Source: an archaeon (GTDB lineage Archaea; Thermoproteota; Nitrososphaeria; Nitrososphaerales; UBA183). Taken from it: 64,000 bases of DNA. The stretch covers positions 62,001-126,000 of the forward strand of contig JAKASI010000004.1 in the NCBI GenBank assembly GCA_021828185.1, in the 5' to 3' direction. Below are positions 1 to 64,000 of this stretch, in pieces; within the stretch, counting starts at the first letter, position 1, and each line of letters opens with the position of its first letter. Made by a program: the position numbers and the translations under genes. The notes under the pieces are model-generated. The model had not been told where the DNA came from, ran no database searches, and saw only the letters and a program-made list of their open reading frames with translations.

Positions 1-260
1 GATGGCGACACTGGACCCGCAACCTTCCAACCAGTGGCGCACACAATTCCATTGGCAGGGGCTCTGCTCCTCCCCCGTTGTTTTGAGCGCGGCAGCACTG
101 ATACGCGTAGACCAGGGCAGGAACGACCTGGCTCCTTGGGTTATTTTTGGGATAGGCTCTTAATGATGCGCGCTCCAGGGACCTGCTGCGGCTGTTCTCG
201 CCAGTGGAATGGCTGTTCGGGTAGCTAGAACTAACTACGGCGGACCCCACGGGTCCTCCA
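1..260. other. left-edge stretch without a convincing gene
   Basis: I see no reading frame here with family resemblance or the high GC3 typical of the neighbours. The 3' part probably carries the promoter of the SIMPL-domain gene at 261, but no clear TATA box stands at the usual distance. Confidence 0.4.
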
Positions 261-1112
261 ATGAAGAGAAGCGGTCAGACTTCAAGAACCGTCATCGCAC
301 TCCTCGCGGCAACTCTCGTCCTCGCTACCACCACCGCGTACTTCGCATGGGGGTCCACGCAGCAGAGGCCCTCGGCGGCGGACCTCTCGGGTGAGGTCGC
401 CTACAAGCTCCAGCCATACCAGGTCACCAGCGTGGGCACGGGAACGACGACCGGCTCGGCCCTGAATTCGATAGCGGTCAGCGCCACAGGCCAGGCGACC
501 TACACCCCCAACGAGGCCCTCGTCCAGGTCACGGTGGTGACCCAGGACTCCACTGCCAAAGCGGCCACCCAGGCCAACGCCCAGAGCACCTCCAGCGTCA
601 TCAGCGCCCTGGAAGGGATCGGGGTCTCGAACAGCAGCATCCAGACCCAGGGGTTCAGCCTCAACGCCGACTACTCCAGTTGCTACTCCTCCTGCGTCCC
701 ATCCATCACCGGGTACACGGTTTCCAACTCGCTCCAGGTCAACATCACCAGCAGCAGCGCCAAGACCCTCGGGCTCAGGGCGGGACAGGTGATCGACACC
801 GCGGTGAACGCGGGCGCCAACCAGGTGAACCTCTATTTCGCGGCCACCCATTCCCTGCTCGACCAGGTCACCAGCGTGGCCCTGAAGAACGCGGTCGGCT
901 CGGCCGACATGCAGGCCCAGACCATCGCCAGTTCGCTCGGCGTGTCCATCACCGGGGTCATCAGCGCCTCCGAAGGAGGCGGGTACTCCCCCCAGCCCTA
1001 CTACGGCTACCCTGTCTTCGCCGCATCCGTGAGTTCGGGAACCAGCGCCACTCCCATCATGCCGGGGACCCAGTCGTTCTCGATGACGGTGCAAGTGGTC
1101 TACTCCATCTAG
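261..1112 (+). CDS. SIMPL-domain (DUF541) secreted or membrane-anchored protein
   Basis: A 283-residue protein with an N-terminal hydrophobic segment at about residues 10-28, read as a signal anchor. The mature part begins with a SIMPL/DUF541-type pattern (IAVSATGQATYTPNEALVQV) and continues with the paired alpha/beta region usual for the family, ending in SMTVQVVYSI. SIMPL proteins (YggE, BP26) are periplasmic or extracellular and their biochemical role is not settled. The start is the first ATG and precedes the hydrophobic segment directly. The next gene is convergent, so this looks monocistronic. Assignment is by family pattern only. Confidence 0.85.
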   Translation: MKRSGQTSRTVIALLAATLVLATTTAYFAWGSTQQRPSAADLSGEVAYKLQPYQVTSVGTGTTTGSALNSIAVSATGQATYTPNEALVQVTVVTQDSTAKAATQANAQSTSSVISALEGIGVSNSSIQTQGFSLNADYSSCYSSCVPSITGYTVSNSLQVNITSSSAKTLGLRAGQVIDTAVNAGANQVNLYFAATHSLLDQVTSVALKNAVGSADMQAQTIASSLGVSITGVISASEGGGYSPQPYYGYPVFAASVSSGTSATPIMPGTQSFSMTVQVVYSI

Positions 1113-1141
1113 GTGCGGAGCAGACCCCCCTTCATTTCTCG

Positions 1142-2041
1142 CTAGGTCCTGACGACTGTCTTTCCCTTGTCATGGTCGTACCAGGCCCTCCCCATCGCCT
1201 CAGTGTTGTGTGAGGCGCCCACCCTCCCCTTGAGGTCGACGGTGATGATGCCTGCGCTGTCCTTCCCCCAGAGCTTGGAGATGTACGCTATCCCCTTCTC
1301 CGCAGCGGCTTGGGCGTCATGTCCGCGCATGAACTTGCAGGTCCTCAATGAAAGGGCGCAGCGTATGATGTCCTCCCCAGTCCCGGTGGCGCACGCAGCT
1401 CCCAGCTTCTCGTCGGCGAATACGCCTGCCCCGAGGACGGCAGAGTCCCCCACCCTCCCAGGCAGCTTCATCCATCTCCCTCCGGTGCTCACCGCAGCCG
1501 CGGGTATCCCGTCAGCTCCGATTGCCACAGCGCCGACCGTGTCTCCTGTCCTGAACCGCTTCACCATCCTTAGTGCGTCGGCGTGTTTCATGTCTTTCTT
1601 CATGTCTGCGAACTTCCCCAGCGACGCTTCCGACGGTCTCACCTTCTCGATCTCCATCCCTGCGAGCCTGGCGTAGTCCGCCACCCTCTCCCCGACGACC
1701 AGCACATGCTCCGTGTTCTCCATCACCCACCGGGCGAGCTTCACCGGCGCGTAGGTGCATGTCACATCTCCCACTCCGGCCCCAGCGAGACCCTTTCCAG
1801 TCATGACGGCGGCATCGAGCTCGACGTTGCCTTCGGCCGTGAGGCAGGCGCCCCTCCCGCAGTTGAAGAGCCCCGACTCCTCCATGAAGTTGACTGCGGC
1901 GATCGCTCCATCAAGACCGGACCCTTTCTTCATGGCCGAGCGTCCCGCTTCCACAGCCTGACTCAGACCGGCGAACCTCTTGTCGGTCTTGCCATACCTG
2001 CCACTGCCCGCCCCTCCGTGGATGATTATGGATGGTTTCAG
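1142..2041 (-). CDS. isoaspartyl peptidase/L-asparaginase (Ntn hydrolase), CTG start
   Basis: Plant-type asparaginase/isoaspartyl dipeptidase, which hydrolyses L-asparagine or beta-aspartyl dipeptides after autocleavage before a catalytic threonine. The nucleophile region is visible (GDTVGAVAIGADGIPAAAVS, then STGG and GRVGDS), as is the late GTGEDIIR motif. The first standard start, GTG at 1954, would delete the first strand of the Ntn fold. The frame continues upstream through KPSIIIHGGAGS, the canonical family N terminus, to a CTG at 2041. A stop lies a few codons further up with no ATG, GTG or TTG between. A purine-rich GGAAGGAGAGGG and a TATA-like box (2071-2080) precede it. At about 299 residues the length fits the family. 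Confidence 0.85.
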   Translation of the reverse strand: MKPSIIIHGGAGSGRYGKTDKRFAGLSQAVEAGRSAMKKGSGLDGAIAAVNFMEESGLFNCGRGACLTAEGNVELDAAVMTGKGLAGAGVGDVTCTYAPVKLARWVMENTEHVLVVGERVADYARLAGMEIEKVRPSEASLGKFADMKKDMKHADALRMVKRFRTGDTVGAVAIGADGIPAAAVSTGGRWMKLPGRVGDSAVLGAGVFADEKLGAACATGTGEDIIRCALSLRTCKFMRGHDAQAAAEKGIAYISKLWGKDSAGIITVDLKGRVGASHNTEAMGRAWYDHDKGKTVVRT

Positions 2042-2117
2042 GAGCGTCCCTCTCCTTCCGACTCAACCGACTCTATGAAAGGTTTAACATGACGTTATGT
2101 GTGACAGAGTGTAAGAC

Positions 2118-2336
2118 ATGCCGACCATCACCGTGAGGGTCACCGAAGAAGAGAAGAAGAAACTGCTCCAGCACGGCCCCCTGTCGGATACGGTCAGGAA
2201 GGCTCTGGACCGGTATCTCATGGAAAGCGAAAGGATGGAATTCCTACAGGAGCTCAAGGAGTTCCAGGCGGCCCATCCGGTCACGGTAGACCCCGATGAA
2301 ATCGTCAGGATTATCCGGGAAGGGCGAAAGCACTGA
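2118..2336 (+). CDS. vapB: VapB-like ribbon-helix-helix antitoxin
   Basis: A 72-residue protein beginning MPTITVRVTEEEKKKL, a beta strand plus helix typical of ribbon-helix-helix antitoxins, followed by LSDTVRKALDRYLMESER. The C-terminal tail ending EIVRIIREGRKH would be the toxin-binding part. It lies directly before and overlaps the PIN-domain gene, the usual antitoxin-toxin order. Such proteins neutralise VapC and repress their own operon. No family was tested by search; the assignment rests on pattern and position. Confidence 0.8.
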   Translation: MPTITVRVTEEEKKKLLQHGPLSDTVRKALDRYLMESERMEFLQELKEFQAAHPVTVDPDEIVRIIREGRKH

Positions 2337-2752
2337 TTGTTGCTGACAGCAGCCTTGTGGTCGAAGGTCTTCTGAACGGACAGGACGAGTTCGCGTCCGA
2401 GAGGTTCCTCGCCCCCGACCTGATAGTCCATGAGGTGGCCAACACGTTGTTCGTCCAGCATAGGGTCCTGCACACCATTCCGGATGGACTCCCCTATGTC
2501 GAACGGCTCTTCAGAGCAATCGAAACGGGCTCTCTGATTCTCGTGCCAGTCACCGAGGATCTTGCCGTTGCAGCCTACAAGATTGCGTCCGGCAACGCGG
2601 CTGCGGTCTATGACTGCGTCTTCATCGCTCTAGCACTGCAGAGAGAGATGCAACTGAAGACTCGCGACCGGAAGCAGGCGGAGATTCTCGAGCTCGAGAG
2701 GCGCAAGCGCTCTGCGCAGAAGCATCCTGATGACAAGGCCAGGAGAGAATGA
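2333..2752 (+). CDS. vapC: VapC-like PIN-domain ribonuclease toxin, probable CTG start
   Basis: A PIN-domain RNase of about 139 residues. The acidic residues expected in the active site are visible: an Asp in LIVADSSLVVEG, a Glu in LIVHEVANTLF, an Asp in AVYDCVFIALAL, and a late Asp in LKTRDRKQAE. Starting at the first standard codon (GTG 2357) would remove the first catalytic Asp. The frame extends upstream to a CTG at 2333 that overlaps the VapB stop as CTGA, like the common ATGA arrangement; ATT at 2336 is the only other nearby option. The 3' end overlaps the PadR gene by 4 nt, giving a three-gene operon. Confidence 0.8.
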   Translation: MIVADSSLVVEGLLNGQDEFASERFLAPDLIVHEVANTLFVQHRVLHTIPDGLPYVERLFRAIETGSLILVPVTEDLAVAAYKIASGNAAAVYDCVFIALALQREMQLKTRDRKQAEILELERRKRSAQKHPDDKARRE

Positions 2753-3147
2753 TTAGCGTCCCCAAGGGTGTGTTGCGCCTGGCGTCCCTGAAAATGCTCT
2801 CCGAGTCGTCGCTTTCCGGGACCGACCTTGCTGGGCAGATCCGAAGAGCGACAGGGGGAGAGTGGAACCCGGGACCAGGCTCAATCTATCTGATCCTCCG
2901 GGAGCTGCTGAAGAAGGGGCTGATCACGGAGCTCCCCAAAAGGGAAGGGAACACCCGGAGGTACATCATATCGGGGAAGGGGAAGGAGGAGCTGGCGAGG
3001 CTGACGAAGGAGACCGAGTCTGACGTGGCCAGACAGCTCAGGCTCCTGGCGGTCTACTCCGCCCTCGCCGGGAGGAAGGAGCTGAAGGAGAAGGTCCTCT
3101 CCTTGGCCGACACCGTCGGGTTGAGCCTGGACCCAGGGAACCCTTAA
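2749..3147 (+). CDS. PadR-family transcriptional regulator
   Basis: A 132-residue winged-helix protein. The PadR hallmark is visible: an N-terminal helix (LRLASLKMLSESSLSGTDLA), a recognition region containing NPGPGSIYLILRELLKKGLI, and a wing with RRYIISGKGKEEL, followed by a helical tail used in this family for dimerisation. It overlaps the VapC stop by 4 nt and is followed by an NCS1 permease 26 bp downstream, so it may also affect that transporter; this is inference from position. PadR regulators usually repress detoxification or transport genes. Confidence 0.8.
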   Translation: MISVPKGVLRLASLKMLSESSLSGTDLAGQIRRATGGEWNPGPGSIYLILRELLKKGLITELPKREGNTRRYIISGKGKEELARLTKETESDVARQLRLLAVYSALAGRKELKEKVLSLADTVGLSLDPGNP

Positions 3148-3173
3148 GCCGACAACACCTGCGGCCGCGTCAG

Positions 3174-4526
3174 ATGGCCGACCGGCCAGCCGAGGTCGAG
3201 AAAACGGGCATCGAGCACGTCACCGACGAGCAGCGGCACGGCACGCCCGGGCGGGTCTTCACCCTCTGGTTCGCCGCCAACCTTACCATCGCCGATTATG
3301 TCGTCGGGGTCCTGTGCGTCCTCCCCTCTGGGCAGGGGTTCGGGCTGACGGTCCCTCAGGCGGTCCCGATCCTCCTTGTCGGGAACCTGCTGGGCGGGCT
3401 CTTCGTCGGGCTCGCCGCCGCCATGGGGCCAACCCTCGGCTTCCCCCAGATCGTCTCATCCAGGGCTTCCTTCGGGCGGTTTGGGAACTACCTCCCCGGC
3501 GCCCTGAACTGGATGAGCACCGTGGGGTGGTTCACGGTCAACACGATACTGGCCGTCTTCGCTCTGCAGGTGATCTTCCCCGGGGCAGACTTCGTGGCTG
3601 GTGCCGCAGCCTATGTCGTCATCCAGGCGGTCATAGCGATCTACGGGCACGACTTCATCCACCTGTTCGAGAAGGTGATGTCGGTCGTCCTGGGCGTCCT
3701 CTTCCTATTGATCTTCGCAATAACCTTGCCGAACCTGGGGTCGGCCCTGGCCTACGTCCCAGGCGGCGCGACAGGGGCGCTTTCGTTCGGTGCGGTCGGG
3801 ACTGTCCTCGTTTCCTGCTTCTCCTACCTGATGTCCTGGTCCCCCTACGCGTCTGACTATTCCCGGTATCTGCCGCGGACCGCATCGAAGTCAAAGGTCC
3901 TCCTGCTTGCCCTTGCAGGGGGAGCCGCGTCCTCCTTCGCCGTCGAGGTGGTCGGTGCCCTGGTGGGGAGCATCACCCCGGTCCAGTCAGGAGCCAGCTA
4001 CTTCGGGGGGTTGAACAGCGCGGTCGGAGCGTTCGGCTGGGTCGCCATGGTCACCCTCATCCTCGGGGCTTTCGCCGCCGACGCCCTCAACCTCTACACC
4101 AACTCCCTCTCGGCCCTCGTGCTGGGGGTGAAGACGAACAGGTGGAAGACGGTGGCCGCAGGTGCGGTCGTCGGGTTTGTCCTGGCCGTCGCCGTCGGGG
4201 AGCAGTTCGAACCGTTCTACGAGAGCTTCCTCCTGCTGCTGTCGTACTGGATCATGCCCTGGCTGGCAATAGTGATAGTGGACTTCTTTTTGGCCCGGAG
4301 GACGACGGTCGAGAGCTCGGCGAATCCGAAGGGGTGGGACATCGGAGCGCTGGCGGTGTATTTGGTTTCTGTCGTCGTCTCGGTGCCTTTCATGGTCCCC
4401 CTGATCAGCATCGGCTTTCCGGTCGGGGCGCTGGCGTCCTGGTTCGGAGGAGCGGACTTCAGCTACTTCATATCGTTTCTTGTGGCAGCAGCGCTGACCA
4501 CCCTGGTCCGAAGGGCAGTCCGCTAG
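3174..4526 (+). CDS. NCS1-family nucleobase/cation permease
   Basis: A polytopic 450-residue membrane protein with about 12 hydrophobic segments. The N-terminal part has the NCS1 pattern (GRVFTLWFAANLTIADYVVG), then GPTLGFPQIVSSRASFG and later SPYASDYSRYLPRTASKSK, which are highly characteristic of cytosine/purine/thiamine symporters such as CodB. The substrate is probably a purine, pyrimidine or related ring compound; specificity cannot be read from sequence. The ATG at 3174 follows the PadR gene closely, so regulation by that protein is possible. A short T-run follows the gene. Confidence 0.9.
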   Translation: MADRPAEVEKTGIEHVTDEQRHGTPGRVFTLWFAANLTIADYVVGVLCVLPSGQGFGLTVPQAVPILLVGNLLGGLFVGLAAAMGPTLGFPQIVSSRASFGRFGNYLPGALNWMSTVGWFTVNTILAVFALQVIFPGADFVAGAAAYVVIQAVIAIYGHDFIHLFEKVMSVVLGVLFLLIFAITLPNLGSALAYVPGGATGALSFGAVGTVLVSCFSYLMSWSPYASDYSRYLPRTASKSKVLLLALAGGAASSFAVEVVGALVGSITPVQSGASYFGGLNSAVGAFGWVAMVTLILGAFAADALNLYTNSLSALVLGVKTNRWKTVAAGAVVGFVLAVAVGEQFEPFYESFLLLLSYWIMPWLAIVIVDFFLARRTTVESSANPKGWDIGALAVYLVSVVVSVPFMVPLISIGFPVGALASWFGGADFSYFISFLVAAALTTLVRRAVR

Positions 4527-4555
4527 GCCCCTTCCGCCGCTGCTCAAGCGTCGCC

Positions 4556-4561
4556 TTTTTT
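4556..4561 (+). terminator. T-run downstream of the NCS1 permease
   Basis: Six consecutive T residues about 30 nt after the permease stop, just before the promoter of the next gene. Archaeal RNA polymerase can terminate at such oligo-T tracts without a hairpin. The call rests on position and composition only. Confidence 0.35.
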
Positions 4562-4617
4562 CGATCAGGTGAATGCCTTATTAAACTTCGGCGGGTCCAT
4601 TCCAGCGTGTTCTCCTG

Positions 4618-4860
4618 ATGAGTCAGGCCATCGAAGTGAAGGACTTGACCAAGATATTCAACGACAGACTGGTGGCTGTGAACAACATCCAGGGTTCCGT
4701 CTCTCAGGCGCAGAGCGCCATCTCTTCGTCCGTAGCTTCCCTCTCGTCAGCAAACACTAGCTCGTTCAACGACGTGGTCAACTACGAATACATCAAACTG
4801 GCTCTGACTGCGATCGTCCTGATACTGGCGATCGTACTCCTCACAGTCAAGAGGAATTAG
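4618..4860 (+). CDS. small tail-anchored protein with an ABC-ATPase-like N terminus
   Basis: An 80-residue protein in two unlike halves. The first about 25 residues (QAIEVKDLTKIFNDRLVAVN) read exactly like the first strand of an ABC transporter ATP-binding subunit, but no Walker A follows. The second half is Ser-rich, then has one transmembrane segment (LALTAIVLILAIVLLT) and a KRN tail. I infer a fusion by deletion between an ABC ATPase start and the end of an unrelated membrane or adhesin-like gene; a TATA-like TTATTAAAC lies about 35-40 nt upstream, so it may be expressed. Function unknown. Confidence 0.55.
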   Translation: MSQAIEVKDLTKIFNDRLVAVNNIQGSVSQAQSAISSSVASLSSANTSSFNDVVNYEYIKLALTAIVLILAIVLLTVKRN

Positions 4861-5011
4861 TCCGGGCCGGTCCCTCTTTCGTTCCTCCCAGCGTGGGCTG
4901 GGTCCGACGGTCCCCGTGGCGAGTGACCCTTTTTCCAGACGGTGCAAGCTTGCAGGAGCACCCTGTTTCAGAAGCCCCCCTTTCGGGGCAGGGGCTCCGG
5001 CGAGAGTCGCC

Positions 5012-5021
5012 GTTAAATAGA
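5012..5021 (+). promoter_or_regulatory. TATA-like box for the coiled-coil gene
   Basis: GTTAAATAGA is centred about 24-28 nt before the GTG at 5040, the archaeal spacing for a leaderless message. This decides the start against longer in-frame options further upstream. Confidence 0.55.
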
Positions 5022-5039
5022 ACTCACGAGTACCGCCGC

Positions 5040-5582
5040 GTGGAATTGGCTTCGAGGGCCCCCGGTTGGCTGAAGTCGGTCCTACTCCCTGAGCTGAACG
5101 GGATGAAGAGCGAAATCGTTGGCCTCCGGGGCGACATGCAGGCCATGGATTCAAGGCTGAGCGGGCGGATAGATACGCTTCAAGAGAAACTGAACGGGCG
5201 GATGAGCACACTTGAAGGGAAGTTGAGCGGGCAGATGAATGCCCTTGAAGGGAAGTTGAGCGGACGGATGGACACGCTTGAAGAGAAGTTGAGCGGGCGG
5301 ATGGACACGCTTGAAGAGCAATCAAACGGGCGGATGGACACGCTTGAAGAGCAATCAAACGGGCGGATGGACACGCTTGAAGAGAAGTTGAACGGGCGGA
5401 TGGACGGGATCTTGGCCAAGCTGACCGGCTTGGAGAACAAGATGGACTCCGAGTTCAGGACGGTCCACTCCGAGATCAGGCGGCTGGACGAACGCGTCGA
5501 CGGTCTTGACAAGAGACTTGACTGGAGCGAAAGGTTGGTCGCTGTCGAGGCCAAGGTCCGCGAGCTCGAAGCCAAGCAGTAG
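5040..5582 (+). CDS. hendecad-repeat coiled-coil protein
   Basis: A soluble protein of about 180 residues, mostly coiled coil. Residues about 40-127 are eight near-identical 11-residue units of the type LSGRMDTLEEK; the rest (LDERVDGLDKRLDWSERLVA) continues as ordinary coiled coil. The hendecad spacing predicts a right-handed supercoil, as in tetrabrachion-like stalks. No signal peptide or transmembrane segment is seen. The GTG at 5040 is chosen because a TATA-like box lies about 26 nt upstream; longer frames begin inside noncoding DNA. Function unknown; a scaffold or oligomerisation rod is possible. Allelic variation in unit number is likely. Confidence 0.7.
   Translation: MELASRAPGWLKSVLLPELNGMKSEIVGLRGDMQAMDSRLSGRIDTLQEKLNGRMSTLEGKLSGQMNALEGKLSGRMDTLEEKLSGRMDTLEEQSNGRMDTLEEQSNGRMDTLEEKLNGRMDGILAKLTGLENKMDSEFRTVHSEIRRLDERVDGLDKRLDWSERLVAVEAKVRELEAKQ
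5157..5420 (+). repeat. 33-bp tandem repeat, eight units
   Basis: Eight consecutive in-frame 33-bp units, each coding 11 residues. The central units (5256-5387) are nearly identical in DNA, for example repeated ggcggatggacacgcttg; the outer units diverge. Homogeneity toward the centre suggests recent slippage or unequal recombination. Confidence 0.9.
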
Positions 5583-5601
5583 TGCCAGAGCACGGGTCAG
5601 A

Positions 5602-5610
5602 CTTTTATCC
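5602..5610 (+). promoter_or_regulatory. TATA-like box for the small Cys-rich gene
   Basis: CTTTTATCC is centred about 26 nt before the GTG at 5632 and supports that codon as a leaderless start. Confidence 0.5.
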
Positions 5611-5631
5611 CGATTCTCTGACGGTTCCCTC

Positions 5632-5898
5632 GTGTCCACGGATACAAAGTTCAAGGTCAAGATCTACGACTCGCCCAAGCCGAAGAAGGTCCCCAAGGCG
5701 GTCTCTGAAGAGCTGAAGGGGGCTGCCAGCGCCAAGGCGATATCGAGGATGAAGAAGGAGAGCGTCGACTGCCCTGTAGTGGGTAAGGAGGTGGCGTTCC
5801 TCGTCTGTTTCGCATGTCCGTCGTTCTTGCGAAGGGTGGAGGGGGTGGTGGACTGCGCGGGCGGCCAGGGGCCGCCGAGAGAGTGGCTCATCGGCTAG
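5632..5898 (+). CDS. small conserved-looking Cys-containing protein
   Basis: An 88-residue protein with a basic N-terminal half (KFKVKIYDSPKPKKVPKAVS) and a C-terminal half with four cysteines (VDCPVVG, LVCFACPSF, VVDCAGG) that could bind a metal. I do not recognise the family. The GTG at 5632 is preferred over upstream in-frame codons because of the well-placed TATA-like box. GC3 is high, as in neighbouring genes, which supports coding. There is no membrane segment or signal peptide. Confidence 0.55.
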   Translation: MSTDTKFKVKIYDSPKPKKVPKAVSEELKGAASAKAISRMKKESVDCPVVGKEVAFLVCFACPSFLRRVEGVVDCAGGQGPPREWLIG

Positions 5899-5978
5899 GG
5901 CCGGTGTCGCACGTCACTCTTCTGCTGTATTACAGCATTGGGTATGGCTTCAAGTGGACTGCAGTCACCTTTCGATTC

Positions 5979-6208
5979 ATGGCCAGGTCGAGGGTCGCGG
6001 AGAAGTTCTAGGTCACCATCCCGAAGGAGGTCAGGAAGCGGACCGGCGTCATAGCGGGCGAGATTGTTTCCATCGAGGCCATCTCCGAAGGCGAAGTCAT
6101 CCTTAGGCGGTTCGTGAAGGTCAAGGAGCCGCTCTGGGTACTCATCGGTCCTCGGGGGCGAGACACGTCCCGGTAGACGAGCTCGAAGAGGCCGCAGAGG
6201 CACGATAG
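5979..6208 (+). pseudogene. AbrB/SpoVT-type antitoxin with nonsense codon and frameshift
   Basis: From the ATG at 5979 the frame reads MARSRVAEKF, then TAG at 6009-6011, then VTIPKEVRKRTGVIAGEIVS, the unmistakable swapped-hairpin AbrB fold. The family normally has Gln at the stop position (KFQVTIP), so CAG has become TAG. A frameshift then follows near the GGGGG at about 6154-6160: the expected tail HVPVDELEEAAEAR is in another frame and ends with the TAG at 6206. Both lesions together make a functional antitoxin unlikely. The next gene is a PIN-domain protein that has also lost active-site residues. Confidence 0.75.
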
Positions 6209-6210
6209 CG

Positions 6211-6681
6211 TTGGCCGAGACCTACATCGACAGCAACGTCTCCTTCTACGCTAAGACTGGAGACAGGGTCTACGGGAAGTCATGCGGTGAGGTGGCCCGC
6301 ATGATATCGTCTGGCGAGATCGAGGGCGCGACATCGACCCTCATCCCCCTCGTGGCCTCAAGCGCGATGCGGAAGTTCGGGTTGGGGCGCGAAGCCGCCT
6401 CCGAGGTCGGCGCAGTGCCCTCGCTGGGCATGGAAGTCTTTCCTCTCGAAGCAATCGAGATGGAAGAGGCCGCCGGTTCGCTTGAAGGGATAAGCACCCG
6501 GGGATGGGTGTACGCCGCCGGGCTCCTGCTGGGCTCGGTCTTCGCCATGGCTTCGATGGTGGCCGTGTCCAAGGGCGCCGGCCAGCCGACGATGCAAGAG
6601 CAGCTGCAAGGTCCAGCCGGGCTGTGGTTCCGCGAAAGAAGCGGGCTCAGCCCTTCAGGTATCCGACCGCCAGCCCGATGA
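6211..6681 (+). pseudogene. degenerate VapC-like PIN-domain protein
   Basis: The TTG at 6211 sits 2 nt after the dead antitoxin's stop. The first part is recognisable PIN (ETYIDSNVSFYAKTGDRVYG, then MISSGEIEGATSTLIPLV and AMRKFGL). In working relatives the second conserved acid lies in a segment like STLxxxEVxxALRK; here it reads STLIPLVASSAMRK without the Glu. The later Asp-containing segment (YDAxHAA, then SxDxDFD) is replaced by GWVYAAGLLLGS and MVAVSKGAGQ. The C-terminal tail has drifted and runs into the convergent membrane-protein gene. Open but probably inactive; toxin decay after antitoxin loss is the simplest reading. Confidence 0.6.
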
Positions 6682-6955
6682 TGAACGTTATCGAAGAGTA
6701 GGGAAGGTACCCGGCGACGCGGTTGGCATAGGTAGTAAGGGACGACCCTGACTTCACGAGGGACAGGAGTGGCTGAAGGACTTCATTGGGGGTTATCACC
6801 CCAGCTGCGATGAGTACGATCACCAGTATGACGAGGGCGATCCCGATCTTGATGGCGCTCTTCAAGATGACCCCGACTATGAAGCCGATGATCAGAGGGA
6901 GTATCGCCGACACCAGGAAGGTGGTCGACAGGTCAGGCGCCAGGAAGTTGACCAT
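6647..6955 (-). CDS. small FUN14-like membrane protein
   Basis: A protein of about 102 residues with three hydrophobic segments (PLIIGFIVGVILKSAIKIGI, LVILVIVLIAAGVI, SSITFIIGLAVGYLKG). The GFIVGVxLKxAIKI pattern and C-terminal GxxVGY resemble the FUN14 family, of unknown role in archaea. A longer frame exists, but the ATG at 6955 is chosen because GTTATATCC (6977-6985 on the opposite strand) is centred 26 nt upstream. Its 3' end overlaps the decayed PIN gene by about 35 bp in convergent orientation. Confidence 0.6.
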   Translation of the reverse strand: MVNFLAPDLSTTFLVSAILPLIIGFIVGVILKSAIKIGIALVILVIVLIAAGVITPNEVLQPLLSLVKSGSSLTTYANRVAGYLPYSSITFIIGLAVGYLKG

Positions 6956-6976
6956 CGAGGCATGATTCCCTGTAGA

Positions 6977-7034
6977 GGATATAACGTTGCCTGTCCTGAA
7001 CCGGGCCCCCTGTCGGGGTGGCACCTTATATATT
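6977..7034. promoter_or_regulatory. divergent promoter pair
   Basis: Two TATA-like boxes face away from each other: GTTATATCC on the minus strand (6977-6985) for the small membrane protein and TTATATATT on the plus strand (7026-7034) for the ribbon-helix-helix gene. Each is about 26 nt from its gene's start codon, so both messages should be leaderless or nearly so. Confidence 0.6.
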
Positions 7035-7053
7035 GCGTTCATATTGCTATTAC

Positions 7054-7380
7054 ATGATGACCAATGTCACCTTCTCGCTCCCAGAAGGCACCATCCGCAG
7101 GCTACGGAAGAGGGCCGACGAGTCAGGGGGGAAGAAGGGGGCGATTTCAGAGATGGTCGACGAGGCGCTCACGTATTATCTGGACAACGCGGAGGCGTCG
7201 TCGAGGGGTGAGACCTTTACCGCGACCAAAGGTGGTGTTGTCGTTGCACAGGCCGGCTCCCTCAGGGAGCTCGCTGCTCTTTTGAAGGCGAATCAGGTCG
7301 ACTTCCGGTCCGTCGTTATCCTCTCAGGCTCGCCCCTCGAGCCAGTGGGGCATCTGGGCCTCCGGGTGCGGCCGGCTTGA
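7054..7380 (+). CDS. ribbon-helix-helix antitoxin-like regulator
   Basis: A protein of about 108 residues beginning with a strand-helix-helix unit (MMTNVTFSLPEGTIRRLRKR, then SEMVDEALTYYLDN) typical of ribbon-helix-helix DNA-binding proteins. The C-terminal half (VVVAQAGSLRELAALLKANQ) resembles partner-binding tails of antitoxins. Tandem ATGs at 7054 and 7057 fall about 26 nt after TTATATATT; the longer GTG-initiated frame would start before the TATA box. It overlaps the next gene by 4 nt. Predicted autorepressor and partner of the retropepsin-like protein. Confidence 0.7.
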   Translation: MMTNVTFSLPEGTIRRLRKRADESGGKKGAISEMVDEALTYYLDNAEASSRGETFTATKGGVVVAQAGSLRELAALLKANQVDFRSVVILSGSPLEPVGHLGLRVRPA

Positions 7381-7769
7381 GCACAGTCATGGGGAATACC
7401 CCCGTCTTGAGGCTCGTTCTGAGGAACCACTTCGCGGAGACCACGTACCCACCTAAAGGGAAGGTGCAGGCTGTGGCCGACACCGGGTACGACGGGTTCC
7501 TGGCCGTCCCTGAGACGGTCTTCGACGCCCTGGGGCTCTCGAGCTTGTCATCCTACACCAGGACCGTGGTGACTGCCGACGGGAGGACCATCGGGATGAG
7601 GTGCTCGCCTGCGACCGTCGAGATGGCCCCCATCGAGGGCTCCTACGACGGGCTTGTGGAGACTGGGCCAGGGATCGAAGAGGTCCTCGCGGGGACCATG
7701 CTCCTCTCCAGGTTCAAGGTCACCCTGAACTACTGCGCGGGTGTCTTCAGAACCGAGCCCTGCAAGTAG
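7377..7769 (+). CDS. clan AA retropepsin-like aspartic protease (AF_0612-like)
   Basis: A 130-residue protein with the aspartic-protease core motif VADTGYDGFLAVPETVFDAL, close to the DTGF-type motif of the archaeal/cyanobacterial AF_0612 family, followed by TVVTADGRTIG and a late hydrophobic strand (GTMLLSRFKVTLNY). Retropepsin-like enzymes act as dimers with one Asp each. The TTG start overlaps the ribbon-helix-helix gene stop, so the two are co-translated, as in toxin-antitoxin operons. Whether the protein cleaves the regulator, another substrate, or nothing is unknown. Confidence 0.7.
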   Translation: MSTVMGNTPVLRLVLRNHFAETTYPPKGKVQAVADTGYDGFLAVPETVFDALGLSSLSSYTRTVVTADGRTIGMRCSPATVEMAPIEGSYDGLVETGPGIEEVLAGTMLLSRFKVTLNYCAGVFRTEPCK

Positions 7770-7864
7770 GCGGGGCGGGTGCCCTCGAATCGCGCGCAGC
7801 ATCCAGGGTCTCTTCCGTCGTTTTGTCTGGCGTAATAACCTATGTATTGTCCTAGGATTCTCCG

Positions 7865-8901
7865 CTAGGGCGGATTCGCTGCGCCGATGAAATCGGCCCC
7901 GGTGAGGTCAGCCGATGACATGTTGGCGCCCATCAGGTTGTCCCCGGACAGGCTGTGGCCTGCAAGCTCGCAGTCCTGGAGGTTCGCCCCCTTCAGGTTC
8001 GCCCCTCCTCTGTCGAGGACCTGCGGGCAAGCGAGGTAGTAGGTGACGGTGACGGAAGCCGTCCCCGAACTCCCGAGGTGATACCCGCCTCCTTCGAAAG
8101 TCGCGGTTAAGGTGACCGTGGTCACCGGGCTCCCAGCGGGGTTCGGGTAGAAGGTGAACTGGCACTGGCTAGTATTCGGGTTGACTTCGCCCAAACAGTG
8201 TGGGGTGTATGAACCGGGCCCGTCTCCGTACGCATCCCCGAACGACCCCCAGCTCCGCCGTCGCCGAGGGCCATGTAGCCGTTTGGTGCTTCCGAGACGG
8301 CGGTGTTCGAGTCGGCCTCCGTCACGGTTAATGTGACGCCGTTGGGGTTCGAGGCGCAGGTCGAGGATGAGCCGGGGGCGGTGGTCGCGGTGGTGGGGAT
8401 GTGGTGGGACTCCCCGTAGTTCACCTGAACGGTACCTGGGCCGGTTATGACCGCAGCGCCTGCAATAGAGCAAGAGTGGCATGGGTTTGAAACAGCAGGA
8501 GACACAAGAACTGTGTCCCCGCAGCTGAAGGTGATATCCGGCCCGTAACCGATGGGGCTGCCGACGCTGTAGGTGAAGGCTTGACCGTTCAGGTTCGGTG
8601 CCTGAATGGAGCTCTCTGTCCCGGTGTGGTGGGTTCCACTCCCCACAGGGACCCAGACCAGCGCTCCGGTCGCACCCTGCGTCGCCGCCTCCAGCGTGTA
8701 CACCGTGGCTCCCCACTGCTGGCCGGAGGGGAGGGTATGCTGCTGGAAGGTAAGGGTGCACCCCTCGTTGATGGGGACCCCAGCTAGCAAGTTCGGCGCG
8801 GTGCTTGCCGAGTTCGTCTCGAAGTACGGCCAGGGAGGCATGGACAGGTACTGTCCGAGGAAGGACATCGACCAGCCGGCCATCGGAGTCCGGCTCCCCA
8901 C
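7865..8901 (-). pseudogene. secreted Ig-like/pentapeptide-repeat protein split by a frameshift
   Basis: Two overlapping frames on one strand make one protein. The upstream part (8901 down to about 8250) is a Gly/Ser/Thr-rich beta-type protein (ITGPGTVQVNYGESHHIPTT). The downstream part (about 8250 to 7865) continues SWGSFGDAYGDGPGSYTPHC, then SGTASVTVTYYLACPQVLDR, and ends in pentapeptide-like repeats (ANLKGANLQDCELAGHSLSG, NLMGANMSSADLTGADF). The join falls near a GGGGG run. No signal peptide is obvious at the GTG at 8901, so the true N terminus is uncertain. Likely a surface protein; either a real pseudogene or an assembly indel. Confidence 0.6.
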
Positions 8902-9211
8902 CGCCTGAACCGCCGGAACCTCGACGGCTAATCCATACTGCTGCTTCCGAACGCTCTTATCCCCCGAGCGGCAACGCGCCCCCGGATGCCTCTGGAAGAC
9001 GTCATCGGCAGAGAGCCTGTGCAGCCTGAGCCGTCAACCTCGACCGATCCAGTCTGGATCTGGGCCGGGGAAGTCCCGCCCGCATAGGTCCCTCGTCCCC
9101 TTGGTCACTCGCCCCGTCCCGTCGGTGCCCGTGCGGGGTTCCCATCACGAAGCAACGCATATCTACGCTGCCAGAAGGGCCTAGAACAATTCTACAGGGA
9201 ATAGTTACTGC
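8902..9211. other. intergenic region with no gene seen
   Basis: No frame here has recognisable sequence or neighbour-like GC3. A TATA-like GGATAAGAGC on the minus strand near 8950-8960 could drive the broken secreted gene, and an AATAGTTAC at about 9198-9206 lies close to the gene at 9212. Confidence 0.4.
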
Positions 9212-9673
9212 ATGGGCGAACATGAAGGGGTCGAGGGGGCGAGGAGAGCCGACAGCGCGAGCCTTCTATTCAAAGGCCCGACCGTGGTAGCAGCCCTCGT
9301 CTGCTTCGTCGCCGCAGTCTTCACGGCGGCAGCCGGGGTGGCCATCGCGTTCGCCTCGAACGACCTTCAGGGCACCCTCCTGGTCAGCCTGTCCAGTGGG
9401 GACCTCCCCTCTCAGGGGCTCCTGGACCTGGTCGGGGCTGTGATGGTCGGGCTGGGCGCAGGGTATGTCATCTCCGGAGTCCTTCTCTGGTCCGAGGTGC
9501 ACTGGGTCAAGGGGGTGTACGTCGGGTTAATCGTTTCCATGGTCGGAATGGTCGCGAGCGGGCTCGGGACCACCCTCGCCCCCGGGATGGCTGCCGCTGG
9601 GATGATAATCGATGTCCTAATCGTGACGCTGCTCGCTACCGAGACATGGGAAGCCAGGAGGGGGATGAAGTGA
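9212..9673 (+). CDS. four-helix membrane protein of unknown function
   Basis: A 153-residue protein with four hydrophobic segments, roughly VVAALVCFVAAVFTAAAGVA, LLDLVGAVMVGLGAGYVISG, VYVGLIVSMVGMVASGLG and AAAGMIIDVLIVTLLAT, and a short polar N terminus. I do not recognise the family. The ATG at 9212 comes shortly after an A/T-rich element. The next gene encodes a Ser/Thr-rich surface protein about 25 bp downstream, so the two may share a message. Confidence 0.6.
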   Translation: MGEHEGVEGARRADSASLLFKGPTVVAALVCFVAAVFTAAAGVAIAFASNDLQGTLLVSLSSGDLPSQGLLDLVGAVMVGLGAGYVISGVLLWSEVHWVKGVYVGLIVSMVGMVASGLGTTLAPGMAAAGMIIDVLIVTLLATETWEARRGMK

Positions 9674-9698
9674 GCCGGGCCCGCTACGGTGCAGCGCA

Positions 9699-10778
9699 TT
9701 GAAGATGATCATGCCGACCTACGTCGTCATGGTCGCCAACGTGGTCGCAGTAACGGTCGTCCTTACGACCGTGGTCGCCCCCTACGCCGGTTCCGCCTAC
9801 AGCGGCTTCGGCTATGCGTCTTTACGCCACCTGAACGCAACCACGACGGCCCCCGTTACCACCTCAACGGTGTCTTCGACCATGTCATCGTCCCGGGCAA
9901 CTTCCACGTCGTCGGCTATCGCTTCGACTTCAGTTTCGCCGGCCATCCAGACCTCGACCGAAGAGGTCGCCAGCACGACCAGTGCCAGGCCCACCACAAC
10001 GACCACGACTTCCGCAACCACCTCATCCACCTCAACTTCAACAACTTCTAGTTCGACGGCCTCAATCACCAGCAGCGCGTCACAGGCCACTTCCACCACT
10101 TCGACCGCCGCTAGTCCTACGTCCACCGCCTCGACGACCGCCTCTACAAGCGCTACAACTACTGCGGTCCAGACCACGTCGGTAGCGTCCGCCTCGTCTC
10201 AGTCGACCAGTTCGACAGCGACGACGTCTACCTCGACATCGACATTCGCAACTTCGAGCGGGAAGACCGGGACCACCTCCGCCAGCAGCACTTCTACGAC
10301 CGATGCTACGACTGAAACCACGTCCGCCACCACTTCCGACAGCACGTCGACCGTCACGACGACCGGAGACGGGTGCCGGGCCAGCTGGTCCCTGCCGAGC
10401 GGAGACATCCAGGTCGGTTCGACGGTCACAGGCTCGGTCACGGTGGATTGCACCGGCTCGGCGCATTGGCAGATCGGCGGGTCCGGCGGCACCGTGGCGT
10501 CAGGCTCGTCGTCGTGCCCCTGCTCGTCGAACACCCTCTTCTCGTTTGAAGCCGGGTCCTCTCCCCTGCCGAAGGGGACCTATCATGTCACGGCGACGTT
10601 CGACGGGGAGCACCATTCCAAGTCGTCCGCCCGGGGGAGCTTCACTGTGGTGGACGGATCCTCTGGGGCAGTGGCGGCGGTGTCGGGCGCCTTCTTCGTC
10701 ATCGCCGTTCTTGCCTCGACGAGAAGAGTGCCACACGGCAGTCGTGAAGGGAAGTCCGAGAGCGGGCAACGTTCTTAA
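9699..10778 (+). CDS. Ser/Thr-rich membrane-anchored surface protein
   Basis: A protein of about 359 residues: signal or anchor segment (YVVMVANVVAVTVVLTTVVA), then about 190 residues almost entirely Ser, Thr and Ala (about residues 48-222), a compact Ig-like domain with paired cysteines (VTGSVTVDCTGSAHWQIGGS), and a C-terminal transmembrane segment (AAVSGAFFVIAVLA) with a basic tail. The layout is that of a heavily O-glycosylated stalk holding a small domain away from the membrane, like halophile S-layer spacers. In-frame starts are TTG 9699, ATG 9705 and ATG 9711; the ATGs are as plausible. Confidence 0.75.
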   Translation: MKMIMPTYVVMVANVVAVTVVLTTVVAPYAGSAYSGFGYASLRHLNATTTAPVTTSTVSSTMSSSRATSTSSAIASTSVSPAIQTSTEEVASTTSARPTTTTTTSATTSSTSTSTTSSSTASITSSASQATSTTSTAASPTSTASTTASTSATTTAVQTTSVASASSQSTSSTATTSTSTSTFATSSGKTGTTSASSTSTTDATTETTSATTSDSTSTVTTTGDGCRASWSLPSGDIQVGSTVTGSVTVDCTGSAHWQIGGSGGTVASGSSSCPCSSNTLFSFEAGSSPLPKGTYHVTATFDGEHHSKSSARGSFTVVDGSSGAVAAVSGAFFVIAVLASTRRVPHGSREGKSESGQRS

Positions 10779-10819
10779 TCACGCCTCAGGCGCCCTGGGT
10801 TCAAGGCGCTACCACCTTA

Positions 10820-11800
10820 TTGATCATAACGAGGACTCCGTTTAGGCTGTCCCTGGGCGGGGGAGGGACCGACCTCCCGAGCTACTACAGGACCCACGGG
10901 GGGTTCTTCGTGAGCGGGGCCGTGGACAAATATGTCCACATCGCCGTCAACCCAAGGTTCGAGGAGGACAGCATCAGGGTGAGCTATTCGACCACAGAGA
11001 TAGTCAAGGATGCTTCAGAGCTGAAGCACCCGCTGGTGAGGGAGGCGCTGGACCTCGTGGGGGTCAGGCGAGGGATAGAGATCGTCTCCGTGGCTGACGC
11101 CCCCGCTTCGACTGGGCTCGGCTCGTCGGGGAGCTTCTCTGTGGGGCTGCTCAGGGCGCTGCACGCCTACCTGAAGGAGGAGAAGACGTCGCAGTACGTC
11201 GCCGAGGAGGCCTGCAGCATCGCCATGAACAGGCTGAAAGAACCATCTGGGAAGCAGGACGAGTACGTGGCCGCGTTCGGGGGGATAAAGTCGTACACCG
11301 TCGACAGAGACGGAGAGGTGAAGGTGGAGACGATACCGCTTTCGACTCACATCCTCGCCGAGCTCGAGGCGAACATCCTGATGTACTACACCGGGATCAC
11401 CCGGAGCTCGTCGTCGGTCCTCTCGAAGCAGAAGGCTGCCATCGAGAAGGAAGGGGCGGACGAGAAGATGGAGAAGATCAAGGACATCGGGCTGAAGATA
11501 AGGGACGCGCTCACGTCCGGGGATCTGACGAAGTTCGGCCAGCTCATGGACGAGCACTGGAAGGTGAAGCGGGGGGTTGTGAGCGAGATGAGCAACGACA
11601 AGATTGACGGGTGGTACAGGGTGGCCAAAGAGAACGGTGCCATCGGGGCAAAGATCAGTGGGGCTGGAGGCGGAGGGTTCCTGATGCTGTATTGTGAAAA
11701 TGGCAGAGCAAACCTCAGAAAAGCTATGGCGAAGCAAGGGCTAGTTGAGCACAGGTTCAGGTTCGACTTCGAGGGATCCAAGGTAATCTACAACGTTTGA
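10820..11800 (+). CDS. hddA: GHMP kinase, D-glycero-D-manno-heptose-7-phosphate kinase type
   Basis: A 326-residue GHMP-superfamily sugar kinase. Motif 1 is RTPFRLSLGGGGTDLPSYY, as in HddA and related sugar kinases; motif 2, the ATP loop, is PASTGLGSSGSFSVGL; motif 3 is KISGAGGGGFLMLY. The expected reaction is phosphorylation at C1 of D-glycero-D-manno-heptose 7-phosphate. The assignment is strengthened by the following isomerase, phosphatase and nucleotidyltransferase genes. The start is TTG at 10820, with CCTTATTG just before it. From about 11680 the DNA becomes visibly AT-richer, as if the 3' end belongs to the island that follows. Confidence 0.85.
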   Translation: MIITRTPFRLSLGGGGTDLPSYYRTHGGFFVSGAVDKYVHIAVNPRFEEDSIRVSYSTTEIVKDASELKHPLVREALDLVGVRRGIEIVSVADAPASTGLGSSGSFSVGLLRALHAYLKEEKTSQYVAEEACSIAMNRLKEPSGKQDEYVAAFGGIKSYTVDRDGEVKVETIPLSTHILAELEANILMYYTGITRSSSSVLSKQKAAIEKEGADEKMEKIKDIGLKIRDALTSGDLTKFGQLMDEHWKVKRGVVSEMSNDKIDGWYRVAKENGAIGAKISGAGGGGFLMLYCENGRANLRKAMAKQGLVEHRFRFDFEGSKVIYNV

Positions 11801-11837
11801 TGGTACCTTAGAAGCCGGAAGCCCGTAAGACAATTGG

Positions 11838-12329
11838 TTGCCCTGCAAGCTCTGTGGGTCAGCGTGCCAGGACGGTCACCACCTCGCCCACCTTGAGGAA
11901 CGCCGTCCGCCGCGGTTTCTGGAGCGCCAGCGATATGCAACTCGCAGGTTGAATGAGAAATATCCCAGCCTCCACAAGGAGGCAATGGCCAGGATTATGA
12001 GAGCTAATCCAAATCACCAGAAGGAGGCGTTTGCCAGACTCTTGGAAAAGAACCCAAATCACCGATCAGAAGCGGGCAAGATTGGGGGGAAGAAAGGCGG
12101 GGCGATTGGCGGCCGTATCACAGGACCCAAGACGATCTGGAAGGCGCTGGAGTGGCAGAAAGAGCACCCTGAAGAGCGCTTGAAGATTCTGAGGAAATTC
12201 CAAGAGGCGGGCAACAAACGGGTAAGAGAGCATCCCAAAGAGGCCACTGAATATGCGGAGAAGGGAGACAAAGCGCTTCGTTACCTAGTCGCATCGGGAA
12301 AAATCAAGAGGAATTCCGAGTTTCGTTGA
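11838..12329 (+). CDS. zinc-finger/basic-repeat protein, 5' part of a possible nuclease
   Basis: A 163-residue highly basic protein with a Cys/His N terminus (PCKLCGSACQDGHHLAHL), two helical repeats around NPNH (MRANPNHQKEAFARLLEKNP), a Gly-rich KIGGKKGGAIGG stretch, and charged helices. The composition is AT-richer than the flanking sugar genes. The frame stops with TGA at 12327 but stays open in the same phase into the next coding segment, so both may be one nuclease gene of about 270 codons interrupted by a stop. It sits between two heptose enzymes where such a gene is not expected, suggesting insertion. Confidence 0.5.
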   Translation: MPCKLCGSACQDGHHLAHLEERRPPRFLERQRYATRRLNEKYPSLHKEAMARIMRANPNHQKEAFARLLEKNPNHRSEAGKIGGKKGGAIGGRITGPKTIWKALEWQKEHPEERLKILRKFQEAGNKRVREHPKEATEYAEKGDKALRYLVASGKIKRNSEFR

Positions 12330-12386
12330 GAATTCTCGTGGCCCGATGACAGTCTATGGAAACACTTCCACAGGTCACGTAGCGAG

Positions 12387-12653
12387 ATGAAGAGGTGCAA
12401 CGAGTTGTACCACTCGATGGGCCCCGTATTCTTGCATCCGAACCCCTACTTCAAAGGCATAGAACTGGACTGGGTGGTTTCCAAAGACCCTGACAGTTTC
12501 GACGACCACGACCCTTCGACATGGAACCAAGTGACAGAATATCAACCGGTCATTAGGACGTGGAAGGGCGGTAGGAGCCGCAAGGATTATCAAGACAGGA
12601 GAATCGAGCAGATACGAAGTCGGGGAATCCTGTGTGAGGTGCGTTTCATCTGA
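12387..12653 (+). CDS. possible endonuclease fragment, in phase with the upstream ORF
   Basis: An 88-residue segment containing HPNPYFKGIELDWVVSKDP and a C-terminal KDYQDRRIEQIRSRGILCEV. The isolated Glu-Asp motif and the final helix-strand recall PD-(D/E)xK or Vsr-like nucleases, but the match is weak. The frame is open back to 12330, directly after the TGA of the previous ORF (EFSWPDDSLWKHFHRSRSEM), so the ATG at 12387 may be internal rather than a real start. Its stop overlaps the CTG start of the isomerase gene. Likely the second half of one disrupted gene. Confidence 0.45.
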   Translation: MKRCNELYHSMGPVFLHPNPYFKGIELDWVVSKDPDSFDDHDPSTWNQVTEYQPVIRTWKGGRSRKDYQDRRIEQIRSRGILCEVRFI

Positions 12654-13264
12654 ACAGAACTGATGCCTATCTATCAGAGTCACAAGTTATTCTGAAGAAG
12701 ATTGATACTGCGTCGATAGACAAGGCAATTCGCATTCTGTTCGAAGCATGGAAGAACGACAACCAGGTATTCACTTTGGGTAATGGGGGGAGCGCTTCGA
12801 CCAGCACCCACTTTGCCTGCGATCTAAACAAGTGGGTATCGGACCGTGCAGACCGCAAGTTCCGTGCCTTCGCTCTTGTTGACAACATACCTCTCGTCAG
12901 CGCATTAACGAATGACAATGGCTGGAGCGACATCTATTACGAGCAGCTACGGAATTTCTTTAGGAGAGGGGACGTTGTTGTTGCGATAAGTGTCCACGGA
13001 GGATCCGGAAGTGACAAGGCTGGTCCCTGGTCTCAGAATCTGCTAAAGGCGGTAAAGTATGCCAAAGACAACGGAGGCAAGGTTATCGGACTCGCTGGGT
13101 TTGACGGAGGTGTCCTTAAAACTGCCGCAGACGCTTGCATCGTCGTTCCAGCCGACTCGACACCGCATGTGGAGGGTCTGCACCTCGTACTGACCCATCT
13201 AATGGCCGAACAGCTTCGTGAGATGATTTCTGCCCCGGGAACCAAGGGGAAACCTGGATACTAG
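12650..13264 (+). CDS. gmhA: SIS-domain sedoheptulose-7-phosphate isomerase, probable CTG start
   Basis: A SIS-domain protein of about 204 residues. The sugar-phosphate loop FTLGNGGSASTSTHFACDLN is the GmhA signature, followed by TNDNGWSDIYYEQL, AISVHGGSGSDKAG and HVEGLHLVLTHLMAEQLRE. It should convert sedoheptulose 7-phosphate to D-glycero-D-manno-heptose 7-phosphate. The first standard start (TTG 12776) falls inside the active-site loop. The frame runs upstream through NRTDAYLSESQVILKKID to a CTG at 12650 that overlaps the previous stop as CTGA; a stop lies just above and no ATG, GTG or TTG is available. Codon use is AT-richer than in the phosphatase gene downstream. Confidence 0.85.
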   Translation: MNRTDAYLSESQVILKKIDTASIDKAIRILFEAWKNDNQVFTLGNGGSASTSTHFACDLNKWVSDRADRKFRAFALVDNIPLVSALTNDNGWSDIYYEQLRNFFRRGDVVVAISVHGGSGSDKAGPWSQNLLKAVKYAKDNGGKVIGLAGFDGGVLKTAADACIVVPADSTPHVEGLHLVLTHLMAEQLREMISAPGTKGKPGY

Positions 13265-13278
13265 AAGAGCAACCTGGT

Positions 13279-13890
13279 TTGAAAAGAAGCAAGGCGGTTC
13301 TGGTTGACCGCGACGGAATCTTGAACGAAATGATCTACTATCCCGACCCGGGGGTGGTAGACAGCCCCTTCACCCCCAGGCAGTTCGAGCTGGTGGATGG
13401 GATAGGCCCTGCACTGCGGGCGATGAAGGCGGCAGGGTATAAGCTCGTGTTGGTCTCCAACCAGCCGAGCGTGGCCAAGAAGCACCTCACGATGGCGACG
13501 TTCAAGAAGATACAGGAGAAGATGCACAGGCTCCTCGCCGCCGAGGGGGTCAGGTTGGACGGGGAGTACTACTGCTTCCACCATCCCCAGGCCAAGATAG
13601 CGAAGTTCCGGGTCGTCTGCGAGTGCAGGAAGCCGAAGCCCGGGATGCTCCTCCAGGCGGCCAAGGACCTCGACCTCGACCTCGCGAACTCGTTCATGAT
13701 AGGGGACGGGCTCTACGACGTGGGAGCGGGCAAGGCCGCCGGGTGCAAGACCATCCTTGTGGCCAACCTGAACGCCCTGCTGAGCAGGAAGATGGACGAG
13801 ACAGGCACCCACCCCGACTTCGTAGCCCGGAACGTCTCGGAGGCGGCTGACATGGTTAAGAAGGCCGGGAGGGAGGTTCCAATGCGATGA
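13279..13890 (+). CDS. gmhB: HAD-family D-glycero-D-manno-heptose 1,7-bisphosphate phosphatase
   Basis: A 203-residue HAD IIIA phosphatase. Motif I is AVLVDRDGILN, motif II is LVSNQPSVAKK, the zinc-binding region has CFHHPQ and CECRKPKPGM, and motif III/IV is FMIGDGLYDVGAGKAAGCKT. It should remove the C7 phosphate of the heptose bisphosphate made by the kinase upstream. The start is TTG at 13279. High GC returns sharply with this gene, marking the right edge of the AT-richer island. Its stop overlaps the next small gene (ATGA). Confidence 0.88.
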   Translation: MKRSKAVLVDRDGILNEMIYYPDPGVVDSPFTPRQFELVDGIGPALRAMKAAGYKLVLVSNQPSVAKKHLTMATFKKIQEKMHRLLAAEGVRLDGEYYCFHHPQAKIAKFRVVCECRKPKPGMLLQAAKDLDLDLANSFMIGDGLYDVGAGKAAGCKTILVANLNALLSRKMDETGTHPDFVARNVSEAADMVKKAGREVPMR

Positions 13891-14036
13891 AGCGGTTCGA
13901 AGTCTGGATTGACTGTGACGACAGGGATGAGAAGGAAGTGAGGAAGAGGATCAGGGACGCCCTCGACGGCACAGGCGTCGACTACACCATGCTCGCAAAC
14001 TCGCTCGAGATAGTGAAGAAAGGCAGCCAGAAGTGA
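13887..14036 (+). CDS. 49-residue protein within the heptose operon
   Basis: A short gene starting at ATG 13887, overlapping the phosphatase stop by 4 nt and ending 1 nt before the nucleotidyltransferase ATG, so it is almost certainly co-translated. The product begins MKRFEVWIDCDDRDEKEVRK and ends SLEIVKKGSQK: a strand-helix-strand layout (VDYTMLANSLEIV forms the late strand) without membrane or signal features. I do not recognise a family. Tight packing and high GC3 support coding. It may be a small accessory subunit of a neighbouring enzyme. Confidence 0.65.
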   Translation: MKRFEVWIDCDDRDEKEVRKRIRDALDGTGVDYTMLANSLEIVKKGSQK

Positions 14037-14037
14037 G

Positions 14038-14814
14038 ATGCAGGCCGCGATACTGGCCGGGGGGCTCGGGACCCGACTCCGGCCGCTGACGAACAGCGTC
14101 CCGAAGGCCATGATACCTGTGAACGGGCGGCCGTTCCTCGAGTATGAAGTCGACCTGTTGAGAAAGAACGAGATCAACGACCTGGTGCTCTGCCTGGGCT
14201 ATCTCGGAGAACAGGTCGAGGAGCACTTCGGAGACGGGACAAGGTTCGGCGTCAAAGTCAGATACAGCCACGACGGGAATGAGCTCCTGGGGCCGATCGG
14301 CGGGCTGAAGATGGCCGAGCGCCTGCTGGAGGACGAGTTCTTCGTGACCTACGGGGACGCCTACCTCAGGACGAACTACGCGGAGATGATGGCGACCCTC
14401 CGGCGGAGCACGAAGCCTGCTGTGATGGCCGTCTACAAGAACGAAGGGAAGTTGGGGAAGAGCGACGTCATAGCGAAGGACGGGCTGGTGACCGCCTACG
14501 ACAAGAAGAAGACCCTCCCGGGGATGATATGGGTGAACTTCGGGGTCTCAGCCATGAAGAAGGAGGCTCTCAGGAGCGTCGTGGCCGGCAAGTTCTGTGA
14601 CGAAGAGACCTTCTATGGGGGCCTGGTGAAGCGGAGGCAGCTCGCAGCCTATGAAACCTTCGAGAGGTTCTACGAGATAGGGTCTGAGAGGAGCCTGGCC
14701 GAGTTCAGGGACTTCGTCTCCAGCCCGGTCCAGAACGAAACCGGACGGGTGCGGAAGCTAGTGGGAGACCTCAGAAAGCGGGACAGGGGCGAGATGCCCC
14801 CGGACCCGGCCTAG
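14038..14814 (+). CDS. hddC: sugar-phosphate nucleotidyltransferase, HddC type
   Basis: A 258-residue nucleotidyltransferase with the signature AAILAGGLGTRLRPLTNSVP and KAMIPVNGRPFLEYEV, then LVLCLGYLGEQVEEHFGDG and YGDAYLRTNY. In this context it should activate D-glycero-D-manno-heptose 1-phosphate, probably with GTP, to the nucleotide-heptose used for surface glycans; a different sugar or nucleotide cannot be excluded. It follows the 49-residue gene by 1 nt. Confidence 0.82.
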   Translation: MQAAILAGGLGTRLRPLTNSVPKAMIPVNGRPFLEYEVDLLRKNEINDLVLCLGYLGEQVEEHFGDGTRFGVKVRYSHDGNELLGPIGGLKMAERLLEDEFFVTYGDAYLRTNYAEMMATLRRSTKPAVMAVYKNEGKLGKSDVIAKDGLVTAYDKKKTLPGMIWVNFGVSAMKKEALRSVVAGKFCDEETFYGGLVKRRQLAAYETFERFYEIGSERSLAEFRDFVSSPVQNETGRVRKLVGDLRKRDRGEMPPDPA

Positions 14815-14870
14815 CCAAGCGGTCCGGCCCCGCAAGCTTCTTATTCCCAGCTGGGAAGCAGAGCCGAGAC

Positions 14871-15575
14871 TTGACAGCCATCTTCCTCGACACTGCAAGC
14901 GCGTCCGAGATCAGGGAGTTCCTGTCCAAGGGGATAGGCGACGGCGTAACTACGAATCAAAAGATCTTCCTCTCGGAGGGGAACGTCAATTTCAGACAGA
15001 GGGTGCTCGAGATCTGTGCGATGAAGCGCACCTGGCCGGTGAGCGTCGAGACCACCACAAAGGGGTTCGACGAGCTGGTAGCCGAAGCCCAGGATTACGC
15101 CAGCTGGCACAAGAACGTGGTGGTGAAGGTCGCCATGGACAAGGACGGGGTCGGGCTGAAGGTCGTGAAGAAGCTCCATGACGAAGGGGTGAGGACCAAC
15201 ATGACGGTGATGATGACGTTCAACCAGCTCTACCTGGCGGCGAAGGCTGGAGCGACCTACGTCAGCCTCTTCTTCAACAGGGCTAGAGACGCGGGGCTGG
15301 ACCCCGTCAAGACGATCCACGAAATCATCCCACTTCTGGAGAAGAGTAGCGAGGCGAAGCTCATCGTCGGGAGCATACGCAAGCCGGAGGACGTGGAGGA
15401 GATCGTCACTGCAGGCGCGCACATTGCGACCATAACCCCGAAAGTGCTCAACGCCATGCCCTTCCACCCCAAGACGGAGGAGACGATCAAGGAATTCGAC
15501 GACGCCTGGAAGGAGTTCGTCGCGAAGAACAACCTAGTCCTTCCCGTCAGGACTAGAAAGGTGCGCAAGGCGTAG
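14871..15575 (+). CDS. transaldolase-family protein (TalC/Fsa-like)
   Basis: A 234-residue TIM-barrel protein of the short transaldolase/fructose-6-phosphate aldolase family: FLDTASASEIREF, DGVTTNQKIF, VSVETTTKGFDELVAEA, the Schiff-base lysine in NVVVKVAM, and TNMTVMMTFNQLYLAAKAGA. Transaldolase chemistry makes or uses sedoheptulose 7-phosphate, the substrate of the isomerase encoded just upstream, so it may feed the heptose pathway; this is inference from context. The start is TTG at 14871 (product MTAIFLD). Confidence 0.85.
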   Translation: MTAIFLDTASASEIREFLSKGIGDGVTTNQKIFLSEGNVNFRQRVLEICAMKRTWPVSVETTTKGFDELVAEAQDYASWHKNVVVKVAMDKDGVGLKVVKKLHDEGVRTNMTVMMTFNQLYLAAKAGATYVSLFFNRARDAGLDPVKTIHEIIPLLEKSSEAKLIVGSIRKPEDVEEIVTAGAHIATITPKVLNAMPFHPKTEETIKEFDDAWKEFVAKNNLVLPVRTRKVRKA

Positions 15576-15744
15576 CCTTCGGGTCCTCAACTCTTCTGGG
15601 TCGTCTGATCCAGCTTTCTCGCTAAGACCGTGGCTGCCGACTTTCTACCTGCGGCACTCGGCCGGCCGTCTGCGCCTGGGGAGCTTTCTCCGGGTGCCCG
15701 TGAGCTCAGGCCGTGAACGGACTGCCGTCCCGTTCGGTGGGGGC

Positions 15745-15951
15745 TTACTTTTGGCTCGTCGCGCCAGACCCTGCCGCGCCCGTGGCTTCCTTCTTCCCGC
15801 CTAGGAAGACTCCGGCGAACACGACTATGAGGGTGATGAGCCAGAGGGTAGTGGTAGTCATGTCGTATACGTTGTCGAGGTCGAAGGCGACGTTCACAAT
15901 CAGCCCGATGAGGGCCAGTATTCCACCTATCAGTACTAGATTTCTGTTCAA
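15745..15951 (-). CDS. two-helix small membrane protein
   Basis: A 68-residue protein with two hydrophobic segments (LVLIGGILALIGLIVNVAF and LWLITLIVVFAGVFLGG) and a small-residue polar tail. Family not recognised. The ATG at 15951 lies close downstream of an AT-rich region holding a perfect inverted repeat that could be an operator. It is the last gene before a strand change on its left side. Confidence 0.6.
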   Translation of the reverse strand: MNRNLVLIGGILALIGLIVNVAFDLDNVYDMTTTTLWLITLIVVFAGVFLGGKKEATGAAGSGATSQK

Positions 15952-15966
15952 GATGGGTCAGCGAAT

Positions 15967-15996
15967 ATGAAAATCTCATCATATTTAGATTTTCAT
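15967..15996. promoter_or_regulatory. 10-bp inverted repeat upstream of a small membrane-protein gene
   Basis: ATGAAAATCT and AGATTTTCAT are perfect inverted arms around a 10-nt A/T-rich centre (CATCATATTT). The element lies 16-45 nt upstream of the start at 15951, where the TATA region should be, so a dimeric repressor bound here could block initiation. Confidence 0.55.
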
Positions 15997-16074
15997 TCGT
16001 GGCGACAGTCGGATTGACGCAGAGACGGTTGGGGTGTTTGAGGGAATCGAAACTGACATGAGAGGCGAGGACCG

Positions 16075-17268
16075 TCAGTCCTGGAACCTCATCAGGAGTG
16101 CCATGGCCGCGGCCGCCAAGGAGAAAGCCCCTGACAGGACGAAGGTGAGGAAGTAGCTCCCTGTGACGCTGGACAGCAGCCCTCCCAGGACCGGCGGCCC
16201 GATTAGTGCCCCGAACCCCAGTCCGGAGGAAATCACTCCGTAGACCAGCCCGTAGGACCTCATCCCGAAGCTCCTTCTCGTAAGGAGGGGGAACTGGGGG
16301 ACGTAGGCACCGTACCCGATGCCGAACACGAACGCGGAAGAGTACACCAGCCAGATGTTCCCCGAAAGAACCACTGCGATGCTTGACACCCCCTGGAGGA
16401 CGAAGCTCAGGAGGACGATCAGGTTGTCGCGGAGCGCCCTGGACAGCACCCCCGACCCCAGCCTTCCGAAAATGCTCCCGCCCCCGATGAGCCCCACGCA
16501 CAGCGCCCCGGCCTGGAGCGGGAACCCCGTAGCCAGCACGTACACTGCGATGTAGACAAGGACGGTGTATCGGGCGATGCCGCACCCCAGGACGTACATG
16601 CCGAAGAGCGTCCAGAAGTTCCTGGTCCCGACCGCTTCAGAGAGGCGCTGGCCCGGCTGGCTCCCGCTCCCGGAGACGAGGCTCCCGCTCTTCCTGGGGC
16701 TCCCGATCGCCGCCACCCCGAAGAGGGCAAGCGCTGCCGAGATCAGCGCGAAGAGCAGGTAGCAGGTCCGCCACCCGTAGTCGGCGATGAAGAACCCGGC
16801 CACGGGGGAAATAAGGAGGGTCCCCGCCCCTGTCCCCACGGCGACGACGCTTACAGCCATGTTGAGGCTGGGGCTCGACTCGAAGCGCTCTATCACCGCC
16901 TTCGTCGGAGGAATCCAGAAGGCCGCAGCCCCGGCTCCTCCCATGACCCCGAAGGTCAGGTAGAGCTCCCAGATGGCGTCAGCCCTGCTCGAGAACACGA
17001 GAGCAAGCGTGATTAGGACTCCTCCCAGCCCGATGGTCCTCCTGACCCCGTACCTGTCCGCAAGCCTCCCGGTCATTATCGCGCCCAGGCTGTAGCTCAG
17101 GCTGTAGACCGAGAAGACGAACGAAGTAAGGGCGCTGGACCACCCGAACTGGGAGATGAGGGGGTCCAGGAAGACTCCGAACGAGAAGAAGATCCCAAAG
17201 ATGATCGAGAGCCCGGTGGCCGCGGCGACTACTATCCAGCCGGTTCCTGGTCGGCGGTCAGATTCCAA
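16075..17268 (-). CDS. MFS transporter, monocarboxylate/oxalate-formate antiporter type
   Basis: A 397-residue protein with about 12 hydrophobic segments. The N-terminal half has GWIVVAAATGLSIIFGIFFS, FGVFLDPLISQFGWSSA and the MFS A-motif-like GRLADRYGVRRTIGLGG, closest in style to the oxalate/formate and monocarboxylate branches. The second half carries the matching internal repeat (FGRLGSGVLSRALRD). The substrate is unknown, possibly an organic acid. It has its own promoter region on the right and a small membrane gene downstream on the same strand. Confidence 0.85.
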   Translation of the reverse strand: MESDRRPGTGWIVVAAATGLSIIFGIFFSFGVFLDPLISQFGWSSALTSFVFSVYSLSYSLGAIMTGRLADRYGVRRTIGLGGVLITLALVFSSRADAIWELYLTFGVMGGAGAAAFWIPPTKAVIERFESSPSLNMAVSVVAVGTGAGTLLISPVAGFFIADYGWRTCYLLFALISAALALFGVAAIGSPRKSGSLVSGSGSQPGQRLSEAVGTRNFWTLFGMYVLGCGIARYTVLVYIAVYVLATGFPLQAGALCVGLIGGGSIFGRLGSGVLSRALRDNLIVLLSFVLQGVSSIAVVLSGNIWLVYSSAFVFGIGYGAYVPQFPLLTRRSFGMRSYGLVYGVISSGLGFGALIGPPVLGGLLSSVTGSYFLTFVLSGAFSLAAAAMALLMRFQD

Positions 17269-17376
17269 TGGGAAAGAGGGCGGGCGTCGCGCGTCTGTCT
17301 TAAGCCGATTCTCCCTAAGAGCTCAACTGACGAAAATCAGGGGGCTGACAGGGCTCCATGACCCTGTCACTCTAGC

Positions 17377-17733
17377 TTACGTTAGGCAAGAATAGGAGAT
17401 GGTGCCGACGTACGGTTCTTCGAGTATCGTGCCCGAGACTGCGCCGCAGGTGTACACCGTGCCATAGTTATCGAGGGTCCCTACGATGAGTGCGCCGCGG
17501 TTGTTGAAGACCCCCTCGTTCATGAGAACATACCTGAAGCCGATATGGAATGCGCCGCGGTTGTCGAATGTCCCTCCTGCGTAGACGTAGATGCGGCCGA
17601 GGACGCGGCTGTCGGGAGTGGCGAGTGCTTCGATGGTGCCGCGGTTGACGAACGTCGCGCCACTGGAGATTCCAAGGTTGGCCCAGTAATCATTGGCGGT
17701 CTTCAGGGTCAGGACCCCCAGGGACCGCCCCAT
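17377..17733 (-). CDS. beta-helix-like repeat protein, possibly a fragment
   Basis: A 118-residue protein containing repeats of the type GTFDNRGAFHIG, GVFNNRGALIVG, GTLDNYGTVYTCG, typical of short parallel beta-helix or adhesin repeats. There is no signal peptide and the start is abrupt (MGRSLGVLTLKTANDYW), so it may be the remaining 3' end of a larger secreted protein, or a small intact one. A shared A/T-rich divergent promoter zone lies near 17775-17790. Confidence 0.5.
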   Translation of the reverse strand: MGRSLGVLTLKTANDYWANLGISSGATFVNRGTIEALATPDSRVLGRIYVYAGGTFDNRGAFHIGFRYVLMNEGVFNNRGALIVGTLDNYGTVYTCGAVSGTILEEPYVGTISYSCLT

Positions 17734-17795
17734 GGACGCGACGCGTGGGCTGTAATGGTGCGGCGTTCCACAATCGTTAATTATGAATCAAGGGC

Positions 17796-18317
17796 ATGAA
17801 GTCCGGCTTGAGTTCAGGCGAAGAGCAGATACTCGGGGCGATCCTCTATGCCGCCCAGTCTCCGGACTACACCCTGCGCTCGGTGGTCTTCACCGACAGG
17901 CAGGTCTTCCAGGTGCCGCTTTCAAAGCTGAGCGAGATCGCCGCCAGGGCGGGAGGGGTCCCGACCGCGGTTGCCTGGCTCTTCGAGGCCGCCAACCCTG
18001 CCGTCTTCTCTGGACTCGGAGGGATGGTGGGGATGAAGATGTGGAAGGACCTCAAGAAGAGGGTGGCCGACAGGCAGGTCCTGCAGCTGAAGAGCGGGCC
18101 CCTCCCCGCGGAGCTCCTCGCGGCTGCGAAGTCGAAGATGGCCTACGACGAGGTGAAGGACGTGAAGGTGAAGAAGGTGATGATGTCCAGCGACCTGATG
18201 CTCGACATCGGGGCTGGGTTCATGCATAGCGAGAAGATATTCTTCGAGGGGAGGGCCGGGGACGAGGTCAGGAACCTCATCAGGGCCACGCCTCTTGCGT
18301 CCAAACTGAAGGAGTAG
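17796..18317 (+). CDS. uncharacterised soluble protein with PH-like character
   Basis: A 173-residue soluble protein. The middle contains a Gly-rich segment (VFSGLGGMVGMKMWKDLKKR) and the C terminus a charged strand-rich part (MMSSDLMLDIGAGFMHSEKI) that faintly recalls bacterial PH-like domains. I do not recognise a family with confidence. The ATG at 17796 lies about 15 nt after an A/T-rich stretch (TTAATTATG) that probably serves both directions. Confidence 0.6.
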   Translation: MKSGLSSGEEQILGAILYAAQSPDYTLRSVVFTDRQVFQVPLSKLSEIAARAGGVPTAVAWLFEAANPAVFSGLGGMVGMKMWKDLKKRVADRQVLQLKSGPLPAELLAAAKSKMAYDEVKDVKVKKVMMSSDLMLDIGAGFMHSEKIFFEGRAGDEVRNLIRATPLASKLKE

Positions 18318-18953
18318 CGCCGGGCCGCGCGGGCGTCTGCATCCTGACTCGAGGCGGGATTCTCGCCATCGGGTCCATAGGCGGTGTCAGCCTGCCGGGG
18401 CTGGCCGGGGGCCTCCGTCCTCGTAGGGCTGTTTACCGAGCAGGTCATGCACAGGCTCAACGACCTGGCAGACATTCTGTTCGGCCCGGCGCCCGAGGAT
18501 ATGTCCGGCGCGAAGCAGCCGGGCCCGAAGCCGCAGCAGCCACAGTCGGCGAAATGAGCCCACCTGGTTCCCGCCACCAGGGGTTAGGTCCCCTCACGAT
18601 GTGGTTCGCACTCGAATCAAGGGATGCAAGTGGCCCCGAGCCGAGGCGGGGGCAGAATTCTCTCCGGCAGCGCGGAAAGCGGTCCTCAGCCCTTCAGGCC
18701 GAGTCCATATCTTCGCGCTCGCGAGCACTGCCGCTCTTGTCAGGAGGTGCGTGGCATCCGGCGCAGGGGCGATTCATACCCCCCGACCGGCGCCTCAGCG
18801 GCCCTGGACAGGTGCCGGAACGCTGGCGGAATTGGTTGCGATGGCGGCCGCACCGAGAGCCTGAGGGGTGGAGCGCTCCGCTGAAACGTTGGAAAGGCGC
18901 AGCCTGTGACACCGGCCCGGATGGTAACGGCCATTCGGAGCGGCCTCCGAGAC
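18318..18953. other. gene-poor region with a possible small or decayed ORF
   Basis: Most of this stretch lacks a credible gene. From GTG 18384 to TGA 18557 on the plus strand a 57-codon frame ends with a coding-like part (FTEQVMHRLNDLADILFGPA, then a Pro/Gln-rich tail), and the adjacent frame just upstream encodes a hydrophobic run (GILAIGSIGGVSLPGLAGG). Together they could be the frameshifted remains of a small membrane protein. From 18580 to 18953 I see nothing. Confidence 0.35.
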
Positions 18954-20756
18954 TCAGACGTAGTCAAGGACCGCCCGCCTGTCGGGCGACCTCGTGTACT
19001 CAGGGTACTTCAGCTCCGCCTTCCAGTCAGCAAGCATCCACCCCTTGAAGAGCGTCTTCTGTCTCTCGGTCGCACCTTGCAGGGGCTGGACCCTCCACTC
19101 CAGCGGGGGCCTCGTCCCCACCCTCCCTCGGAGCTCGGCTATCCTCCCGTTTCTCGCGACCGTCAGGCGCACATCTTCCCCGGGCTGAGCCACCCCGACG
19201 TAGAAGGACACCTTCTCCTGGCCCACGCGGAGGCCGTTCAGGCCTATCACCTCGTCGTTCACCGAGAGCCCCATGGACTCGGCCGGGGAGCCCGCTAGGC
19301 ACCCCTTGACCAGGGTCCTTCCGCCCTCTGAGCTCAGCCTCACCCCGAGGAACCCCTTCGTCTCTGAGGGCGTCGCCTTGGCCTCCAGCCGCAGGCCGGC
19401 GTACCTGAGGTACCTGTCGAAGTCGACTTCCTCCATCCCCCTGACCCTTGAGTCGAAGACCTCCTCTGCACCTGCGCCCCCCAGGGCGACGGAGGCCCGC
19501 TCGAACTCCTCGTCGGCGTACCCCGCCCCCTTCTGGAGGAACGTCTCCGAATAGACCCTCTTCATGACGTCATCTAGGGTCCCCCTGCCGACGTCCCTCA
19601 GCACCATGTCGAGCATCCACCCGATCACCGCCCCCTGGTTGTAGTAGGAGGAGGTGACGTTGGGGCTGTTCTCGTTGGGCTTGTAGTACTTCGTCCAGGT
19701 GTCGAAGCTGGCCTCTTCGGCGCTCTGGTGCCTGCTCCCGGGCAGCGACTTCAGCACGTTGACGTTGTCGGAGAATGCGTCTAGATACTCCTCTACGGTG
19801 TAGATCCCGGCCCGCCTTAGGATGAGGTCGTCGTAATAGCTGGTCACCCCCTCGGCGATCCAAAGGGACTTCGTGTAGACCTCCTTCGAGTAGTCAAACG
19901 GCCCCAGCCCCAGGGGCCTCATCCGCTTGACGTTCCAGGCGTGGAAGAACTCGTGCGAGAAGAGCCCCATGGCCTGGTGGTACTCTTCCGCGGGCACCAT
20001 CCTGAACCTCTGCAGGAGGCACATCGTGCTGTTCAGATGCTCCAGGCCCCCCCTCGCGGCGTCGGTGAAATTGACGAGGAAGACATACCTCTTGTAGGGA
20101 ACCTGGCCGAACACCTGCTCCGTGGTCTGCACTATCTTCCGGATGTCCTCCACAAACCGCTTCCTGTCGACGAGAGGCGCGCCGGACATCGACACCTCGT
20201 ACTCGGCGTCGGCGGTTCGGAACCTCTCCACCTCCTGGTTCCCAACCTCCACAGGGGAGTCGACGAGGACGTCGTAGTCGGGGGCTTCGAACTCCCATTC
20301 TGAAGTCCGGACGAGCCCGGTCGAGACGGCTTTCCAGCCGGGAAGAGGTTCGAGCTTCAACCTCGCGGGGACGTCCTTCATCCCATCTAGGTACAGGAAG
20401 ACACTGGCGCCGTTGATCAGGGCGTGCTGATCGTCAATGTAGCTGTCGCTCACAGAATAGGCGAAGGCGTAGACCGGATATGATATCCTGACCCTTTCAG
20501 CTCCGAGGGTCTCCAGGCGCCACAGGCTCTTCTCCAGCTTCTGTACCTTCAGCTCGCCCCCCGTCGCCGAGTCGAACGCCGTCACCCTGTCGACGTTGCG
20601 GGCGAAGTCCGAAACCAGGTAGTGCCCCGGGGTCCAGACGGGCATGGCGAGGCGCAACTCCCCTCTGGTATCCGGGACCTTCAGCTCCATGGTGACGTCC
20701 ATATAGTGAGCGTTCGCACGCATCATGGAAACCGTATAGGTGATTGGTTCTGTCAT
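18954..20756 (-). CDS. M61-family aminopeptidase with PDZ domain
   Basis: A 600-residue metallopeptidase of the glycyl-aminopeptidase (M61) family. The N-terminal beta-rich domain spans about residues 1-170; the catalytic part carries the zinc motif HEFFHAWNVKRMRP near residue 265 with the partner Glu expected in LWIAEGVTSYYDDLIL; the C-terminal part has a PDZ domain at about 475-560 (FLGVRLSSEGGRTLVKG, then GLSVNDEVIGLNGL). No signal peptide is visible, so it is probably cytosolic. Family members remove N-terminal Gly or Ala. Start at ATG 20756. Confidence 0.9.
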   Translation of the reverse strand: MTEPITYTVSMMRANAHYMDVTMELKVPDTRGELRLAMPVWTPGHYLVSDFARNVDRVTAFDSATGGELKVQKLEKSLWRLETLGAERVRISYPVYAFAYSVSDSYIDDQHALINGASVFLYLDGMKDVPARLKLEPLPGWKAVSTGLVRTSEWEFEAPDYDVLVDSPVEVGNQEVERFRTADAEYEVSMSGAPLVDRKRFVEDIRKIVQTTEQVFGQVPYKRYVFLVNFTDAARGGLEHLNSTMCLLQRFRMVPAEEYHQAMGLFSHEFFHAWNVKRMRPLGLGPFDYSKEVYTKSLWIAEGVTSYYDDLILRRAGIYTVEEYLDAFSDNVNVLKSLPGSRHQSAEEASFDTWTKYYKPNENSPNVTSSYYNQGAVIGWMLDMVLRDVGRGTLDDVMKRVYSETFLQKGAGYADEEFERASVALGGAGAEEVFDSRVRGMEEVDFDRYLRYAGLRLEAKATPSETKGFLGVRLSSEGGRTLVKGCLAGSPAESMGLSVNDEVIGLNGLRVGQEKVSFYVGVAQPGEDVRLTVARNGRIAELRGRVGTRPPLEWRVQPLQGATERQKTLFKGWMLADWKAELKYPEYTRSPDRRAVLDYV

Positions 20757-20788
20757 GTCGTGACTGTCCGGGGCAGGCTACCTAAGTC

Positions 20789-21300
20789 TTGACACGCCCA
20801 GAGAAGAAAGAAGGGGTCGAAGGCTCGTACGTCAAGTACGTCTCCTTCGTGATACTTGGTCTGGCTGGTGCAATAGTCGAAATCTCAGGGATCCATTCGG
20901 GTTCGCCGGGGATATACAATTCGACTGACCTGACAGGGCTGGCTGGGGTCGTCGCCGGCGCGGCGGCTTCGCGATGGCATCTGCCGCATACGCCCAGGAA
21001 AAACAGGGGTTCCGAGGCTCCGCGTCGGAGTCTGCAGCCTTCACGGAGGTGTCTTGCTTCATCAGCGCGACGACTCTGGCGGGGCCCTACTTCCTCACCG
21101 GCGCGATGATGACCGCAGTGGCTGCTTCCCTGACTCTCGGCATCGTCATAATCATGGCTACCACCTACTACAACTCGGTCATCTCGGGGAAGCGCTCCTT
21201 CAAGGATCTTGGGGAACTGGTGGCGATAATGCTGGCTGCGACTGCTGCCCTCTACCTATTCGTAGAGGCGGTGAGGGTCTGCGCGGGAACTGCGGTCTAG
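20789..21300 (+). pseudogene. multi-helix membrane protein split by a frameshift
   Basis: Two overlapping frames form one plausible protein. The TTG at 20789 opens a frame with a first helix (YVSFVILGLAGAIVEISGI) and LTGLAGVVAGAA. It then runs into nonsense-like sequence, while another frame from about 20965 continues AMASAAYAQEKQGFRGSASE and two further helices (GAMMTAVAASLTLGIVIIMA and LVAIMLAATAALYLFVEAV). Joining them restores a second helix across GLAGVVAGA plus GGFAMASAAYA. The shift lies in a GC-repeat (gccggcgcggcggcttc). Alternatively the 20974 ATG starts an independent 108-residue protein. Function unknown. Confidence 0.55.
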
Positions 21301-21330
21301 GGTGAAACTGGGGGTCGGCGGCGTTCGATC

Positions 21331-21834
21331 TCATATCGAACGAGACGGCGGCAGTCCGACCTTCCGAACCAGGTCGACGTACCAGTTGGGAAGGGTGTAC
21401 TCGTCCGAACGGTACCCCGGCTGGTAGGGTTTGATGTCGATCACCGGCGTTCCGTCGAAGTAGTCGAGGTCCAGTACTATGAGCTTCCGTCCCTCTTCGA
21501 TCCGTAGGAGCCGGACGAGGCTCAGCCCGATCGGATTGGGGCGCGTCGGGGAGTCCAGCGTGAAGTCTCCGACAAGGGGAACGTCTTCGAGCTTCAGACC
21601 GTACTTGACCATCCGCTTCGGCTTCACCTTGAGGGGGCCGACCTGCTCCGGCTTGAGCCTGTGAAAGTAGCCCAGGACGAAGATGTGCGAAAATCCCTCG
21701 ATGCCGTCCAGCGCGTCCTTGTACTGAGGATAGATCTCGACTTCCGACTCGAGCCCGGGCTTTTCGCTCCGGACTTCGTCGTCAGACTCCTTTCTGTGCA
21801 CCACTCCTATCGGGGTGAAGACTACGCCTGCCAT
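21331..21834 (-). CDS. trmO: TrmO-family tRNA methyltransferase (TsaA/YaeB-like)
   Basis: A 167-residue protein of the TsaA/TrmO family, which methylates N6 of t6A37 in tRNA-Thr using S-adenosylmethionine. Family features visible: FTPIGVVHRKESDDEV, GIEGFSHIFVLGYFH, the SAM-site segment DSPTRPNPIGLSLVRLL, and LDLDYFDGTPVIDIKPYQPG. Length is full for the archaeal form. The gene converges on the split membrane protein; a 7-bp inverted repeat (GTTCGAT/ATCGAAC) spans its stop codon. Confidence 0.9.
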   Translation of the reverse strand: MAGVVFTPIGVVHRKESDDEVRSEKPGLESEVEIYPQYKDALDGIEGFSHIFVLGYFHRLKPEQVGPLKVKPKRMVKYGLKLEDVPLVGDFTLDSPTRPNPIGLSLVRLLRIEEGRKLIVLDLDYFDGTPVIDIKPYQPGYRSDEYTLPNWYVDLVRKVGLPPSRSI

Positions 21835-22334
21835 CGACGTTCCAGGACCGCGGGGGCCAGTCTGTTCTTAAGCCGTTCGAGGCGGTCCCTGCCAGCCGGT
21901 CTGGGCGACCTGGCCTCTGTGGGGGCTCCCTTGAACCAAAGCCCGCCCGCGACCGAAACGTTCCAACATGAATTAGGGCGCCTGCGATGAAGAGCGTCAG
22001 CCTCCATTCGCGGGCACAGAGCGGCGAGGGCGACCGAGTTTGCATCGCCTGACGGGTCCTCTGGCCAAACCTGGACTTTGTCGGCGCGGGGGGCTACTGG
22101 TACGTGGGCACCTACCCCGGCCATGCCCAGGGCGGCATGTACGGCGAGGTCGTCACGGGATGGTCCCGGGCTGAATCGGCTCGGTTCCAGCGCGCCGTCC
22201 GAAAGCGTGACACAGTGGCGACCGGTGCCCATTGGCAGTTCGTTGCCGCAGATTGCCGTGACAGGGCACTGTCACTCCCCGTCCTGGCCGTCTTTCCTGT
22301 CCGCACTTCCCCCCTGTTGGCAAAACCCTAAGGC
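21835..22334. other. 500-bp intergenic region, nothing identified
   Basis: Several open frames occur on both strands, as expected for GC-rich DNA, but none has hydrophobic pattern, motif or codon bias pointing to a real gene. I see no tRNA or known ncRNA signature. The last 20 nt precede the TTG start of the site-2 protease. Confidence 0.4.
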
Positions 22335-23801
22335 TTGGCCGTTGGCGAGCGCGAGCAGGGGTCGTGGGCAACGGCCTTCCGTCTGGGGAAAGTGGCAGGA
22401 ATACCGGTCTACCTGGACTACTCCTGGTTCGTGATCTTCTTCCTCCTCGTCTGGACAATCGGCTTCGACCTGATGCCTGCCGCCTTTCCGGGGCTGAGCC
22501 AGTTCTACTATCTGTTGACCGGTGCGGTGACTGCCATCCTCTTCTTCGCATCGTTGCTTGTCCACGAGCTGGCCCACTCGATAATAGCGGAGAGAAACGG
22601 GCTGAGAATCAGGCGGATAACGCTCTTCCTCCTGGGCGGGGTCTCGGAGCTGGGGGACGAACCCAAGGACGCGTCTCTGGAGCTGAAGATGGCGGCCGCT
22701 GGCCCGCTGACTTCGGCGGCCATCGCACTGGTCTTTGGGCTGGTCTGGGTGCTCTCTTCGACTCTCGACCTCTCCCCACTGGTGCAGGCGCCTCTGTTCT
22801 ACTTGGCTTTCGTGAACGCCCTGATGGCCGGGTTCAACCTCATCCCCGCATTCCCCATGGACGGAGGAAGGATGCTCCGCTCGCTTCTGTGGAGGAGGAA
22901 CGGGGACGTGGTCCGCTCGACGGTGGCTGCCTCGAGCGCCGGGCGGACCGTCGCCTCGTTCACTATCTTCCTGGGCCTGTTCACCATGTTCTTGGTAGAC
23001 TTCGTTTCGGGCGTCTGGTTGGTGCTCATCGGGTGGTTCATTTCGAGCAGCAGCACCGCATCGTTCAGTCAGGCGGTGGCCGCAGAAGAGCTTCTGGGTG
23101 TGCGGGCGGCCGATGTCATGACCCGGAGAGTGGATTCGGTTCCTCCCGAAATGACCCTTCAGGACCTCTCAGAGGAGTTTCTGCGGACCAAGCACACAGG
23201 CTTCCCGGTCCTATCAGACGGACACCTCCAGGGGTGCGTGACCATGGATGACCTGAGACGGTCCAAACGGGACTCGTGGGCGAAGAAGACGGTCGCCGAA
23301 GCCATGACCCCCGAGGCCAGACTCATCACCGCCCGTCTGGAAGACCCGGCGATGGATGTGCTGGGCGCATTGCAACGGGGAGACATAGGGAGGGTGTTCG
23401 TGATGGACGGCGACGCTGTGGCGGGAATAATAACGCGCAGCGACGTTCTGAAGGCGATAGAGCGGAGGGAGGGAGCGCTGGGGATCGTCCGGGGTGGGAG
23501 AGCATTTGACCAGAAGATGTCCATGACGGCAGAAACCGGGATGCGGTTCGTCCTCGAACAGCCCACGGAGCATGGCTTCGTCTGGAGAGCGGAGTATTCA
23601 GGGAGCGGGATCGAGTTGGTGAACCAGGAAATCGCGAAGTCTTCCGCCGCTCAGGACGTGCAGCGCTTCACCTTCCAAGCCATCAGGGTAGGCGTCAACG
23701 TCATCCGCCTTCAAGAGGTTGCCGGAACGCCTGGGAAGACTGGAGGGCCCAAGAAGAAGGCGCTCCGCACCGTGACGTACACCGTCGAAGTCGGATCCTA
23801 G
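22335..23801 (+). CDS. site-2 protease (M50) with CBS pair and chagasin-like tail
   Basis: A 488-residue intramembrane metalloprotease. The zinc site HELAH is at about residues 77-81 and the third ligand region NLIPAFPMDGGRML near 175, within about six hydrophobic segments. Two CBS domains follow (about 255-375: AADVMTRRVDSVPP and VAEAMTPEARLITARL), as in archaeal and cyanobacterial S2P relatives. The last about 100 residues (QPTEHGFVWRAEYSG, then FTFQAIRVGVNVIRLQEV) resemble the I42/chagasin cysteine-protease-inhibitor fold, an unusual addition. Start TTG at 22335. It probably cleaves a membrane-bound regulator; the substrate is unknown. Confidence 0.88.
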   Translation: MAVGEREQGSWATAFRLGKVAGIPVYLDYSWFVIFFLLVWTIGFDLMPAAFPGLSQFYYLLTGAVTAILFFASLLVHELAHSIIAERNGLRIRRITLFLLGGVSELGDEPKDASLELKMAAAGPLTSAAIALVFGLVWVLSSTLDLSPLVQAPLFYLAFVNALMAGFNLIPAFPMDGGRMLRSLLWRRNGDVVRSTVAASSAGRTVASFTIFLGLFTMFLVDFVSGVWLVLIGWFISSSSTASFSQAVAAEELLGVRAADVMTRRVDSVPPEMTLQDLSEEFLRTKHTGFPVLSDGHLQGCVTMDDLRRSKRDSWAKKTVAEAMTPEARLITARLEDPAMDVLGALQRGDIGRVFVMDGDAVAGIITRSDVLKAIERREGALGIVRGGRAFDQKMSMTAETGMRFVLEQPTEHGFVWRAEYSGSGIELVNQEIAKSSAAQDVQRFTFQAIRVGVNVIRLQEVAGTPGKTGGPKKKALRTVTYTVEVGS

Positions 23802-23960
23802 ACAGACGAGTGGGCGGCGGGACCACGGGGCACCAACCCACCTAACCAGCATGAGTCTTTTCGCAGGTTAAACAACATGAGGATGGCGTTCGGCCTGGGT
23901 CCCAGACTGGGAGTGGCGACGCGCAGGTCTGCCGTCAGACGGCCTGGAGCAAAACTGTTG

Positions 23961-23969
23961 TATTAAATA
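23961..23969 (+). promoter_or_regulatory. TATA-like box for the winged-helix gene
   Basis: TATTAAATA is centred 26 nt before the GTG at 23991, supporting a leaderless start there. Confidence 0.55.
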
Positions 23970-23990
23970 GCCTAGTGGAATCTTCTGGGT

Positions 23991-24275
23991 GTGAAATACA
24001 GAAGCAGGACTGACATAATCACGGCGGTTCTCCGCGCAGCGTCCGGGGGAGCGACGAAGACCAAGATAATGTACGGGGCCTACCTCTCCTACGCCCAAGT
24101 CAAGGAGTACCTGGACTTCCTCTTGGCGAAGGACCTCCTGTACTGCGACGGAGCCGGGGTATACGCTCTCACGGAGAGCGGCATGAACCTGCTCCATACC
24201 TTCGAGGGGATCAATCAGATGATAGCTGTGAAAAGCGACCCAAAGGAAGATAGGTCGTCCTTCTATACCCAGTGA
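23991..24275 (+). CDS. small archaeal winged-helix regulator (HTH_45 type)
   Basis: A 94-residue winged-helix protein of the archaeal HTH_45 group: KYRSRTDIITAVLRAASGGA, the strongly conserved TKTKIMYGAYLSYAQVKEYL recognition region, and the wing YALTESGMNLLHTF. Such proteins are usually dimeric transcription factors with few known targets. The GTG start lies 26 nt after a TATA-like box. No partner gene is obvious; the S2P gene lies upstream and a gene-free stretch follows. Similar regulators occur at 50633, 53452 and 53908. Confidence 0.8.
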   Translation: MKYRSRTDIITAVLRAASGGATKTKIMYGAYLSYAQVKEYLDFLLAKDLLYCDGAGVYALTESGMNLLHTFEGINQMIAVKSDPKEDRSSFYTQ

Positions 24276-24666
24276 CATCCCCCTGTGTCTGCGGCCAGAG
24301 CCTGAAACCTAGCGGAAGCAGGGCTTCGTAGAAGGAACCTCCGGCATTTCTGCGGAGGAGGGTACCAGAGCAGGGCCTGATTCGACTTGGGATGCCGCAA
24401 TTCCAGGGGTGGGCCGCGAGCAGGGTTGGAACTTCAATCGCAGGACCTGCGTCACCCCGGGGGAACCTTGGCTCGTCAGGCAACGCCGGCGGGGCTGCCG
24501 GACGGCACGACCTTCAAGGACCCCGAGGACGCACTCAGCAAGGCATCAAGTCGCGGTGAGGGCAAGGGAACTCCTGGCGATCTTCTCTACGCCCAAAGGG
24601 TTCTTCCGCACGGCGAGCTCCGAGCGGACCTGGATGATCACGAACGTCGTGAAGAGGACAGGAGCG
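24276..24666. other. gene-free stretch
   Basis: No convincing gene. On the minus strand around 24555-24660 a short frame encodes a hydrophobic run (PVLFTTFVIIQVRSELAV) followed by a basic tail, but it has no start codon; it may be a remnant of a small membrane protein. Confidence 0.35.
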
Positions 24667-24876
24667 TCAGCGCGTGCTCCTCTTCTCCAGCCACAGGTAA
24701 GGCATGGTCAGCACAGCTCCAGCGGCGATGACCACTCCGAGCAGCGAGCCTTCCGGCTTAAGCCCGGTCGCATAGGAGTAGGCTACCCCGACACCGACTG
24801 TCGGGACCAAAGCGAGAAGCAGGAAGGTGGCAGTCAGGGCAGTCCGAGTCTGAAGACGCCGCGGGCTCTTCTTCAC
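24667..24876 (-). CDS. two-helix small membrane protein
   Basis: A 69-residue protein with a basic N terminus (MKKSPRRLQTRTALTA) and two hydrophobic segments (TATFLLLALVPTVGVGVAYS and LLGVVIAAGAVLTMPYLWL), ending EKRSTR. Family unknown. It lies 22 bp downstream of another membrane-protein gene on the same strand, so the two are probably one transcription unit. Confidence 0.55.
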   Translation of the reverse strand: MKKSPRRLQTRTALTATFLLLALVPTVGVGVAYSYATGLKPEGSLLGVVIAAGAVLTMPYLWLEKRSTR

Positions 24877-24898
24877 CCTGGGCGTTCTTCCCTCCCGC

Positions 24899-25306
24899 CT
24901 AGCCGAATCCCTTGAGTATCGCCATGTCGATGCCAGCGAACACAGACACCACGAGGAGGAGCAGGGCCAGCGCGAGGTACATGTCGACGGTCCTCGAGGA
25001 GGTCGTCTGTCTCCCGCTCAGGTAGGTGATGTAGATGCCTGCTCCTCCCACAGCGATGACAAACGAGTCGACGAAGGCCTCGGGGATGGTCTCGGCCGTG
25101 CCGCTCGGGTACGGAATGTAGCTCTGGTTCGAGACCGGAAATATCAACGCCCCGACGAAACCAGCCATCACCGCAACCATGACTGTCAGGTAGGCGGCTT
25201 GAACGAACCCCTCTCTCTTCGTCACCGAGGAGCCGACGCCGACGACCTCGTCCTTCAGGGCGCCGATGGTCTTCGCGTACGCAGTCTCCAAAGTCTCCCT
25301 GAGCAA
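24899..25306 (-). CDS. three-helix membrane protein
   Basis: A 135-residue protein: amphipathic N-terminal helix (TLETAYAKTIGALKDEVVGV), then three hydrophobic segments (LTVMVAVMAGFVGALIF, FVDSFVIAVGGAGIYITYL, MYLALALLLLVVSVFAGI). I do not recognise the family. The TTG start at 25306 follows a TATA-like TTTATACTC by about 40 nt. It is placed head to tail with the smaller membrane gene downstream and close to a TrmB-type regulator on the same strand. Confidence 0.6.
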   Translation of the reverse strand: MLRETLETAYAKTIGALKDEVVGVGSSVTKREGFVQAAYLTVMVAVMAGFVGALIFPVSNQSYIPYPSGTAETIPEAFVDSFVIAVGGAGIYITYLSGRQTTSSRTVDMYLALALLLLVVSVFAGIDMAILKGFG

Positions 25307-25369
25307 GAAATCACACGCAAGAGCGAGAACAGTGCGGGCGGAGTATAAACCGGGAATAGGAACGCCCCG

Positions 25370-26287
25370 TTACCTACACGTGCCTTCATGGGGTTCGGTC
25401 TGCTCTTCTCGGACCGCCCTCGCATCACGCCAAAGGTGCTCGAAGAACATCCGAAACGCCTCGGACAGCCTGGGGTCCTCGAAGACGATGTAGCTGTCTC
25501 CGGCGGAGTCGAGGGACTGCGACGCTTCGTCGAACTTGGCGCCCAACATCGTCACCGAGCCGTCGACCAGGGTGAACCTCAGGCGGACGCCGTCCAGGTG
25601 CTTCAACTGAACGATTCTGGAGAGCCGGCGAGCGTATGTCCTGTTCCTTTCGCTGACCTCACAGATCACTCGAATCGCGACCCCTCTGGCTTTGGCGCGC
25701 CTGTATTCGCCGTCGATCCCCGCCATGAAGGTCCGCGTGACGCCCCCCGGCGAGACTATTCTCAGTATCTCCTTTTCCGCCCGCCTCACCAGCCCCCCCA
25801 TCTCATCGTAGTACTTCCTCCTCCCCCTGACAAACCGGTACGTGCCTTCGCTAGGCCCTGAGGCGGACTCCCGCCGGCTGCCGCCTGAATACCTGAGCTT
25901 GTCCAGCCTCGCGAACACACCCTCTGACTCTCGCCGGAATGTTGCCAGCCTGGACTCCTGCTCGCGCAAAAGTACTGACGACGCCACCCTGGGGTCCACG
26001 GCCGCGTATCTCTTGGGCCGGTCCAGGTAGGTCTCCAGCAGCCCCGCGCCGTCGAGGGCGCTGAGTTTCCTGTAGACCTCCACTCTGTGCAGACCGATCC
26101 CCCTCGATATCGCCTTCACCGGGGACGGACCCCTCAGGAGCAGATAGACGTAGACTCTCGCCTCGTTCAACGTGAGCCCACAGGGCAGGAGTTGTAGCGC
26201 GAGCTCGCGGAGCTGTCCGTCGAAGGCAAGTCTCTCGTGGGTGCTTCCGTCCGGACCGGCAGTAGAGTAGCCTGACAGCCTGCTCAC
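25370..26287 (-). CDS. TrmB-family transcriptional regulator
   Basis: A 305-residue protein with an N-terminal TrmB winged helix (LTLNEARVYVYLLLRGPSPV, then RGIGLHRVEVYRKLSALDGA), a coiled-coil linker, and a C-terminal PLD-like effector domain region (GLVRRAEKEILRIVSPGG, RAKARGVAIRVICEVSERN, LVDGSVTMLGAKFDEASQS). TrmB regulators respond to sugars or other small molecules in archaea. The start at 26287 (GTG) is tentative; later in-frame codons are possible. The adjacent two-gene membrane unit (25306 to 24667) lies downstream on the same strand and could be its target. Confidence 0.85.
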   Translation of the reverse strand: MSRLSGYSTAGPDGSTHERLAFDGQLRELALQLLPCGLTLNEARVYVYLLLRGPSPVKAISRGIGLHRVEVYRKLSALDGAGLLETYLDRPKRYAAVDPRVASSVLLREQESRLATFRRESEGVFARLDKLRYSGGSRRESASGPSEGTYRFVRGRRKYYDEMGGLVRRAEKEILRIVSPGGVTRTFMAGIDGEYRRAKARGVAIRVICEVSERNRTYARRLSRIVQLKHLDGVRLRFTLVDGSVTMLGAKFDEASQSLDSAGDSYIVFEDPRLSEAFRMFFEHLWRDARAVREEQTEPHEGTCR

Positions 26288-26460
26288 CAGACCCCGAGGT
26301 GGAGCCCGGCAGGCGACCTCTTCCCTCCCGCAAGGTCCTCGGGCGAACAGGGGGGTGGTTGTAGGTAACGGACCGCACCTATCCCCGCTTTATACGCCCC
26401 AACGCCCTTCCTCTCTTCGTTGAGTTCCGCGGCGGCCGTCGAAGCGGGCAGTGATGCACA

Positions 26461-26760
26461 GTGACTTTCTTGGATGGCATGAACCGCCCTGCGTTCGTCT
26501 TCATGCTGGGGATGGCCTCCATCGCGGCCGCGGGGCTCTTGGTGGCAGGTTCGACCTATCTTGCAGCCCCGGTGCTGTTCTATCTTTCGTTCCCACTGGG
26601 GGTGTTCGGTTTCACGACGGCTGCCATCGGCCTCACCAGAGCAGAGAAGGCTGAGAGAAGACGAGGTTCGGACGGAAGCGAGCCGTCTCAACCTGGCCAC
26701 GGACTTGCGCGAATTGGGATGAGGGCGAGGCAGGGTGAGGCTGGAAGGGACTCCCGTTAG
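26461..26760 (+). CDS. two-helix membrane protein with charged tail
   Basis: A 99-residue protein starting at GTG 26461: two hydrophobic segments (FVFMLGMASIAAAGLLVAGS and VLFYLSFPLGVFGFTTAAIG) followed by a hydrophilic Arg/Gly-rich tail of about 35 residues that may be partly noncoding drift. Function unknown. Confidence 0.45.
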   Translation: MTFLDGMNRPAFVFMLGMASIAAAGLLVAGSTYLAAPVLFYLSFPLGVFGFTTAAIGLTRAEKAERRRGSDGSEPSQPGHGLARIGMRARQGEAGRDSR

Positions 26761-26811
26761 CCATGGTTGCGTCCGCGCGACAACGGGCGCGCTTGGGGCG
26801 GAAGCGACATC

Positions 26812-27015
26812 ATGAGTCATAGGGCATCGGTCGCAAAGCGCATTCCCTTGTATGCCGTCGTTGTTGTGTTCACCGTCATAATGTACCTCCTCTTTGCAAA
26901 CGATGGAATCCAGTTCGCGATTCTGTCTGTGGCTGAGGGTGCGTTCTTCGGGTTCGTGATGTACCACTTCGACAGCCAATACCAGAAGTGGCGGAAAGAG
27001 TCGGCGCTTTCCTGA
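26812..27015 (+). CDS. two-helix small membrane protein
   Basis: A 67-residue protein from ATG 26812 with two hydrophobic segments (IPLYAVVVVFTVIMYLLFA and ILSVAEGAFFGFVMYHF) and a short basic C terminus. The ATG at 26812 is preferred over the upstream in-frame ATG at 26767 because the extra residues are Arg/Gly-rich and unlike the rest. Family unknown; probably a minor inner-membrane component. Confidence 0.55.
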   Translation: MSHRASVAKRIPLYAVVVVFTVIMYLLFANDGIQFAILSVAEGAFFGFVMYHFDSQYQKWRKESALS

Positions 27016-27175
27016 CCCCGTGGAGACCTGAAGGGCGGCCAGAAATGGCCTCCTTGAAGCATGAGGGGCGGAGAGCCCCATGGCGGGGAGCGGCCGTCGA
27101 GTCAACCTGGAACGGGTGATCGCAGACCTCTTCCTTCCCTGGTGCGTTCGCCGAAGCGCCATCCCAGCCCTTGGA

Positions 27176-28108
27176 CTAGGGTGAACCCAGCCTGGGTCCG
27201 ACGACCTCGCTGAGCCACTTGTACCTGTTCCTGACCGTGACCTCGGTTACCTCTGCCGCCTCAGCGATCTCCTTCTGGGTCCTCTTTTCTCCTTCCAGGA
27301 CCCCAGCCAGGTAGAGCGAGCTTGCAGCTAGGCCCATCGGCATCTTGCCTGCAGAAATCTCCATCTCCTCGGTCATCTTGATTATCTCCAACGCCTTCCT
27401 GACGACCTTCTCTGACAGTCCGACCTTCGAGGCGACTCTCGTGACGTTTCTTGCTGCGTCTGCAACCGGCATGCTGAGGTCCATCTCGCGTAGCAGCATC
27501 CTGTAGTCCCTCCCGATGTCTTTCCCGGCGAGGTCGCTCACGGCCGCTATGTCCTTGATCGTCCTTGGGGTCTCGGTGTCTCTGAAAGCCGCATAGAGCG
27601 AGGCTGCGGCTATCCCCCTGATCGACCGCCCTCTCAGCAGCCCTCGGCCCAGCGCCTTCCTGTAGATGTATGCCGCCCTCTCCTTCACGGCCCGCGAAAC
27701 AACCAGCTTGTCACCCATCCTCTCGAGCTCCACCATCGCCACTCCCAGGTCCTTCTCTGCCGAACCCAGAGCCGGGGCTCGGCTGTCCCACTTTCTGAGC
27801 CTCTCGATCGCGCTTCTCATCGTCGGGGCGAACGCCCTGCCGGATGCGTCCCTGTTGGACTTGCCCACGACCGTCGCCAGCCCCATGTCGCGCTTCGTAA
27901 TCGATATCAAGGCGCCTGACCTGACTTTGTCCCCTTCAGAGAAGGGCCTCCATTCCGGCCCTTCGGCAATAAGCCTCTCGCCTACGACGAATCCACAGTT
28001 CCGGCAGACCAGTTCACCGGTACTGGCGTCGGATGCCAGCGAGTGCGCGCCGCATTCGGGGCACCTGGCGTCCGAATACTGTAATTCTTCCATTCTTGAG
28101 TGATTCAA
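27176..28108 (-). CDS. tfb: transcription initiation factor TFB
   Basis: A 310-residue TFIIB homolog, diagnostic for archaea. The N-terminal zinc ribbon has CPECG at about residues 16-20 and CRNCGFVVGERLI, the B-reader/linker follows (WRPFSEGDKVRSGALISITK), and two cyclin folds occupy the rest (RSIRGIAAASLYAAFRDTET and KMPMGLAASSLYLAGVLEGE). A TATA-like AATTATAGAATAG is centred about 30 nt before the TTG at 28108; the in-frame ATG at 28093 is an alternative start. Multiple TFBs are common in archaea, so this may be one paralog of several. Confidence 0.92.
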   Translation of the reverse strand: MNHSRMEELQYSDARCPECGAHSLASDASTGELVCRNCGFVVGERLIAEGPEWRPFSEGDKVRSGALISITKRDMGLATVVGKSNRDASGRAFAPTMRSAIERLRKWDSRAPALGSAEKDLGVAMVELERMGDKLVVSRAVKERAAYIYRKALGRGLLRGRSIRGIAAASLYAAFRDTETPRTIKDIAAVSDLAGKDIGRDYRMLLREMDLSMPVADAARNVTRVASKVGLSEKVVRKALEIIKMTEEMEISAGKMPMGLAASSLYLAGVLEGEKRTQKEIAEAAEVTEVTVRNRYKWLSEVVGPRLGSP

Positions 28109-28241
28109 GCTGCTCGTTCTGAAGTCGAATGCTATTCTATAATTGCCGTGTGGTGCGATTGTCTAATCCTCCGGCAGACGCGCCCCCCGACAGCCCTGGG
28201 TCCCAAAAACGGCTGGCCGCGGGAGCTCCTCCTCCGCCCGT

Positions 28242-28559
28242 CTAGTTCCTTACCACAGCAAGGAAGAAGAGAAGGAGGGTCACGAGGTCAAGGGCTCCTC
28301 TCAGGAGGTCTGTAATGTCCAGAGAAAGCGAAGGGAACATCAGAGGCAGGTTCTCGACCAAGAGGACTCTCACCAGTACCACGGAGAATGCCCCTGAGAC
28401 GAACAGCAGCCTTGTGGAGCTGTTCCTCCTGTATGCCGTCAGGGAGATGACGAGCAGGACAAGAGCGAATCCCGCTACTACCAGCCTCACTCCTTCGAGG
28501 AGGCTCACAGAATCGAGCACTGCGAGAATCTGGAGGGGCAGGTAGAGGAGAGGGTGCAT
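28242..28559 (-). CDS. membrane protein paired with a winged-helix regulator
   Basis: A 105-residue protein with three to four hydrophobic segments (LVVAGFALVLLVISLTAY, LLFVSGAFSVVLVRVLLV, LDLVTLLLFFLAVVRN). The ATG at 28559 begins one nucleotide after the stop of the upstream regulator gene, so expression is coupled. Pairs of a soluble winged helix and a small polytopic protein recur in archaea and in this window (34330/34656); the membrane member may hold or modulate the regulator. Family not assigned. Confidence 0.65.
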   Translation of the reverse strand: MHPLLYLPLQILAVLDSVSLLEGVRLVVAGFALVLLVISLTAYRRNSSTRLLFVSGAFSVVLVRVLLVENLPLMFPSLSLDITDLLRGALDLVTLLLFFLAVVRN

Positions 28560-28560
28560 G

Positions 28561-29133
28561 TCATTCCTCCGGCATCCCTCTCTGAGCTTTGGAGTCCAGC
28601 ATCAGCGTGATGTCATGCATCCTGCTGGCCCACTTCTCCCAGATCGTCGGGTGATACCGGACGATGAAGTTGAGCACGTCATCGCGCCTGGCGATCACCT
28701 CGTAGGAAACGGACTTCCCCTCCTTCTTGCGTCCCACAACCCCCAGACGGAGAAGCCTGTCCATGTGCCACCATATCGTGGGCGCGGAGAGTCTCAGTTC
28801 CTCCGCGACTTCCTTCTGTGTCATCCCGGGGCGCCTCATGATGCACAGCAGGATCTCGCGCGGGGTCTCCTGGGTCAGTAGCCCCAGGAGGACTTCCTGC
28901 TTCTCGCCGAAGAGGTTCGATGGGAAGATGAACTTCGTACCGCTCCCCCAGGTGGATATCAGGTCCGCCTTCGAGAGCTTGTTCAGATGATATCGCAGGT
29001 CTCCGGTCGCTATGCCCAGCTCCTTCTCGATTTCGCGCTCATGCGTGCCCGGGTGAGACTTGATGTACTCGTAGATCTCCTTCCTAGTCCCGTCCAGGCT
29101 GATCTCTTCGAAGCTGCGATCTAGAAACGACAA
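28561..29133 (-). CDS. double winged-helix regulator
   Basis: A 190-residue protein with two winged-helix domains. The first (about 15-75) has GTHEREIEKELGIATGDLRY and HLNKLSKADLIS; the second (about 85-150) has RPGMTQKEVAEELRLSAPTI, then MDRLLRLGVVGRKKEG. The C terminus is helical. Both resemble ArsR/MarR-like archaeal regulators. Start TTG 29133; A/T-rich boxes lie about 40-50 nt upstream. It forms an operon with the membrane gene downstream. Confidence 0.8.
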   Translation of the reverse strand: MSFLDRSFEEISLDGTRKEIYEYIKSHPGTHEREIEKELGIATGDLRYHLNKLSKADLISTWGSGTKFIFPSNLFGEKQEVLLGLLTQETPREILLCIMRRPGMTQKEVAEELRLSAPTIWWHMDRLLRLGVVGRKKEGKSVSYEVIARRDDVLNFIVRYHPTIWEKWASRMHDITLMLDSKAQRGMPEE

Positions 29134-29335
29134 GGCTCTGTGCTTCTTCGGCTGCCTCTCGCCGAGGCGTATTTTGATTTATTGATATTGGTGCAGTAAT
29201 CTAAGCGTCACCCCGCCAGAGACGCGTGAGGCCCTTCCACTTCACACAATCAGTCCCGGGGCGGGCTCGCGGGGTGGGCTACTGTCCCGCAGGCTGTGCT
29301 GACCGAAACTGAAGCAAGTCGGGCAAGCCGGGCCG

Positions 29336-31796
29336 CTATCCGCTTATCCCGAACCTCTTCACGAGGATATGCTTCACTCGGTCGTTGACGGCAAGAGAAA
29401 GGACGAGGACATAGGCGAAGATGACTGCCAGGTACTCCGCCGGAATGGGCTTGAGGCCGGGAAGACCCACGGTGACAAGAACTCCCCCGACGACCATGTC
29501 TGCGGCTATGGCACCAGCCAGCGTCCTGCTCGGGGCCGAGTCCCAGAAATGGCCCCTCTCCCTCACTATGAGCACGGTGAACATTCCCAGATAGAAGAGG
29601 GCGGTGAATGTGAACGTCTGCAGGGCCGCGGTGTCACCCGAAAGGCCGAGGTACCTCAGTCCGAAGAGGAGCAGGCCGAAGAGCTCTATCACAGTGAACA
29701 CTCCCAGGAGGGTGCTCACCCCCACGAGGCCAGACACGTTCCACTTCTCGGGCTGCCTCGACCATCTGACCCTGTCAGTGGAGAGCGAAATGGTCACGAA
29801 GTCGACAAGGAAGAGAAGGAGGAGTATGTCCAGCGCTGAGACAACATAGTATCCTGTGAGAAGGAACGCCAGGGCCACAAACACGGCGACCTCGAACGTC
29901 TTCACGACCTTGTTCAGAATCCACGTGACCACCCTCTGGTAGATCATCCTCCCGACCTCGACCAGAGAAACGATGTTCGAGAGGCCCTGCTCTGTAAGGA
30001 CCGCGCTTGCCGCCCCCTTCGCAACGTCCGTCGCGCTGCTGACCGCTATTCCGACTTCAGCCTGCTTGAGAGCCGGGGCGTCGTTCACCCCGTCCCCGGT
30101 CATCCCGGTGATGTGGCCTCCTGCCTGCAGGCTCTTCACAATCGTGTACTTGTCTTCGGGGTAGACCTCCGCGAACCCCCCGCTGCTCGCAGCCATCTCC
30201 GCTCCTTTCAGCGGCTCTTCCTCGATCTCTCGCCTGAGGTCAGGCGCCCGGACTATCACGTCGCCCAGCCCCACCTGTGCGGAGATCTCCCTCGCAACGG
30301 GGAGGGCGTCCCCCGTGAGCATCTTGACGGCTACCCCCCTCTCCTTGAGCCTGCCGATGAATTCCTTAGAGTCAGGCCGGGGGGCATCGTAGAGGGCGAC
30401 GATGCCGCAGAACCTGAAAGCGCCTCCGGCGTCCGAAGCGGCCACTCCCAGGGTCCTGTATCCCTTGGCGGCGAGGTCGTTCATCTTGGCTTCGATCCTC
30501 CCCACTACGTCCAAGCCACACGCCCGGGCGACCACGTCGACGGCCCCCTTCATCACCCTGAACTCCTTCCCGTCGGAGCGGACAGTGGCCTCGGTCCTCC
30601 TGGTCCCCGGGTCGAAGGGGACGAACTTGCTCTGCGCATACGAACCGTTCAGCAGCCTCCTCTCTCTTGCGGCAGAGATGAAGGCCAGGTCGATCTGGTC
30701 CTGGTTCGCCTCCTGCGACGCCAGGGCGCCAAACAGGATCGCGCTGTTCTCGTCGGAGCCGTCCTCAGGGACGACCTCGGCCAGCGAGAGCCTGTTCGCG
30801 GTTATGGTGCCGGTCTTGTCCACGCACAGCACGTCCATCGAGGCCGCGTCCTCCGACGCGCTCAGCCGGGTCACAAGCACCCCCATCTTCGAGAGCTCCA
30901 AGGAGCCTATGGCCATGCTCACAGTGAACATGGCAGGGAGCGCCACCGGGACGGCGAATACGATGAGGACCAGCGCCAGCGGTATCACCTGAAGGATGTT
31001 GGCTCCGTGGGCGTACGACACGGCGAGGACCAGGCCGATCAGGACCCCGACCATCACCAGGAGCCATCGCACCACTCCGGAAGTGATCTCCTCCATGTGG
31101 AGCTTCGGTCGTGCATCCTGGAGGAGTTGCGTCGTCCTTCCGAAGAAGGTCTTCGTTCCGGTAGCAACCACCACGCCGTTCGTCTCCCCTCTTCTGACAA
31201 CAGACCCTGAGTAGAGCAGGTCCCCCGCCTTTCTGTCGACTGCCAGAGACTCCCCGGTGAGGGCCGACTGGTCGACGCTCACCTCAGACCTCTCTATCAC
31301 TTTCAGGTCGGCAGGGACAAAGTCGCCAGCCCTCACCCTCACAATGTCGCCGGGGACGAGCTCCGCGGCCGGCAGACTCTGCCAACTGCCGTCCCTTAAC
31401 ACCCGGGCGTTGATCTGAAGGCGCTGCTTGAGGGCCTCGACGGCCCCAGACGCCTTCTGCTCCTGGGCGAAACCGATGATGGCATTGACCACGAGAAGGG
31501 CGCCGATGACCAGGACGTCGAAGTAGCTCCTCAATGCCAGGGAGAAGATCAACGTCAGCTCGAGCATCCAGGCCGTGAACCCCCAGAACTTCTTCCCAAA
31601 GTGGACTGCCGGATTGACCTTCTTTTCGGGGACTTCATTGCGGCCGAAGGTGGACCTCCTCCTTTCTGCTTCTCCCCCGGCGAGGCCCGCGGCCGGGTCG
31701 CTTCCGAGCGACTTCAGGACGGTTTCGGTTGGGAGGTTCTTGTAGTCCGTCGCGCTGTCTGCGTTAGAGTCGGTTTCTGAGGTAGTCGAGCTTCAT
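29336..31796 (-). CDS. P-type ATPase, plasma-membrane H+-ATPase type, damaged or unusual 5' end
   Basis: A P-type pump of the IIIA style. Visible: TGES actuator motif (ALTGESLAVD), PVALP in helix 4, the phosphorylation site CVDKTGTIT, TGDALPVA, and MTGDGVNDAPALKQAEVGIA. Helix 6 contains FLVDFVTISLSTDRVRWSRQ. The first standard start (ATG 31567) is inside the protein: in the same frame upstream are WGFTAWMLEL, NEVPEKKVNP and DYKNLPTETVLKSLG, all typical of the N-terminal cytosolic domain. This frame opens at 31792 after a TGA with no ATG, GTG or TTG. An ATG at 31796 is in another frame, so a small indel near the start is likely. Otherwise intact. Confidence 0.8.
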
Positions 31797-32058
31797 CAAT
31801 CCCTAGGGCTTGAGTCCGGTTCGGATTCCGGAAGTCGGGCCCTGGCCGACCGTCTTATTCTTTTTGCCGGTGGGTCTGGCTTCCCTCCACCGACGGCGCC
31901 GAGCCTGTGAGCGCGACAGGAGAGGGCCCCGGCCCCTGACTCCCTTCAGATTCCGATCCTGCCAAGCTCCCGCTTCGAAGTAGGAGAGAAAAGGGGGGCG
32001 CACGGTCCCCGTGGATCGGGCGCCTGCGGTCTTCCTTCACCAGCGGCGATTTCCGTGC

Positions 32059-32562
32059 TTAGGGCTTTGCAGGCGTTGGGACTGTGCAGGCGTAGAAGCT
32101 GCCTATGCCCTGTCCCGCGGTCGAACCTGGCTTCGAGTCCGAGATCCAGTAGAAGAGGGGGTAGCCGTCATAGGTGGTGATCTTCGTGCTGTTGTAGGCC
32201 GTAATCGTTCCGAAGCTGCTCGAATTCAGCCCCGGAGGCAGTACCAGGTTCGAGGCGTAGAAGACTGGCCAGTTCTTTTCGCAGATCGCCGTGTTGCATG
32301 TGGTGGTGCCGCTGTTTGGCGTGTCGGTGGAGCGGAAGTACAGCGTGAATCCGGTGGCATTGGTGAGATAGAACCCGACCCCCGACTTGTACGCGATGTT
32401 GACCGTGTACTGGGGGGTGGGAGCGCCCGTGTTGGTCGCTGTGACCGTCGTCGTGTTGGTCACAGTCTTGGTGGTCGGATAGGCTACTAGATACGCTGCG
32501 GCCCCGGCGAAGATTATGGTAAGGACGACGAAGACGGTGGAAACCGCCTTGTAGTTTGTCAT
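32059..32562 (-). CDS. secreted COG4315-type lipoprotein-like protein
   Basis: A protein of about 167 residues with an N-terminal signal anchor (YKAVSTVFVVLTIIFAGAAA), a Thr-rich linker (TVTNTTTVTATNTGAPT), and two repeats of the Yx(FWY)xxD-type domain (GVGFYLTNATGFTLYFRS and YDGYPLFYWISDSKPGSTAG). The domain family (PF03640-like) is widespread in secreted proteins and of unknown function. The ATG at 32562 follows a purine-rich GGAAAGAAG; the longer frame upstream is noncoding in character. A TATA-like GTAATATCC lies near 32590. Confidence 0.75.
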   Translation of the reverse strand: MTNYKAVSTVFVVLTIIFAGAAAYLVAYPTTKTVTNTTTVTATNTGAPTPQYTVNIAYKSGVGFYLTNATGFTLYFRSTDTPNSGTTTCNTAICEKNWPVFYASNLVLPPGLNSSSFGTITAYNSTKITTYDGYPLFYWISDSKPGSTAGQGIGSFYACTVPTPAKP

Positions 32563-33033
32563 CTTCTTTCCGGGCGGGGCTCCGCTGGATATTACTCGAT
32601 TGTGGTGCAAACCTCTAATGCTGGCCCTGAGTCTTCCCCTGCCCGGCCTGCCTCCTGCGGCGGGCCGGCTTCGGTGCACTGTCGCCTTGCTCATGCCGCG
32701 ATTGGAACGGCCGTCCTCGTCGCGGGTCTTTCTGGAGGGCCGACGGGGTCCGTCCAGAGACCTCTCCGGGAGTCCGCTCTGCAGCGGCGCCTCTTCTCGT
32801 CCGTCGCTGACTTCTTTCGTTCTCACATCTCCTCGTCCGGGAGCAGCTCGTCATCCCATGACTGACTTGTGGTGCGGATGTCAAAGGGTGTCCATTCACA
32901 TCCGCGACGCGACGGGTCCCTGACGAAGGCAGAGCCTCGCGACGGCTCTCGATAACGATGACGCATGGATTCTCTATGGATTTCGGAACAATCTTGGAAA
33001 TCCACTAAATAGAGCCAGACTTCTTCGCCTCCC
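32563..33033. other. divergent intergenic region
   Basis: It separates a minus-strand secreted protein from the plus-strand HtrA gene and holds both promoters (TATA-like boxes near 32590 and 33003). Open frames here are shadows without supportive composition. Confidence 0.4.
33003..33013 (+). promoter_or_regulatory. TATA-like box for the HtrA gene
   Basis: CACTAAATAGA is centred 26 nt before the GTG at 33034 and fixes that codon as a leaderless start. Confidence 0.6.
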
Positions 33034-34245
33034 GTGCAAACGTCGGGGCCAAGTCGGACGGGAAAGATCTCTGCTATCATAATCGCGGTGCTCATCGGGG
33101 TGGCTTTCTTCGCCTACTACGAAGGAACACAGCAGCCTGCAGCCAACGCGTCAGATCTCAGCAGCCTCCAGTCGAAGCTGGCGAGCCTAGAACAAGTCAA
33201 TCAGGCACTTCAGTCCCAACTTGCCTCGACGTCAAACCACACTCAGCCTTCTCTGGGGGCGCAGAGCTTGTACTCCACGGTATCCCCAAGCGTAGTCACC
33301 GTGCAGGGGTACGAACTGACGACCCAGGCTTCTTTCTTCGGCCCGGTGTCTTCGCTGTCCGAGGTGCAGGGCTCGGGGTTCGCGGTCTCGTATCAGGGGT
33401 CCTACTATATCGTCACGAACAACCACGTCGTCAGCGGGGTCTCGAACATCACCGTCACCTTCTCCGACGGCAACGCCTACCCCGCTTCGGTCAAGGGGAC
33501 CGACCCCTACAGGGACCTTGCGGTCCTGAGCGTCCAGGCCCCAGCCAGCGAATTCCACCCTCTGACGGTAGTGGGCTCCCCCCAGGCGGTCCAGGTAGGG
33601 GAGACGGTCTACGCCATCGGGAGCCCCTTCGGGCTGTCCGGGTCGCTCACTGTCGGGGTAGTCAGCCAGGTGGGGAGGACCATCACCGAGTCGAACACCC
33701 AGTTCGCGATTCCGGACATCATCCAGTTCAGCGCTGCCATCAACCCGGGGAACTCTGGGGGTCCGCTCCTGGACTCCGGGGGTGAAGTGATCGGAATCAC
33801 CACGGCTGCGGTGAGCAACTCGCAGGGGCTCGGGTTCGCCATCCCGGCGAGCACGCTGTCGAAGGAGCTGGGTCCCCTCATCACCACAGGGAACTACACC
33901 CTCCACCCCTACCTCGGCATCACCAGCGTCGATATGACATACCAGCTGGCCCAGGCAGCGGGAACCAACGTCACCTATGGCATCATGGTGCAGACAGTCG
34001 TCAGCGGAGGCCCAGCTTCGACCGCAGGCATCCGGGGCGGAACGAGGAGCGTGACCGTCGAGGGGCAGTCCTACCAGATCGGCGGTGACATCATAGTCTC
34101 CATCAACGGCGCGAAGGTAGTCAACTCCGATGCGCTGGTATCCTACCTGGAGGAGCATGCCATCGCCGGTCAGACGGTCCAGCTAGGGATAATCAGGTCG
34201 GGAACCCCCATGACGATAAATGTCACACTTGGGTCTCTGCCGTAG
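33034..34245 (+). CDS. HtrA/DegP-like membrane-anchored serine protease with PDZ
   Basis: A 403-residue protein. A signal anchor at about residues 10-28 (ISAIIIAVLIGVAFFAYY) is followed by a short coiled coil, a trypsin-like domain with His131 (NNHVVSG), Asp161 (YRDLAVL) and Ser241 (NPGNSGGPLLDSGGEVIGI), and a C-terminal PDZ (IMVQTVVSGGPASTAGIRGG, then GGDIIVSINGAKV). HtrA proteases handle misfolded extracytoplasmic proteins, which fits the many secreted proteins nearby. GTG start set by the TATA-like box at 33003. Confidence 0.92.
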   Translation: MQTSGPSRTGKISAIIIAVLIGVAFFAYYEGTQQPAANASDLSSLQSKLASLEQVNQALQSQLASTSNHTQPSLGAQSLYSTVSPSVVTVQGYELTTQASFFGPVSSLSEVQGSGFAVSYQGSYYIVTNNHVVSGVSNITVTFSDGNAYPASVKGTDPYRDLAVLSVQAPASEFHPLTVVGSPQAVQVGETVYAIGSPFGLSGSLTVGVVSQVGRTITESNTQFAIPDIIQFSAAINPGNSGGPLLDSGGEVIGITTAAVSNSQGLGFAIPASTLSKELGPLITTGNYTLHPYLGITSVDMTYQLAQAAGTNVTYGIMVQTVVSGGPASTAGIRGGTRSVTVEGQSYQIGGDIIVSINGAKVVNSDALVSYLEEHAIAGQTVQLGIIRSGTPMTINVTLGSLP

Positions 34246-34329
34246 CTGGACGCCGGCGGCTGATGGGACCGGCTCGGGGCTTTCCATCGGGTCATCCGAG
34301 CGGCGCGCAGATCGGGGGCGATATCGTTA

Positions 34330-34659
34330 TTGCAACCAGAGTTCGAAGCCGCCTTCGCTTTGGACGCCTTTGAACGGCTCCTCTGGTGGCTCTTCGCAGG
34401 GAGTGCCGGGGCGAAGACGAGGTCAGAGGTCCTGAAGGCCGTGAGGGAGCAGCCGAGGAACGCGCAGCAGCTTTCCCTGGCTCTGGGGCTCGACTACACG
34501 ACGATCCGCCACCACCTGAGGGTCATGCTGGAGAATCACATAGTCGTCACCGAAGGGGAGTCGTACGGCAGGCTCTATTTCGTCTCCGACATGATGGAGG
34601 CGCACTGGCCGGCCCTCGAAGCAATACTTGAGAGGACAAGGCAGGGGGGCCGAAGATGA
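34330..34659 (+). CDS. winged-helix regulator (ArsR-like)
   Basis: A 109-residue winged-helix protein: LWWLFAGSAGAKTRSEVLKA, recognition part NAQQLSLALGLDYTTIRHHL and wing NHIVVTEGESYGRLYFVSD. Start TTG 34330, just after TATCGTTATTG. It overlaps the next gene by 4 nt (ATGA). The pairing with a four-helix membrane protein mirrors the 28561/28242 pair and suggests a membrane-coupled regulator. Confidence 0.75.
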   Translation: MQPEFEAAFALDAFERLLWWLFAGSAGAKTRSEVLKAVREQPRNAQQLSLALGLDYTTIRHHLRVMLENHIVVTEGESYGRLYFVSDMMEAHWPALEAILERTRQGGRR

Positions 34660-35108
34660 CCGTGCAGGCTCCCGCACCGGAGGCGCAGCCTCAGCAGTCA
34701 AAGAAGGGGACGACGAAGCTGGTCGTCCCTCTCGTCTGGGCGGTCGGGATATTCCTCGGGGTAGTCCTGTCCTACGCGGTCCCGCTCCCCTTCCGGTTCG
34801 GTCCGTACGGCTTCTTCGACGAGTTCAGGAACCTCCTCATCCTGCACACGGTCCTCTCGACGGTGATCATAGCCCTCCAGCTTGCCCTGGTCATAGTCTA
34901 TCTGAGGGTCTACGCCGACACCGGGGCCAGGTTCGCGCTGGGGATACTCGTCGTGATGTCCGCCCTGCTCATCCAGTCGGCCTTCCAGTCCCCTCTCCTT
35001 CTCGGGTTCGTGGGGACCTATGCCATCTCGTTCGGGCCGTACCTGACTTCGGCCGACCTATTCACGATCGCGGCGTACTCGGTGTTCCTGTACCTCAGCC
35101 TCGAGTAG
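34656..35108 (+). CDS. four-helix membrane protein paired with a winged-helix gene
   Basis: A 150-residue protein with a Pro/Gln-rich N terminus and four hydrophobic segments (LVVPLVWAVGIFLGVVLSYA, LILHTVLSTVIIALQLALVI, FALGILVVMSALLIQSA, LFTIAAYSVFLYLSLE). Translationally coupled to the regulator upstream. Possibly a membrane partner of that regulator, by analogy with other archaeal pairs; the family is not identified. Confidence 0.65.
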   Translation: MTVQAPAPEAQPQQSKKGTTKLVVPLVWAVGIFLGVVLSYAVPLPFRFGPYGFFDEFRNLLILHTVLSTVIIALQLALVIVYLRVYADTGARFALGILVVMSALLIQSAFQSPLLLGFVGTYAISFGPYLTSADLFTIAAYSVFLYLSLE

Positions 35109-35253
35109 CCACGGGGCGCTCTGGTCGTGGCCATGAGACGACTCCGGTTCTGCCAACAAGAACAGCGGGAGCGCTGCTCGAATTCTCCATCGCGCGACGT
35201 TGAATCCTTGTTCTCTCGGCTAGAGCTAAACCACCCGGCCTGGGGGGTATGCC

Positions 35254-35739
35254 ATGCGCATGGACGAGGCGACCGACCCTGCGAAGACGACCAAGGGGAC
35301 CGGAAGGCTCCTCAGGGCGGACACCCTCGTGGGGGTGGTCCTGTTCGCTATCGCCGTCGGCGGAGGGGTGCTCTTCGGAATGTCATTCACAAACCCCGGC
35401 GGGACCACCACGACCCCGACCGCACCGAAGGAGTACGAGTTCCCGACGGCCGACGCCACGTCAACCATCTCAGCGGCGGTCGGGGAGGTCTTCCTGGTCC
35501 AGCTGGAGTCCAACGCCGGGTCCACCGGGTTCGACTGGAAGGTCACCTGCAGCGGCGGGATCCAGTACATCAACTACACCTCGGTGTCGACGTCCACCGT
35601 GATGATCGGCGGGGAACTCAGGCACTACTACTTCAGAGCCCTGACGCCCGGCAACGAGTCCATAACCCTCCAGAACATGCGGTTCTTCGACCCCTCACAG
35701 ATCGCAGCGACCATTGAACTCAAAGTCACTGTGACATAG
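35254..35739 (+). CDS. membrane-anchored chagasin-like (I42) protein
   Basis: A 161-residue protein: one N-terminal transmembrane segment (TLVGVVLFAIAVGGGVLFGM), a short linker, and an Ig-like domain with chagasin features: VGEVFLVQLESNAGSTGFDW (the NxxTGxxW loop), a central GGELRHYYFRALTPGNESIT and a final strand. Chagasin-type proteins inhibit papain-like cysteine proteases; here it would face outside. It is the second such domain in the window (see the S2P tail at 22335). The start ATG at 35254 is followed closely by another ATG. Confidence 0.7.
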   Translation: MRMDEATDPAKTTKGTGRLLRADTLVGVVLFAIAVGGGVLFGMSFTNPGGTTTTPTAPKEYEFPTADATSTISAAVGEVFLVQLESNAGSTGFDWKVTCSGGIQYINYTSVSTSTVMIGGELRHYYFRALTPGNESITLQNMRFFDPSQIAATIELKVTVT

Positions 35740-36264
35740 AGCCTGGCGAGTCGGTGGCCGACCACCTGCCGATTGAGCTACCGCTCTGCGCGGTCGTTCC
35801 CACGGTCCGCTAGCTGCGCTATAGGTGAACGTGACTTCGATTTCGCAGGTCAGGGCGAGGGTGGTGTCGTTGTACCACTCGCCGAGGAAGGTGCGGGTCC
35901 CGGTCATCCCGTTCGGGAAGTTAGCGAGGAGCCACTTGTCCGTCACGCCGGCCGACCTGTCCGGCTGGCGACACATGGGGTGAGGGGCCTGTTTCCCATC
36001 CATGAAGAGGGTGAAGTTCGTCCCTGGGGAGCTGAACCCCTGCTTCTGCTCGGGGGTGGTCCCCTTCGGCCATGGGGCTGCCCATCCGTGCTGGATGTGG
36101 AACAGCGTTTTGGCTGCGAGGGTCGTGGTGGACGGGCAGGTGGGGCTGGGGTGCGGCATCGGCTGTCCCCCAGCAGTGGGGGGTGAGGCGAAGGCTGGAA
36201 CGGTCACTGCGAGCGTGTGGGTCACGAGGAGCGCTCCTGACGGCAGGAGCTTCAACTGTCTCAT
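35695..36264 (-). CDS. secreted protein of unknown function
   Basis: A protein of about 189 residues with a signal peptide (KLLPSGALLVTHTLAVTVPA, then FASPP) and a beta-type body containing TTTLAAKTLFHIQHGWAAPW, GTNFTLFMDGKQAPHPMC and TRTFLGEWYNDTTLALTCEI. The last about 45 residues lose this character and run into the convergent chagasin-like gene with a 45-bp overlap, so the natural stop may have been lost by mutation or indel near 35820. The ATG at 36264 directly precedes the signal sequence. Family not recognised. Confidence 0.6.
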   Translation of the reverse strand: MRQLKLLPSGALLVTHTLAVTVPAFASPPTAGGQPMPHPSPTCPSTTTLAAKTLFHIQHGWAAPWPKGTTPEQKQGFSSPGTNFTLFMDGKQAPHPMCRQPDRSAGVTDKWLLANFPNGMTGTRTFLGEWYNDTTLALTCEIEVTFTYSAASGPWERPRRAVAQSAGGRPPTRQALCHSDFEFNGRCDL

Positions 36265-36482
36265 TAGACAAACGCCCTACGGTTCTGACAAGTCCCAAAC
36301 ATGATTCGCACGCCTGGCGAACGTATGCCTCCTGATGGGCCCCTTTCGGTTGAATTCAGGGTTGGCCGAGTCCCGAATGCACCTCCGCTCCCCGGAGATC
36401 CTCTGCCGTGGCGCTCTCGTGAGTGTTGGTGGCAGCGGATCGCCCATCGGGTAGCGGAGCCTCCCCGGGCGCAGCTCTCAGC

Positions 36483-36770
36483 TCAGCGAGGGAACGAGAG
36501 GACACGCAGGATCGAGTTGACGAACCTGTAGCACTGAAGCTTCGCGATGTAGAATCCGGCGACCACGAGTATGGCGAGTTCTACAAGAGCGAAGTTGAGA
36601 GACAGGGCAAGAAGCACCGGAGGGACGAGCGCGAATCTCCCTCGCTTTGTGGACGTGATTACGCCGGCCACAATGTCAAGAGCCCGGACCTGGATCCGCC
36701 TTGCCTCCGCCCCTGCCTTCGCCTTCCATCTGTCGATGGCCTTGCGGGTGGCGGCAGTGCTGACTTTCAC
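36483..36770 (-). CDS. small membrane protein
   Basis: A 95-residue protein with a basic N-terminal helix (RKAIDRWKAKAGAEARRIQV) and two close hydrophobic segments (RFALVPPVLLALSLNFALVE and LAILVVAGFYIAKL). A TATA-like GGATATAGAG lies about 42 nt upstream of the ATG at 36770. No family recognised; moderate confidence from hydrophobic pattern and promoter. Confidence 0.45.
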   Translation of the reverse strand: MKVSTAATRKAIDRWKAKAGAEARRIQVRALDIVAGVITSTKRGRFALVPPVLLALSLNFALVELAILVVAGFYIAKLQCYRFVNSILRVLSFPR

Positions 36771-36900
36771 ATCGAGCTCCGACTCCAGTTCCCTGCCTGC
36801 GGACTCTCTATATCCGTTGTGACCACGCGCGAGTCTGCGGCCATCCCTCCTTGGCCTTCCCGATGCCGACGAGGGACGGCAGGTTTGTCAGCTCACACGT

Positions 36901-37065
36901 CTAGATCGTCACGAAGTTCTCCCGATGCACTCCCACCTTCCCCACGACGGGGACCCCCGCCCACACGGAGCCTTTGTCCGATTTCTGGAGCCCGTGGCCT
37001 ACATGCCACCTCTCCTTGACCCCGGCTCCGCAGCGCGGGCAGCGTTTGCGACCCTGAGGTATCAC
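36901..37065 (-). CDS. possible short zinc-ribbon protein
   Basis: From GTG 37065 the frame encodes about 54 residues with a CPRCG ribbon half (RKRCPRCGAGVKERWHVGHG) and then KSDKGSVWAGVPVVGKVGV. Third positions are strongly G/C, as in real genes nearby. The open frame extends to 37281 but the upstream part is acidic and unlike the rest. A plus-strand frame (36925-37206) with one hydrophobic segment (GVIFLLLIAYVFFIIYAT) competes; I favour the minus frame for 36901-37060 but am not sure. From 37210 to 37437 I see only a promoter region. Confidence 0.35.
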   Translation of the reverse strand: MIPQGRKRCPRCGAGVKERWHVGHGLQKSDKGSVWAGVPVVGKVGVHRENFVTI

Positions 37066-37437
37066 AATACCAAGCGTACCTGGCGGTGCTTCGGAGGCGC
37101 CGCTGCATGCGGGGTCATATTCCTGTTGCTCATCGCCTACGTCTTCTTCATCATTTATGCCACCTCTGAAGCCTGCCTGGGGCGCACGACTGGAGACACC
37201 GCATGACATCTGGCCGTGCGAAGCACGGCATTCCAAAAGTGAGGTTTGTCTTCCAGTCACCCTTGGATCGGCGGGCTCCATGGGCCCTAACCGGTTCAGC
37301 CGACCCGTCGCTCCCTTCTCGTTTCATGCGAGGGTGGCACCCGTCTCGTCCGCCCTATGGCTAGTGTGAGGTATGGTGCCCGGCTCTATTCCTGAATTAC
37401 TATTCTCCCTTTATCTGCGGCACCATCGCCTCACGGC

Positions 37438-38061
37438 GTGAGGCGCTTCCGAGGGGCGTCGGGAAGGGCTGGCAATCAGGGCGGGAGGGGCGTCACTCTG
37501 TTCGCGGCAGGCTTCTGTCTCTTCGGAATGGTCGTCGGGGGCGCCCCGACAGCGATCATGGCGCCCGCTGCAGGGGCCGTCGGGAGCCGGCAGGGTCTCA
37601 CGTTGGTCGCCGGGCCGGACGCCGAAGCGACGTGCGCGGCATACCCATGCGCCACGGTCTCTTTTCCGAGCCCGACCCAGGCGTTGGTCTCCTTCAGCGT
37701 CGGAATAGACTCCAAGGAGAGTCTGCAGCCGGCCACGTACTACACCGACCTCATCGCGATCACGAACCCCACGGAAAGCATCATTTCGATATCGTCCGTC
37801 CAGGTGTCAGGACTCGCCGATACGAGGCCGGGTGACCCGGGCGCGATAACGGTGTTCTACTGCCAGTTGCAGACCAACAATCCACAGACTGGATGCGGGA
37901 GCTCGTTCATTGATAGGTCATCGACCGGGGGTTACGCTTTCCAGGGAGCGGACCAACTTGCCCCAGGCGCCACCAGGTATCTTGAGTTCGCAGGGTTCGC
38001 CGGCACAAGCGCCCATACAGGGGACAAGATGTCGTTCACAGTGGAGGTGACCGCCGGTTGA
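37438..38061 (+). CDS. TasA/AbpA-like secreted fibre subunit (first of cluster)
   Basis: A 207-residue secreted protein with a signal segment (VTLFAAGFCLFGMVVGGAPT) and a beta-sandwich body. It shares with the genes at 38636, 39371 and 41783 the order: VAGPDAEATCAAYPCATVSF near the start, PATYYTDLIAITNPTESIIS in the middle, a VFYC motif, and ATRYLEFAGFAG late. This resembles camelysin/TasA proteins, which polymerise into extracellular fibres by strand donation, and the archaeal bundling-pilus protein AbpA. The GTG at 37438 begins the unit; its stop overlaps the next gene. Confidence 0.65.
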   Translation: MRRFRGASGRAGNQGGRGVTLFAAGFCLFGMVVGGAPTAIMAPAAGAVGSRQGLTLVAGPDAEATCAAYPCATVSFPSPTQALVSFSVGIDSKESLQPATYYTDLIAITNPTESIISISSVQVSGLADTRPGDPGAITVFYCQLQTNNPQTGCGSSFIDRSSTGGYAFQGADQLAPGATRYLEFAGFAGTSAHTGDKMSFTVEVTAG

Positions 38062-38468
38062 CGAACGCCCTCGACGAATTCAACAAGTGCAGGTGCGGTC
38101 GAGGGACCTTCCTAGTCCCCGGCACCGCCTCGCTGCGGACCTGCTCGAAGTGCGGATATCTGGCAGAGTTCTGCAGGTGCAAGAGGGTCGGGCCCCCGGC
38201 TGTGCTGAGGAGGGTGCGGTCTCCAGACCTGACGGACAGGACGAGGGCCATCGTCGGCGCCGCCGTGTTCGCTTCGATGGCGACCCTGTTCTTCATCACC
38301 TTATTCTCGTCCCCCTTTGTCGCCATAGTCGGGCTGGGGATCCCACTCGCCCTGAACGGGTCCTTCTTCGTAAAGTGGTTGACGGACAACCCCACGGTTG
38401 CTGAGGAACCGCTGGTAGTCCCCGAAGTTGCGAAGGCCGAGCGGCGGCCGTTAGTTAACACTGGTTAA
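38058..38468 (+). CDS. zinc-ribbon two-helix membrane protein
   Basis: A 136-residue protein starting at TTG 38058, overlapping the previous stop. The N-terminal half has cysteine pairs (CRCGRGTF, CSKCG, CRCKR) forming a probable zinc ribbon; the C-terminal half has two hydrophobic segments (TRAIVGAAVFASMATLFFIT and FVAIVGLGIPLALNGSFFVK). Translationally coupled to the first fibre-like subunit, so a role in its export or assembly is plausible, but only by position. Confidence 0.6.
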   Translation: MTNALDEFNKCRCGRGTFLVPGTASLRTCSKCGYLAEFCRCKRVGPPAVLRRVRSPDLTDRTRAIVGAAVFASMATLFFITLFSSPFVAIVGLGIPLALNGSFFVKWLTDNPTVAEEPLVVPEVAKAERRPLVNTG

Positions 38469-38635
38469 CCAAAACCCGGACCCTAAGGGCCTAGGCGCCG
38501 GCTCACGGCATATTGCATGGGACGGTCCGGCAAACCCTAGGCACTTGCCGAATTGTCAAAGAATCATAACAAAATACTGACTTTAGCGCTATAATGCATT
38601 TATCCACAATAATCCTCGTGCGAATTCGAAGAAAG

Positions 38636-39283
38636 ATGTCCAGAATGAAAAATGGACTAAAGGCACTATACGGTTCGAAGGCAGGGAAGATACTCCCAGT
38701 CCTCATCATAGCAGGCCTCGTAGCTTCAGCCAGCGCATCGGTCTTCGTCGTCTACTACGGCAACGCGACAGCGACAGTCAAGACTCCCGACGTCCAGCTC
38801 ATTGCCGGAGGCGACGCATCGAGCTCGTCGTCCTACAAGCCCACTGTCAGCGTCTCAAACACAAGTGACTACGCGTCGATTGGGATTACTCTATTCCCCT
38901 CTGCGTTCAAAGCAAACCCGATCGTCGCTCCGCAGCCCGGCATATACTATACCGATCTCTTGGAGGTGAAGAACACGGGAGCAACCACACATGATGTCAA
39001 TTCTATCGCAGTCACAAATGTTGTTGACTCGAGCTCATCGCTTGGGGAGATCGACGTATACTATTGCCCAACTCAGACCAACGCCCCCACTACCACGAGT
39101 TGCGAACTCTACAAGATACTTACGGCAGGCGCGTCTCCTGCGACCGGAAGTGTGACATTCCCGGTCACCCTTGGGACATCCTCTCCAACGAATACCAACT
39201 ACATAGAGATTGTAGCGCACGCAAAGGCTGGCGCCACCGTTTCATCCACAGTAGCCTTCGACCTACAGATATCGTGGGTATAG
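38636..39283 (+). CDS. TasA/AbpA-like secreted fibre subunit
   Basis: A protein of about 215 residues. Signal segment ILPVLIIAGLVASASASVFV with an Ala-x-Ala-type end, then YYGNATATVKTPDVQLIAGG, the N-terminal strand expected to be donated to a neighbour subunit. The body has YYTDLLEVKNTGATTHDVNS, IDVYYC and NYIEIVAHAKAGA. ATG 38636 follows a purine-rich GAAGAAAG; CTATAATG lies at about 38589-38596. The start is set here because upstream residues are unlike the family. The DNA around the promoter is AT-rich. Confidence 0.7.
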   Translation: MSRMKNGLKALYGSKAGKILPVLIIAGLVASASASVFVVYYGNATATVKTPDVQLIAGGDASSSSSYKPTVSVSNTSDYASIGITLFPSAFKANPIVAPQPGIYYTDLLEVKNTGATTHDVNSIAVTNVVDSSSSLGEIDVYYCPTQTNAPTTTSCELYKILTAGASPATGSVTFPVTLGTSSPTNTNYIEIVAHAKAGATVSSTVAFDLQISWV

Positions 39284-39370
39284 AGGAGACGGAAGTCCTT
39301 GGAGCCCACTTCCCAAGCGGCGTGGCCGCTACGGACCCTCAGAAGTAGGGCTCAGTCTGGCCACTCCTTT

Positions 39371-40012
39371 ATGGTTAGTTTCATAGGGAAGACATTCGGG
39401 CACATATATCACGCGAGATACGGCAAGGTGCTCGTAGTGGCTTTCCTGCTTGCCCTGGTGGCAACTGCGACAGCTACCGTATACGTGTTCTACTATACGG
39501 CGGGAACTGCGACGGTACAGGCGGCAGACGTGAAGTTCGTCGCCGGCCCGGACGTGAGCGGCTCGTGCTCGGCATACCCCTGCGCTTCGGGGAGCGTGGA
39601 TTCGACCGGAGATGTGCTAACCGCCACGATAAGCTTCTTCCCAGCCAACACTGGCGCCAGTCCGATACCTGCGACCTACTATTCCAACTTCGCCCAGCTC
39701 CACAACAGCGGTTCAGGAGCTCACTCCATCAAGAGCGTCGAAGTAATCAACGTCGGTGGGACCACCGCGGATCTCGGAGGGATTGTGGTGTACTACTGCA
39801 CATCCCAGACCGAATTCAGCGCTTCGGGTTCGCCAGTCTCTGCCTGCGTTGGCAGCTTCACGATAAGCTCCGGTTCGGGTGGGAGCCTGACGGGAACGTA
39901 TCCGCAGACGATCGCAGCCTCGGCAACTCAATACATCGAGATAGCGGCCTACGCGGCGAGCTCTGCCACCACCGGGTCGGTCACCTTCCAAATCGCGGTG
40001 CAGTGGGTGTGA
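39371..40012 (+). CDS. TasA/AbpA-like secreted fibre subunit
   Basis: A protein of about 213 residues, a close relative of the genes at 38636 and 41783. Signal segment VLVVAFLLALVATATATVYV, then FYYTAGTATVQAADVKFVAG, the cysteine-containing SGSCSAYPCASGSV, PATYYSNFAQLHNSGSGAHS, VVYYC and TQYIEIAAYAASS, ending TFQIAVQWV. The ATG at 39371 directly precedes the basic signal N-region; upstream codons are noncoding. The conserved SAYPCA cysteines probably form a disulfide outside the cell. Confidence 0.7.
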   Translation: MVSFIGKTFGHIYHARYGKVLVVAFLLALVATATATVYVFYYTAGTATVQAADVKFVAGPDVSGSCSAYPCASGSVDSTGDVLTATISFFPANTGASPIPATYYSNFAQLHNSGSGAHSIKSVEVINVGGTTADLGGIVVYYCTSQTEFSASGSPVSACVGSFTISSGSGGSLTGTYPQTIAASATQYIEIAAYAASSATTGSVTFQIAVQWV

Positions 40013-40123
40013 GAGTATGGCTATGTTCCCGACGGGGCTCGTAGCCAGTTCTACAGTCCCCCATCGAACGACAGTACGACGTTCCGTCCGGGAGGGCCCA
40101 GTGGGGTCAGATGGTGGAATTGA

Positions 40124-40681
40124 TTGAATCCGAAGGTCAGGAGAGGACTGAAGTACGCGGAATACGCAGTCGTGACGGCCCTCCTTGTCCTGTCTGTCTA
40201 CGTGGCGGCGAACTACGCATTTGGGATTCAGACGATCTATGTGGTGAGCGACAATCCGAGCAGCATGTCTCCCACGATAAACTACGGGGACCTGGCCCTC
40301 ACATTCAGGACGCCGTTCTCGACCCTGCACGTGGGGGACATAGCCTTCTTTCACGACCCGAGGGGGAACCCTGGTATCATCGTGCACAGGATAGTGTGGG
40401 AAGGGACGTGCGGGGGGGAGCTCTGCTTCCGCACAAAGGGGGACAATAACGTGACCAACCCAACCCCTGATCCGTGGAACCTGACGGCGCCGTATTATCT
40501 CTCCCAGGTGTTCCTTGTGGTCCCGTTCGTCGGTTATCTTTCGCCGGCCTTCTGGGGGTTCAGGGGGGTCGACGTCCTGCTGCCCTACGCCTTCATAGGG
40601 CTGATCCTCTTCTTCGTGTGGTACGGAAGGAAAGTCGAAGCCATGGAGGCAGAGGCTGAGAGGGTGGAGACCATTGGCTAG
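40124..40681 (+). CDS. SipW/Sec11-type signal peptidase I
   Basis: A 185-residue membrane signal peptidase of the archaeal/ER type. Ser47 lies in the box SSMSPTINYGDLALTF, His88 in GIIVHRIVW (His in place of the bacterial Lys), and an Asp in RTKGDNN near 107. Hydrophobic segments flank the catalytic part (VVTALLVLSVYVAANYAFG and LLPYAFIGLILFFVWYG). Location among TasA-like subunits parallels the SipW-TasA operon of Bacillus, so it probably processes these subunits. Start TTG 40124. Its end overlaps the next gene by 8 nt. Confidence 0.88.
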   Translation: MNPKVRRGLKYAEYAVVTALLVLSVYVAANYAFGIQTIYVVSDNPSSMSPTINYGDLALTFRTPFSTLHVGDIAFFHDPRGNPGIIVHRIVWEGTCGGELCFRTKGDNNVTNPTPDPWNLTAPYYLSQVFLVVPFVGYLSPAFWGFRGVDVLLPYAFIGLILFFVWYGRKVEAMEAEAERVETIG

Positions 40682-41780
40682 CGGATTCGCCCCTGAGTTC
40701 CTGATTCTCCTTGGTATCGACATCTTCCTAGGGGCGAGCATCCTCACCGTCCTGCTGGAGAAGCACTTCCCCGGGTCGTACCCCTACATCCTTGAAGGGG
40801 CAGCCCTGATTGGGTTCGCCGAGCTGATGTCGGGTCCCTCTTTCCTCACCTCGCTTTCGACTGAGCTTCAGTTCTGGTACAGTTTCATCTACGCCATGAT
40901 TGCGGTGCTCTCGCTCTTCGCAACCAATCTCTACCTCCTCTTCTTGCGGAGGCGGACGTTCGAAAGCGCCGTCATAGGCATCTGCGGGACAGTCCCAGCG
41001 GGTCTTGGCATCCTCTACTTCACGAGCGCCTTCGTCAACGGCCTTACAGTAAGCCTTCCGTTGGTGCCGGTGATACCGATAGAGGGGGTCTACGCAATGT
41101 TCGGGCTCAGCATCGGTTTGGTGGTCTTCTCGCTGGTCCTGTTCGGCCGCAGGACCGGGCCCGCGTCCAAGCCCGTGCACGAGACGCCAATCCCGGAGCC
41201 CTTCACGCCCGCCTCTGGAGAACACACCCAACTCATGGTGATAGGGCACCCCGAGAAGAAAGAGGAGTCGCGCCTGTCTTCGACTGCCGCCGTCCCCGGC
41301 GAAACCGAATCGCCGCAGACAGCAAAGACTGTGCCTCCTCACAAACCTGAAACCACAGAAGACTCCTCAGCTGCAGGAGGTACTCCGACAAGAGGGCGAA
41401 CGACCGCAAGCAGTGCCGCCATCTCGACCACAACTCCGCCTCCGCCCAATTCCTCTACCCCCCCCACAATGGAAGAGTGGGTCCAGAATACAGGCACGGT
41501 CCTGGTTAGGAAGGCCGAAGTCACGGGCTACAGTAGAAGGCTTCTTGACTCCATCAGGTTCTTCGAGAAGGCAGTCGACCACCCTGCCAGGCTCGACCCA
41601 ATGGCGGTGGCAGGCGTTGTGAACGGTGCCAAGACGGCGTACCTGACCCCCGCCGGGATGCTCACGATCGAAGATTCCGCGGGAAAAACCATCTCCGTGA
41701 GCCTATTGGATATCTCTACGGACGAAGCGCTTCGAGTCATGAGAGAAGCCATGAAGGGACTCAAAGAGGCCGAAGACTAG
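40674..41780 (+). CDS. polytopic membrane protein with Thr/Pro linker and C-terminal domain
   Basis: A 368-residue protein from TTG 40674. About five hydrophobic segments fill residues 1-165 (FLILLGIDIFLGASILTVLL, FIYAMIAVLSLFATNLYLLF and others). A low-complexity Thr/Pro/Ser stretch follows (about 170-260), then a soluble domain of about 100 residues (NTGTVLVRKAEVTGYSRRLL, then GAKTAYLTPAGMLTIEDSAG). The linker plus domain suggests a platform or anchor. Overlap with the signal peptidase gene and position between fibre subunits suggest a secretion or assembly role; no family is recognised. Confidence 0.65.
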   Translation: MASGFAPEFLILLGIDIFLGASILTVLLEKHFPGSYPYILEGAALIGFAELMSGPSFLTSLSTELQFWYSFIYAMIAVLSLFATNLYLLFLRRRTFESAVIGICGTVPAGLGILYFTSAFVNGLTVSLPLVPVIPIEGVYAMFGLSIGLVVFSLVLFGRRTGPASKPVHETPIPEPFTPASGEHTQLMVIGHPEKKEESRLSSTAAVPGETESPQTAKTVPPHKPETTEDSSAAGGTPTRGRTTASSAAISTTTPPPPNSSTPPTMEEWVQNTGTVLVRKAEVTGYSRRLLDSIRFFEKAVDHPARLDPMAVAGVVNGAKTAYLTPAGMLTIEDSAGKTISVSLLDISTDEALRVMREAMKGLKEAED

Positions 41781-41782
41781 CA

Positions 41783-42430
41783 ATGATTGCCAAAGCGAAG
41801 AGCTCGTTCCCCGGACGCTCGGCCAAGACCATCTTGGTGCTCCTATTCCTCGCATCGGCAATTGCCGCCAGTGCGACCGTGTACACCTTCTTCTACACCA
41901 ATGCGACCGGGACGGTGAGGGCTCCCGACGTCACCCTCGCTGCAGGAACCGACAACAGCGGGACCTGCTCAGCTTACCCCTGCGCGACCGTGTCGATATC
42001 GGGCACATCAGACACTGCTACCGTGACGCTCAGCCTCTTCAAGGCGGATGCAGCCTTCTCCCCGCCCCCCTCTACATACTACACCAACCTTGTCCAGATC
42101 AAGGACGCCAACAACGCTCACAGCATCCAAAGCATTTCGATTACAAACGTTGCATGCTCCAACGCTGGGGGCTGCTCAGTTGACCTGGGGTCAGTCACGG
42201 TCTACTACTGCACCGCGCAGTGCACCTTCGACTCTAACGGCGGCGTGAGCGGAGGGACACAGGTCGGGCACTACACCTTCACATCTGCCGCGAGCGGCTC
42301 CATAGGCGGCACATTCCCGGTGAGCATAGCGGCCTCTGCGACCCAGTACGTCGAAGTGGTGGCTTACGCCGGGAGCGGCGCCACGGCGGGGGACACTGTC
42401 AGCTTCAAGGTGGCCATGCAATGGGTCTAG
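41783..42430 (+). CDS. TasA/AbpA-like secreted fibre subunit
   Basis: A 215-residue protein. Signal segment TILVLLFLASAIAASATVYT, then FFYTNATGTVRAPDVTLAAG, NSGTCSAYPCATVSI, STYYTNLVQIKDANNAHSIQ, VTVYYC, and TQYVEVVAYAGSGATAGD, ending FKVAMQWV. It is the clearest member of the family in the window, 3 nt after the polytopic protein gene. The overlapping ATG of the next gene (10-bp overlap) indicates one operon. Confidence 0.75.
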   Translation: MIAKAKSSFPGRSAKTILVLLFLASAIAASATVYTFFYTNATGTVRAPDVTLAAGTDNSGTCSAYPCATVSISGTSDTATVTLSLFKADAAFSPPPSTYYTNLVQIKDANNAHSIQSISITNVACSNAGGCSVDLGSVTVYYCTAQCTFDSNGGVSGGTQVGHYTFTSAASGSIGGTFPVSIAASATQYVEVVAYAGSGATAGDTVSFKVAMQWV

Positions 42431-43476
42431 ATCGTACGAAGACGAGGCATAGGGGTGCCTCCCTGACTGCGGTCGTGTTCATCCTGGCAGTCTTGATGGC
42501 TGCTTCTGTCCCAGCCGCTGCCTCTGTCTACGACTACGTCTACTCGAGCAACACAGGCACAGTAAGGGCTCCGACGGTGACCCTCGGAACTGGCACGGCT
42601 GGGACCTCTTCGATTTCGTCGGTCGCGCCCGACGCGGCTACGGTAGCAGTCACGGCGGGTTTGGTCTTCTACGAGAGTGCCAACGCAGACACTTCTTGCA
42701 CCTCCCCTTCGCCCGACACTGCGCTCACCGCTCCGGGGACTTCCGGGTCGATTACATTCAACAAGGGAACCACCGCTTGCCTCTGGTCGGCCCAACTCAC
42801 GGCAGGCTCGACGCTTTATGCATTGAACTGGGTGACTGATTTCTGGCTTTCTGCAGACGCTGCAAAATTCGGGATAAACGTCGTTGTGTATGTCACCGAT
42901 TCGGCAGGGACCCATCAGGGGAGCGCAATATTCAGCGGCACAACTTCGGCCATTGCCACTAAGAACGTGATGCAGGAGCTCAGGGACACATTCGTTGGCG
43001 TTGCGGCAACGGTCCCGGCCAACGGGTACATCGAGCTGATTCTGACTCCTCCTTCGGCGGGTGGGACCCCCAAGTCTTGGACCATCTACTGGGGCGCCGG
43101 TCAGCTCACCAACTTCGCCACTCCCAGCAACTACAACTACGTCCTCGCCATCACTAACGGCGCAGCCGCAACCTGGAGCGTCAGCCTGGGAGTCGCTTCG
43201 TCCTCGCTCCTGACGAGGCTCTCGAACTTCACGATATCCCTTGCGACAACTCCAGTGAACAAGCAGGTCATCATAGCAGGCGGTTCTGTCACGCAGAGCG
43301 GCGGCACAGCCGTCACCCTGGGGGCGACGGGTACCCTGAACATCGCGGTCGGAGGGGTCGGGAACGCGATTCCTACAGGCTCCAACACACCATCGGTCGT
43401 GACCGTCTCACTGAAGGTGCTGTCAAGTTCCAGCACGGTCTTTGCCCAGTACACCATCTTGTTCAGTGTGTACTAG
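42421..43476 (+). CDS. larger secreted protein of the fibre cluster
   Basis: A 351-residue secreted protein with the same N-terminal plan as the fibre subunits: signal segment TAVVFILAVLMAASVPAAAS, then VYDYVYSSNTGTVRAPTVTL. The body is larger and Ser/Thr/Gly-rich, with beta-type regions (TIYWGAGQLTNFATPSNYNY) and no C-terminal anchor. Being last in the operon and longer, it could be a minor, tip or base subunit, analogous to TapA in Bacillus; this is inference from position and size. ATG 42421 overlaps the previous gene. Confidence 0.65.
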   Translation: MGLDRTKTRHRGASLTAVVFILAVLMAASVPAAASVYDYVYSSNTGTVRAPTVTLGTGTAGTSSISSVAPDAATVAVTAGLVFYESANADTSCTSPSPDTALTAPGTSGSITFNKGTTACLWSAQLTAGSTLYALNWVTDFWLSADAAKFGINVVVYVTDSAGTHQGSAIFSGTTSAIATKNVMQELRDTFVGVAATVPANGYIELILTPPSAGGTPKSWTIYWGAGQLTNFATPSNYNYVLAITNGAAATWSVSLGVASSSLLTRLSNFTISLATTPVNKQVIIAGGSVTQSGGTAVTLGATGTLNIAVGGVGNAIPTGSNTPSVVTVSLKVLSSSSTVFAQYTILFSVY

Positions 43477-43521
43477 GTGAAGTCCTTTAATGTCGTCTGT
43501 GCGGGTTCGAATTCCATTCAA

Positions 43522-44320
43522 TTGAGGAACAACAAGGACGTCCTGACGCTGCAGAGGGAAGAAGAAGCCAAGCTTTTTCTCGTCGCACTCCAGCTGAAGA
43601 ACCAGGTCGGGGCAGTAGCAGACGTCACCGGGCGCCTCGAGGAGGGCAGGTTCAACCTGCTGTCGGCCTTCATGTCTACCCCCGACCCGGACGGATTCGG
43701 GAACTTCAGTTTCTTCGCCGAGTCCGCGAAGAGGGGAGTGATGCCGGCAGACCTTAGGAGCGTCCTAGAAAAGTCCAAGTTCGTCGCCGAGATAAGAATC
43801 AAGCAAAGCCCACAAAGGCCTTCTCGTCGACTCTCTGAACTTCCCGGTGAGCTGGAACACCGGCGACAGGGTCATCATGCTCAGGACAGAGTTTTTCACA
43901 GCCATGGAAGACGGAATCCGTAGGCTCTTCGAGACCGGAGCCGACGTCGTCCTCTACGAGATGGGATACCACCACGGGGAACCGACCTGGAAGAACCTTC
44001 TGAGATCGTACGAGGTGAAGACGCTAGATGACCTCCAAGAAGTCCTTGCAATCTACACCGCCAACGGATGGGGGGTGCCCGAGGCGGTGTCGTTGGATCT
44101 TGCAGCCCGGACTGCGGAAGTGAAGTTCACCGAGAACTTCGAATGCACCCTCAAGGAGGGTCAGACGAGCGCAGGGTCCAACTTCGTCCGTGGCCACCTG
44201 AGCGGACTGTTCGAGATTGTCCTGGGGTCGAAGGTAGAGGTGAGCGAGACAAACTGCGTCGCGAAAGGGGATTGGACCTGCACCTTCAGAGTAGCCTCCC
44301 GGTCGAAGCCTCCGTTCTAG
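43522..44320 (+). pseudogene. ACT-like plus V4R sensor protein split by a frameshift
   Basis: Two frames form one protein. The first (TTG 43522; an upstream GTG at 43477 is less likely) gives an ACT-like domain (FLVALQLKNQVGAVADVTGR) up to VAEIRIK. From about 43805 a second frame continues KAHKGLLVDSLNFPVSWNTG and a V4R domain (FFTAMEDGIRRLFETGADVV, then ENFECTLKEG and AKGDWTCTFRV). V4R domains bind hydrophobic or small ligands and often control transcription. The break is one nucleotide, near atcaagcaaagccc. If it is an assembly error, the gene is an intact sensor. Confidence 0.65.
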
Positions 44321-44475
44321 GCCGAATTCGTTAGGGTCTGTTTCATAATTCGCGAAATGGTGCCCGGCTCCGTCTATGCTTATTACCAAATCAAACCGAG
44401 GCTGGATTCCTCCAAGGTTGAGTCTCTTCATCCAAGCTCCGCCCTCCCTCCCAGGGCCCTGCGAGTGGAGAGAAC

Positions 44476-45825
44476 ATGGCTAGCTTCCTTCAGCCGGTGG
44501 CCGAGCCTCTCGTCTACCTGGCAGCCTTGGCCATCACTCTCGCCTCTGGGACCCTGGTCTACAGGCAGCGGCTGACCGCCTACCATGTCGTGAGGAGCTT
44601 TGTACTTGGGGTCTACGTCCTGATCACCTTCATGATGCTCCTCGACCTGTACCGGGTCACCCTCGGCACAGTAGGTTTCATCCCGGCTTTCGCTGGGGTC
44701 AGCATCGGCCTCGGCCTCCTGCAGTGCGTGTTGCTGCTGGCAGCAGCGCAGGTCGTGTATCTCAGTCCGACGGCGACCTACCGGGACTTCGGGTCGGTGC
44801 TGGCAAAGCGTCGGGGGCACGCGGCCCTGCTGGTCGCCTTCATCGCCCTAGCGGCCTTCGCGGAAATCTATGCCGCCTTCGTCTCGCCGGTATCGTCGGG
44901 GCTCGTCACGGACTTCGCCGGGAACAAGGTCCCTTCGATGCGCGTCGGGGCAGACCTCATCCCCCTGGTGATCGGGCTCTTCTCCTTCTTCCTGGTCTAT
45001 CCCACCGCCCTCATGCTCCTCGGTTCATCTAAGGTCAAGGAAAGCCGGCTGAGGTCGAGTATTGTCGGGCTGGCTCTGGGGTGGGCTACGGTGTCCGCCA
45101 TCTACGTCTTTGCCGAGGTATATGCCTGGGACCTGAAGGTCGACGCCACAGGTCTCATGTATCTGGCAAACGCTGTGATCTTCTATGTGGTGATAAGGAA
45201 CTTCAGGCGTTCGGCATCCCTGGCTGGCTTTGTCGAGCATGGGGTCCCGGTGCCAACCCGAGGGACCGCTCCAAACGAGAGCATGTCGCCCCTCACCGGC
45301 GCGCTCGCAGGGAAGAAGCTCTTGTATGAGGTGGACCCATCCCTCTCCTACGACCGTAGCCTCCGTCAGACCCTCGAGGAGCTCGCCTGGGCAGGGCACG
45401 CAGTCTTCGTCTTCACCCCGAAGTCGAGCCCGCTTCACAACACGCTCTCGGGTGGGACCGGTCTGAAGTTCTTCCTGTCTTCCCTCGGGATCTCCTACGT
45501 GAAGGTCTCGGAGAAGACCGGCGAGGTCCTTATCCCCCAGTCTGACACCGCGGTGATCCTCGACGTCGCCGACAAGACTCTCGGTTCGAGGGGAGGGAAG
45601 GTGGTGTTTGTCTTCGACAGCGTCACAGACATGCTGCTGTCCGCCGGCCTGGAGAAGACCTACAAGTTCCTCAAGCAGTTCCTTGAGCTCCTCCACGAGC
45701 CGAGGTCGACCGGGTTCTTCGTCTTCATCAAGGTCGCCCATGGAGACAGGGAGGTGAACCTGCTAAGGGGGATCTTTCCAAACATATACCTCGAAGACAA
45801 GGAAGGGTCGCGCATCATCAAGTGA
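44476..45825 (+). CDS. 7TM protein with DUF835-like C-terminal domain
   Basis: A 449-residue protein: about seven hydrophobic segments in residues 5-250, then a soluble RecA-like domain without an ATP loop (VDPSLSYDRSLRQTLEELAW, VFVFTPKSSPLHNTLSGG, AVILDVADKTL, KVVFVFDSVTDMLLSAGLEK, TYKFLKQFLELL). The C-terminal part matches DUF835-type archaeal domains, related to KaiC folds. The same architecture occurs at 61536 and, broken, at 54249. The membrane half is probably a sensor; partner KaiC-like ATPases lie at 55628 and 59473. Confidence 0.7.
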   Translation: MASFLQPVAEPLVYLAALAITLASGTLVYRQRLTAYHVVRSFVLGVYVLITFMMLLDLYRVTLGTVGFIPAFAGVSIGLGLLQCVLLLAAAQVVYLSPTATYRDFGSVLAKRRGHAALLVAFIALAAFAEIYAAFVSPVSSGLVTDFAGNKVPSMRVGADLIPLVIGLFSFFLVYPTALMLLGSSKVKESRLRSSIVGLALGWATVSAIYVFAEVYAWDLKVDATGLMYLANAVIFYVVIRNFRRSASLAGFVEHGVPVPTRGTAPNESMSPLTGALAGKKLLYEVDPSLSYDRSLRQTLEELAWAGHAVFVFTPKSSPLHNTLSGGTGLKFFLSSLGISYVKVSEKTGEVLIPQSDTAVILDVADKTLGSRGGKVVFVFDSVTDMLLSAGLEKTYKFLKQFLELLHEPRSTGFFVFIKVAHGDREVNLLRGIFPNIYLEDKEGSRIIK

Positions 45826-45916
45826 CCATCCCCTGTTCGAAAACCAGCGAAAACCGGGGTCTTCTGACCGCCAGGGCTCTGCGAGGTCCGCCTCGGCCCT
45901 TTGCCACCTGAGCGGC

Positions 45917-46939
45917 TCAGAGGAGCGCGGGGATGAACGCGAGCACCCCCACCATGAACTGCAGTCCGATGGTCCGCTTAACCGAGACCCCTGACCTGGC
46001 AGCCATCTGAAGGGCAAGCAGGTTGGCGAAGGACGCGATGGGGCCGAGGTTCCCGGCAAGACCTGCGATGGCAGCTATCTTGGGGGCAACGGCGGCAGTC
46101 ACCCCCGACGTGTTGATCAGAAGCTGGGTCGCCGGTACGTTGCTGATGAAATTCGACACCACCCCCATGAAGAGCCCCGAATACGGCTGGTCCCCCCTCG
46201 CGGCCGGAAGCACGTACGGCACCAGCTCGGGGAGCAGGAAGTAGGACACCACAGTTATCGACGCGACGAAGACGCACAGAGTCAAGAGGGCCCTGACGTC
46301 GTATTCCAGCCCCACCCGCATCAGGTTCCTGCGGTTGAAGAGAAATCCTGCGGCGAACCCGATGCCGAGGGAGACGTAGGACGCCAGGCCGAACGCGTCC
46401 GCGACCAGGACGACCAGGGTAACCAGCGTCAGGTAGAAGGCCGGGGCCAGCGAGCCGACGGGCCCGCCCGGTTCTCTCGGCCCCTTCAGGCGCAGAGCAA
46501 GGGGGACGAGGGCTGCCGCGCCGATGGCCGCCGAAGCAAGGACGAAGGGCCAGGTCCCTTCGACGAAGGCTGAGAACCCGACCCCCGACGAGGTCCAGAG
46601 GAGTATGTTCTGGGGGTTGCCGATGGGGGTCAGCGAGCTCGAGATGTTGGTGAAGGTGATCTCTGCGACTATGAGAGGGGCGGCGTCGAGGCGGTACTGC
46701 TTCGCGTACTTGATGAGGGCCGGGGTCAGGATGAGGACCAGGACGTCGTTTAGGATGAACGGGGAGACGACGAACGTGAGCAGGGCCACCGCGAAGAGTA
46801 TCCCGAGCCTGGGCTCGAGCGCAGCCAGGAGTCTCCTGAGGAAGGCGTACCCGTCCATCGCCCTGAACTGGGCTGCGACTCCGAAGAGGAAGGCAAGCGA
46901 CAGGTAGATCGCGGGGTCGAAGAGGGTGGCCAGCGGCAC
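45917..46939 (-). CDS. ArsB/NhaD-type anion or sodium transporter
   Basis: A 340-residue membrane protein of the ion transporter superfamily with about 10 hydrophobic segments. Diagnostic: SPFILNDVLVLILTPALIKY, ITFTNISSSLTPIGNPQN, and the second-half VVSNFISNVPATQLLINTSG, typical of ArsB/NhaD/CitM re-entrant loops. Direction and substrate (arsenite, Na+/H+ or carboxylates) cannot be told. It follows the glycosyltransferase gene by 4 bp on the same strand. Start ATG 46939. Confidence 0.85.
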   Translation of the reverse strand: MPLATLFDPAIYLSLAFLFGVAAQFRAMDGYAFLRRLLAALEPRLGILFAVALLTFVVSPFILNDVLVLILTPALIKYAKQYRLDAAPLIVAEITFTNISSSLTPIGNPQNILLWTSSGVGFSAFVEGTWPFVLASAAIGAAALVPLALRLKGPREPGGPVGSLAPAFYLTLVTLVVLVADAFGLASYVSLGIGFAAGFLFNRRNLMRVGLEYDVRALLTLCVFVASITVVSYFLLPELVPYVLPAARGDQPYSGLFMGVVSNFISNVPATQLLINTSGVTAAVAPKIAAIAGLAGNLGPIASFANLLALQMAARSGVSVKRTIGLQFMVGVLAFIPALL

Positions 46940-46943
46940 CGAC

Positions 46944-48926
46944 CTAGTGGCCCAGGAGGGACCGCACCGCGACCGGGAGGAACGCCTTGTCTGGGAAGTA
47001 GATCAAGAAGAAGACGAACACCATGGCGACGTAGACGTACAACAGCCACTTCGGGAACCAGCTCCTCGAGGTCCAGTAGGCCGCTCCTAGGGCGACCGCC
47101 GGGATCCCGGGGACAAAGTAGAACGGGTAAGTGACCCTCTCGGCGAGCAGTAGGAACAGGTAGGGGACGTAGGACCAGAGGAACAGAATCAGGGCCAGCC
47201 CGGCGAACCTGACGTCCCCCGGCATCCCCTGCGGCTCAGCGGGCGTTGCGGCCTGCTGCGCGGCCGGTTCCGATCCCTGAGCCTCTGGCACCCCCTTCCC
47301 CCTCTTCAGCCACCTGTATAGGGCGTACGCCGCCAGGGGGACCCAGATGTATACGGTCCAGGTCTCGAGGAAGTTCGTCACCCCATAGTACGCTATCTCC
47401 TGGTAGCTCCCACCCTGGCAGACCCCGTTCACCGACTCAGGGCAGACGGTGACCGCGAAGTAGGTTATGGGGCTGTAGTAGGTCAGCCAGTCGGTGGGGA
47501 GGATAGGCGGCCCGCCGGGGTCGTTGGGGTACTTGCACCAGTACCCCACGCTGTGGGGCCCGCCCTGGCATTCGAGGTAGTGGGCAGTGAGCCCCGACCC
47601 ATAGCAGAGGATGTATCCGACCTGCTGCACGAAGGTGTTCCCGTTCATGGCGCAGTAGGTCGTCCCTGCCGCCGATGGCGATACCAGCGCGTAGTCGTAG
47701 GCCTCCAGCCCCACCGAGAAGACCAGCACGACGACGATACTGACCTTCGCTACGGTCTTCATCCTCTCCCTGTAGTTCCCTCCCTCAAAGAAGAACACAT
47801 AGGTGGCGAACGCCAGGGCGAAGAACAGCGCTGTCTCCTTTGCCAGGGCCGAGACCCCTATTAGCACCCCGGCGAGGACGTGCCTGTCGAGCTTCCATAT
47901 CCGGAGGTTGGCGAAGTACACGAAGAAGGCCGCTAGCCCGAAGAACACCTCGGGGATGTCTAGGAGCCCTCCGCTCGACTGGGAGAAGAACATCACGTCG
48001 AGGGCGAGGAACGTCGCGGACAGGTATGCGACCTTCTTGTCCCCTGACACCTTCCACGCAATTCCGAAGAGGAGCGGTATGCTGAACGTACCGAGCAGCG
48101 CGGGCATCACCCTCCACCCGGCCGCGTCGTACTCTCCAAAGGCAGCCATCCCGGCAGCCAGGAGCGCAGGGACCAGGGGAGGATGCTCGAGGTGGCAGTC
48201 GGAGGGGGCGCCGTTCCCGGTCGAGCAGTGCTGGCCTGCGAGGATCCCCATCCCCTCCGGGACGTAGAAGACTTCGTCCATGATGCAACCGTAGTCCCTC
48301 TTGCCCGTATCGTAGCAGGTGAGATACTGGTAGGAGATGGTCACCTCCGTGGTGTTCGAGGTCGGGAGACGCCAGACCCCGGTCGCGGACGTCCCGGGCT
48401 CGAGCGGGGATGAGTGCGAGGGGGGCGAGGTGCTCCACCCCCCCGGAAGGGGTACTCCCCCTGCCGAGACGTCCGCCTGGGCAATCGCGTTCCCCCCGCT
48501 GACTTCGAGGTTCAGGGACAGGTTGGCCCCCGCCGCCGAGGAGCCAACAGTAATCTGGTTGTCGTTGAAGCTCGACCCCACCTGGCCCGTGAGGATCCCG
48601 TGGGCCGTCGCCGCCGGATCATTGATGATGAAGGCGTGCGCGAGGAGGGTCGCAAGAGTGATGGCGACAATGAATGCAACAGCCCGCCTGTGGCCGGGAA
48701 AGGCGAGCCATGCGTGGGCCACCCCCGTCAATAGCGATGCGGCAGCAAGAACGCCGAGCGCGGCCCCGAGGGCATCTGCTGGGGCGACCAGGGCGCCATC
48801 GGAAGACAGGGTGTGGACGTACATCACGGCCAGGAAGGCGGCAAGGTCTGTGAACGAGAGTGCGACGAGGACCCTCAGCGGCCTCCGCAGCGAGTTGTTC
48901 GCAGGGCCTGCACCCCCAACTTGCAT
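46944..48926 (-). CDS. GT-C type membrane glycosyltransferase (PMT/ArnT-like)
   Basis: A 660-residue polytopic protein. The luminal loop motif IMDEVFYVPEGMG, then LEHPPLVPALLAAGMAAFGE, is characteristic of GT39/ArnT-type transferases using a polyprenyl-phosphate sugar. About 12 hydrophobic segments surround a large extracytoplasmic insert early on (residues about 120-200). It probably glycosylates surface proteins, consistent with the Ser/Thr-rich stalk protein at 9699. TTTTTTAGC is centred about 26 nt before the ATG at 48926, suggesting a leaderless start. Confidence 0.85.
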   Translation of the reverse strand: MQVGGAGPANNSLRRPLRVLVALSFTDLAAFLAVMYVHTLSSDGALVAPADALGAALGVLAAASLLTGVAHAWLAFPGHRRAVAFIVAITLATLLAHAFIINDPAATAHGILTGQVGSSFNDNQITVGSSAAGANLSLNLEVSGGNAIAQADVSAGGVPLPGGWSTSPPSHSSPLEPGTSATGVWRLPTSNTTEVTISYQYLTCYDTGKRDYGCIMDEVFYVPEGMGILAGQHCSTGNGAPSDCHLEHPPLVPALLAAGMAAFGEYDAAGWRVMPALLGTFSIPLLFGIAWKVSGDKKVAYLSATFLALDVMFFSQSSGGLLDIPEVFFGLAAFFVYFANLRIWKLDRHVLAGVLIGVSALAKETALFFALAFATYVFFFEGGNYRERMKTVAKVSIVVVLVFSVGLEAYDYALVSPSAAGTTYCAMNGNTFVQQVGYILCYGSGLTAHYLECQGGPHSVGYWCKYPNDPGGPPILPTDWLTYYSPITYFAVTVCPESVNGVCQGGSYQEIAYYGVTNFLETWTVYIWVPLAAYALYRWLKRGKGVPEAQGSEPAAQQAATPAEPQGMPGDVRFAGLALILFLWSYVPYLFLLLAERVTYPFYFVPGIPAVALGAAYWTSRSWFPKWLLYVYVAMVFVFFLIYFPDKAFLPVAVRSLLGH

Positions 48927-49047
48927 GTAGCAACGTCTCGGGGACGGCTAAAAAAGGCTCCCAGCCGCATGTGAGGGAATATCCACTGACCAATCTCGAC
49001 CTCAAATCCGGTTAGAATATTAGGCGCAGTGACCGGGTGGCAGTCTG

Positions 49048-50001
49048 ATGTGGGACATCCTCTACCTCATCGACGCTTCTTCGAGTATGGGCGGGCCATC
49101 CAAGCTGAAAGGATCGATGGGGGAGTCCAAGATTGAGGCGGTGAAGAAGGCGATAGCTCAGGTCACCACCGGTCCCCTGCTCCCCTACGGGGCAAGGGTA
49201 GGGGTGATGGCCTTCCGGGCCCCGACCAAGACCCTCGGGATAATCGTCGACACAAAGCAGGCCATGATTCAAGAACCCCTCCAACTGACTCCGATTCAGC
49301 AGCTGCAAGGTGCCCCAGGGCGTCTCGCAGAGGCCCTGAATTCGTTGAAGGTAGGCGGGGGGACGCCGACCGGAGAGGGCCTCAGGGCGGCCGTTGAGAT
49401 GCTGCACCGCCCTGACAACCTTGGGGCGCGCATCAAGCTGACCACACTAGTGACCGACGGCAAGTCCAACTTCGGCCCAAGCCCCGAGTCGCTGCTCGAG
49501 GCCGGGCTGGCAAGGAAGGCAATCATCAACCTAGTCGCGGTCGAGAAGGCTTCCGACAAGAGGGCTTTCGAGACCCTCGCGGCGCGTTCAGGAGGGAAGT
49601 TCAGCGTCGTGGGGGACGTCCCCACCTTGGTGTCGGCCCTCAATCCCCGCATCCCCTACGCCGGCGTGGGCGAGCCCGACCCTCTGATTGGGGAGGCAGA
49701 GCGGGTGTCCAAGGTCCTAAAGATGACCGACAGGTCTTCACCCAGCTACGGGGGGCTCGTCCTCGCAGCCGAGGCGGTCCGTCAGAGGATGGACCGGAGG
49801 CTCCGGGATTTCACAGCTCTCGAAGGAGAGGCGGCCGCTGCTCTCGACTCTGCGGTCAAAGCGGCGCTGAACGACCCGAAGTGGCCTAGGATGTCCATGA
49901 AAGAATTCGCCGACAGGGTCTGGTCCACGGGTGCAGACCTCTCAAAGTTACAGGCCCAGAAGGACGCTTTCAGGCGGGCCATGGGGCCGCTGGCTGTCTA
50001 G
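49048..50001 (+). CDS. von Willebrand factor A-domain protein
   Basis: A 317-residue cytosolic protein. The VWA domain spans about 1-190 with a MIDAS site (LYLIDASSSMGG), the Thr in GGGTPTGEGLRAAVEML and an Asp in LVTDGKSNFG. A helical C-terminal part follows (YGGLVLAAEAVRQRMDRRLR, ending near PLAV). VWA proteins act as metal-dependent adhesion modules, often with MoxR ATPases; none is seen nearby. The ATG at 49048 is about 29 nt after TTAGAATATTAGG. Confidence 0.85.
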   Translation: MWDILYLIDASSSMGGPSKLKGSMGESKIEAVKKAIAQVTTGPLLPYGARVGVMAFRAPTKTLGIIVDTKQAMIQEPLQLTPIQQLQGAPGRLAEALNSLKVGGGTPTGEGLRAAVEMLHRPDNLGARIKLTTLVTDGKSNFGPSPESLLEAGLARKAIINLVAVEKASDKRAFETLAARSGGKFSVVGDVPTLVSALNPRIPYAGVGEPDPLIGEAERVSKVLKMTDRSSPSYGGLVLAAEAVRQRMDRRLRDFTALEGEAAAALDSAVKAALNDPKWPRMSMKEFADRVWSTGADLSKLQAQKDAFRRAMGPLAV

Positions 50002-50050
50002 GCGGCCGCAGGGCGTGGATAGTGCCCGGCGCTGTCTCCGCATTGCACGC

Positions 50051-50062
50051 GGCTTATAGTCC
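50051..50062 (+). promoter_or_regulatory. TATA-like box for the V4R gene
   Basis: GGCTTATAGTCC is centred 25 nt before ATG 50081 and supports this start for the frame-shifted V4R gene. Confidence 0.5.
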
Positions 50063-50080
50063 CCGAGAGAGCGCCCTCCG

Positions 50081-50639
50081 ATGAAGACCGAGTTGGAGCG
50101 TGAGCTGAGACCAGAGTTGATACAAGGAGGAGGGGTGACCACCGGTTCGGTGACCGGCGACCGGCTGGTCGTCCTCTCGGCGCGATTCGTGTGAGGCGAA
50201 GCGGTTCCCCTCGGTTCGCACGGTATTCGCGAAGTTCGCGAAGAATATCGGGGTGTCATACGGCAGCCTGTGGAAGGAGACGGGGATGAACTCGGCCGAG
50301 TCCTTCGGGCTGCTGGCCGAGATGGGGACGAAGGACGGATGGGGGTCAATAATGATTGATGGGAACTTCAAGGAAGGAACCAAAATCCAGGTAGATGTCA
50401 CCGGCTGCGCATCCTGCACCGCCGGGAGCGGGAGCGCCGACTGCAAGTGCGACTTCATGGCAGGGCTCCTGGAAGGGATGGCAGGGACGACTTATGGTAG
50501 AGAGTTCGACTGCCGGCTCACAGAGCGCTCCGGGACGCCGGTTGCGAGATGCACGCTTTCGCTGAACGAGTCGAGTGTCAAGAAGGACGGCAACTGGAAG
50601 ACTGCGACTCCCTTCCGATGGATGCCGGATTCTCAGTAG
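50081..50639 (+). pseudogene. V4R-domain protein split by a frameshift
   Basis: ATG 50081 opens a short frame (TTGSVTGDRLVVLSARFV) that ends at TGA 50198-50200. One nucleotide over, another frame continues EAKRFPSVRTVFAKFAKNIG, then VSYGSLWKETGMNSAESFGL and the typical V4R C-terminal half (GTKIQVDVTGCASC, then CDFMAGLLEGMAGTTYGREF). Joined, they make a V4R protein of about 185 residues with four conserved-looking cysteines. The shift lies at ttcgtgtgaggcg. The GTG at 50253 could start a truncated product. It converges with the regulator at 50633 (7-bp overlap). Confidence 0.65.
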
Positions 50640-51346
50640 GCTGCAGCGCCAGTCTGCTTCCTCTGGATGTTAGAACGCAAGGTCTGGACCTTTATCAGCT
50701 CGACCCCGTATTCCCGCGCCCGCCTGGCAGCCAGTGGACCCGGCTCGGCCTTGTGGACCACGTGCACCTTGATTCCGGTGTCCAGCTGCTTTACGAAGAG
50801 CCCAAGTATTGTCTTGTCATCAGGCTGGGGAGCGAAAACAAACCCATGCAAGGCCCCGCTCGGGTCCTTGGCAACGACCTCGAATTCGTGCTCCACCCCT
50901 GACTTCCCCTGGACGACGCTCGGGAGGATCTTGAACCCGTCGTCTCTCAGTCTGGTCAGCAGTGCTTCCTGCTCTGCTTCTCCAGGAGGGGCGCCGGCCT
51001 TCACTCTCATGGCGTCGGTAATGGCCTTGGTGTCCATGCTCTCGAGCCTGAGATCCCCTAGCCCTTCCTTCAGGGTCAGGTACGCCTCGAGGACCTTGGT
51101 CCCCTTCTCCGTGAGGTGATAGAAGGAAACGTTCCCCTTTTCCTCTCTCCAGACGAGGCCATTGGAGGCCAGGGCATACAGGTACATCAGAAGGGCGTTC
51201 CACGTTAGGTTCGCCCGCTGCATAATCCTCGTGGGCCTCACCGCCCCTTTCGAAATGGCTAGCATGAGGTCGCAGACCATCTCGGTCTTGGAGCGCCTCG
51301 GTGTGGTCCCGTTCCCAGCCAGCTCGTTTTCGAATATGCCTGACAC
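50633..51346 (-). CDS. winged-helix regulator (HTH_45) with a second domain
   Basis: A 237-residue protein. The N-terminal winged helix is HTH_45-like (SKTEMVCDLMLAISKGAVRP, TRIMQRANLTWNALLMYL, FYHLTEKGTKVLEAYL). The C-terminal domain (GVEHEFEVVAKDPSGALHGF, then VFAPQPDDKTILGLFV and GIKVHVVHKAEPGPLAARRA) resembles archaeal nuclease-fold sensor domains, but no catalytic motif is certain. GTG/ATG choice: start at 51346. Diverges from the gene at 51489. Confidence 0.75.
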   Translation of the reverse strand: MSGIFENELAGNGTTPRRSKTEMVCDLMLAISKGAVRPTRIMQRANLTWNALLMYLYALASNGLVWREEKGNVSFYHLTEKGTKVLEAYLTLKEGLGDLRLESMDTKAITDAMRVKAGAPPGEAEQEALLTRLRDDGFKILPSVVQGKSGVEHEFEVVAKDPSGALHGFVFAPQPDDKTILGLFVKQLDTGIKVHVVHKAEPGPLAARRAREYGVELIKVQTLRSNIQRKQTGAAAY

Positions 51347-51488
51347 GAGTGTGCTTCCCTATGTGCAAAGTCGTTCGACAGACCAGATAAGTGCTTTTGC
51401 CGTTTTGCAGAAACCCCATGATATGGTTCTCGAATCTAGGTTCGGGCATCTGCACTCGTTAAATGCGGCCCCCTATCCGGACAGGGCT

Positions 51489-51953
51489 GTGAGTTCCCCG
51501 CCCTCGAAGGTCAAGCTGGACAACAAGGCCAGGGTCATAGAGTCGGTGAAGTCAGGGCTGGCATCCGCCGGGGTCGACTCCAAGGTCGTCCTTCACCTCC
51601 TTGCCGTCAAACACGGCATCAAGCCGGAGCAGATTCCGGAGCGCCCTGCGCAGTTCGCCCACGCTTTGGCAGTCATGTTCGGTACAGGGTCAAAGCAGGT
51701 CATCCTCGCCATAATGAGGGAGCTCCTCGTCTGCTCATATGAGGGAGTGGAGTTCTCTCCGCTGGCGATCGCGCTGACGGAGGGGCTAGGCTCGCAGGCC
51801 TCTCTCATCTCGCCGAAGAAGATTGCCGAGGAACGCGAAATCGCCGAGCGGAGAGATGAGGCGGGGCTAGGACCGGTCAAGCCCGTCACCAGGCCGTCGA
51901 CCTCGGCGAACAGTCAAGAGCCGGACGAGGGAAGGTCAGACTCCGTCCTGTAA
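51489..51953 (+). CDS. soluble helical protein, unknown
   Basis: A 154-residue protein starting at GTG 51489, 27 nt after GTTAAATGC (51458-51466). Mostly helical: KARVIESVKSGLASAGVDSK, LLAVKHGIKPEQIPERPAQF, HALAVMFGTGSKQVILAIM, then a disordered Ser/Pro tail. The same frame is open upstream, but that stretch overlaps the opposite-strand regulator gene and has no coding character. No family recognised. Confidence 0.55.
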   Translation: MSSPPSKVKLDNKARVIESVKSGLASAGVDSKVVLHLLAVKHGIKPEQIPERPAQFAHALAVMFGTGSKQVILAIMRELLVCSYEGVEFSPLAIALTEGLGSQASLISPKKIAEEREIAERRDEAGLGPVKPVTRPSTSANSQEPDEGRSDSVL

Positions 51954-51977
51954 GAGGCGCTGGGGCCGTTCGAAACG

Positions 51978-52247
51978 ATGTATGCGTCGAGGATCGACTC
52001 CCACATCGAAGCAGTCGGGGCCCGCGTTGGGCTGATACGGTCTGGAGGGGTCGGCGCCCTCATTTTCCTCGTCCAGCACGACTCATCCATGCTCTCGAGG
52101 ATTCTCGCCATGAGCGGGAGATACGCGAGGGTCTTCGTCCGGGACCGGTCGGTCATGATTCTCGGCGAGAAGCCGGCAACCCCCGCCTACGCGATGATGC
52201 ATGCTCCCGAGAACCCCCTCGTCGCGAAGCTCGTTCAGATAGTCTAG
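51978..52247 (+). CDS. small soluble alpha/beta protein, unknown
   Basis: An 89-residue protein 24 bp after the previous gene: RIDSHIEAVGARVGLIRSGG, ALIFLVQHDSSMLSRILAMS, RYARVFVRDRSVMILGEKPA. The alternating strand-helix pattern suggests a compact alpha/beta fold. Probably co-transcribed with the gene at 51489. Function unknown. Confidence 0.55.
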   Translation: MYASRIDSHIEAVGARVGLIRSGGVGALIFLVQHDSSMLSRILAMSGRYARVFVRDRSVMILGEKPATPAYAMMHAPENPLVAKLVQIV

Positions 52248-52255
52248 GCTCCCGG

Positions 52256-53119
52256 CTAGTGAGCGGGGCCGTTCGAAGCGGTAAGGATCCTGGCTTTGAG
52301 CCTGAGGGCCCTCTGCAGAGCGTCCTCGTCCTTGGCCCTCCTCGCCTTCCCTGCCTCTTTGTCCAACAGTCCGAGGATGGACTCTACGCTCTTGGGTCCT
52401 AGCGCCGGTATGGCAGCGAAGTCCTCTTCGAGCTTACCGAACCTCGTCTCGCTCCAGAGGTGTATGGCGTCCACGACCATGCTTTCTGCGTAGAGCTCGT
52501 CTCCTCTGTTCATCAGAAGCAACGTCCCTGCTAGGCGGCGGGCGTTCTCGCTCCAGGGTTCTCGGTAGATTTTCTCGACCTTGCCGTTGAGTGTGATACG
52601 GGAGAGCTGGGCGGCTTCATCTCCCCTGGCGACAAGCATCGAGCAAGCCAGGTCCAGGTGCTCGTCGATGCTCTGGAGGTCCATCGACTCTGCTATCTTC
52701 TGCAGGGTCACATGCGTCCTGAGCTTTCCTTCGGGGTCCCAAACGGGGGAGTGGCTAGTCAGGTTGTCGACCTCGCTGCGGAAGCTTTGGGAGACCTCTT
52801 TCTTGCGACCGGGATCCTTGACCTCCCCGACCCGCGAGATCAACGAATCGAACCTTTCGAGGGCTGTCGCGAACTCTGCTTCTGCCGCTGCCCTGCGCTT
52901 CATGACTATCCGCCCGAGCCTGGCCTCAGGGGGCTGCGGTTTGGTCGAAGGAGCGGTGGCCAAGTTCGCCAGCCTTCCTAATGGGCCTATGAGGATCGCA
53001 CCGAGCGGAAGCCCGAGGACAAGGCTGTCAGCAAGCGGAGGAAGGAGCCGGACGACCGTCAGGACAAGCCCGACGGACCCGACGACAAGCGCAACCTTTC
53101 CTTCCCGAGAACTCGTCAT
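52256..53119 (-). CDS. membrane-anchored helical protein
   Basis: A 287-residue protein with two N-terminal hydrophobic segments (VALVVGSVGLVLTVVRLLPP and LVLGLPLGAILIGPLGRLAN) and a long helical cytosolic part (AAAEAEFATALERFDSLISR and others). Family not recognised. It ends next to the convergent gene at 51978. The start ATG at 53119 faces an AT-rich region. Confidence 0.6.
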   Translation of the reverse strand: MTSSREGKVALVVGSVGLVLTVVRLLPPLADSLVLGLPLGAILIGPLGRLANLATAPSTKPQPPEARLGRIVMKRRAAAEAEFATALERFDSLISRVGEVKDPGRKKEVSQSFRSEVDNLTSHSPVWDPEGKLRTHVTLQKIAESMDLQSIDEHLDLACSMLVARGDEAAQLSRITLNGKVEKIYREPWSENARRLAGTLLLMNRGDELYAESMVVDAIHLWSETRFGKLEEDFAAIPALGPKSVESILGLLDKEAGKARRAKDEDALQRALRLKARILTASNGPAH

Positions 53120-53420
53120 CTGGAACTATCGCGCATACGACTTCTCTAAGTAACTCTGCCGTCCTCCAGAAGGAGGACCAAGACGAGGGCTTGCGGCGTT
53201 TGCAGTCTCTGTTTCTCGATTGCACATAGTGAAAATGGATTGCAATATATGCAATCTCCAAAATATCTCACTGTTCCAATAAGGTCTTCGCACGAGGCGT
53301 ATACGAATTGGAAATTCTCTCAAGTTCTGCCAGCGAAATACTGAGATAATTGTCGTCTGACTGGCGGCGACTTGCCGGGGTCGTTTTCTTATTAGGAATA
53401 TGCATAATACTTCTAGAAAA
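53120..53420. other. AT-rich intergenic region
   Basis: Markedly AT-rich relative to the window. It probably holds promoters for the regulator at 53452 and for the membrane-anchored gene at 53119. Near-palindromic TGCAATATATGCA occurs at about 53239-53251. Open frames on both strands here have no supportive features. Confidence 0.45.
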
Positions 53421-53430
53421 GTTATATAAC
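53421..53430 (+). promoter_or_regulatory. palindromic TATA box for the HTH_45 gene
   Basis: GTTATATAAC is a perfect 10-bp palindrome centred 26 nt before the TTG at 53452, matching archaeal TATA geometry. It sets the start of the leaderless regulator gene. Confidence 0.6.
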
Positions 53431-53451
53431 TTATCCAAGTGGTGGCTGCCC

Positions 53452-53787
53452 TTGGTCCAATCGATATCTGAACTGTTCGAGCAGGCCGATGACAAGCGAA
53501 CATACTCTGCCAGAAGGTCGCAACTCGAGATCCAGATGGACATCCTCCGGGTCGTCCACGAGGGCGCCTTCCTGCCAACTCAGATCATGTACAGAGCCAA
53601 TCTCGCTTGGGTATCCCTGCAGCACTGCCTAGGTTCATTGGTGGGGACTGGTCTTCTTGCACGAGTGGCTGCGGGGAGCAAGCGCAGCTATCAGCTCACC
53701 CAGAAGGGGATGGACATCCTCAACAGCTTCAACGAGATCCTGGACGCGGTAAGGGCCCAGGACCGATCACAGTTCGCCGCCAGGTAG
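53452..53787 (+). CDS. HTH_45-type winged-helix regulator
   Basis: A 111-residue regulator: ARRSQLEIQMDILRVVHEGA, the recognition region PTQIMYRANLAWVSLQHCL, wing KRSYQLTQKGMDILNSF. A longer frame upstream encodes a hydrophobic stretch (GVVFLLGICIILLEKLYNL) but its DNA is the AT-rich promoter, so TTG 53452 (26 nt after the TATA box) is preferred. The next gene encodes a paralog, with an inverted-repeat operator between them, suggesting paired regulators. Confidence 0.78.
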   Translation: MVQSISELFEQADDKRTYSARRSQLEIQMDILRVVHEGAFLPTQIMYRANLAWVSLQHCLGSLVGTGLLARVAAGSKRSYQLTQKGMDILNSFNEILDAVRAQDRSQFAAR

Positions 53788-53806
53788 ACACATATCATAC
53801 AATTGC

Positions 53807-53848
53807 ATCGTATCAATGCGGTTAATCAAATCCTATCATTGATACGAT
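53807..53848. promoter_or_regulatory. 12-bp inverted repeat, probable operator
   Basis: ATCGTATCAATG and CATTGATACGAT are perfect inverted arms with an 18-nt spacer, in the AT-rich gap between the two HTH_45 genes. Further partial copies (ATCATAC upstream, GATACGATACG across the right arm) extend the pattern. The palindrome fits a dimeric winged-helix regulator encoded next to it. Confidence 0.6.
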
Positions 53849-53907
53849 ACGAAATCGAGAAAGTAGACAATTAATCTATAAAGGCTATATAGGTGGTTAA
53901 TACGCGA

Positions 53908-54255
53908 TTGCATGACTTGCCTGAAGCCAGTACGCTCTTCTCCCTTGAAGAGACAGCGCCGAGGCACAAGTTCTCCCTCCGTAGGTCTCACCTCGAGATT
54001 AGGATGGACATCCTGTCGAGCATAAGGTCAGGGTTCGACAAGCCGACCCAGGTGATGTACAAGGCGAACCTCTCCTGGACCGCCCTGAAGGACCATCTGG
54101 CTGCGCTCGAGGGCGGGAGCCTGATCAAGGGTGTCGAGTACGGGACGAGGCGGAGGTACGAGCTCACGGAGAAGGCATACTTGGTCTTGGCCGCCTACGA
54201 GAAGATTCTGCTGGACATCTCTGCGCCCTTGCAGAAGCCCGGCCGGGCCTACTGA
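53908..54255 (+). CDS. HTH_45-type winged-helix regulator (paralog)
   Basis: A 115-residue paralog of the gene at 53452: LRRSHLEIRMDILSSIRSGF, PTQVMYKANLSWTALKDHL, then RRRYELTEKAYLVLAAYEK. CTATAAAGG (53876-53884) is centred about 27 nt before TTG 53908, so this codon is favoured over GTG 53893, which would start at or before the expected transcription start. Its end overlaps the convergent dead DUF835-like gene by 7 bp. Confidence 0.78.
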   Translation: MHDLPEASTLFSLEETAPRHKFSLRRSHLEIRMDILSSIRSGFDKPTQVMYKANLSWTALKDHLAALEGGSLIKGVEYGTRRRYELTEKAYLVLAAYEKILLDISAPLQKPGRAY

Positions 54256-55621
54256 GCTTCGCCTTTTGCACCTTCGAACTCCGCCCCCTTCGTAGTACTG
54301 ATCCCCTGCTGGTCGAGCACTGCATGGAGCCTGAAGAGGCTCTTGACGATGTTGAGTGTCCGCTCGTCCTGGGCGCCAGCCGCGACAAGGTAAATGCTTG
54401 TCAGATTTGGCGGGACGAGGATCTGCTCGGCCTGCTTGAGGAACTTGTATGTGTCTTCAGTCCCCAGTAGGAGCGCCATGTCAGAGACCGAGTCGAAGAT
54501 TATGGTTATCGGCGCCTTCCTGGCCGTGGAGACCGTCTTGTCAAGGAGGTCCAGCGTGACAGACGTGTCGTTCTGCGGGACAAGGAGCTCGTTGCTCCTC
54601 TCCGAGGGGCTGGGGTGGGATACCCCACTGGTAAAGAGATAGAGCCTCACTCCTTGGATGTCCTTCATCCCGTAATGAAGAGGGCTGCTCTTGGTGAACA
54701 CGTAGACCAAGTTGCCGGCGGCAATCTTCCCTCTTGCGACGTTCCCCAGCGTCTGCTCGAAGCTCGACGATGGATCGGCCACCAACAGGGTGGGGGCGTA
54801 GACGTCGAGGGACTCCGATTCCCCGGCGGAGTATTGCTGCGACTCGGGGTCCAGGGGCTCAAAGAAACTGGCGAGTAGCGAGGTCCTCCCGAAGACGAGC
54901 GCGGTCATCCCGAACAACAACGCGAGCACGACGAACCCAGCTCCGGTGGTATCATGTCAGACGGAAGGGAAGTGGGCTTCGAAGACGAGCAACGACCCTC
55001 CTATCCCTGCCCAGCATACCGGGAGCAGAAGCAACGACTCTCTGGTCACCCTGTCCTTGGCGATGCTCCTGGCCTTCAGGAGGAGCGCCGTAGGATAGGT
55101 CAGGCAGAAGACCAAGGTGGCCAGGGATAGTCCAAGCAGTGGCTGGGCGAACGCTCCGTGACAGACGCTCACTCAGTCAAGAGACGTCAGGAGCACCACA
55201 GTGAATGGGTGCTCGATAACGACGTATGCGCTGGAAGCCAGGACAAAGAGCATGAAGGCGGTCAGCACCGCGCCATGGGGCCACCCTAGGAAGACGGCGC
55301 TTGGGCGGTGGCGGGTCCCCCTGCCGCCAGGCATGGCGTACACCGAGCACGCTGTCAGGGTGAGCAGCACCACGCTCCACATGAAAAGGACCGGGGAGAT
55401 GGAAGCGTAGCTCTCGACAAAGCCTGGAGTTCCGTTCAAGTTTCTGAGGACGTCGAAGAGCAATACTCACACATAGAGGACTGTGAAGAGGGCAAGGAAC
55501 CCCTTCACGTACGGTATCGGCTGGTCTCTTGGCGAAGAATGAAGAACAGCGTTACTGCGATGATCGCCAGGGCCACGAAGTCGATCGAGACATCGACCAG
55601 TGACAGGACAGCGGCTGCCAT
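54249..55621 (-). pseudogene. 7TM-DUF835-like gene with frameshift and three in-frame TGA
   Basis: Aligned by eye to the intact paralog at 61536, the frame starts at ATG 55621 (VDVSIDFVALAIIAVTLFFI), shifts near 55510 (GGGG run), and continues KGFLALFTVLYV, TGA at 55467-55469, VLLFDVLRNLNGTPGF, TGA at 55173-55175, then GAFAQPLLGLSLATLVFCLT, TGA at 54957-54959, and a third part with the DUF835-like domain (PTLLVADPSSSFEQTLG, PITIIFDSVSDMALL). All three TGAs are in the same phase, and Trp would fit each site, consistent with TGG-to-TGA changes. The last open part (54249-54929) might still give a soluble domain. It follows the KaiC-like gene by 6 bp. Confidence 0.75.
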
Positions 55622-55627
55622 CGTGGA

Positions 55628-56305
55628 TTAGAATCTCGAAACTGCGAACTTCGGCCCGAAGACCACAGAGTGGTACTTTTTGCTGTGATTGGTGCCCCTC
55701 ATCTTGAGGATGACGAAGCGGGTCTTCATGGTTACCCCGTCCTCCCAGTTTTCGAGGAGCATGACCGAGTCGGTCATGAACCCTTCGAGCCCGATTCTTC
55801 CCCCGTTGGTGAGGCTCCCCGTCATGATAGTGGTGATGCGTTCCGACTTCAGCGAGTTGTAGACAGACTTCATGAAAGTCCGCATCTCGAACTGGGTGTT
55901 GCACGCCAAAAGGAGCGCGGTCACCGAGTCGATGATAAGGAGGGTCCCCTTCGAGTCTTTGGTAGCTTGGATAAGCGTGGACACGTTCGTCTCGAGCTGC
56001 TGCCCCCGGAGCGCTTCTAGGTCGACCAATGTGATCTTCCCCTCTTTTTCGAGAGGCACGAGGTCAATGCCGAGGAGCTTCACGTTACGTCGGAAGTAAT
56101 CTGCTGACTCCTCGAACGTGGCGTAGACGACGTTCTCTCCTGCCATGGCGGCATTGTAGGCGATGTTGGCGCACAGGACGGACTTGCCTGTCCCTGGACC
56201 CCCGGCCAGCAGGTGGATGTCCCCGCGGACAAGCCCCCCATCGATCAGCTGATCGAGCCCCTCGACTCCCGTCTTCAGCCTGTCCATGGCCGCGGCCGCT
56301 TTCAT
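55628..56305 (-). CDS. KaiC-like single-domain RecA ATPase
   Basis: A 225-residue KaiC-superfamily ATPase: Walker A GGPGTGKS (about 35-42), GENVVYATFEESADYFRRNV, Walker B GTLLIIDSVTALLL, and late GVTMKTRFVILKMRG. Single-domain KaiC homologs in archaea interact with signal-transduction and motility proteins. It lies just upstream of the decayed DUF835-like gene on the same strand. ATG 56305 (or the later ATG at Met7). Confidence 0.88.
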   Translation of the reverse strand: MKAAAAMDRLKTGVEGLDQLIDGGLVRGDIHLLAGGPGTGKSVLCANIAYNAAMAGENVVYATFEESADYFRRNVKLLGIDLVPLEKEGKITLVDLEALRGQQLETNVSTLIQATKDSKGTLLIIDSVTALLLACNTQFEMRTFMKSVYNSLKSERITTIMTGSLTNGGRIGLEGFMTDSVMLLENWEDGVTMKTRFVILKMRGTNHSKKYHSVVFGPKFAVSRF

Positions 56306-56351
56306 CTTGACACATCGCCCTCCGCGACATCCACTAAAGCCTTTACCCTCG

Positions 56352-57374
56352 TCATTTCGTTCTCGACCCCAGCCCTTCGGTGAGCTGTTCTAGTCTAGAC
56401 CTCGCGGCAGACTCGGGAAACGCTTCCATGGCCTTTTTCGCCATGTCGGCGTACTCCCTCTCGACCGAGTTGGAGTGGTCGATGGACCCGAGTTGGTCCA
56501 AGGTCCTCATGAGGGCTTGCACTTCCGGCAGGGCGAAGTACTTCTTGTAGAGCATCGAGTGAATCGCTTGCTTTTGGTAGGGGTCGGCGTGCTCTAGTGC
56601 GTGCACAAGCACCAGATTGCAGGCGTTGTTCTGGAGGTCCTTCAGGAGGGGCTTGCCGGTGGCTTCCTCGTTCCCCACTATGTCCAAGATGTCATCTCTG
56701 ATCTGGAACGATATCCCCAGCGACCTCCCGAACTCGTAGGCTGCCTCTACCTGCCGCTGGGTGCCGCCTCCCACGACTGCTCCGCAGGCGGCAGATGCCG
56801 CGAAGAGCGCCCTTGTCTTCAGCCCGGCCAGCTTCACATAGTCATCCTCGGTCACGTTCCCCTTCTCTGCGAGGACCGTCTCATAGAACTCCCCCTCGGC
56901 CGTGAGCTTGGCAGCGTTTCCGATGAGGGATGACAGCTTCGCCACCTTCTTGTCAGGAAGGTCCGTGTCCCCATACTTCGCGAGTTCGACGAAGATCTCG
57001 AATATCATCATGTCGGAAATCAGGATAGCGCGGGTCTCCCCGTATTGCTTGTGGGTCGCCACCTTGCCGTGCCTAATGGCCGACTCGTCGATGATGTCGT
57101 CTTGGACAAGCGAGGCCGAGTGGGCAAGCTCGAAGATCGCGGCCACGGGGAGCGCCTTCTCGTAGCTCCCGCTGGCTGCCTCACAGGTGAGCATTGCGAT
57201 GATGGGCCGCAGGCGCTTCCCCCCCGTCCTGAGAATCTCCGCAATTGCCTCGGTCAGAGGCGAAGGGGTTGCGTTCCTGGAGTTCAGGTAGGTCTGCAGC
57301 GCGGCCCTGTACCTGTCGATGTCCGCAGCCAGCTCGGGGGCGACTGGGGGGGTGGGCTCGGCTGGCTCAGACAA
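56352..57374 (-). CDS. idsA: geranylgeranyl/farnesyl diphosphate synthase
   Basis: A 340-residue trans-prenyltransferase. The first Asp-rich motif is LVQDDIIDES (near residue 92), the second FQIRDDILDIVG (near 221); TGGKRLRPIIAML and LKTRALFAASAACG are also family parts. It makes the C15/C20 isoprenoid diphosphate for archaeal ether lipids and for carotenoids. Chain length cannot be fixed from sequence alone. TTG 57374 overlaps the UbiA stop, so both are one operon. Confidence 0.92.
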   Translation of the reverse strand: MSEPAEPTPPVAPELAADIDRYRAALQTYLNSRNATPSPLTEAIAEILRTGGKRLRPIIAMLTCEAASGSYEKALPVAAIFELAHSASLVQDDIIDESAIRHGKVATHKQYGETRAILISDMMIFEIFVELAKYGDTDLPDKKVAKLSSLIGNAAKLTAEGEFYETVLAEKGNVTEDDYVKLAGLKTRALFAASAACGAVVGGGTQRQVEAAYEFGRSLGISFQIRDDILDIVGNEEATGKPLLKDLQNNACNLVLVHALEHADPYQKQAIHSMLYKKYFALPEVQALMRTLDQLGSIDHSNSVEREYADMAKKAMEAFPESAARSRLEQLTEGLGSRTK

Positions 57375-58185
57375 TTGCCGCTCCCAAGTACATCAACGGG
57401 CCCCAGATGAGATACTCTCCGTCGACCAAGACGTCGCAGATGAAGCTCAGGTTCGCCTTTGGTCTCCTCGCTAGGGCCGTGTACCCGAGAGAGTAGACCG
57501 GAAGCGTCCCTAGGATCGCAGCCGTAGTCGGGAGAAGCCCCAGGCCAATCGAAGCAGCCAGGAAAACCAGAGCCAAAGCGTCTACCGAAGCCATGATCCT
57601 ATAGGTGGCGTCAGCGCCATAGACCGCTGGTACGGTCCTTATCCCTGCGGCCCTGTCCCCTTCCACGTCCCTGACGTCAAAGATGAGGGTGTTCACCATG
57701 AGCCGCAGGAAGATGAATACCCCCATGACGAGTATCACTTGCTCGAACCTGAGGTAGTAGAACCCGACCATCACTGGGACGAGCGCCCAGCCGAGGGAGA
57801 CGAACATGTTCTTCACGAGGAGCTTGTCCTTCAGCTTCGAGACCCCGATGACCCCGACTAGCCGCTTCGAACCCACGCTGTAGGCGAGGCTGAAGGCCAG
57901 GGGGACGAGCAGGGCCGCGAAGAAGACGTAGTTGACGGTCAGTGCGAAACCGTACCCGAGCAGGAAGCACCCTCCCGATATCATCGGCAGGTACTTCCTC
58001 CTTCCTCCTAGCAGGGCGGTCCTGTCCGGGTGAGACACGGCGTCCTGGTCCATCTCGGTGGTCCGGTTCATCATGTATGCCCCGTAGGAGAAGAGGTACG
58101 CCATCACCAGCAGCAACGGGGTTGCGGTCACGCCAAGAAGGACTGTGGATGCGGCCGCGATGCTGGCGGTCCCCACCGCGAGCAT
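57367..58185 (-). CDS. UbiA-family prenyltransferase
   Basis: A 272-residue integral membrane protein with about eight hydrophobic segments. First Asp-rich site NRTTEMDQDAVSHPDR; second in LIFDVRDVEGDRAAGIRTVP. UbiA enzymes attach prenyl chains to aromatic or glycerol acceptors; here it could be the digeranylgeranylglyceryl phosphate synthase or a quinone/carotenoid enzyme. ATG 58185 has GGAGG about 6 nt upstream, which supports this start; the frame is open further up into the regulator gene. Its stop overlaps the synthase start. Confidence 0.88.
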   Translation of the reverse strand: MLAVGTASIAAASTVLLGVTATPLLLVMAYLFSYGAYMMNRTTEMDQDAVSHPDRTALLGGRRKYLPMISGGCFLLGYGFALTVNYVFFAALLVPLAFSLAYSVGSKRLVGVIGVSKLKDKLLVKNMFVSLGWALVPVMVGFYYLRFEQVILVMGVFIFLRLMVNTLIFDVRDVEGDRAAGIRTVPAVYGADATYRIMASVDALALVFLAASIGLGLLPTTAAILGTLPVYSLGYTALARRPKANLSFICDVLVDGEYLIWGPLMYLGAAIV

Positions 58186-58220
58186 GTGCCCTCCTAGGAC
58201 GAACTCCCGGTAGGCCGGCC

Positions 58221-58703
58221 CTAGGACTTCCGTTCGCCCACCCCCTCTTCTACCTTCGCCATCTCCTGCCTGTACCCGGGGAGGGTCCACCCCCTCTTCG
58301 GGTCGAACATCTCGTCGGGCAGATAGAGGTGGCGCGACTTCTGGCTGTCCAGCATGACGATGGAAAGGTTGCTCCTCATGTCTTCGGTGTTGCTTTCGAC
58401 GTAGCGGGTCGTCTCGTATAGCATGTCCAGGGGGACATCTAGCAGGGCGAAGTAGTCCCCGGTCTCGGAGCCCCCCTCGATCCAGGTGAACGGAATCCTG
58501 TTCATGAGTTTCCTCGCCTTGGCGACCCCTTCCTGCCCCGCCCCCCTGAAGAGCGCGAGGATCTGCATCAGGTCGCCGGGCCTCCCTTCGAGAATCGGCT
58601 TCTTCCACCTCACGTTGCTGTTGAGGATGAACTTCCCTTTCACGACATGCTCCGCGTGATGGTACCTGAGGGTCCTCGGGTTCACATCGAGCTCCGCGGC
58701 CAC
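58221..58703 (-). CDS. C-terminal half of a two-HTH regulator
   Basis: From GTG 58703 about 160 residues: a second HTH (AAELDVNPRTLRYHHAEHVV) and a sensor-like body (ILNSNVRWKKPILEGRPGDL, LLDVPLDMLYETTRYVESN). It is in phase with the gene at 58731 through an in-frame TAG (58731-58733) followed by ETPTVSLAK; with Gln at the stop, both would form one protein of about 369 residues. Translation restart at GTG 58703 is possible. Confidence 0.6.
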   Translation of the reverse strand: MAAELDVNPRTLRYHHAEHVVKGKFILNSNVRWKKPILEGRPGDLMQILALFRGAGQEGVAKARKLMNRIPFTWIEGGSETGDYFALLDVPLDMLYETTRYVESNTEDMRSNLSIVMLDSQKSRHLYLPDEMFDPKRGWTLPGYRQEMAKVEEGVGERKS

Positions 58704-58730
58704 CTTCGCGAGGCTGACCGTCGGGGTCTC

Positions 58731-59330
58731 CTACATCGCCTTCAGAATCTTGACGTCGAGGTAGTCCACGTTGGCGTCGCGGTCCACGTCGAGAGAGGTG
58801 GCTCCGCTCTCGCCCTGGGTCAGGTCGACCCTGTGCCAGTCGACCTTCCACGACTTCGTATCGAAGTCATAGAACTCGGGCCTGAAAGAGGGGTATCTCA
58901 GCCACTTGGCTTCATACAGCTGGTAGTCCGAGATAGCCTTCTCCTGCTTGAGGTACGAGAGGACCTCGCCATACTTCTTCTTGAAGCGGAACGGGACAGC
59001 GAAGAGGCCGATGTACTTGGACGCCCCCATCACCTTCCCCTCGAAGAAGAGGTAGCTCACCTGGTCGAGGAGCTCCTTGGCTTGGTTTGCGTCAATCATC
59101 ACCAGGCCTGCCGACATCCCCAGCCCAGCATGGTTGAGGTTGACCTGTACTCCCAGCCCGTACTTCGTCAGCTGCTTGTTCACCTTGTAGCGGACGGTCT
59201 CGGGGTTTATCCCGGTCATCCGGGCGAGGAGAGAGTAGTTGGAGACCCCGATCTGTTTGATGGTCTCGATTAGGAGGAAGTCCAGGTTCCTCCTCTTTAT
59301 CTTATCAAACGCCCCCAAGGCTGTACTCAC
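58731..59330 (-). CDS. N-terminal half of a two-HTH regulator ending in TAG
   Basis: About 199 residues from GTG 59330. N-terminal HTH (KQIGVSNYSLLARMTGINPE, then TVRYKVNKQLTKYGLG), then a ligand-type domain (LGMSAGLVMIDANQAKELLD, VSYLFFEGKVMGASKY). The frame ends DVKILKAM then TAG, but continues in phase with another HTH (the 58221 gene), so CAG probably became TAG. CTATTA (59351-59360) is centred about 26 nt upstream. It starts the isoprenoid operon and may control it. Confidence 0.7.
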   Translation of the reverse strand: MSTALGAFDKIKRRNLDFLLIETIKQIGVSNYSLLARMTGINPETVRYKVNKQLTKYGLGVQVNLNHAGLGMSAGLVMIDANQAKELLDQVSYLFFEGKVMGASKYIGLFAVPFRFKKKYGEVLSYLKQEKAISDYQLYEAKWLRYPSFRPEFYDFDTKSWKVDWHRVDLTQGESGATSLDVDRDANVDYLDVKILKAM

Positions 59331-59350
59331 GGCAAGAATTCTCCTAATAG

Positions 59351-59360
59351 AGGGTTGTGA
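59351..59360 (-). promoter_or_regulatory. TATA-like box for the regulator/isoprenoid operon
   Basis: On the minus strand CTCTATTAGG is centred about 26 nt before GTG 59330, supporting a leaderless start. Confidence 0.45.
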
Positions 59361-59440
59361 ATCTGGGGTCTATATCTTCGCGTTGTCGGCAACTTTGCTT
59401 ATATACTCTTGACTGCGGCGTTCGCAAAAAGGAAAGGATG

Positions 59441-59450
59441 CTATTATAAC
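59441..59450 (+). promoter_or_regulatory. TATA-like box for the KaiC-like gene
   Basis: CTATTATAAC is centred 27 nt before ATG 59473. A second, stronger-looking CTTATATACT lies near 59398-59407, but has no start codon at the matching distance. Confidence 0.5.
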
Positions 59451-59472
59451 ACAAGGACCGAGCTGAATCTGC

Positions 59473-60171
59473 ATGACAGCTGTAGTGACCGAGCGTCTTC
59501 CTACGAGGGTGATTGGCCTCGACCCGCTTATCCAGGGAGGTCTTCAGCAGGGCGACTTCGTCTTGCTCGTCGGAGGAATAGGCACTGGCAAGACGATTTT
59601 CTCTTCTCAGTTCGTCTACAATTCTGCGAAGCTCTCAGGGGAACCAGCTGTCTTCGCCACTTTCGAGGAAGACATCTCCAGCCTGAAACGTAACATGAAG
59701 CTCTTCGAGATGGACTTCGACCCCCTTGAGAAGGAGAAGAAGGTCAAGCTCATCGACCTCGAGTCGCTCGAGGGGAGGGGGATGGGGTCGAACATCGAGA
59801 CACTCCTGGGGGCACTGGACGACATAGGCGCAAAACGCTTGGTTGTGGACTCACTCACCGCTTTCCTTAGCGGGGCCAAAGAGAAGTTCGACTACAGCTT
59901 CCTGATGCACCTGGTCTACAAGACCCTGAAGCGCGAGGGGATTACGACTCTGATGACGGTCAGCAAGTACCAGGGGGACCAGCCGATGAATAGCGGGATT
60001 GAGGAGTTCGTGGCTGACGGGATATTCCTCCTCGAGAACTACACCAGCAAGAACATGGAACTGAGGACGAGGTTCCTCATCAGGAAGCTGAGAGGGACCG
60101 AGCACAGCAGGAAGTACCACACGGTGGCCTTCACCCCTCAGGGGATCAACATCCTGCCGTACTTCGACTAG
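59473..60171 (+). CDS. KaiC-like single-domain RecA ATPase
   Basis: A 232-residue paralog of the gene at 55628: TRVIGLDPLIQGGLQQGDFV, Walker A GGIGTGKT (about 34-41), EPAVFATFEEDISSLKRNMK, Walker B region AKRLVVDSLTAFLSG, and MELRTRFLIRKLRG late. Likely an ATPase switch in a signalling pathway with the 7TM-DUF835-like proteins. ATG 59473 fits a leaderless start. Confidence 0.88.
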   Translation: MTAVVTERLPTRVIGLDPLIQGGLQQGDFVLLVGGIGTGKTIFSSQFVYNSAKLSGEPAVFATFEEDISSLKRNMKLFEMDFDPLEKEKKVKLIDLESLEGRGMGSNIETLLGALDDIGAKRLVVDSLTAFLSGAKEKFDYSFLMHLVYKTLKREGITTLMTVSKYQGDQPMNSGIEEFVADGIFLLENYTSKNMELRTRFLIRKLRGTEHSRKYHTVAFTPQGINILPYFD

Positions 60172-60278
60172 ACCCCCCAGTCCTGGCATTACTGTACCGA
60201 GCTTGGCGGTCAGCGCCGCCGAAATGTACGGACTTTCCATCTTGGCGCCTCCAATAATCAGGAAAACGGTAAAATCGA

Positions 60279-60287
60279 CTATAATAC
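60279..60287 (+). promoter_or_regulatory. TATA-like box for the secreted protein gene
   Basis: CTATAATAC is centred about 29 nt before ATG 60312. Confidence 0.5.
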
Positions 60288-60311
60288 GCTAATCTGCCCA
60301 TCGCGGCTGCA

Positions 60312-61319
60312 ATGAAAACGAATAGGTCAGTGACAATGGCATTGCTTTCAGTCGCAACAGCGCTTATCATCATTTCGCCAACGGCAATGGCTGCCTCTCC
60401 CCTGACCCAACTGAACCTCGACACACTCCCGGTCTACAACTCCTACCTCCCCTATCCTTCTCCACCAGGTAACTACGGTGGAGCCATCACGAATGCGGGA
60501 AACCAGCAATATGTCATCATGGGAGGTGTGGCCGCTAAGGACGGGGTCGTCTTCTCTGCACCGGTCCCAGCTGGCACGCACGTGCAATTCAGGTTGCAGG
60601 TCAGCGTCGTAGGGCTAAGCACGTCCGGAAGCGGGAGCCTCAGTGTTCCTTCCGGCGGCGCTAATGGCCGTGGCGAGGCCGGGGTCGTGAATATCCAGAT
60701 TACCGACGCAGTGGCCGCTCAGACTTTTGGCAACAGCGAAATGCCACTATTCTTCACAGGCATAGCCACTCTCGGCGGACAGGGACCTAGTGTGCCGGTA
60801 ATGGTCGAATCGGCATACTGGAACCCGTTCGGTGGCCCAATAGTGATAGCAAGTGCGGACGGCACCTCCGTCTTCCTCGTCATCACCTACTCCGTCGCGA
60901 CAATCGACTGGAGTGGGGTCGAAGTCGACAGCGTGGTAGCAGGAACTCTGGGCTCGACCGCTGTCACGGGATTCACCACCAACATCGCCAACGCCCATGA
61001 GAATCTGGTGACCGGCGTAGAGCAGGATAGCGGACAAATACTCTTCTACGGGTTCACCTCCGTGGCAGATGGCTCCCCTATCTCTCAGCTAGCCGCCAGT
61101 GGCAGCTACAACGGATTGACCAAGTTCACCTCCGCCGGGGGTATAGACTGCAGCGGGGCCTTCGGAGTTCCGTGCTTCCTCACCGGCGCGTCATCCTCGG
61201 GTCAGTTCGTCATGCACTCTGCTGATGGCGCACTGATTAATGGGAAATACGCAACCACTTGGTCTGTGCCTTCGACCTTCACATCAACCACCATCACCGC
61301 AACAGTCACACAGCATTAG
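60312..61319 (+). CDS. secreted beta-rich protein of unknown function
   Basis: A 335-residue protein with a signal peptide (SVATALIIISPTAMAASPLT, cleavage near AMA-AS) and a Gly/Ser-rich beta-type body (QFRLQVSVVGLSTSGSGSLS, VFLVITYSVATIDWSGVEVD). Two cysteines late (GGIDCSGAFGVPCFLTG) could form a disulfide. No anchor is seen, so it is probably released. No family recognised. A strong hairpin with T-run follows directly. Confidence 0.7.
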   Translation: MKTNRSVTMALLSVATALIIISPTAMAASPLTQLNLDTLPVYNSYLPYPSPPGNYGGAITNAGNQQYVIMGGVAAKDGVVFSAPVPAGTHVQFRLQVSVVGLSTSGSGSLSVPSGGANGRGEAGVVNIQITDAVAAQTFGNSEMPLFFTGIATLGGQGPSVPVMVESAYWNPFGGPIVIASADGTSVFLVITYSVATIDWSGVEVDSVVAGTLGSTAVTGFTTNIANAHENLVTGVEQDSGQILFYGFTSVADGSPISQLAASGSYNGLTKFTSAGGIDCSGAFGVPCFLTGASSSGQFVMHSADGALINGKYATTWSVPSTFTSTTITATVTQH

Positions 61320-61330
61320 CTGCAGACGGG

Positions 61331-61364
61331 TGCGCGCAGGGCCATAGCCCTGCGCGTGTTTTTT
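61331..61364 (+). terminator. hairpin plus T-run, bacterial-style intrinsic terminator
   Basis: CGCGCAGGGC (61333-61342), a 4-nt CATA loop, and GCCCTGCGCG (61347-61356) form a perfect 10-bp stem, followed by T6 (61359-61364). It starts about 12 nt after the stop of the secreted protein gene. This GC-rich hairpin plus U-run is unusual for archaea, where T-runs alone suffice. Confidence 0.75.
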
Positions 61365-61535
61365 CCCAGATGCCTAGCGGAGCTATAGAACGCACACAAG
61401 AGTTCCTTCCGCCGCATCGTACCTACGGCCCGGAGATGAATTCAGAGAAGAAAGCATTAACGTCAGGTTCAGAGCACGATGGACCAGATGGGAAGAGGAA
61501 CCCAGGGCCCAATCTCCTGTTGGAGATGAAATAGC

Positions 61536-62915
61536 ATGGCCCCAAGTTCATTCGGCCCCGAGATAGTGCCGGCGATCCAGCTCGCCACGATGGCAATTAC
61601 CATCGTCTCTGCGTATTTCGTCTCCAGGCAACAGGCACGCACCTACGGGCACACGCGCAACTTCCTAGCCCTGGTGCACGTATTCTTTCTGGCTGTCGTC
61701 GTTCTCGAGTTCCTTCGCAACTTCTACTCATCCCCTGGGTTCATTACGATTTACACCGAGGGGGCCACGACGTTCATCCTGATCGACGTAGTCCTGTTGA
61801 CCCTGGTGGCAGCATCCTTCTACTACCGTCCTTCAGCCCAGGGAGGCGGGTCGCCACTCCTCGGCCTCTTGAAACGGAAGTGGCACGCGCTTGCCTTTGC
61901 AGCATTCATGGCGTACGTCGCGCTGGCGGAAACCTACCTCTTTGCTTACCAGCCGTTCACTTCTTCGGAGATCACCAACATAGCGGGAGTCACCCTGTAT
62001 GACACGGTGTTCGACGCCTCTTACGTCGACCTCCTATTCTTGGTTCTCGTTCTGTTCGCGCTCTACCCTTCGATGCTACTTTTGCTCTCTAGGAGGAGAA
62101 CCAACGACAAGGGGGTGAGACGGGCGCTTCTCATCCTCCCGATATGCTGGGGAGCCATCGGACTTGAGTTCCTGATATTCAACGGCTATCTCCTGATCAT
62201 AGGGATAGACGCGAGTTCGTTGGGTTATCTCATCGGCGCAACTGTCTTCCTCATCACGGCTCGAACCTTCAGGCAAGCGACTACATTCGCCACCTTGTTC
62301 GCAACTGTAGCGGCAGTGCCTGCTACCTCAGCCGTCTCAACGTTCTCTTCCAAGCTGGGTGTAGCGCAGGGGTTCTCGGAGGGGAGGTTGATGCTTTTTG
62401 AAACAAGCTCTTCTACCGACTTTGAAGAGGCAGTCCTCAACTTCATCCGGGAAGTGGTGTCAGGCGGAAGCACCGCTTTCGTGTTCACGTCCAAAGGGTC
62501 TCCGGTCTATGACACAGTGAGTAAAGAAGCAGGGGTCAGGGTCTACGTCTTCTCGTCCAGCGTCAGCTATCCGAAAGAGACTGAGAAAAGGGACGAGATA
62601 CTCGTCCCGGCGAACGACATCCCGATTCTGCTTGACGTGATGAGCAAGTTCGTCTCCGTGAATCCAGGTGCCAAGATTGCGATCGTCTTTGACAGCCTTT
62701 CTGACGTCGTGCTCTCGCAAGGGGTTCAGGAGTGCTACAAATTCGTCCGACAGGCAAGCGCAATCTTGAACCTCCCGAACATTTCATCGCTGTTCCTCCT
62801 TACTCTCGGGGCCCATGACGACCAGACCGTGAGCCTCGTCAAGAGTCTGTTCCCGAACCACCTCCTCCTCGACCAGTCAGGGCTGAAAATCACGCGGAGC
62901 GGGCCGAAGGCGTGA
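61536..62915 (+). CDS. 7TM protein with DUF835-like C-terminal domain
   Basis: A 459-residue intact paralog of the genes at 44476 and 54249: about seven hydrophobic segments (FLALVHVFFLAVVVLEFLRN, AFAAFMAYVALAETYLFAYQ, LLILPICWGAIGLEFLIF), then the soluble part (EGRLMLFETSSSTDFEEAVL, TAFVFTSKGSPVYDTVSK, DIPILLDVMSKF, AKIAIVFDSLSDVVLSQGVQ). No ATP loop, so the RecA-like part may only bind a partner such as a KaiC homolog. ATG 61536. Confidence 0.72.
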   Translation: MAPSSFGPEIVPAIQLATMAITIVSAYFVSRQQARTYGHTRNFLALVHVFFLAVVVLEFLRNFYSSPGFITIYTEGATTFILIDVVLLTLVAASFYYRPSAQGGGSPLLGLLKRKWHALAFAAFMAYVALAETYLFAYQPFTSSEITNIAGVTLYDTVFDASYVDLLFLVLVLFALYPSMLLLLSRRRTNDKGVRRALLILPICWGAIGLEFLIFNGYLLIIGIDASSLGYLIGATVFLITARTFRQATTFATLFATVAAVPATSAVSTFSSKLGVAQGFSEGRLMLFETSSSTDFEEAVLNFIREVVSGGSTAFVFTSKGSPVYDTVSKEAGVRVYVFSSSVSYPKETEKRDEILVPANDIPILLDVMSKFVSVNPGAKIAIVFDSLSDVVLSQGVQECYKFVRQASAILNLPNISSLFLLTLGAHDDQTVSLVKSLFPNHLLLDQSGLKITRSGPKA

Positions 62916-63016
62916 GGGCCCGGAGGGACGCGGGAAAGCCCGACTATCCAGTTCTCTGGAAGGTGGTGATTGCGCACACGGCTATCGGACTTCGGAACTT
63001 GTCGGGGTGACTGCTG

Positions 63017-63241
63017 CTAACTGGCTCCCCTTTGGGCCTTTCGGAGTGCCAGGGCGCACACCACCATTACCGGGATATACACCCCCAGCGAATAGAGAAC
63101 GCTGGATGTCTCGCTTCCGAGTTGATAGATCGGACTGCCAACGAGCTGCACTATCAGGAACAGTATAAGGATGCCGATGATGCAGGCAACTACCAGTTTC
63201 ATGTTCCCACTTTCCGTCCCAGCGAGAGTCCCGTCGCCCAA
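63017..63241 (-). CDS. two-helix membrane protein
   Basis: A 74-residue protein with two hydrophobic segments (VVACIIGILILFLIVQLVG and LGVYIPVMVVCALALRK). TTG 63241 comes directly after the stop of the carotenoid gene; ATG 63202 (MKLVVAC) is the alternative start. Short hydrophobic genes at this position sometimes encode carotenoid cyclase subunits, but these sequences do not show that motif clearly. Confidence 0.55.
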   Translation of the reverse strand: MGDGTLAGTESGNMKLVVACIIGILILFLIVQLVGSPIYQLGSETSSVLYSLGVYIPVMVVCALALRKAQRGAS

Positions 63242-63244
63242 GGT

Positions 63245-64000
63245 CTACACCCCGAGCCCCGCTAGGTAGTCGAGGAAGCCAGCGAAGTAGAACAGCAGGG
63301 CGAAAATGAGTAGTTCTACCGTGACAATCCGGAAAATGAACTTTCGAAGGTCGGGTTCATCGGCGCCTGTTCCACTTTGTCTGAACATGTATTGTTCGAC
63401 CCTGCTCAGGATGGGGAGTGGCCTGTTGCTGAAAATGGTGTCTTGGGCGATGAGATAATAGAAGAAAACAAGGAGGAACCAGCCGCAGAAGTTTACGATA
63501 GGTGTCCCTAGGAACCGAAAAGACCCGGAAAGCCAAACCCAGAGGCCGTTGCTCGAAGCCGAAGGGTCCAGCATGAGGTCGACATCCACTGCGAATGGCC
63601 CGGCCGCAGCTGCCTGGATGACGCCTCGGCTTCGGTTGAGGAGCGTATCATGGAATATGATGTAACCGGACATTGCGACAATGAACCATCCCAAGAGAAT
63701 CCACAGAGGAACCGCGCCCACCCAGAACAGATACCCGGGAAACCGGGGAAACAGTTGGCCCATGTATTGGTAGTAAGTGTATTCTCCCGCGACAACCGAG
63801 AGGTTCTCGAGAAGCGCCGTCCAGAGCACGGCTCCTGCAGGAAAATACCCGTCTTCTTGGCGCCATGCCTTTTGCTTGCGGCATAGGTCAGTACCGCGGC
63901 TAGGACGATCGTGCCAAGTTCCGCGACAACCGGAGAAGCGAGGCTTCCAGCCGACTGTGGTTCTATTCCTCCGGCGGGTTGTGCCTCGCCAGCTTCGTCC
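63245..64000 (-). pseudogene. CruF-like carotenoid hydratase, 5' partial and frameshifted
   Basis: From GTG 63829 the frame encodes 194 residues of the DUF422/CruF family: GEYTYYQYMGQLFPRFPGYL, PLWILLGWFIVAMSGYIIFH, VDVDLMLDPSASSNGLWVWL, SFRFLGTPIVNFCGWFLLVF. CruF adds water to psi-end carotenoids or participates in C50 carotenoid synthesis. Upstream, another frame carries the expected N-terminal part (VVAELGTIVLAAVLTYAASK, then RHGAKKTGIFL) up to the window edge, so a one-nucleotide shift lies near 63840 (a TTTT run). It continues beyond 64000. Confidence 0.7.

Follow-up and report, generated by a model that had tools for sequence, protein, structure and literature searches.

The 64,000-nucleotide stretch of archaeal DNA analysed here (the window) carries a cluster of eight genes that probably specifies an extracellular fibre of the AbpA/thread class; judged from relatives, its host belongs to a Nitrososphaerota lineage that lacks AmoA. 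The subunits of the fibre would be chained by strand donation, with the S5 and S1 proteins at its ends and the membrane proteins PM and ZnR forming an anchor or platform. The assignment to a thread/AbpA-like fibre cluster is well supported by structure prediction, and the cluster appears to be a new variant of this kind because of its co-inherited signal peptidase, its two-domain S5 and its strandless S1. A preliminary description had proposed a TasA/AbpA-like fibre cluster with its own SipW-like signal peptidase. The predicted fold and the peptidase tree uphold an AbpA-type fibre with its own peptidase, whereas the sequences give no link to TasA/camelysin.

All eight reading frames in that description are open at the coordinates it gave. 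S1 (37438..38061, +; GTG start) overlaps ZnR (38058..38468, +) by 4 bases, and gaps of 167, 87 and 111 bases precede S2 (38636..39283, +), S3 (39371..40012, +) and the signal peptidase SP (40124..40681, +), respectively. SP, PM (40674..41780, +), S4 (41783..42430, +) and S5 (42421..43476, +) then follow one another at spacings of −8, 2 and −10 bases. Judged from this spacing, the arrangement suggests four units, S1-ZnR, S2, S3 and SP-PM-S4-S5. The start codons of S2 and S3 are less settled, as both are internal ATGs of longer frames that begin at 38594 and 39299, respectively; the internal starts are nevertheless plausible, because they place the signal segment near the start.

The surroundings of the cluster contain several further genes. 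A V4R-domain protein (43847-44320, +) and a protein with multiple membrane segments and a DUF7090/DUF7504 part (44476-45825, +) lie after the cluster and look regulatory; relatives of the latter occur near the clusters in L001, L004, L005 and L035, and a KaiC/GvpD-like ATPase is encoded upstream of S1 in one related cluster (L001:4003-4707). A PMT-family protein mannosyltransferase (46944-48926, −) is located about 3.5 kb downstream and might glycosylate the Ser/Thr-rich subunits; the L001 and L037 clusters have relatives of it nearby. Elsewhere in the window, a chagasin-type protease inhibitor whose N-terminal segment is hydrophobic (35254-35739, +) is found near an HtrA-like PDZ protease (33034-34245, +).

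S2, S3 and S4 are paralogous fibre subunits, S3 and S2 sharing 47% and 40% identity with S4, respectively. The six pairs among S1-S4 gave z-scores of 13 to 45 for their alignment scores against 200 shuffles each; S1, the more distant member, scored 13.3 against S2, 23.4 against S3 and 23.3 against S4 with its first 30 residues omitted. Thus, four of the five proposed paralogues belong together, while S5 cannot be counted as a simple fifth copy. The motif set proposed as common to all five is likewise only partly shared, as the SAYPCA cysteines are absent in S2 and the TATVxxPDV strand is absent in S1. The single-chain model of S4 has the AbpA/thread fold in structure comparison. No TasA entry was among the best 50 structure matches listed for S4, and no type IV pilin was among the matches listed. 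By sequence, neither a single subunit nor the 105-row family profile found kin in the PDB at E ≤ 10. Pfam and NCBIfam scans of 105 family members (S4 and 104 of its 120 listed relatives, the set used for the subunit alignment) gave weak, scattered matches in the 25 of 38 Pfam families listed. A viral coat identity, raised by a match of S4 to the STIV penton domain (E 0.034, 14.9 bits against a cut-off of 27), was rejected; the match was present in 1 of the 105 members. Chaperone and usher Pfam domains were without a match in the ten window proteins scanned.

In the subunits, the signal segment ends by eye in A-x-A. After this presumed site, the 105 aligned proteins mostly read T/S-V-Y/F-x-F/Y-Y/F-Y. 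Residues 31-43 contain three aromatics in 53 rows, four in 51 and five in one, so that every protein has three to five. Position 32, the first after the presumed site, is T in 71, S in 24 and A in 9 of the 105, and an N-glycosylation sequon falls within residues 36-46 in 47 of them. With cleavage sites placed by eye, the presumed mature N-terminus and aromatic strand correspond to residues 35-48 of S2 (38738..38779, +) and 36-49 of S3 (39476..39517, +), both read from the sequence, to residues 32-45 of S4 (41876..41917, +), from the alignment, and to residues 35-48 of S5 (42523..42564, +), from a profile match. An extended aromatic strand directly after a class I signal peptide is also the arrangement of the AbpA/thread class, and in thread homologues a YYY motif is conserved within the first few residues past the cleavage site, according to the available text on the thread (PMC9715654). 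The alignment makes the aromatic stretch the likelier donor, rather than the TATVxxPDV strand just C-terminal of it that had been proposed.

We infer that S2, S3 and S4 would be exported by Sec and cut past A-x-A by the cluster's own signal peptidase, which would free the aromatic-rich N-terminal strand. The freed strand could then complete the β sandwich of the next subunit, building a chain. The same proteins might instead be single jelly-roll surface proteins, such as tethered adhesins, S-layer associates or binding proteins, that never polymerise; we regard this as unlikely.

S1 is a secreted, pilin-like protein in which the aromatic donor strand is missing. The four true S1 proteins (the window, L001, L004 and L037) all lack it, as read from their sequences; profile matches start at 48 in G001 and 50 in G004, but at 16 in G005. 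More distant S1-like proteins of L036, L038 and L039 have some aromatics near the N-terminus; two of these are lone secreted proteins of G002 encoded outside its cluster (L038:9428-10150 and L039:9039-9695). ZnR, a small membrane protein with six cysteines that looks zinc-ribbon-like by eye, directly follows each of the four true S1 genes; a gene-by-gene comparison of loci detected no ZnR next to the three distant S1-like ones. A domain without a donor strand would suit S1 to the end of the chain opposite to S5.

S5 combines features of the subunits with an additional domain. Against the family profile, S5 aligned over 51 N-terminal columns only (hhalign probability 96, E 2e-9), which span the signal segment together with the aromatic strand and the one after it. 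In pairwise alignment only S4-S5 stands out, with z-scores of 0.9, 2.5, 1.2 and 5.2 against S1, S2, S3 and S4, respectively (200 shuffles each, first 30 residues omitted), and by eye it contains none of the SAYPCA, YYTDL and VYYC motifs. In the predicted structure, an AbpA-like domain appears to be interrupted by a jelly roll resembling a sugar module, at residues 79-237 (42655..43131, +), so that S5 is modelled as a two-domain, adhesin-like subunit. The AbpA match of the model ends at residue 337, and a candidate further strand at 341-350 could in principle fill the groove of S5 itself. The S5 alignment omits P0134, which covers 23% of S5. With the same strand, a like domain and the jelly-roll insert, S5 probably occupies one end as a minor, adhesive subunit.

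Together, these properties allow a tentative picture of a complete fibre with two special ends, in which S1 would only accept a strand and S5 would be a donating adhesin with exchangeable inserted modules; we hold this for possible, though the odds are against it. If S5 sat at the far tip, the subunit tails would face the cell and the fibre would grow from its base, an arrangement that corresponds to polarity hypothesis 2 in the available text on the thread, where it is left open (PMC9715654). A fibre in which S1 and S5 are not the ends has an even chance of being correct: S5 could be in-line or side-bound, or S2-S5 could each form separate fibres, with S1 and ZnR acting elsewhere. The isolation of S2 and S3 between gaps fits this alternative, as does the constant pairing of S1 with ZnR, overlapping and set apart by spacing from SP-PM-S4-S5. 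However, S1-S4 form one family, and S5 has the strand of the subunits as well as an AbpA-like domain, lies directly after a subunit in the window and occurs with the peptidase in the clusters of eight relatives.

PM and ZnR, described earlier as a polytopic protein at 40674 and a small, cysteine-bearing membrane protein at 38058, are real frames, and neither matches a Pfam family above its cut-off. PM consists of a polytopic membrane part, a variable Thr/Pro-rich linker and a C-terminal domain. An alignment of 23 rows (PM and 22 of 27 other proteins, five short ones being omitted) shows strong conservation of the membrane part, and the C-terminal domain is missing in some. PM adjoins the peptidase in six of the nine clusters, including that of the window; its membrane part was not found in G002, G003, G031 and G406, and the match stops before the C-terminal domain in G004, G174 and G101. 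Kin of this domain also occur as separate, cytosolic-looking genes (L095:1453-2121, L096:1339-1884 and L097:1399-2043), the first two adjoining a vWA-like protein by eye, and gave no clue to function. PM and ZnR are likely to act as a membrane anchor or assembly platform; a sensor role may also be envisaged.

SP is a real signal peptidase I, passing the archaeal model TIGR02228 (63.3 bits; cut-off 51.85). The SipW part of its earlier identification did not hold, as it scored 33.5 bits against a cut-off of 190 for the NCBI equivalog NF046067; SipW-likeness would in any case add little, because the general archaeal type is expected in an archaeon. In a 43-row tree, a branch with support 100/99 sets nine cluster peptidases, including that of the window, apart from both the remaining peptidases of the same eight genomes and the peptidases of non-carriers. 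The root of this tree serves display alone, and some of the rows from outside the clusters sit on long branches. L051, L082 and L088 were omitted for want of a frame that retains S-M-x-P, and L084 because it is the same as L079. Since L051 is one of the two copies of G406, this genome has no bearing on the grouping. The grouping supports co-inheritance of the peptidase with its presumed substrates. An extra copy as a marker of carriers was discarded: all nine carriers have two or more TIGR02228 matches and G414 has one, but six of 20 non-carriers also have two or three (in G252, two pieces of one gene). Carrier and non-carrier peptidases are thus separated by the tree only, and not by copy number.

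A three-subunit profile search, which scored the 7,995 candidate proteins sharing most words, gave 142 proteins at E ≤ 0.01, and none of the 120 listed has a Pfam domain. Source names given for the relatives include Thaumarchaeota, Nitrososphaerales and Nitrososphaerota archaea, and of the five loci obtained by scanning species genomes, four are titled archaea and one bacterium. Whole-genome searches detected the family in eight of 400 genomes of the class (seven strongly, one partially at E 7e-4) and in nine of 201 genomes of the order (eight strongly, one partially at E 8e-14). AmoA was absent in nine strong carriers and in the partial carrier G414, and present in three of six other genomes tested. 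In a gene-by-gene comparison of 16 loci, of which L003 and L040 represent one stretch, a subunit, S5 and the peptidase occur together in eight distinct ones, L001-L005 and L033-L035. L037 has S1, ZnR and a subunit before its contig ends; on the short contigs of L032 and L042 (G406), a subunit occurs without S5 or peptidase; L036, L038 and L039 each have a lone family member; and L041 has a weak peptidase match only.

The cluster resembles TapA-SipW-TasA of Bacillus subtilis in its secreted β-sandwich subunits, clustered signal peptidase and minor secreted partners, and TasA fibres form via donor strands, as the available text of PMC9674648 states. In contrast to that system, the peptidase here is below the SipW cut-off and camelysin matches are lacking. 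In the search against camelysin (PF12389) that the preliminary description had proposed, the five window subunits were unmatched at E ≤ 1. The model also found nothing in the nine carrier genomes, while matching the B. subtilis positive control, and does not appear in the list of 25 (of 38) Pfam families for the 105 members. Acquisition of a true bacterial-type TasA-SipW system from bacteria would explain the shared layout of secreted β-sandwich proteins with a peptidase, but it is highly improbable in view of these camelysin results, of a peptidase that passes the archaeal model and fails that of SipW, and of records that, the unnamed ones and one titled 'bacterium' aside, are named as archaea. 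TasA/CalY/CapP of Bacillus cereus, compared by description only, is similar in having two structural subunits and a modulating partner (available text of PMC13082335). TasA homologues occur in archaea according to PMC10151520, which cites the AbpA paper; that paper may contain related genes.

The closest parallels by fold are two archaeal filaments. The thread of Sulfolobus acidocaldarius (Saci_0406, PDB 7pnb) has no sequence match to the subunits here. Its Asp24 is proposed for an isopeptide bond, whereas here the residue after the presumed site is mostly T, S or A in place of Asp. The available text on the thread (PMC9715654) gives its polarity as unknown, states that neither a chaperone nor an usher could be assigned, and mentions no peptidase next to its gene. 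The present cluster, by contrast, brings together several subunits, a signal peptidase and an S5 with an insert. AbpA, the bundling pilin of Pyrobaculum calidifontis (PDB 7ueg), also lacks a sequence match and is likened by fold, not by gene neighbourhood. Among the matches listed from the open PMC literature, we found neither a cluster of this sort in Nitrososphaerota nor a tip adhesin for a strand-donated fibre of archaea; the archaeal fibres of that kind found there are those of Sulfolobus and Pyrobaculum. In the present cluster, candidate end, adhesive and membrane parts adjoin the subunits, and the peptidase groups with those of like clusters. The cluster would extend the fold from these two genera to Nitrososphaerota, and recombinant proteins could then be used to test fibre polarity and capping.
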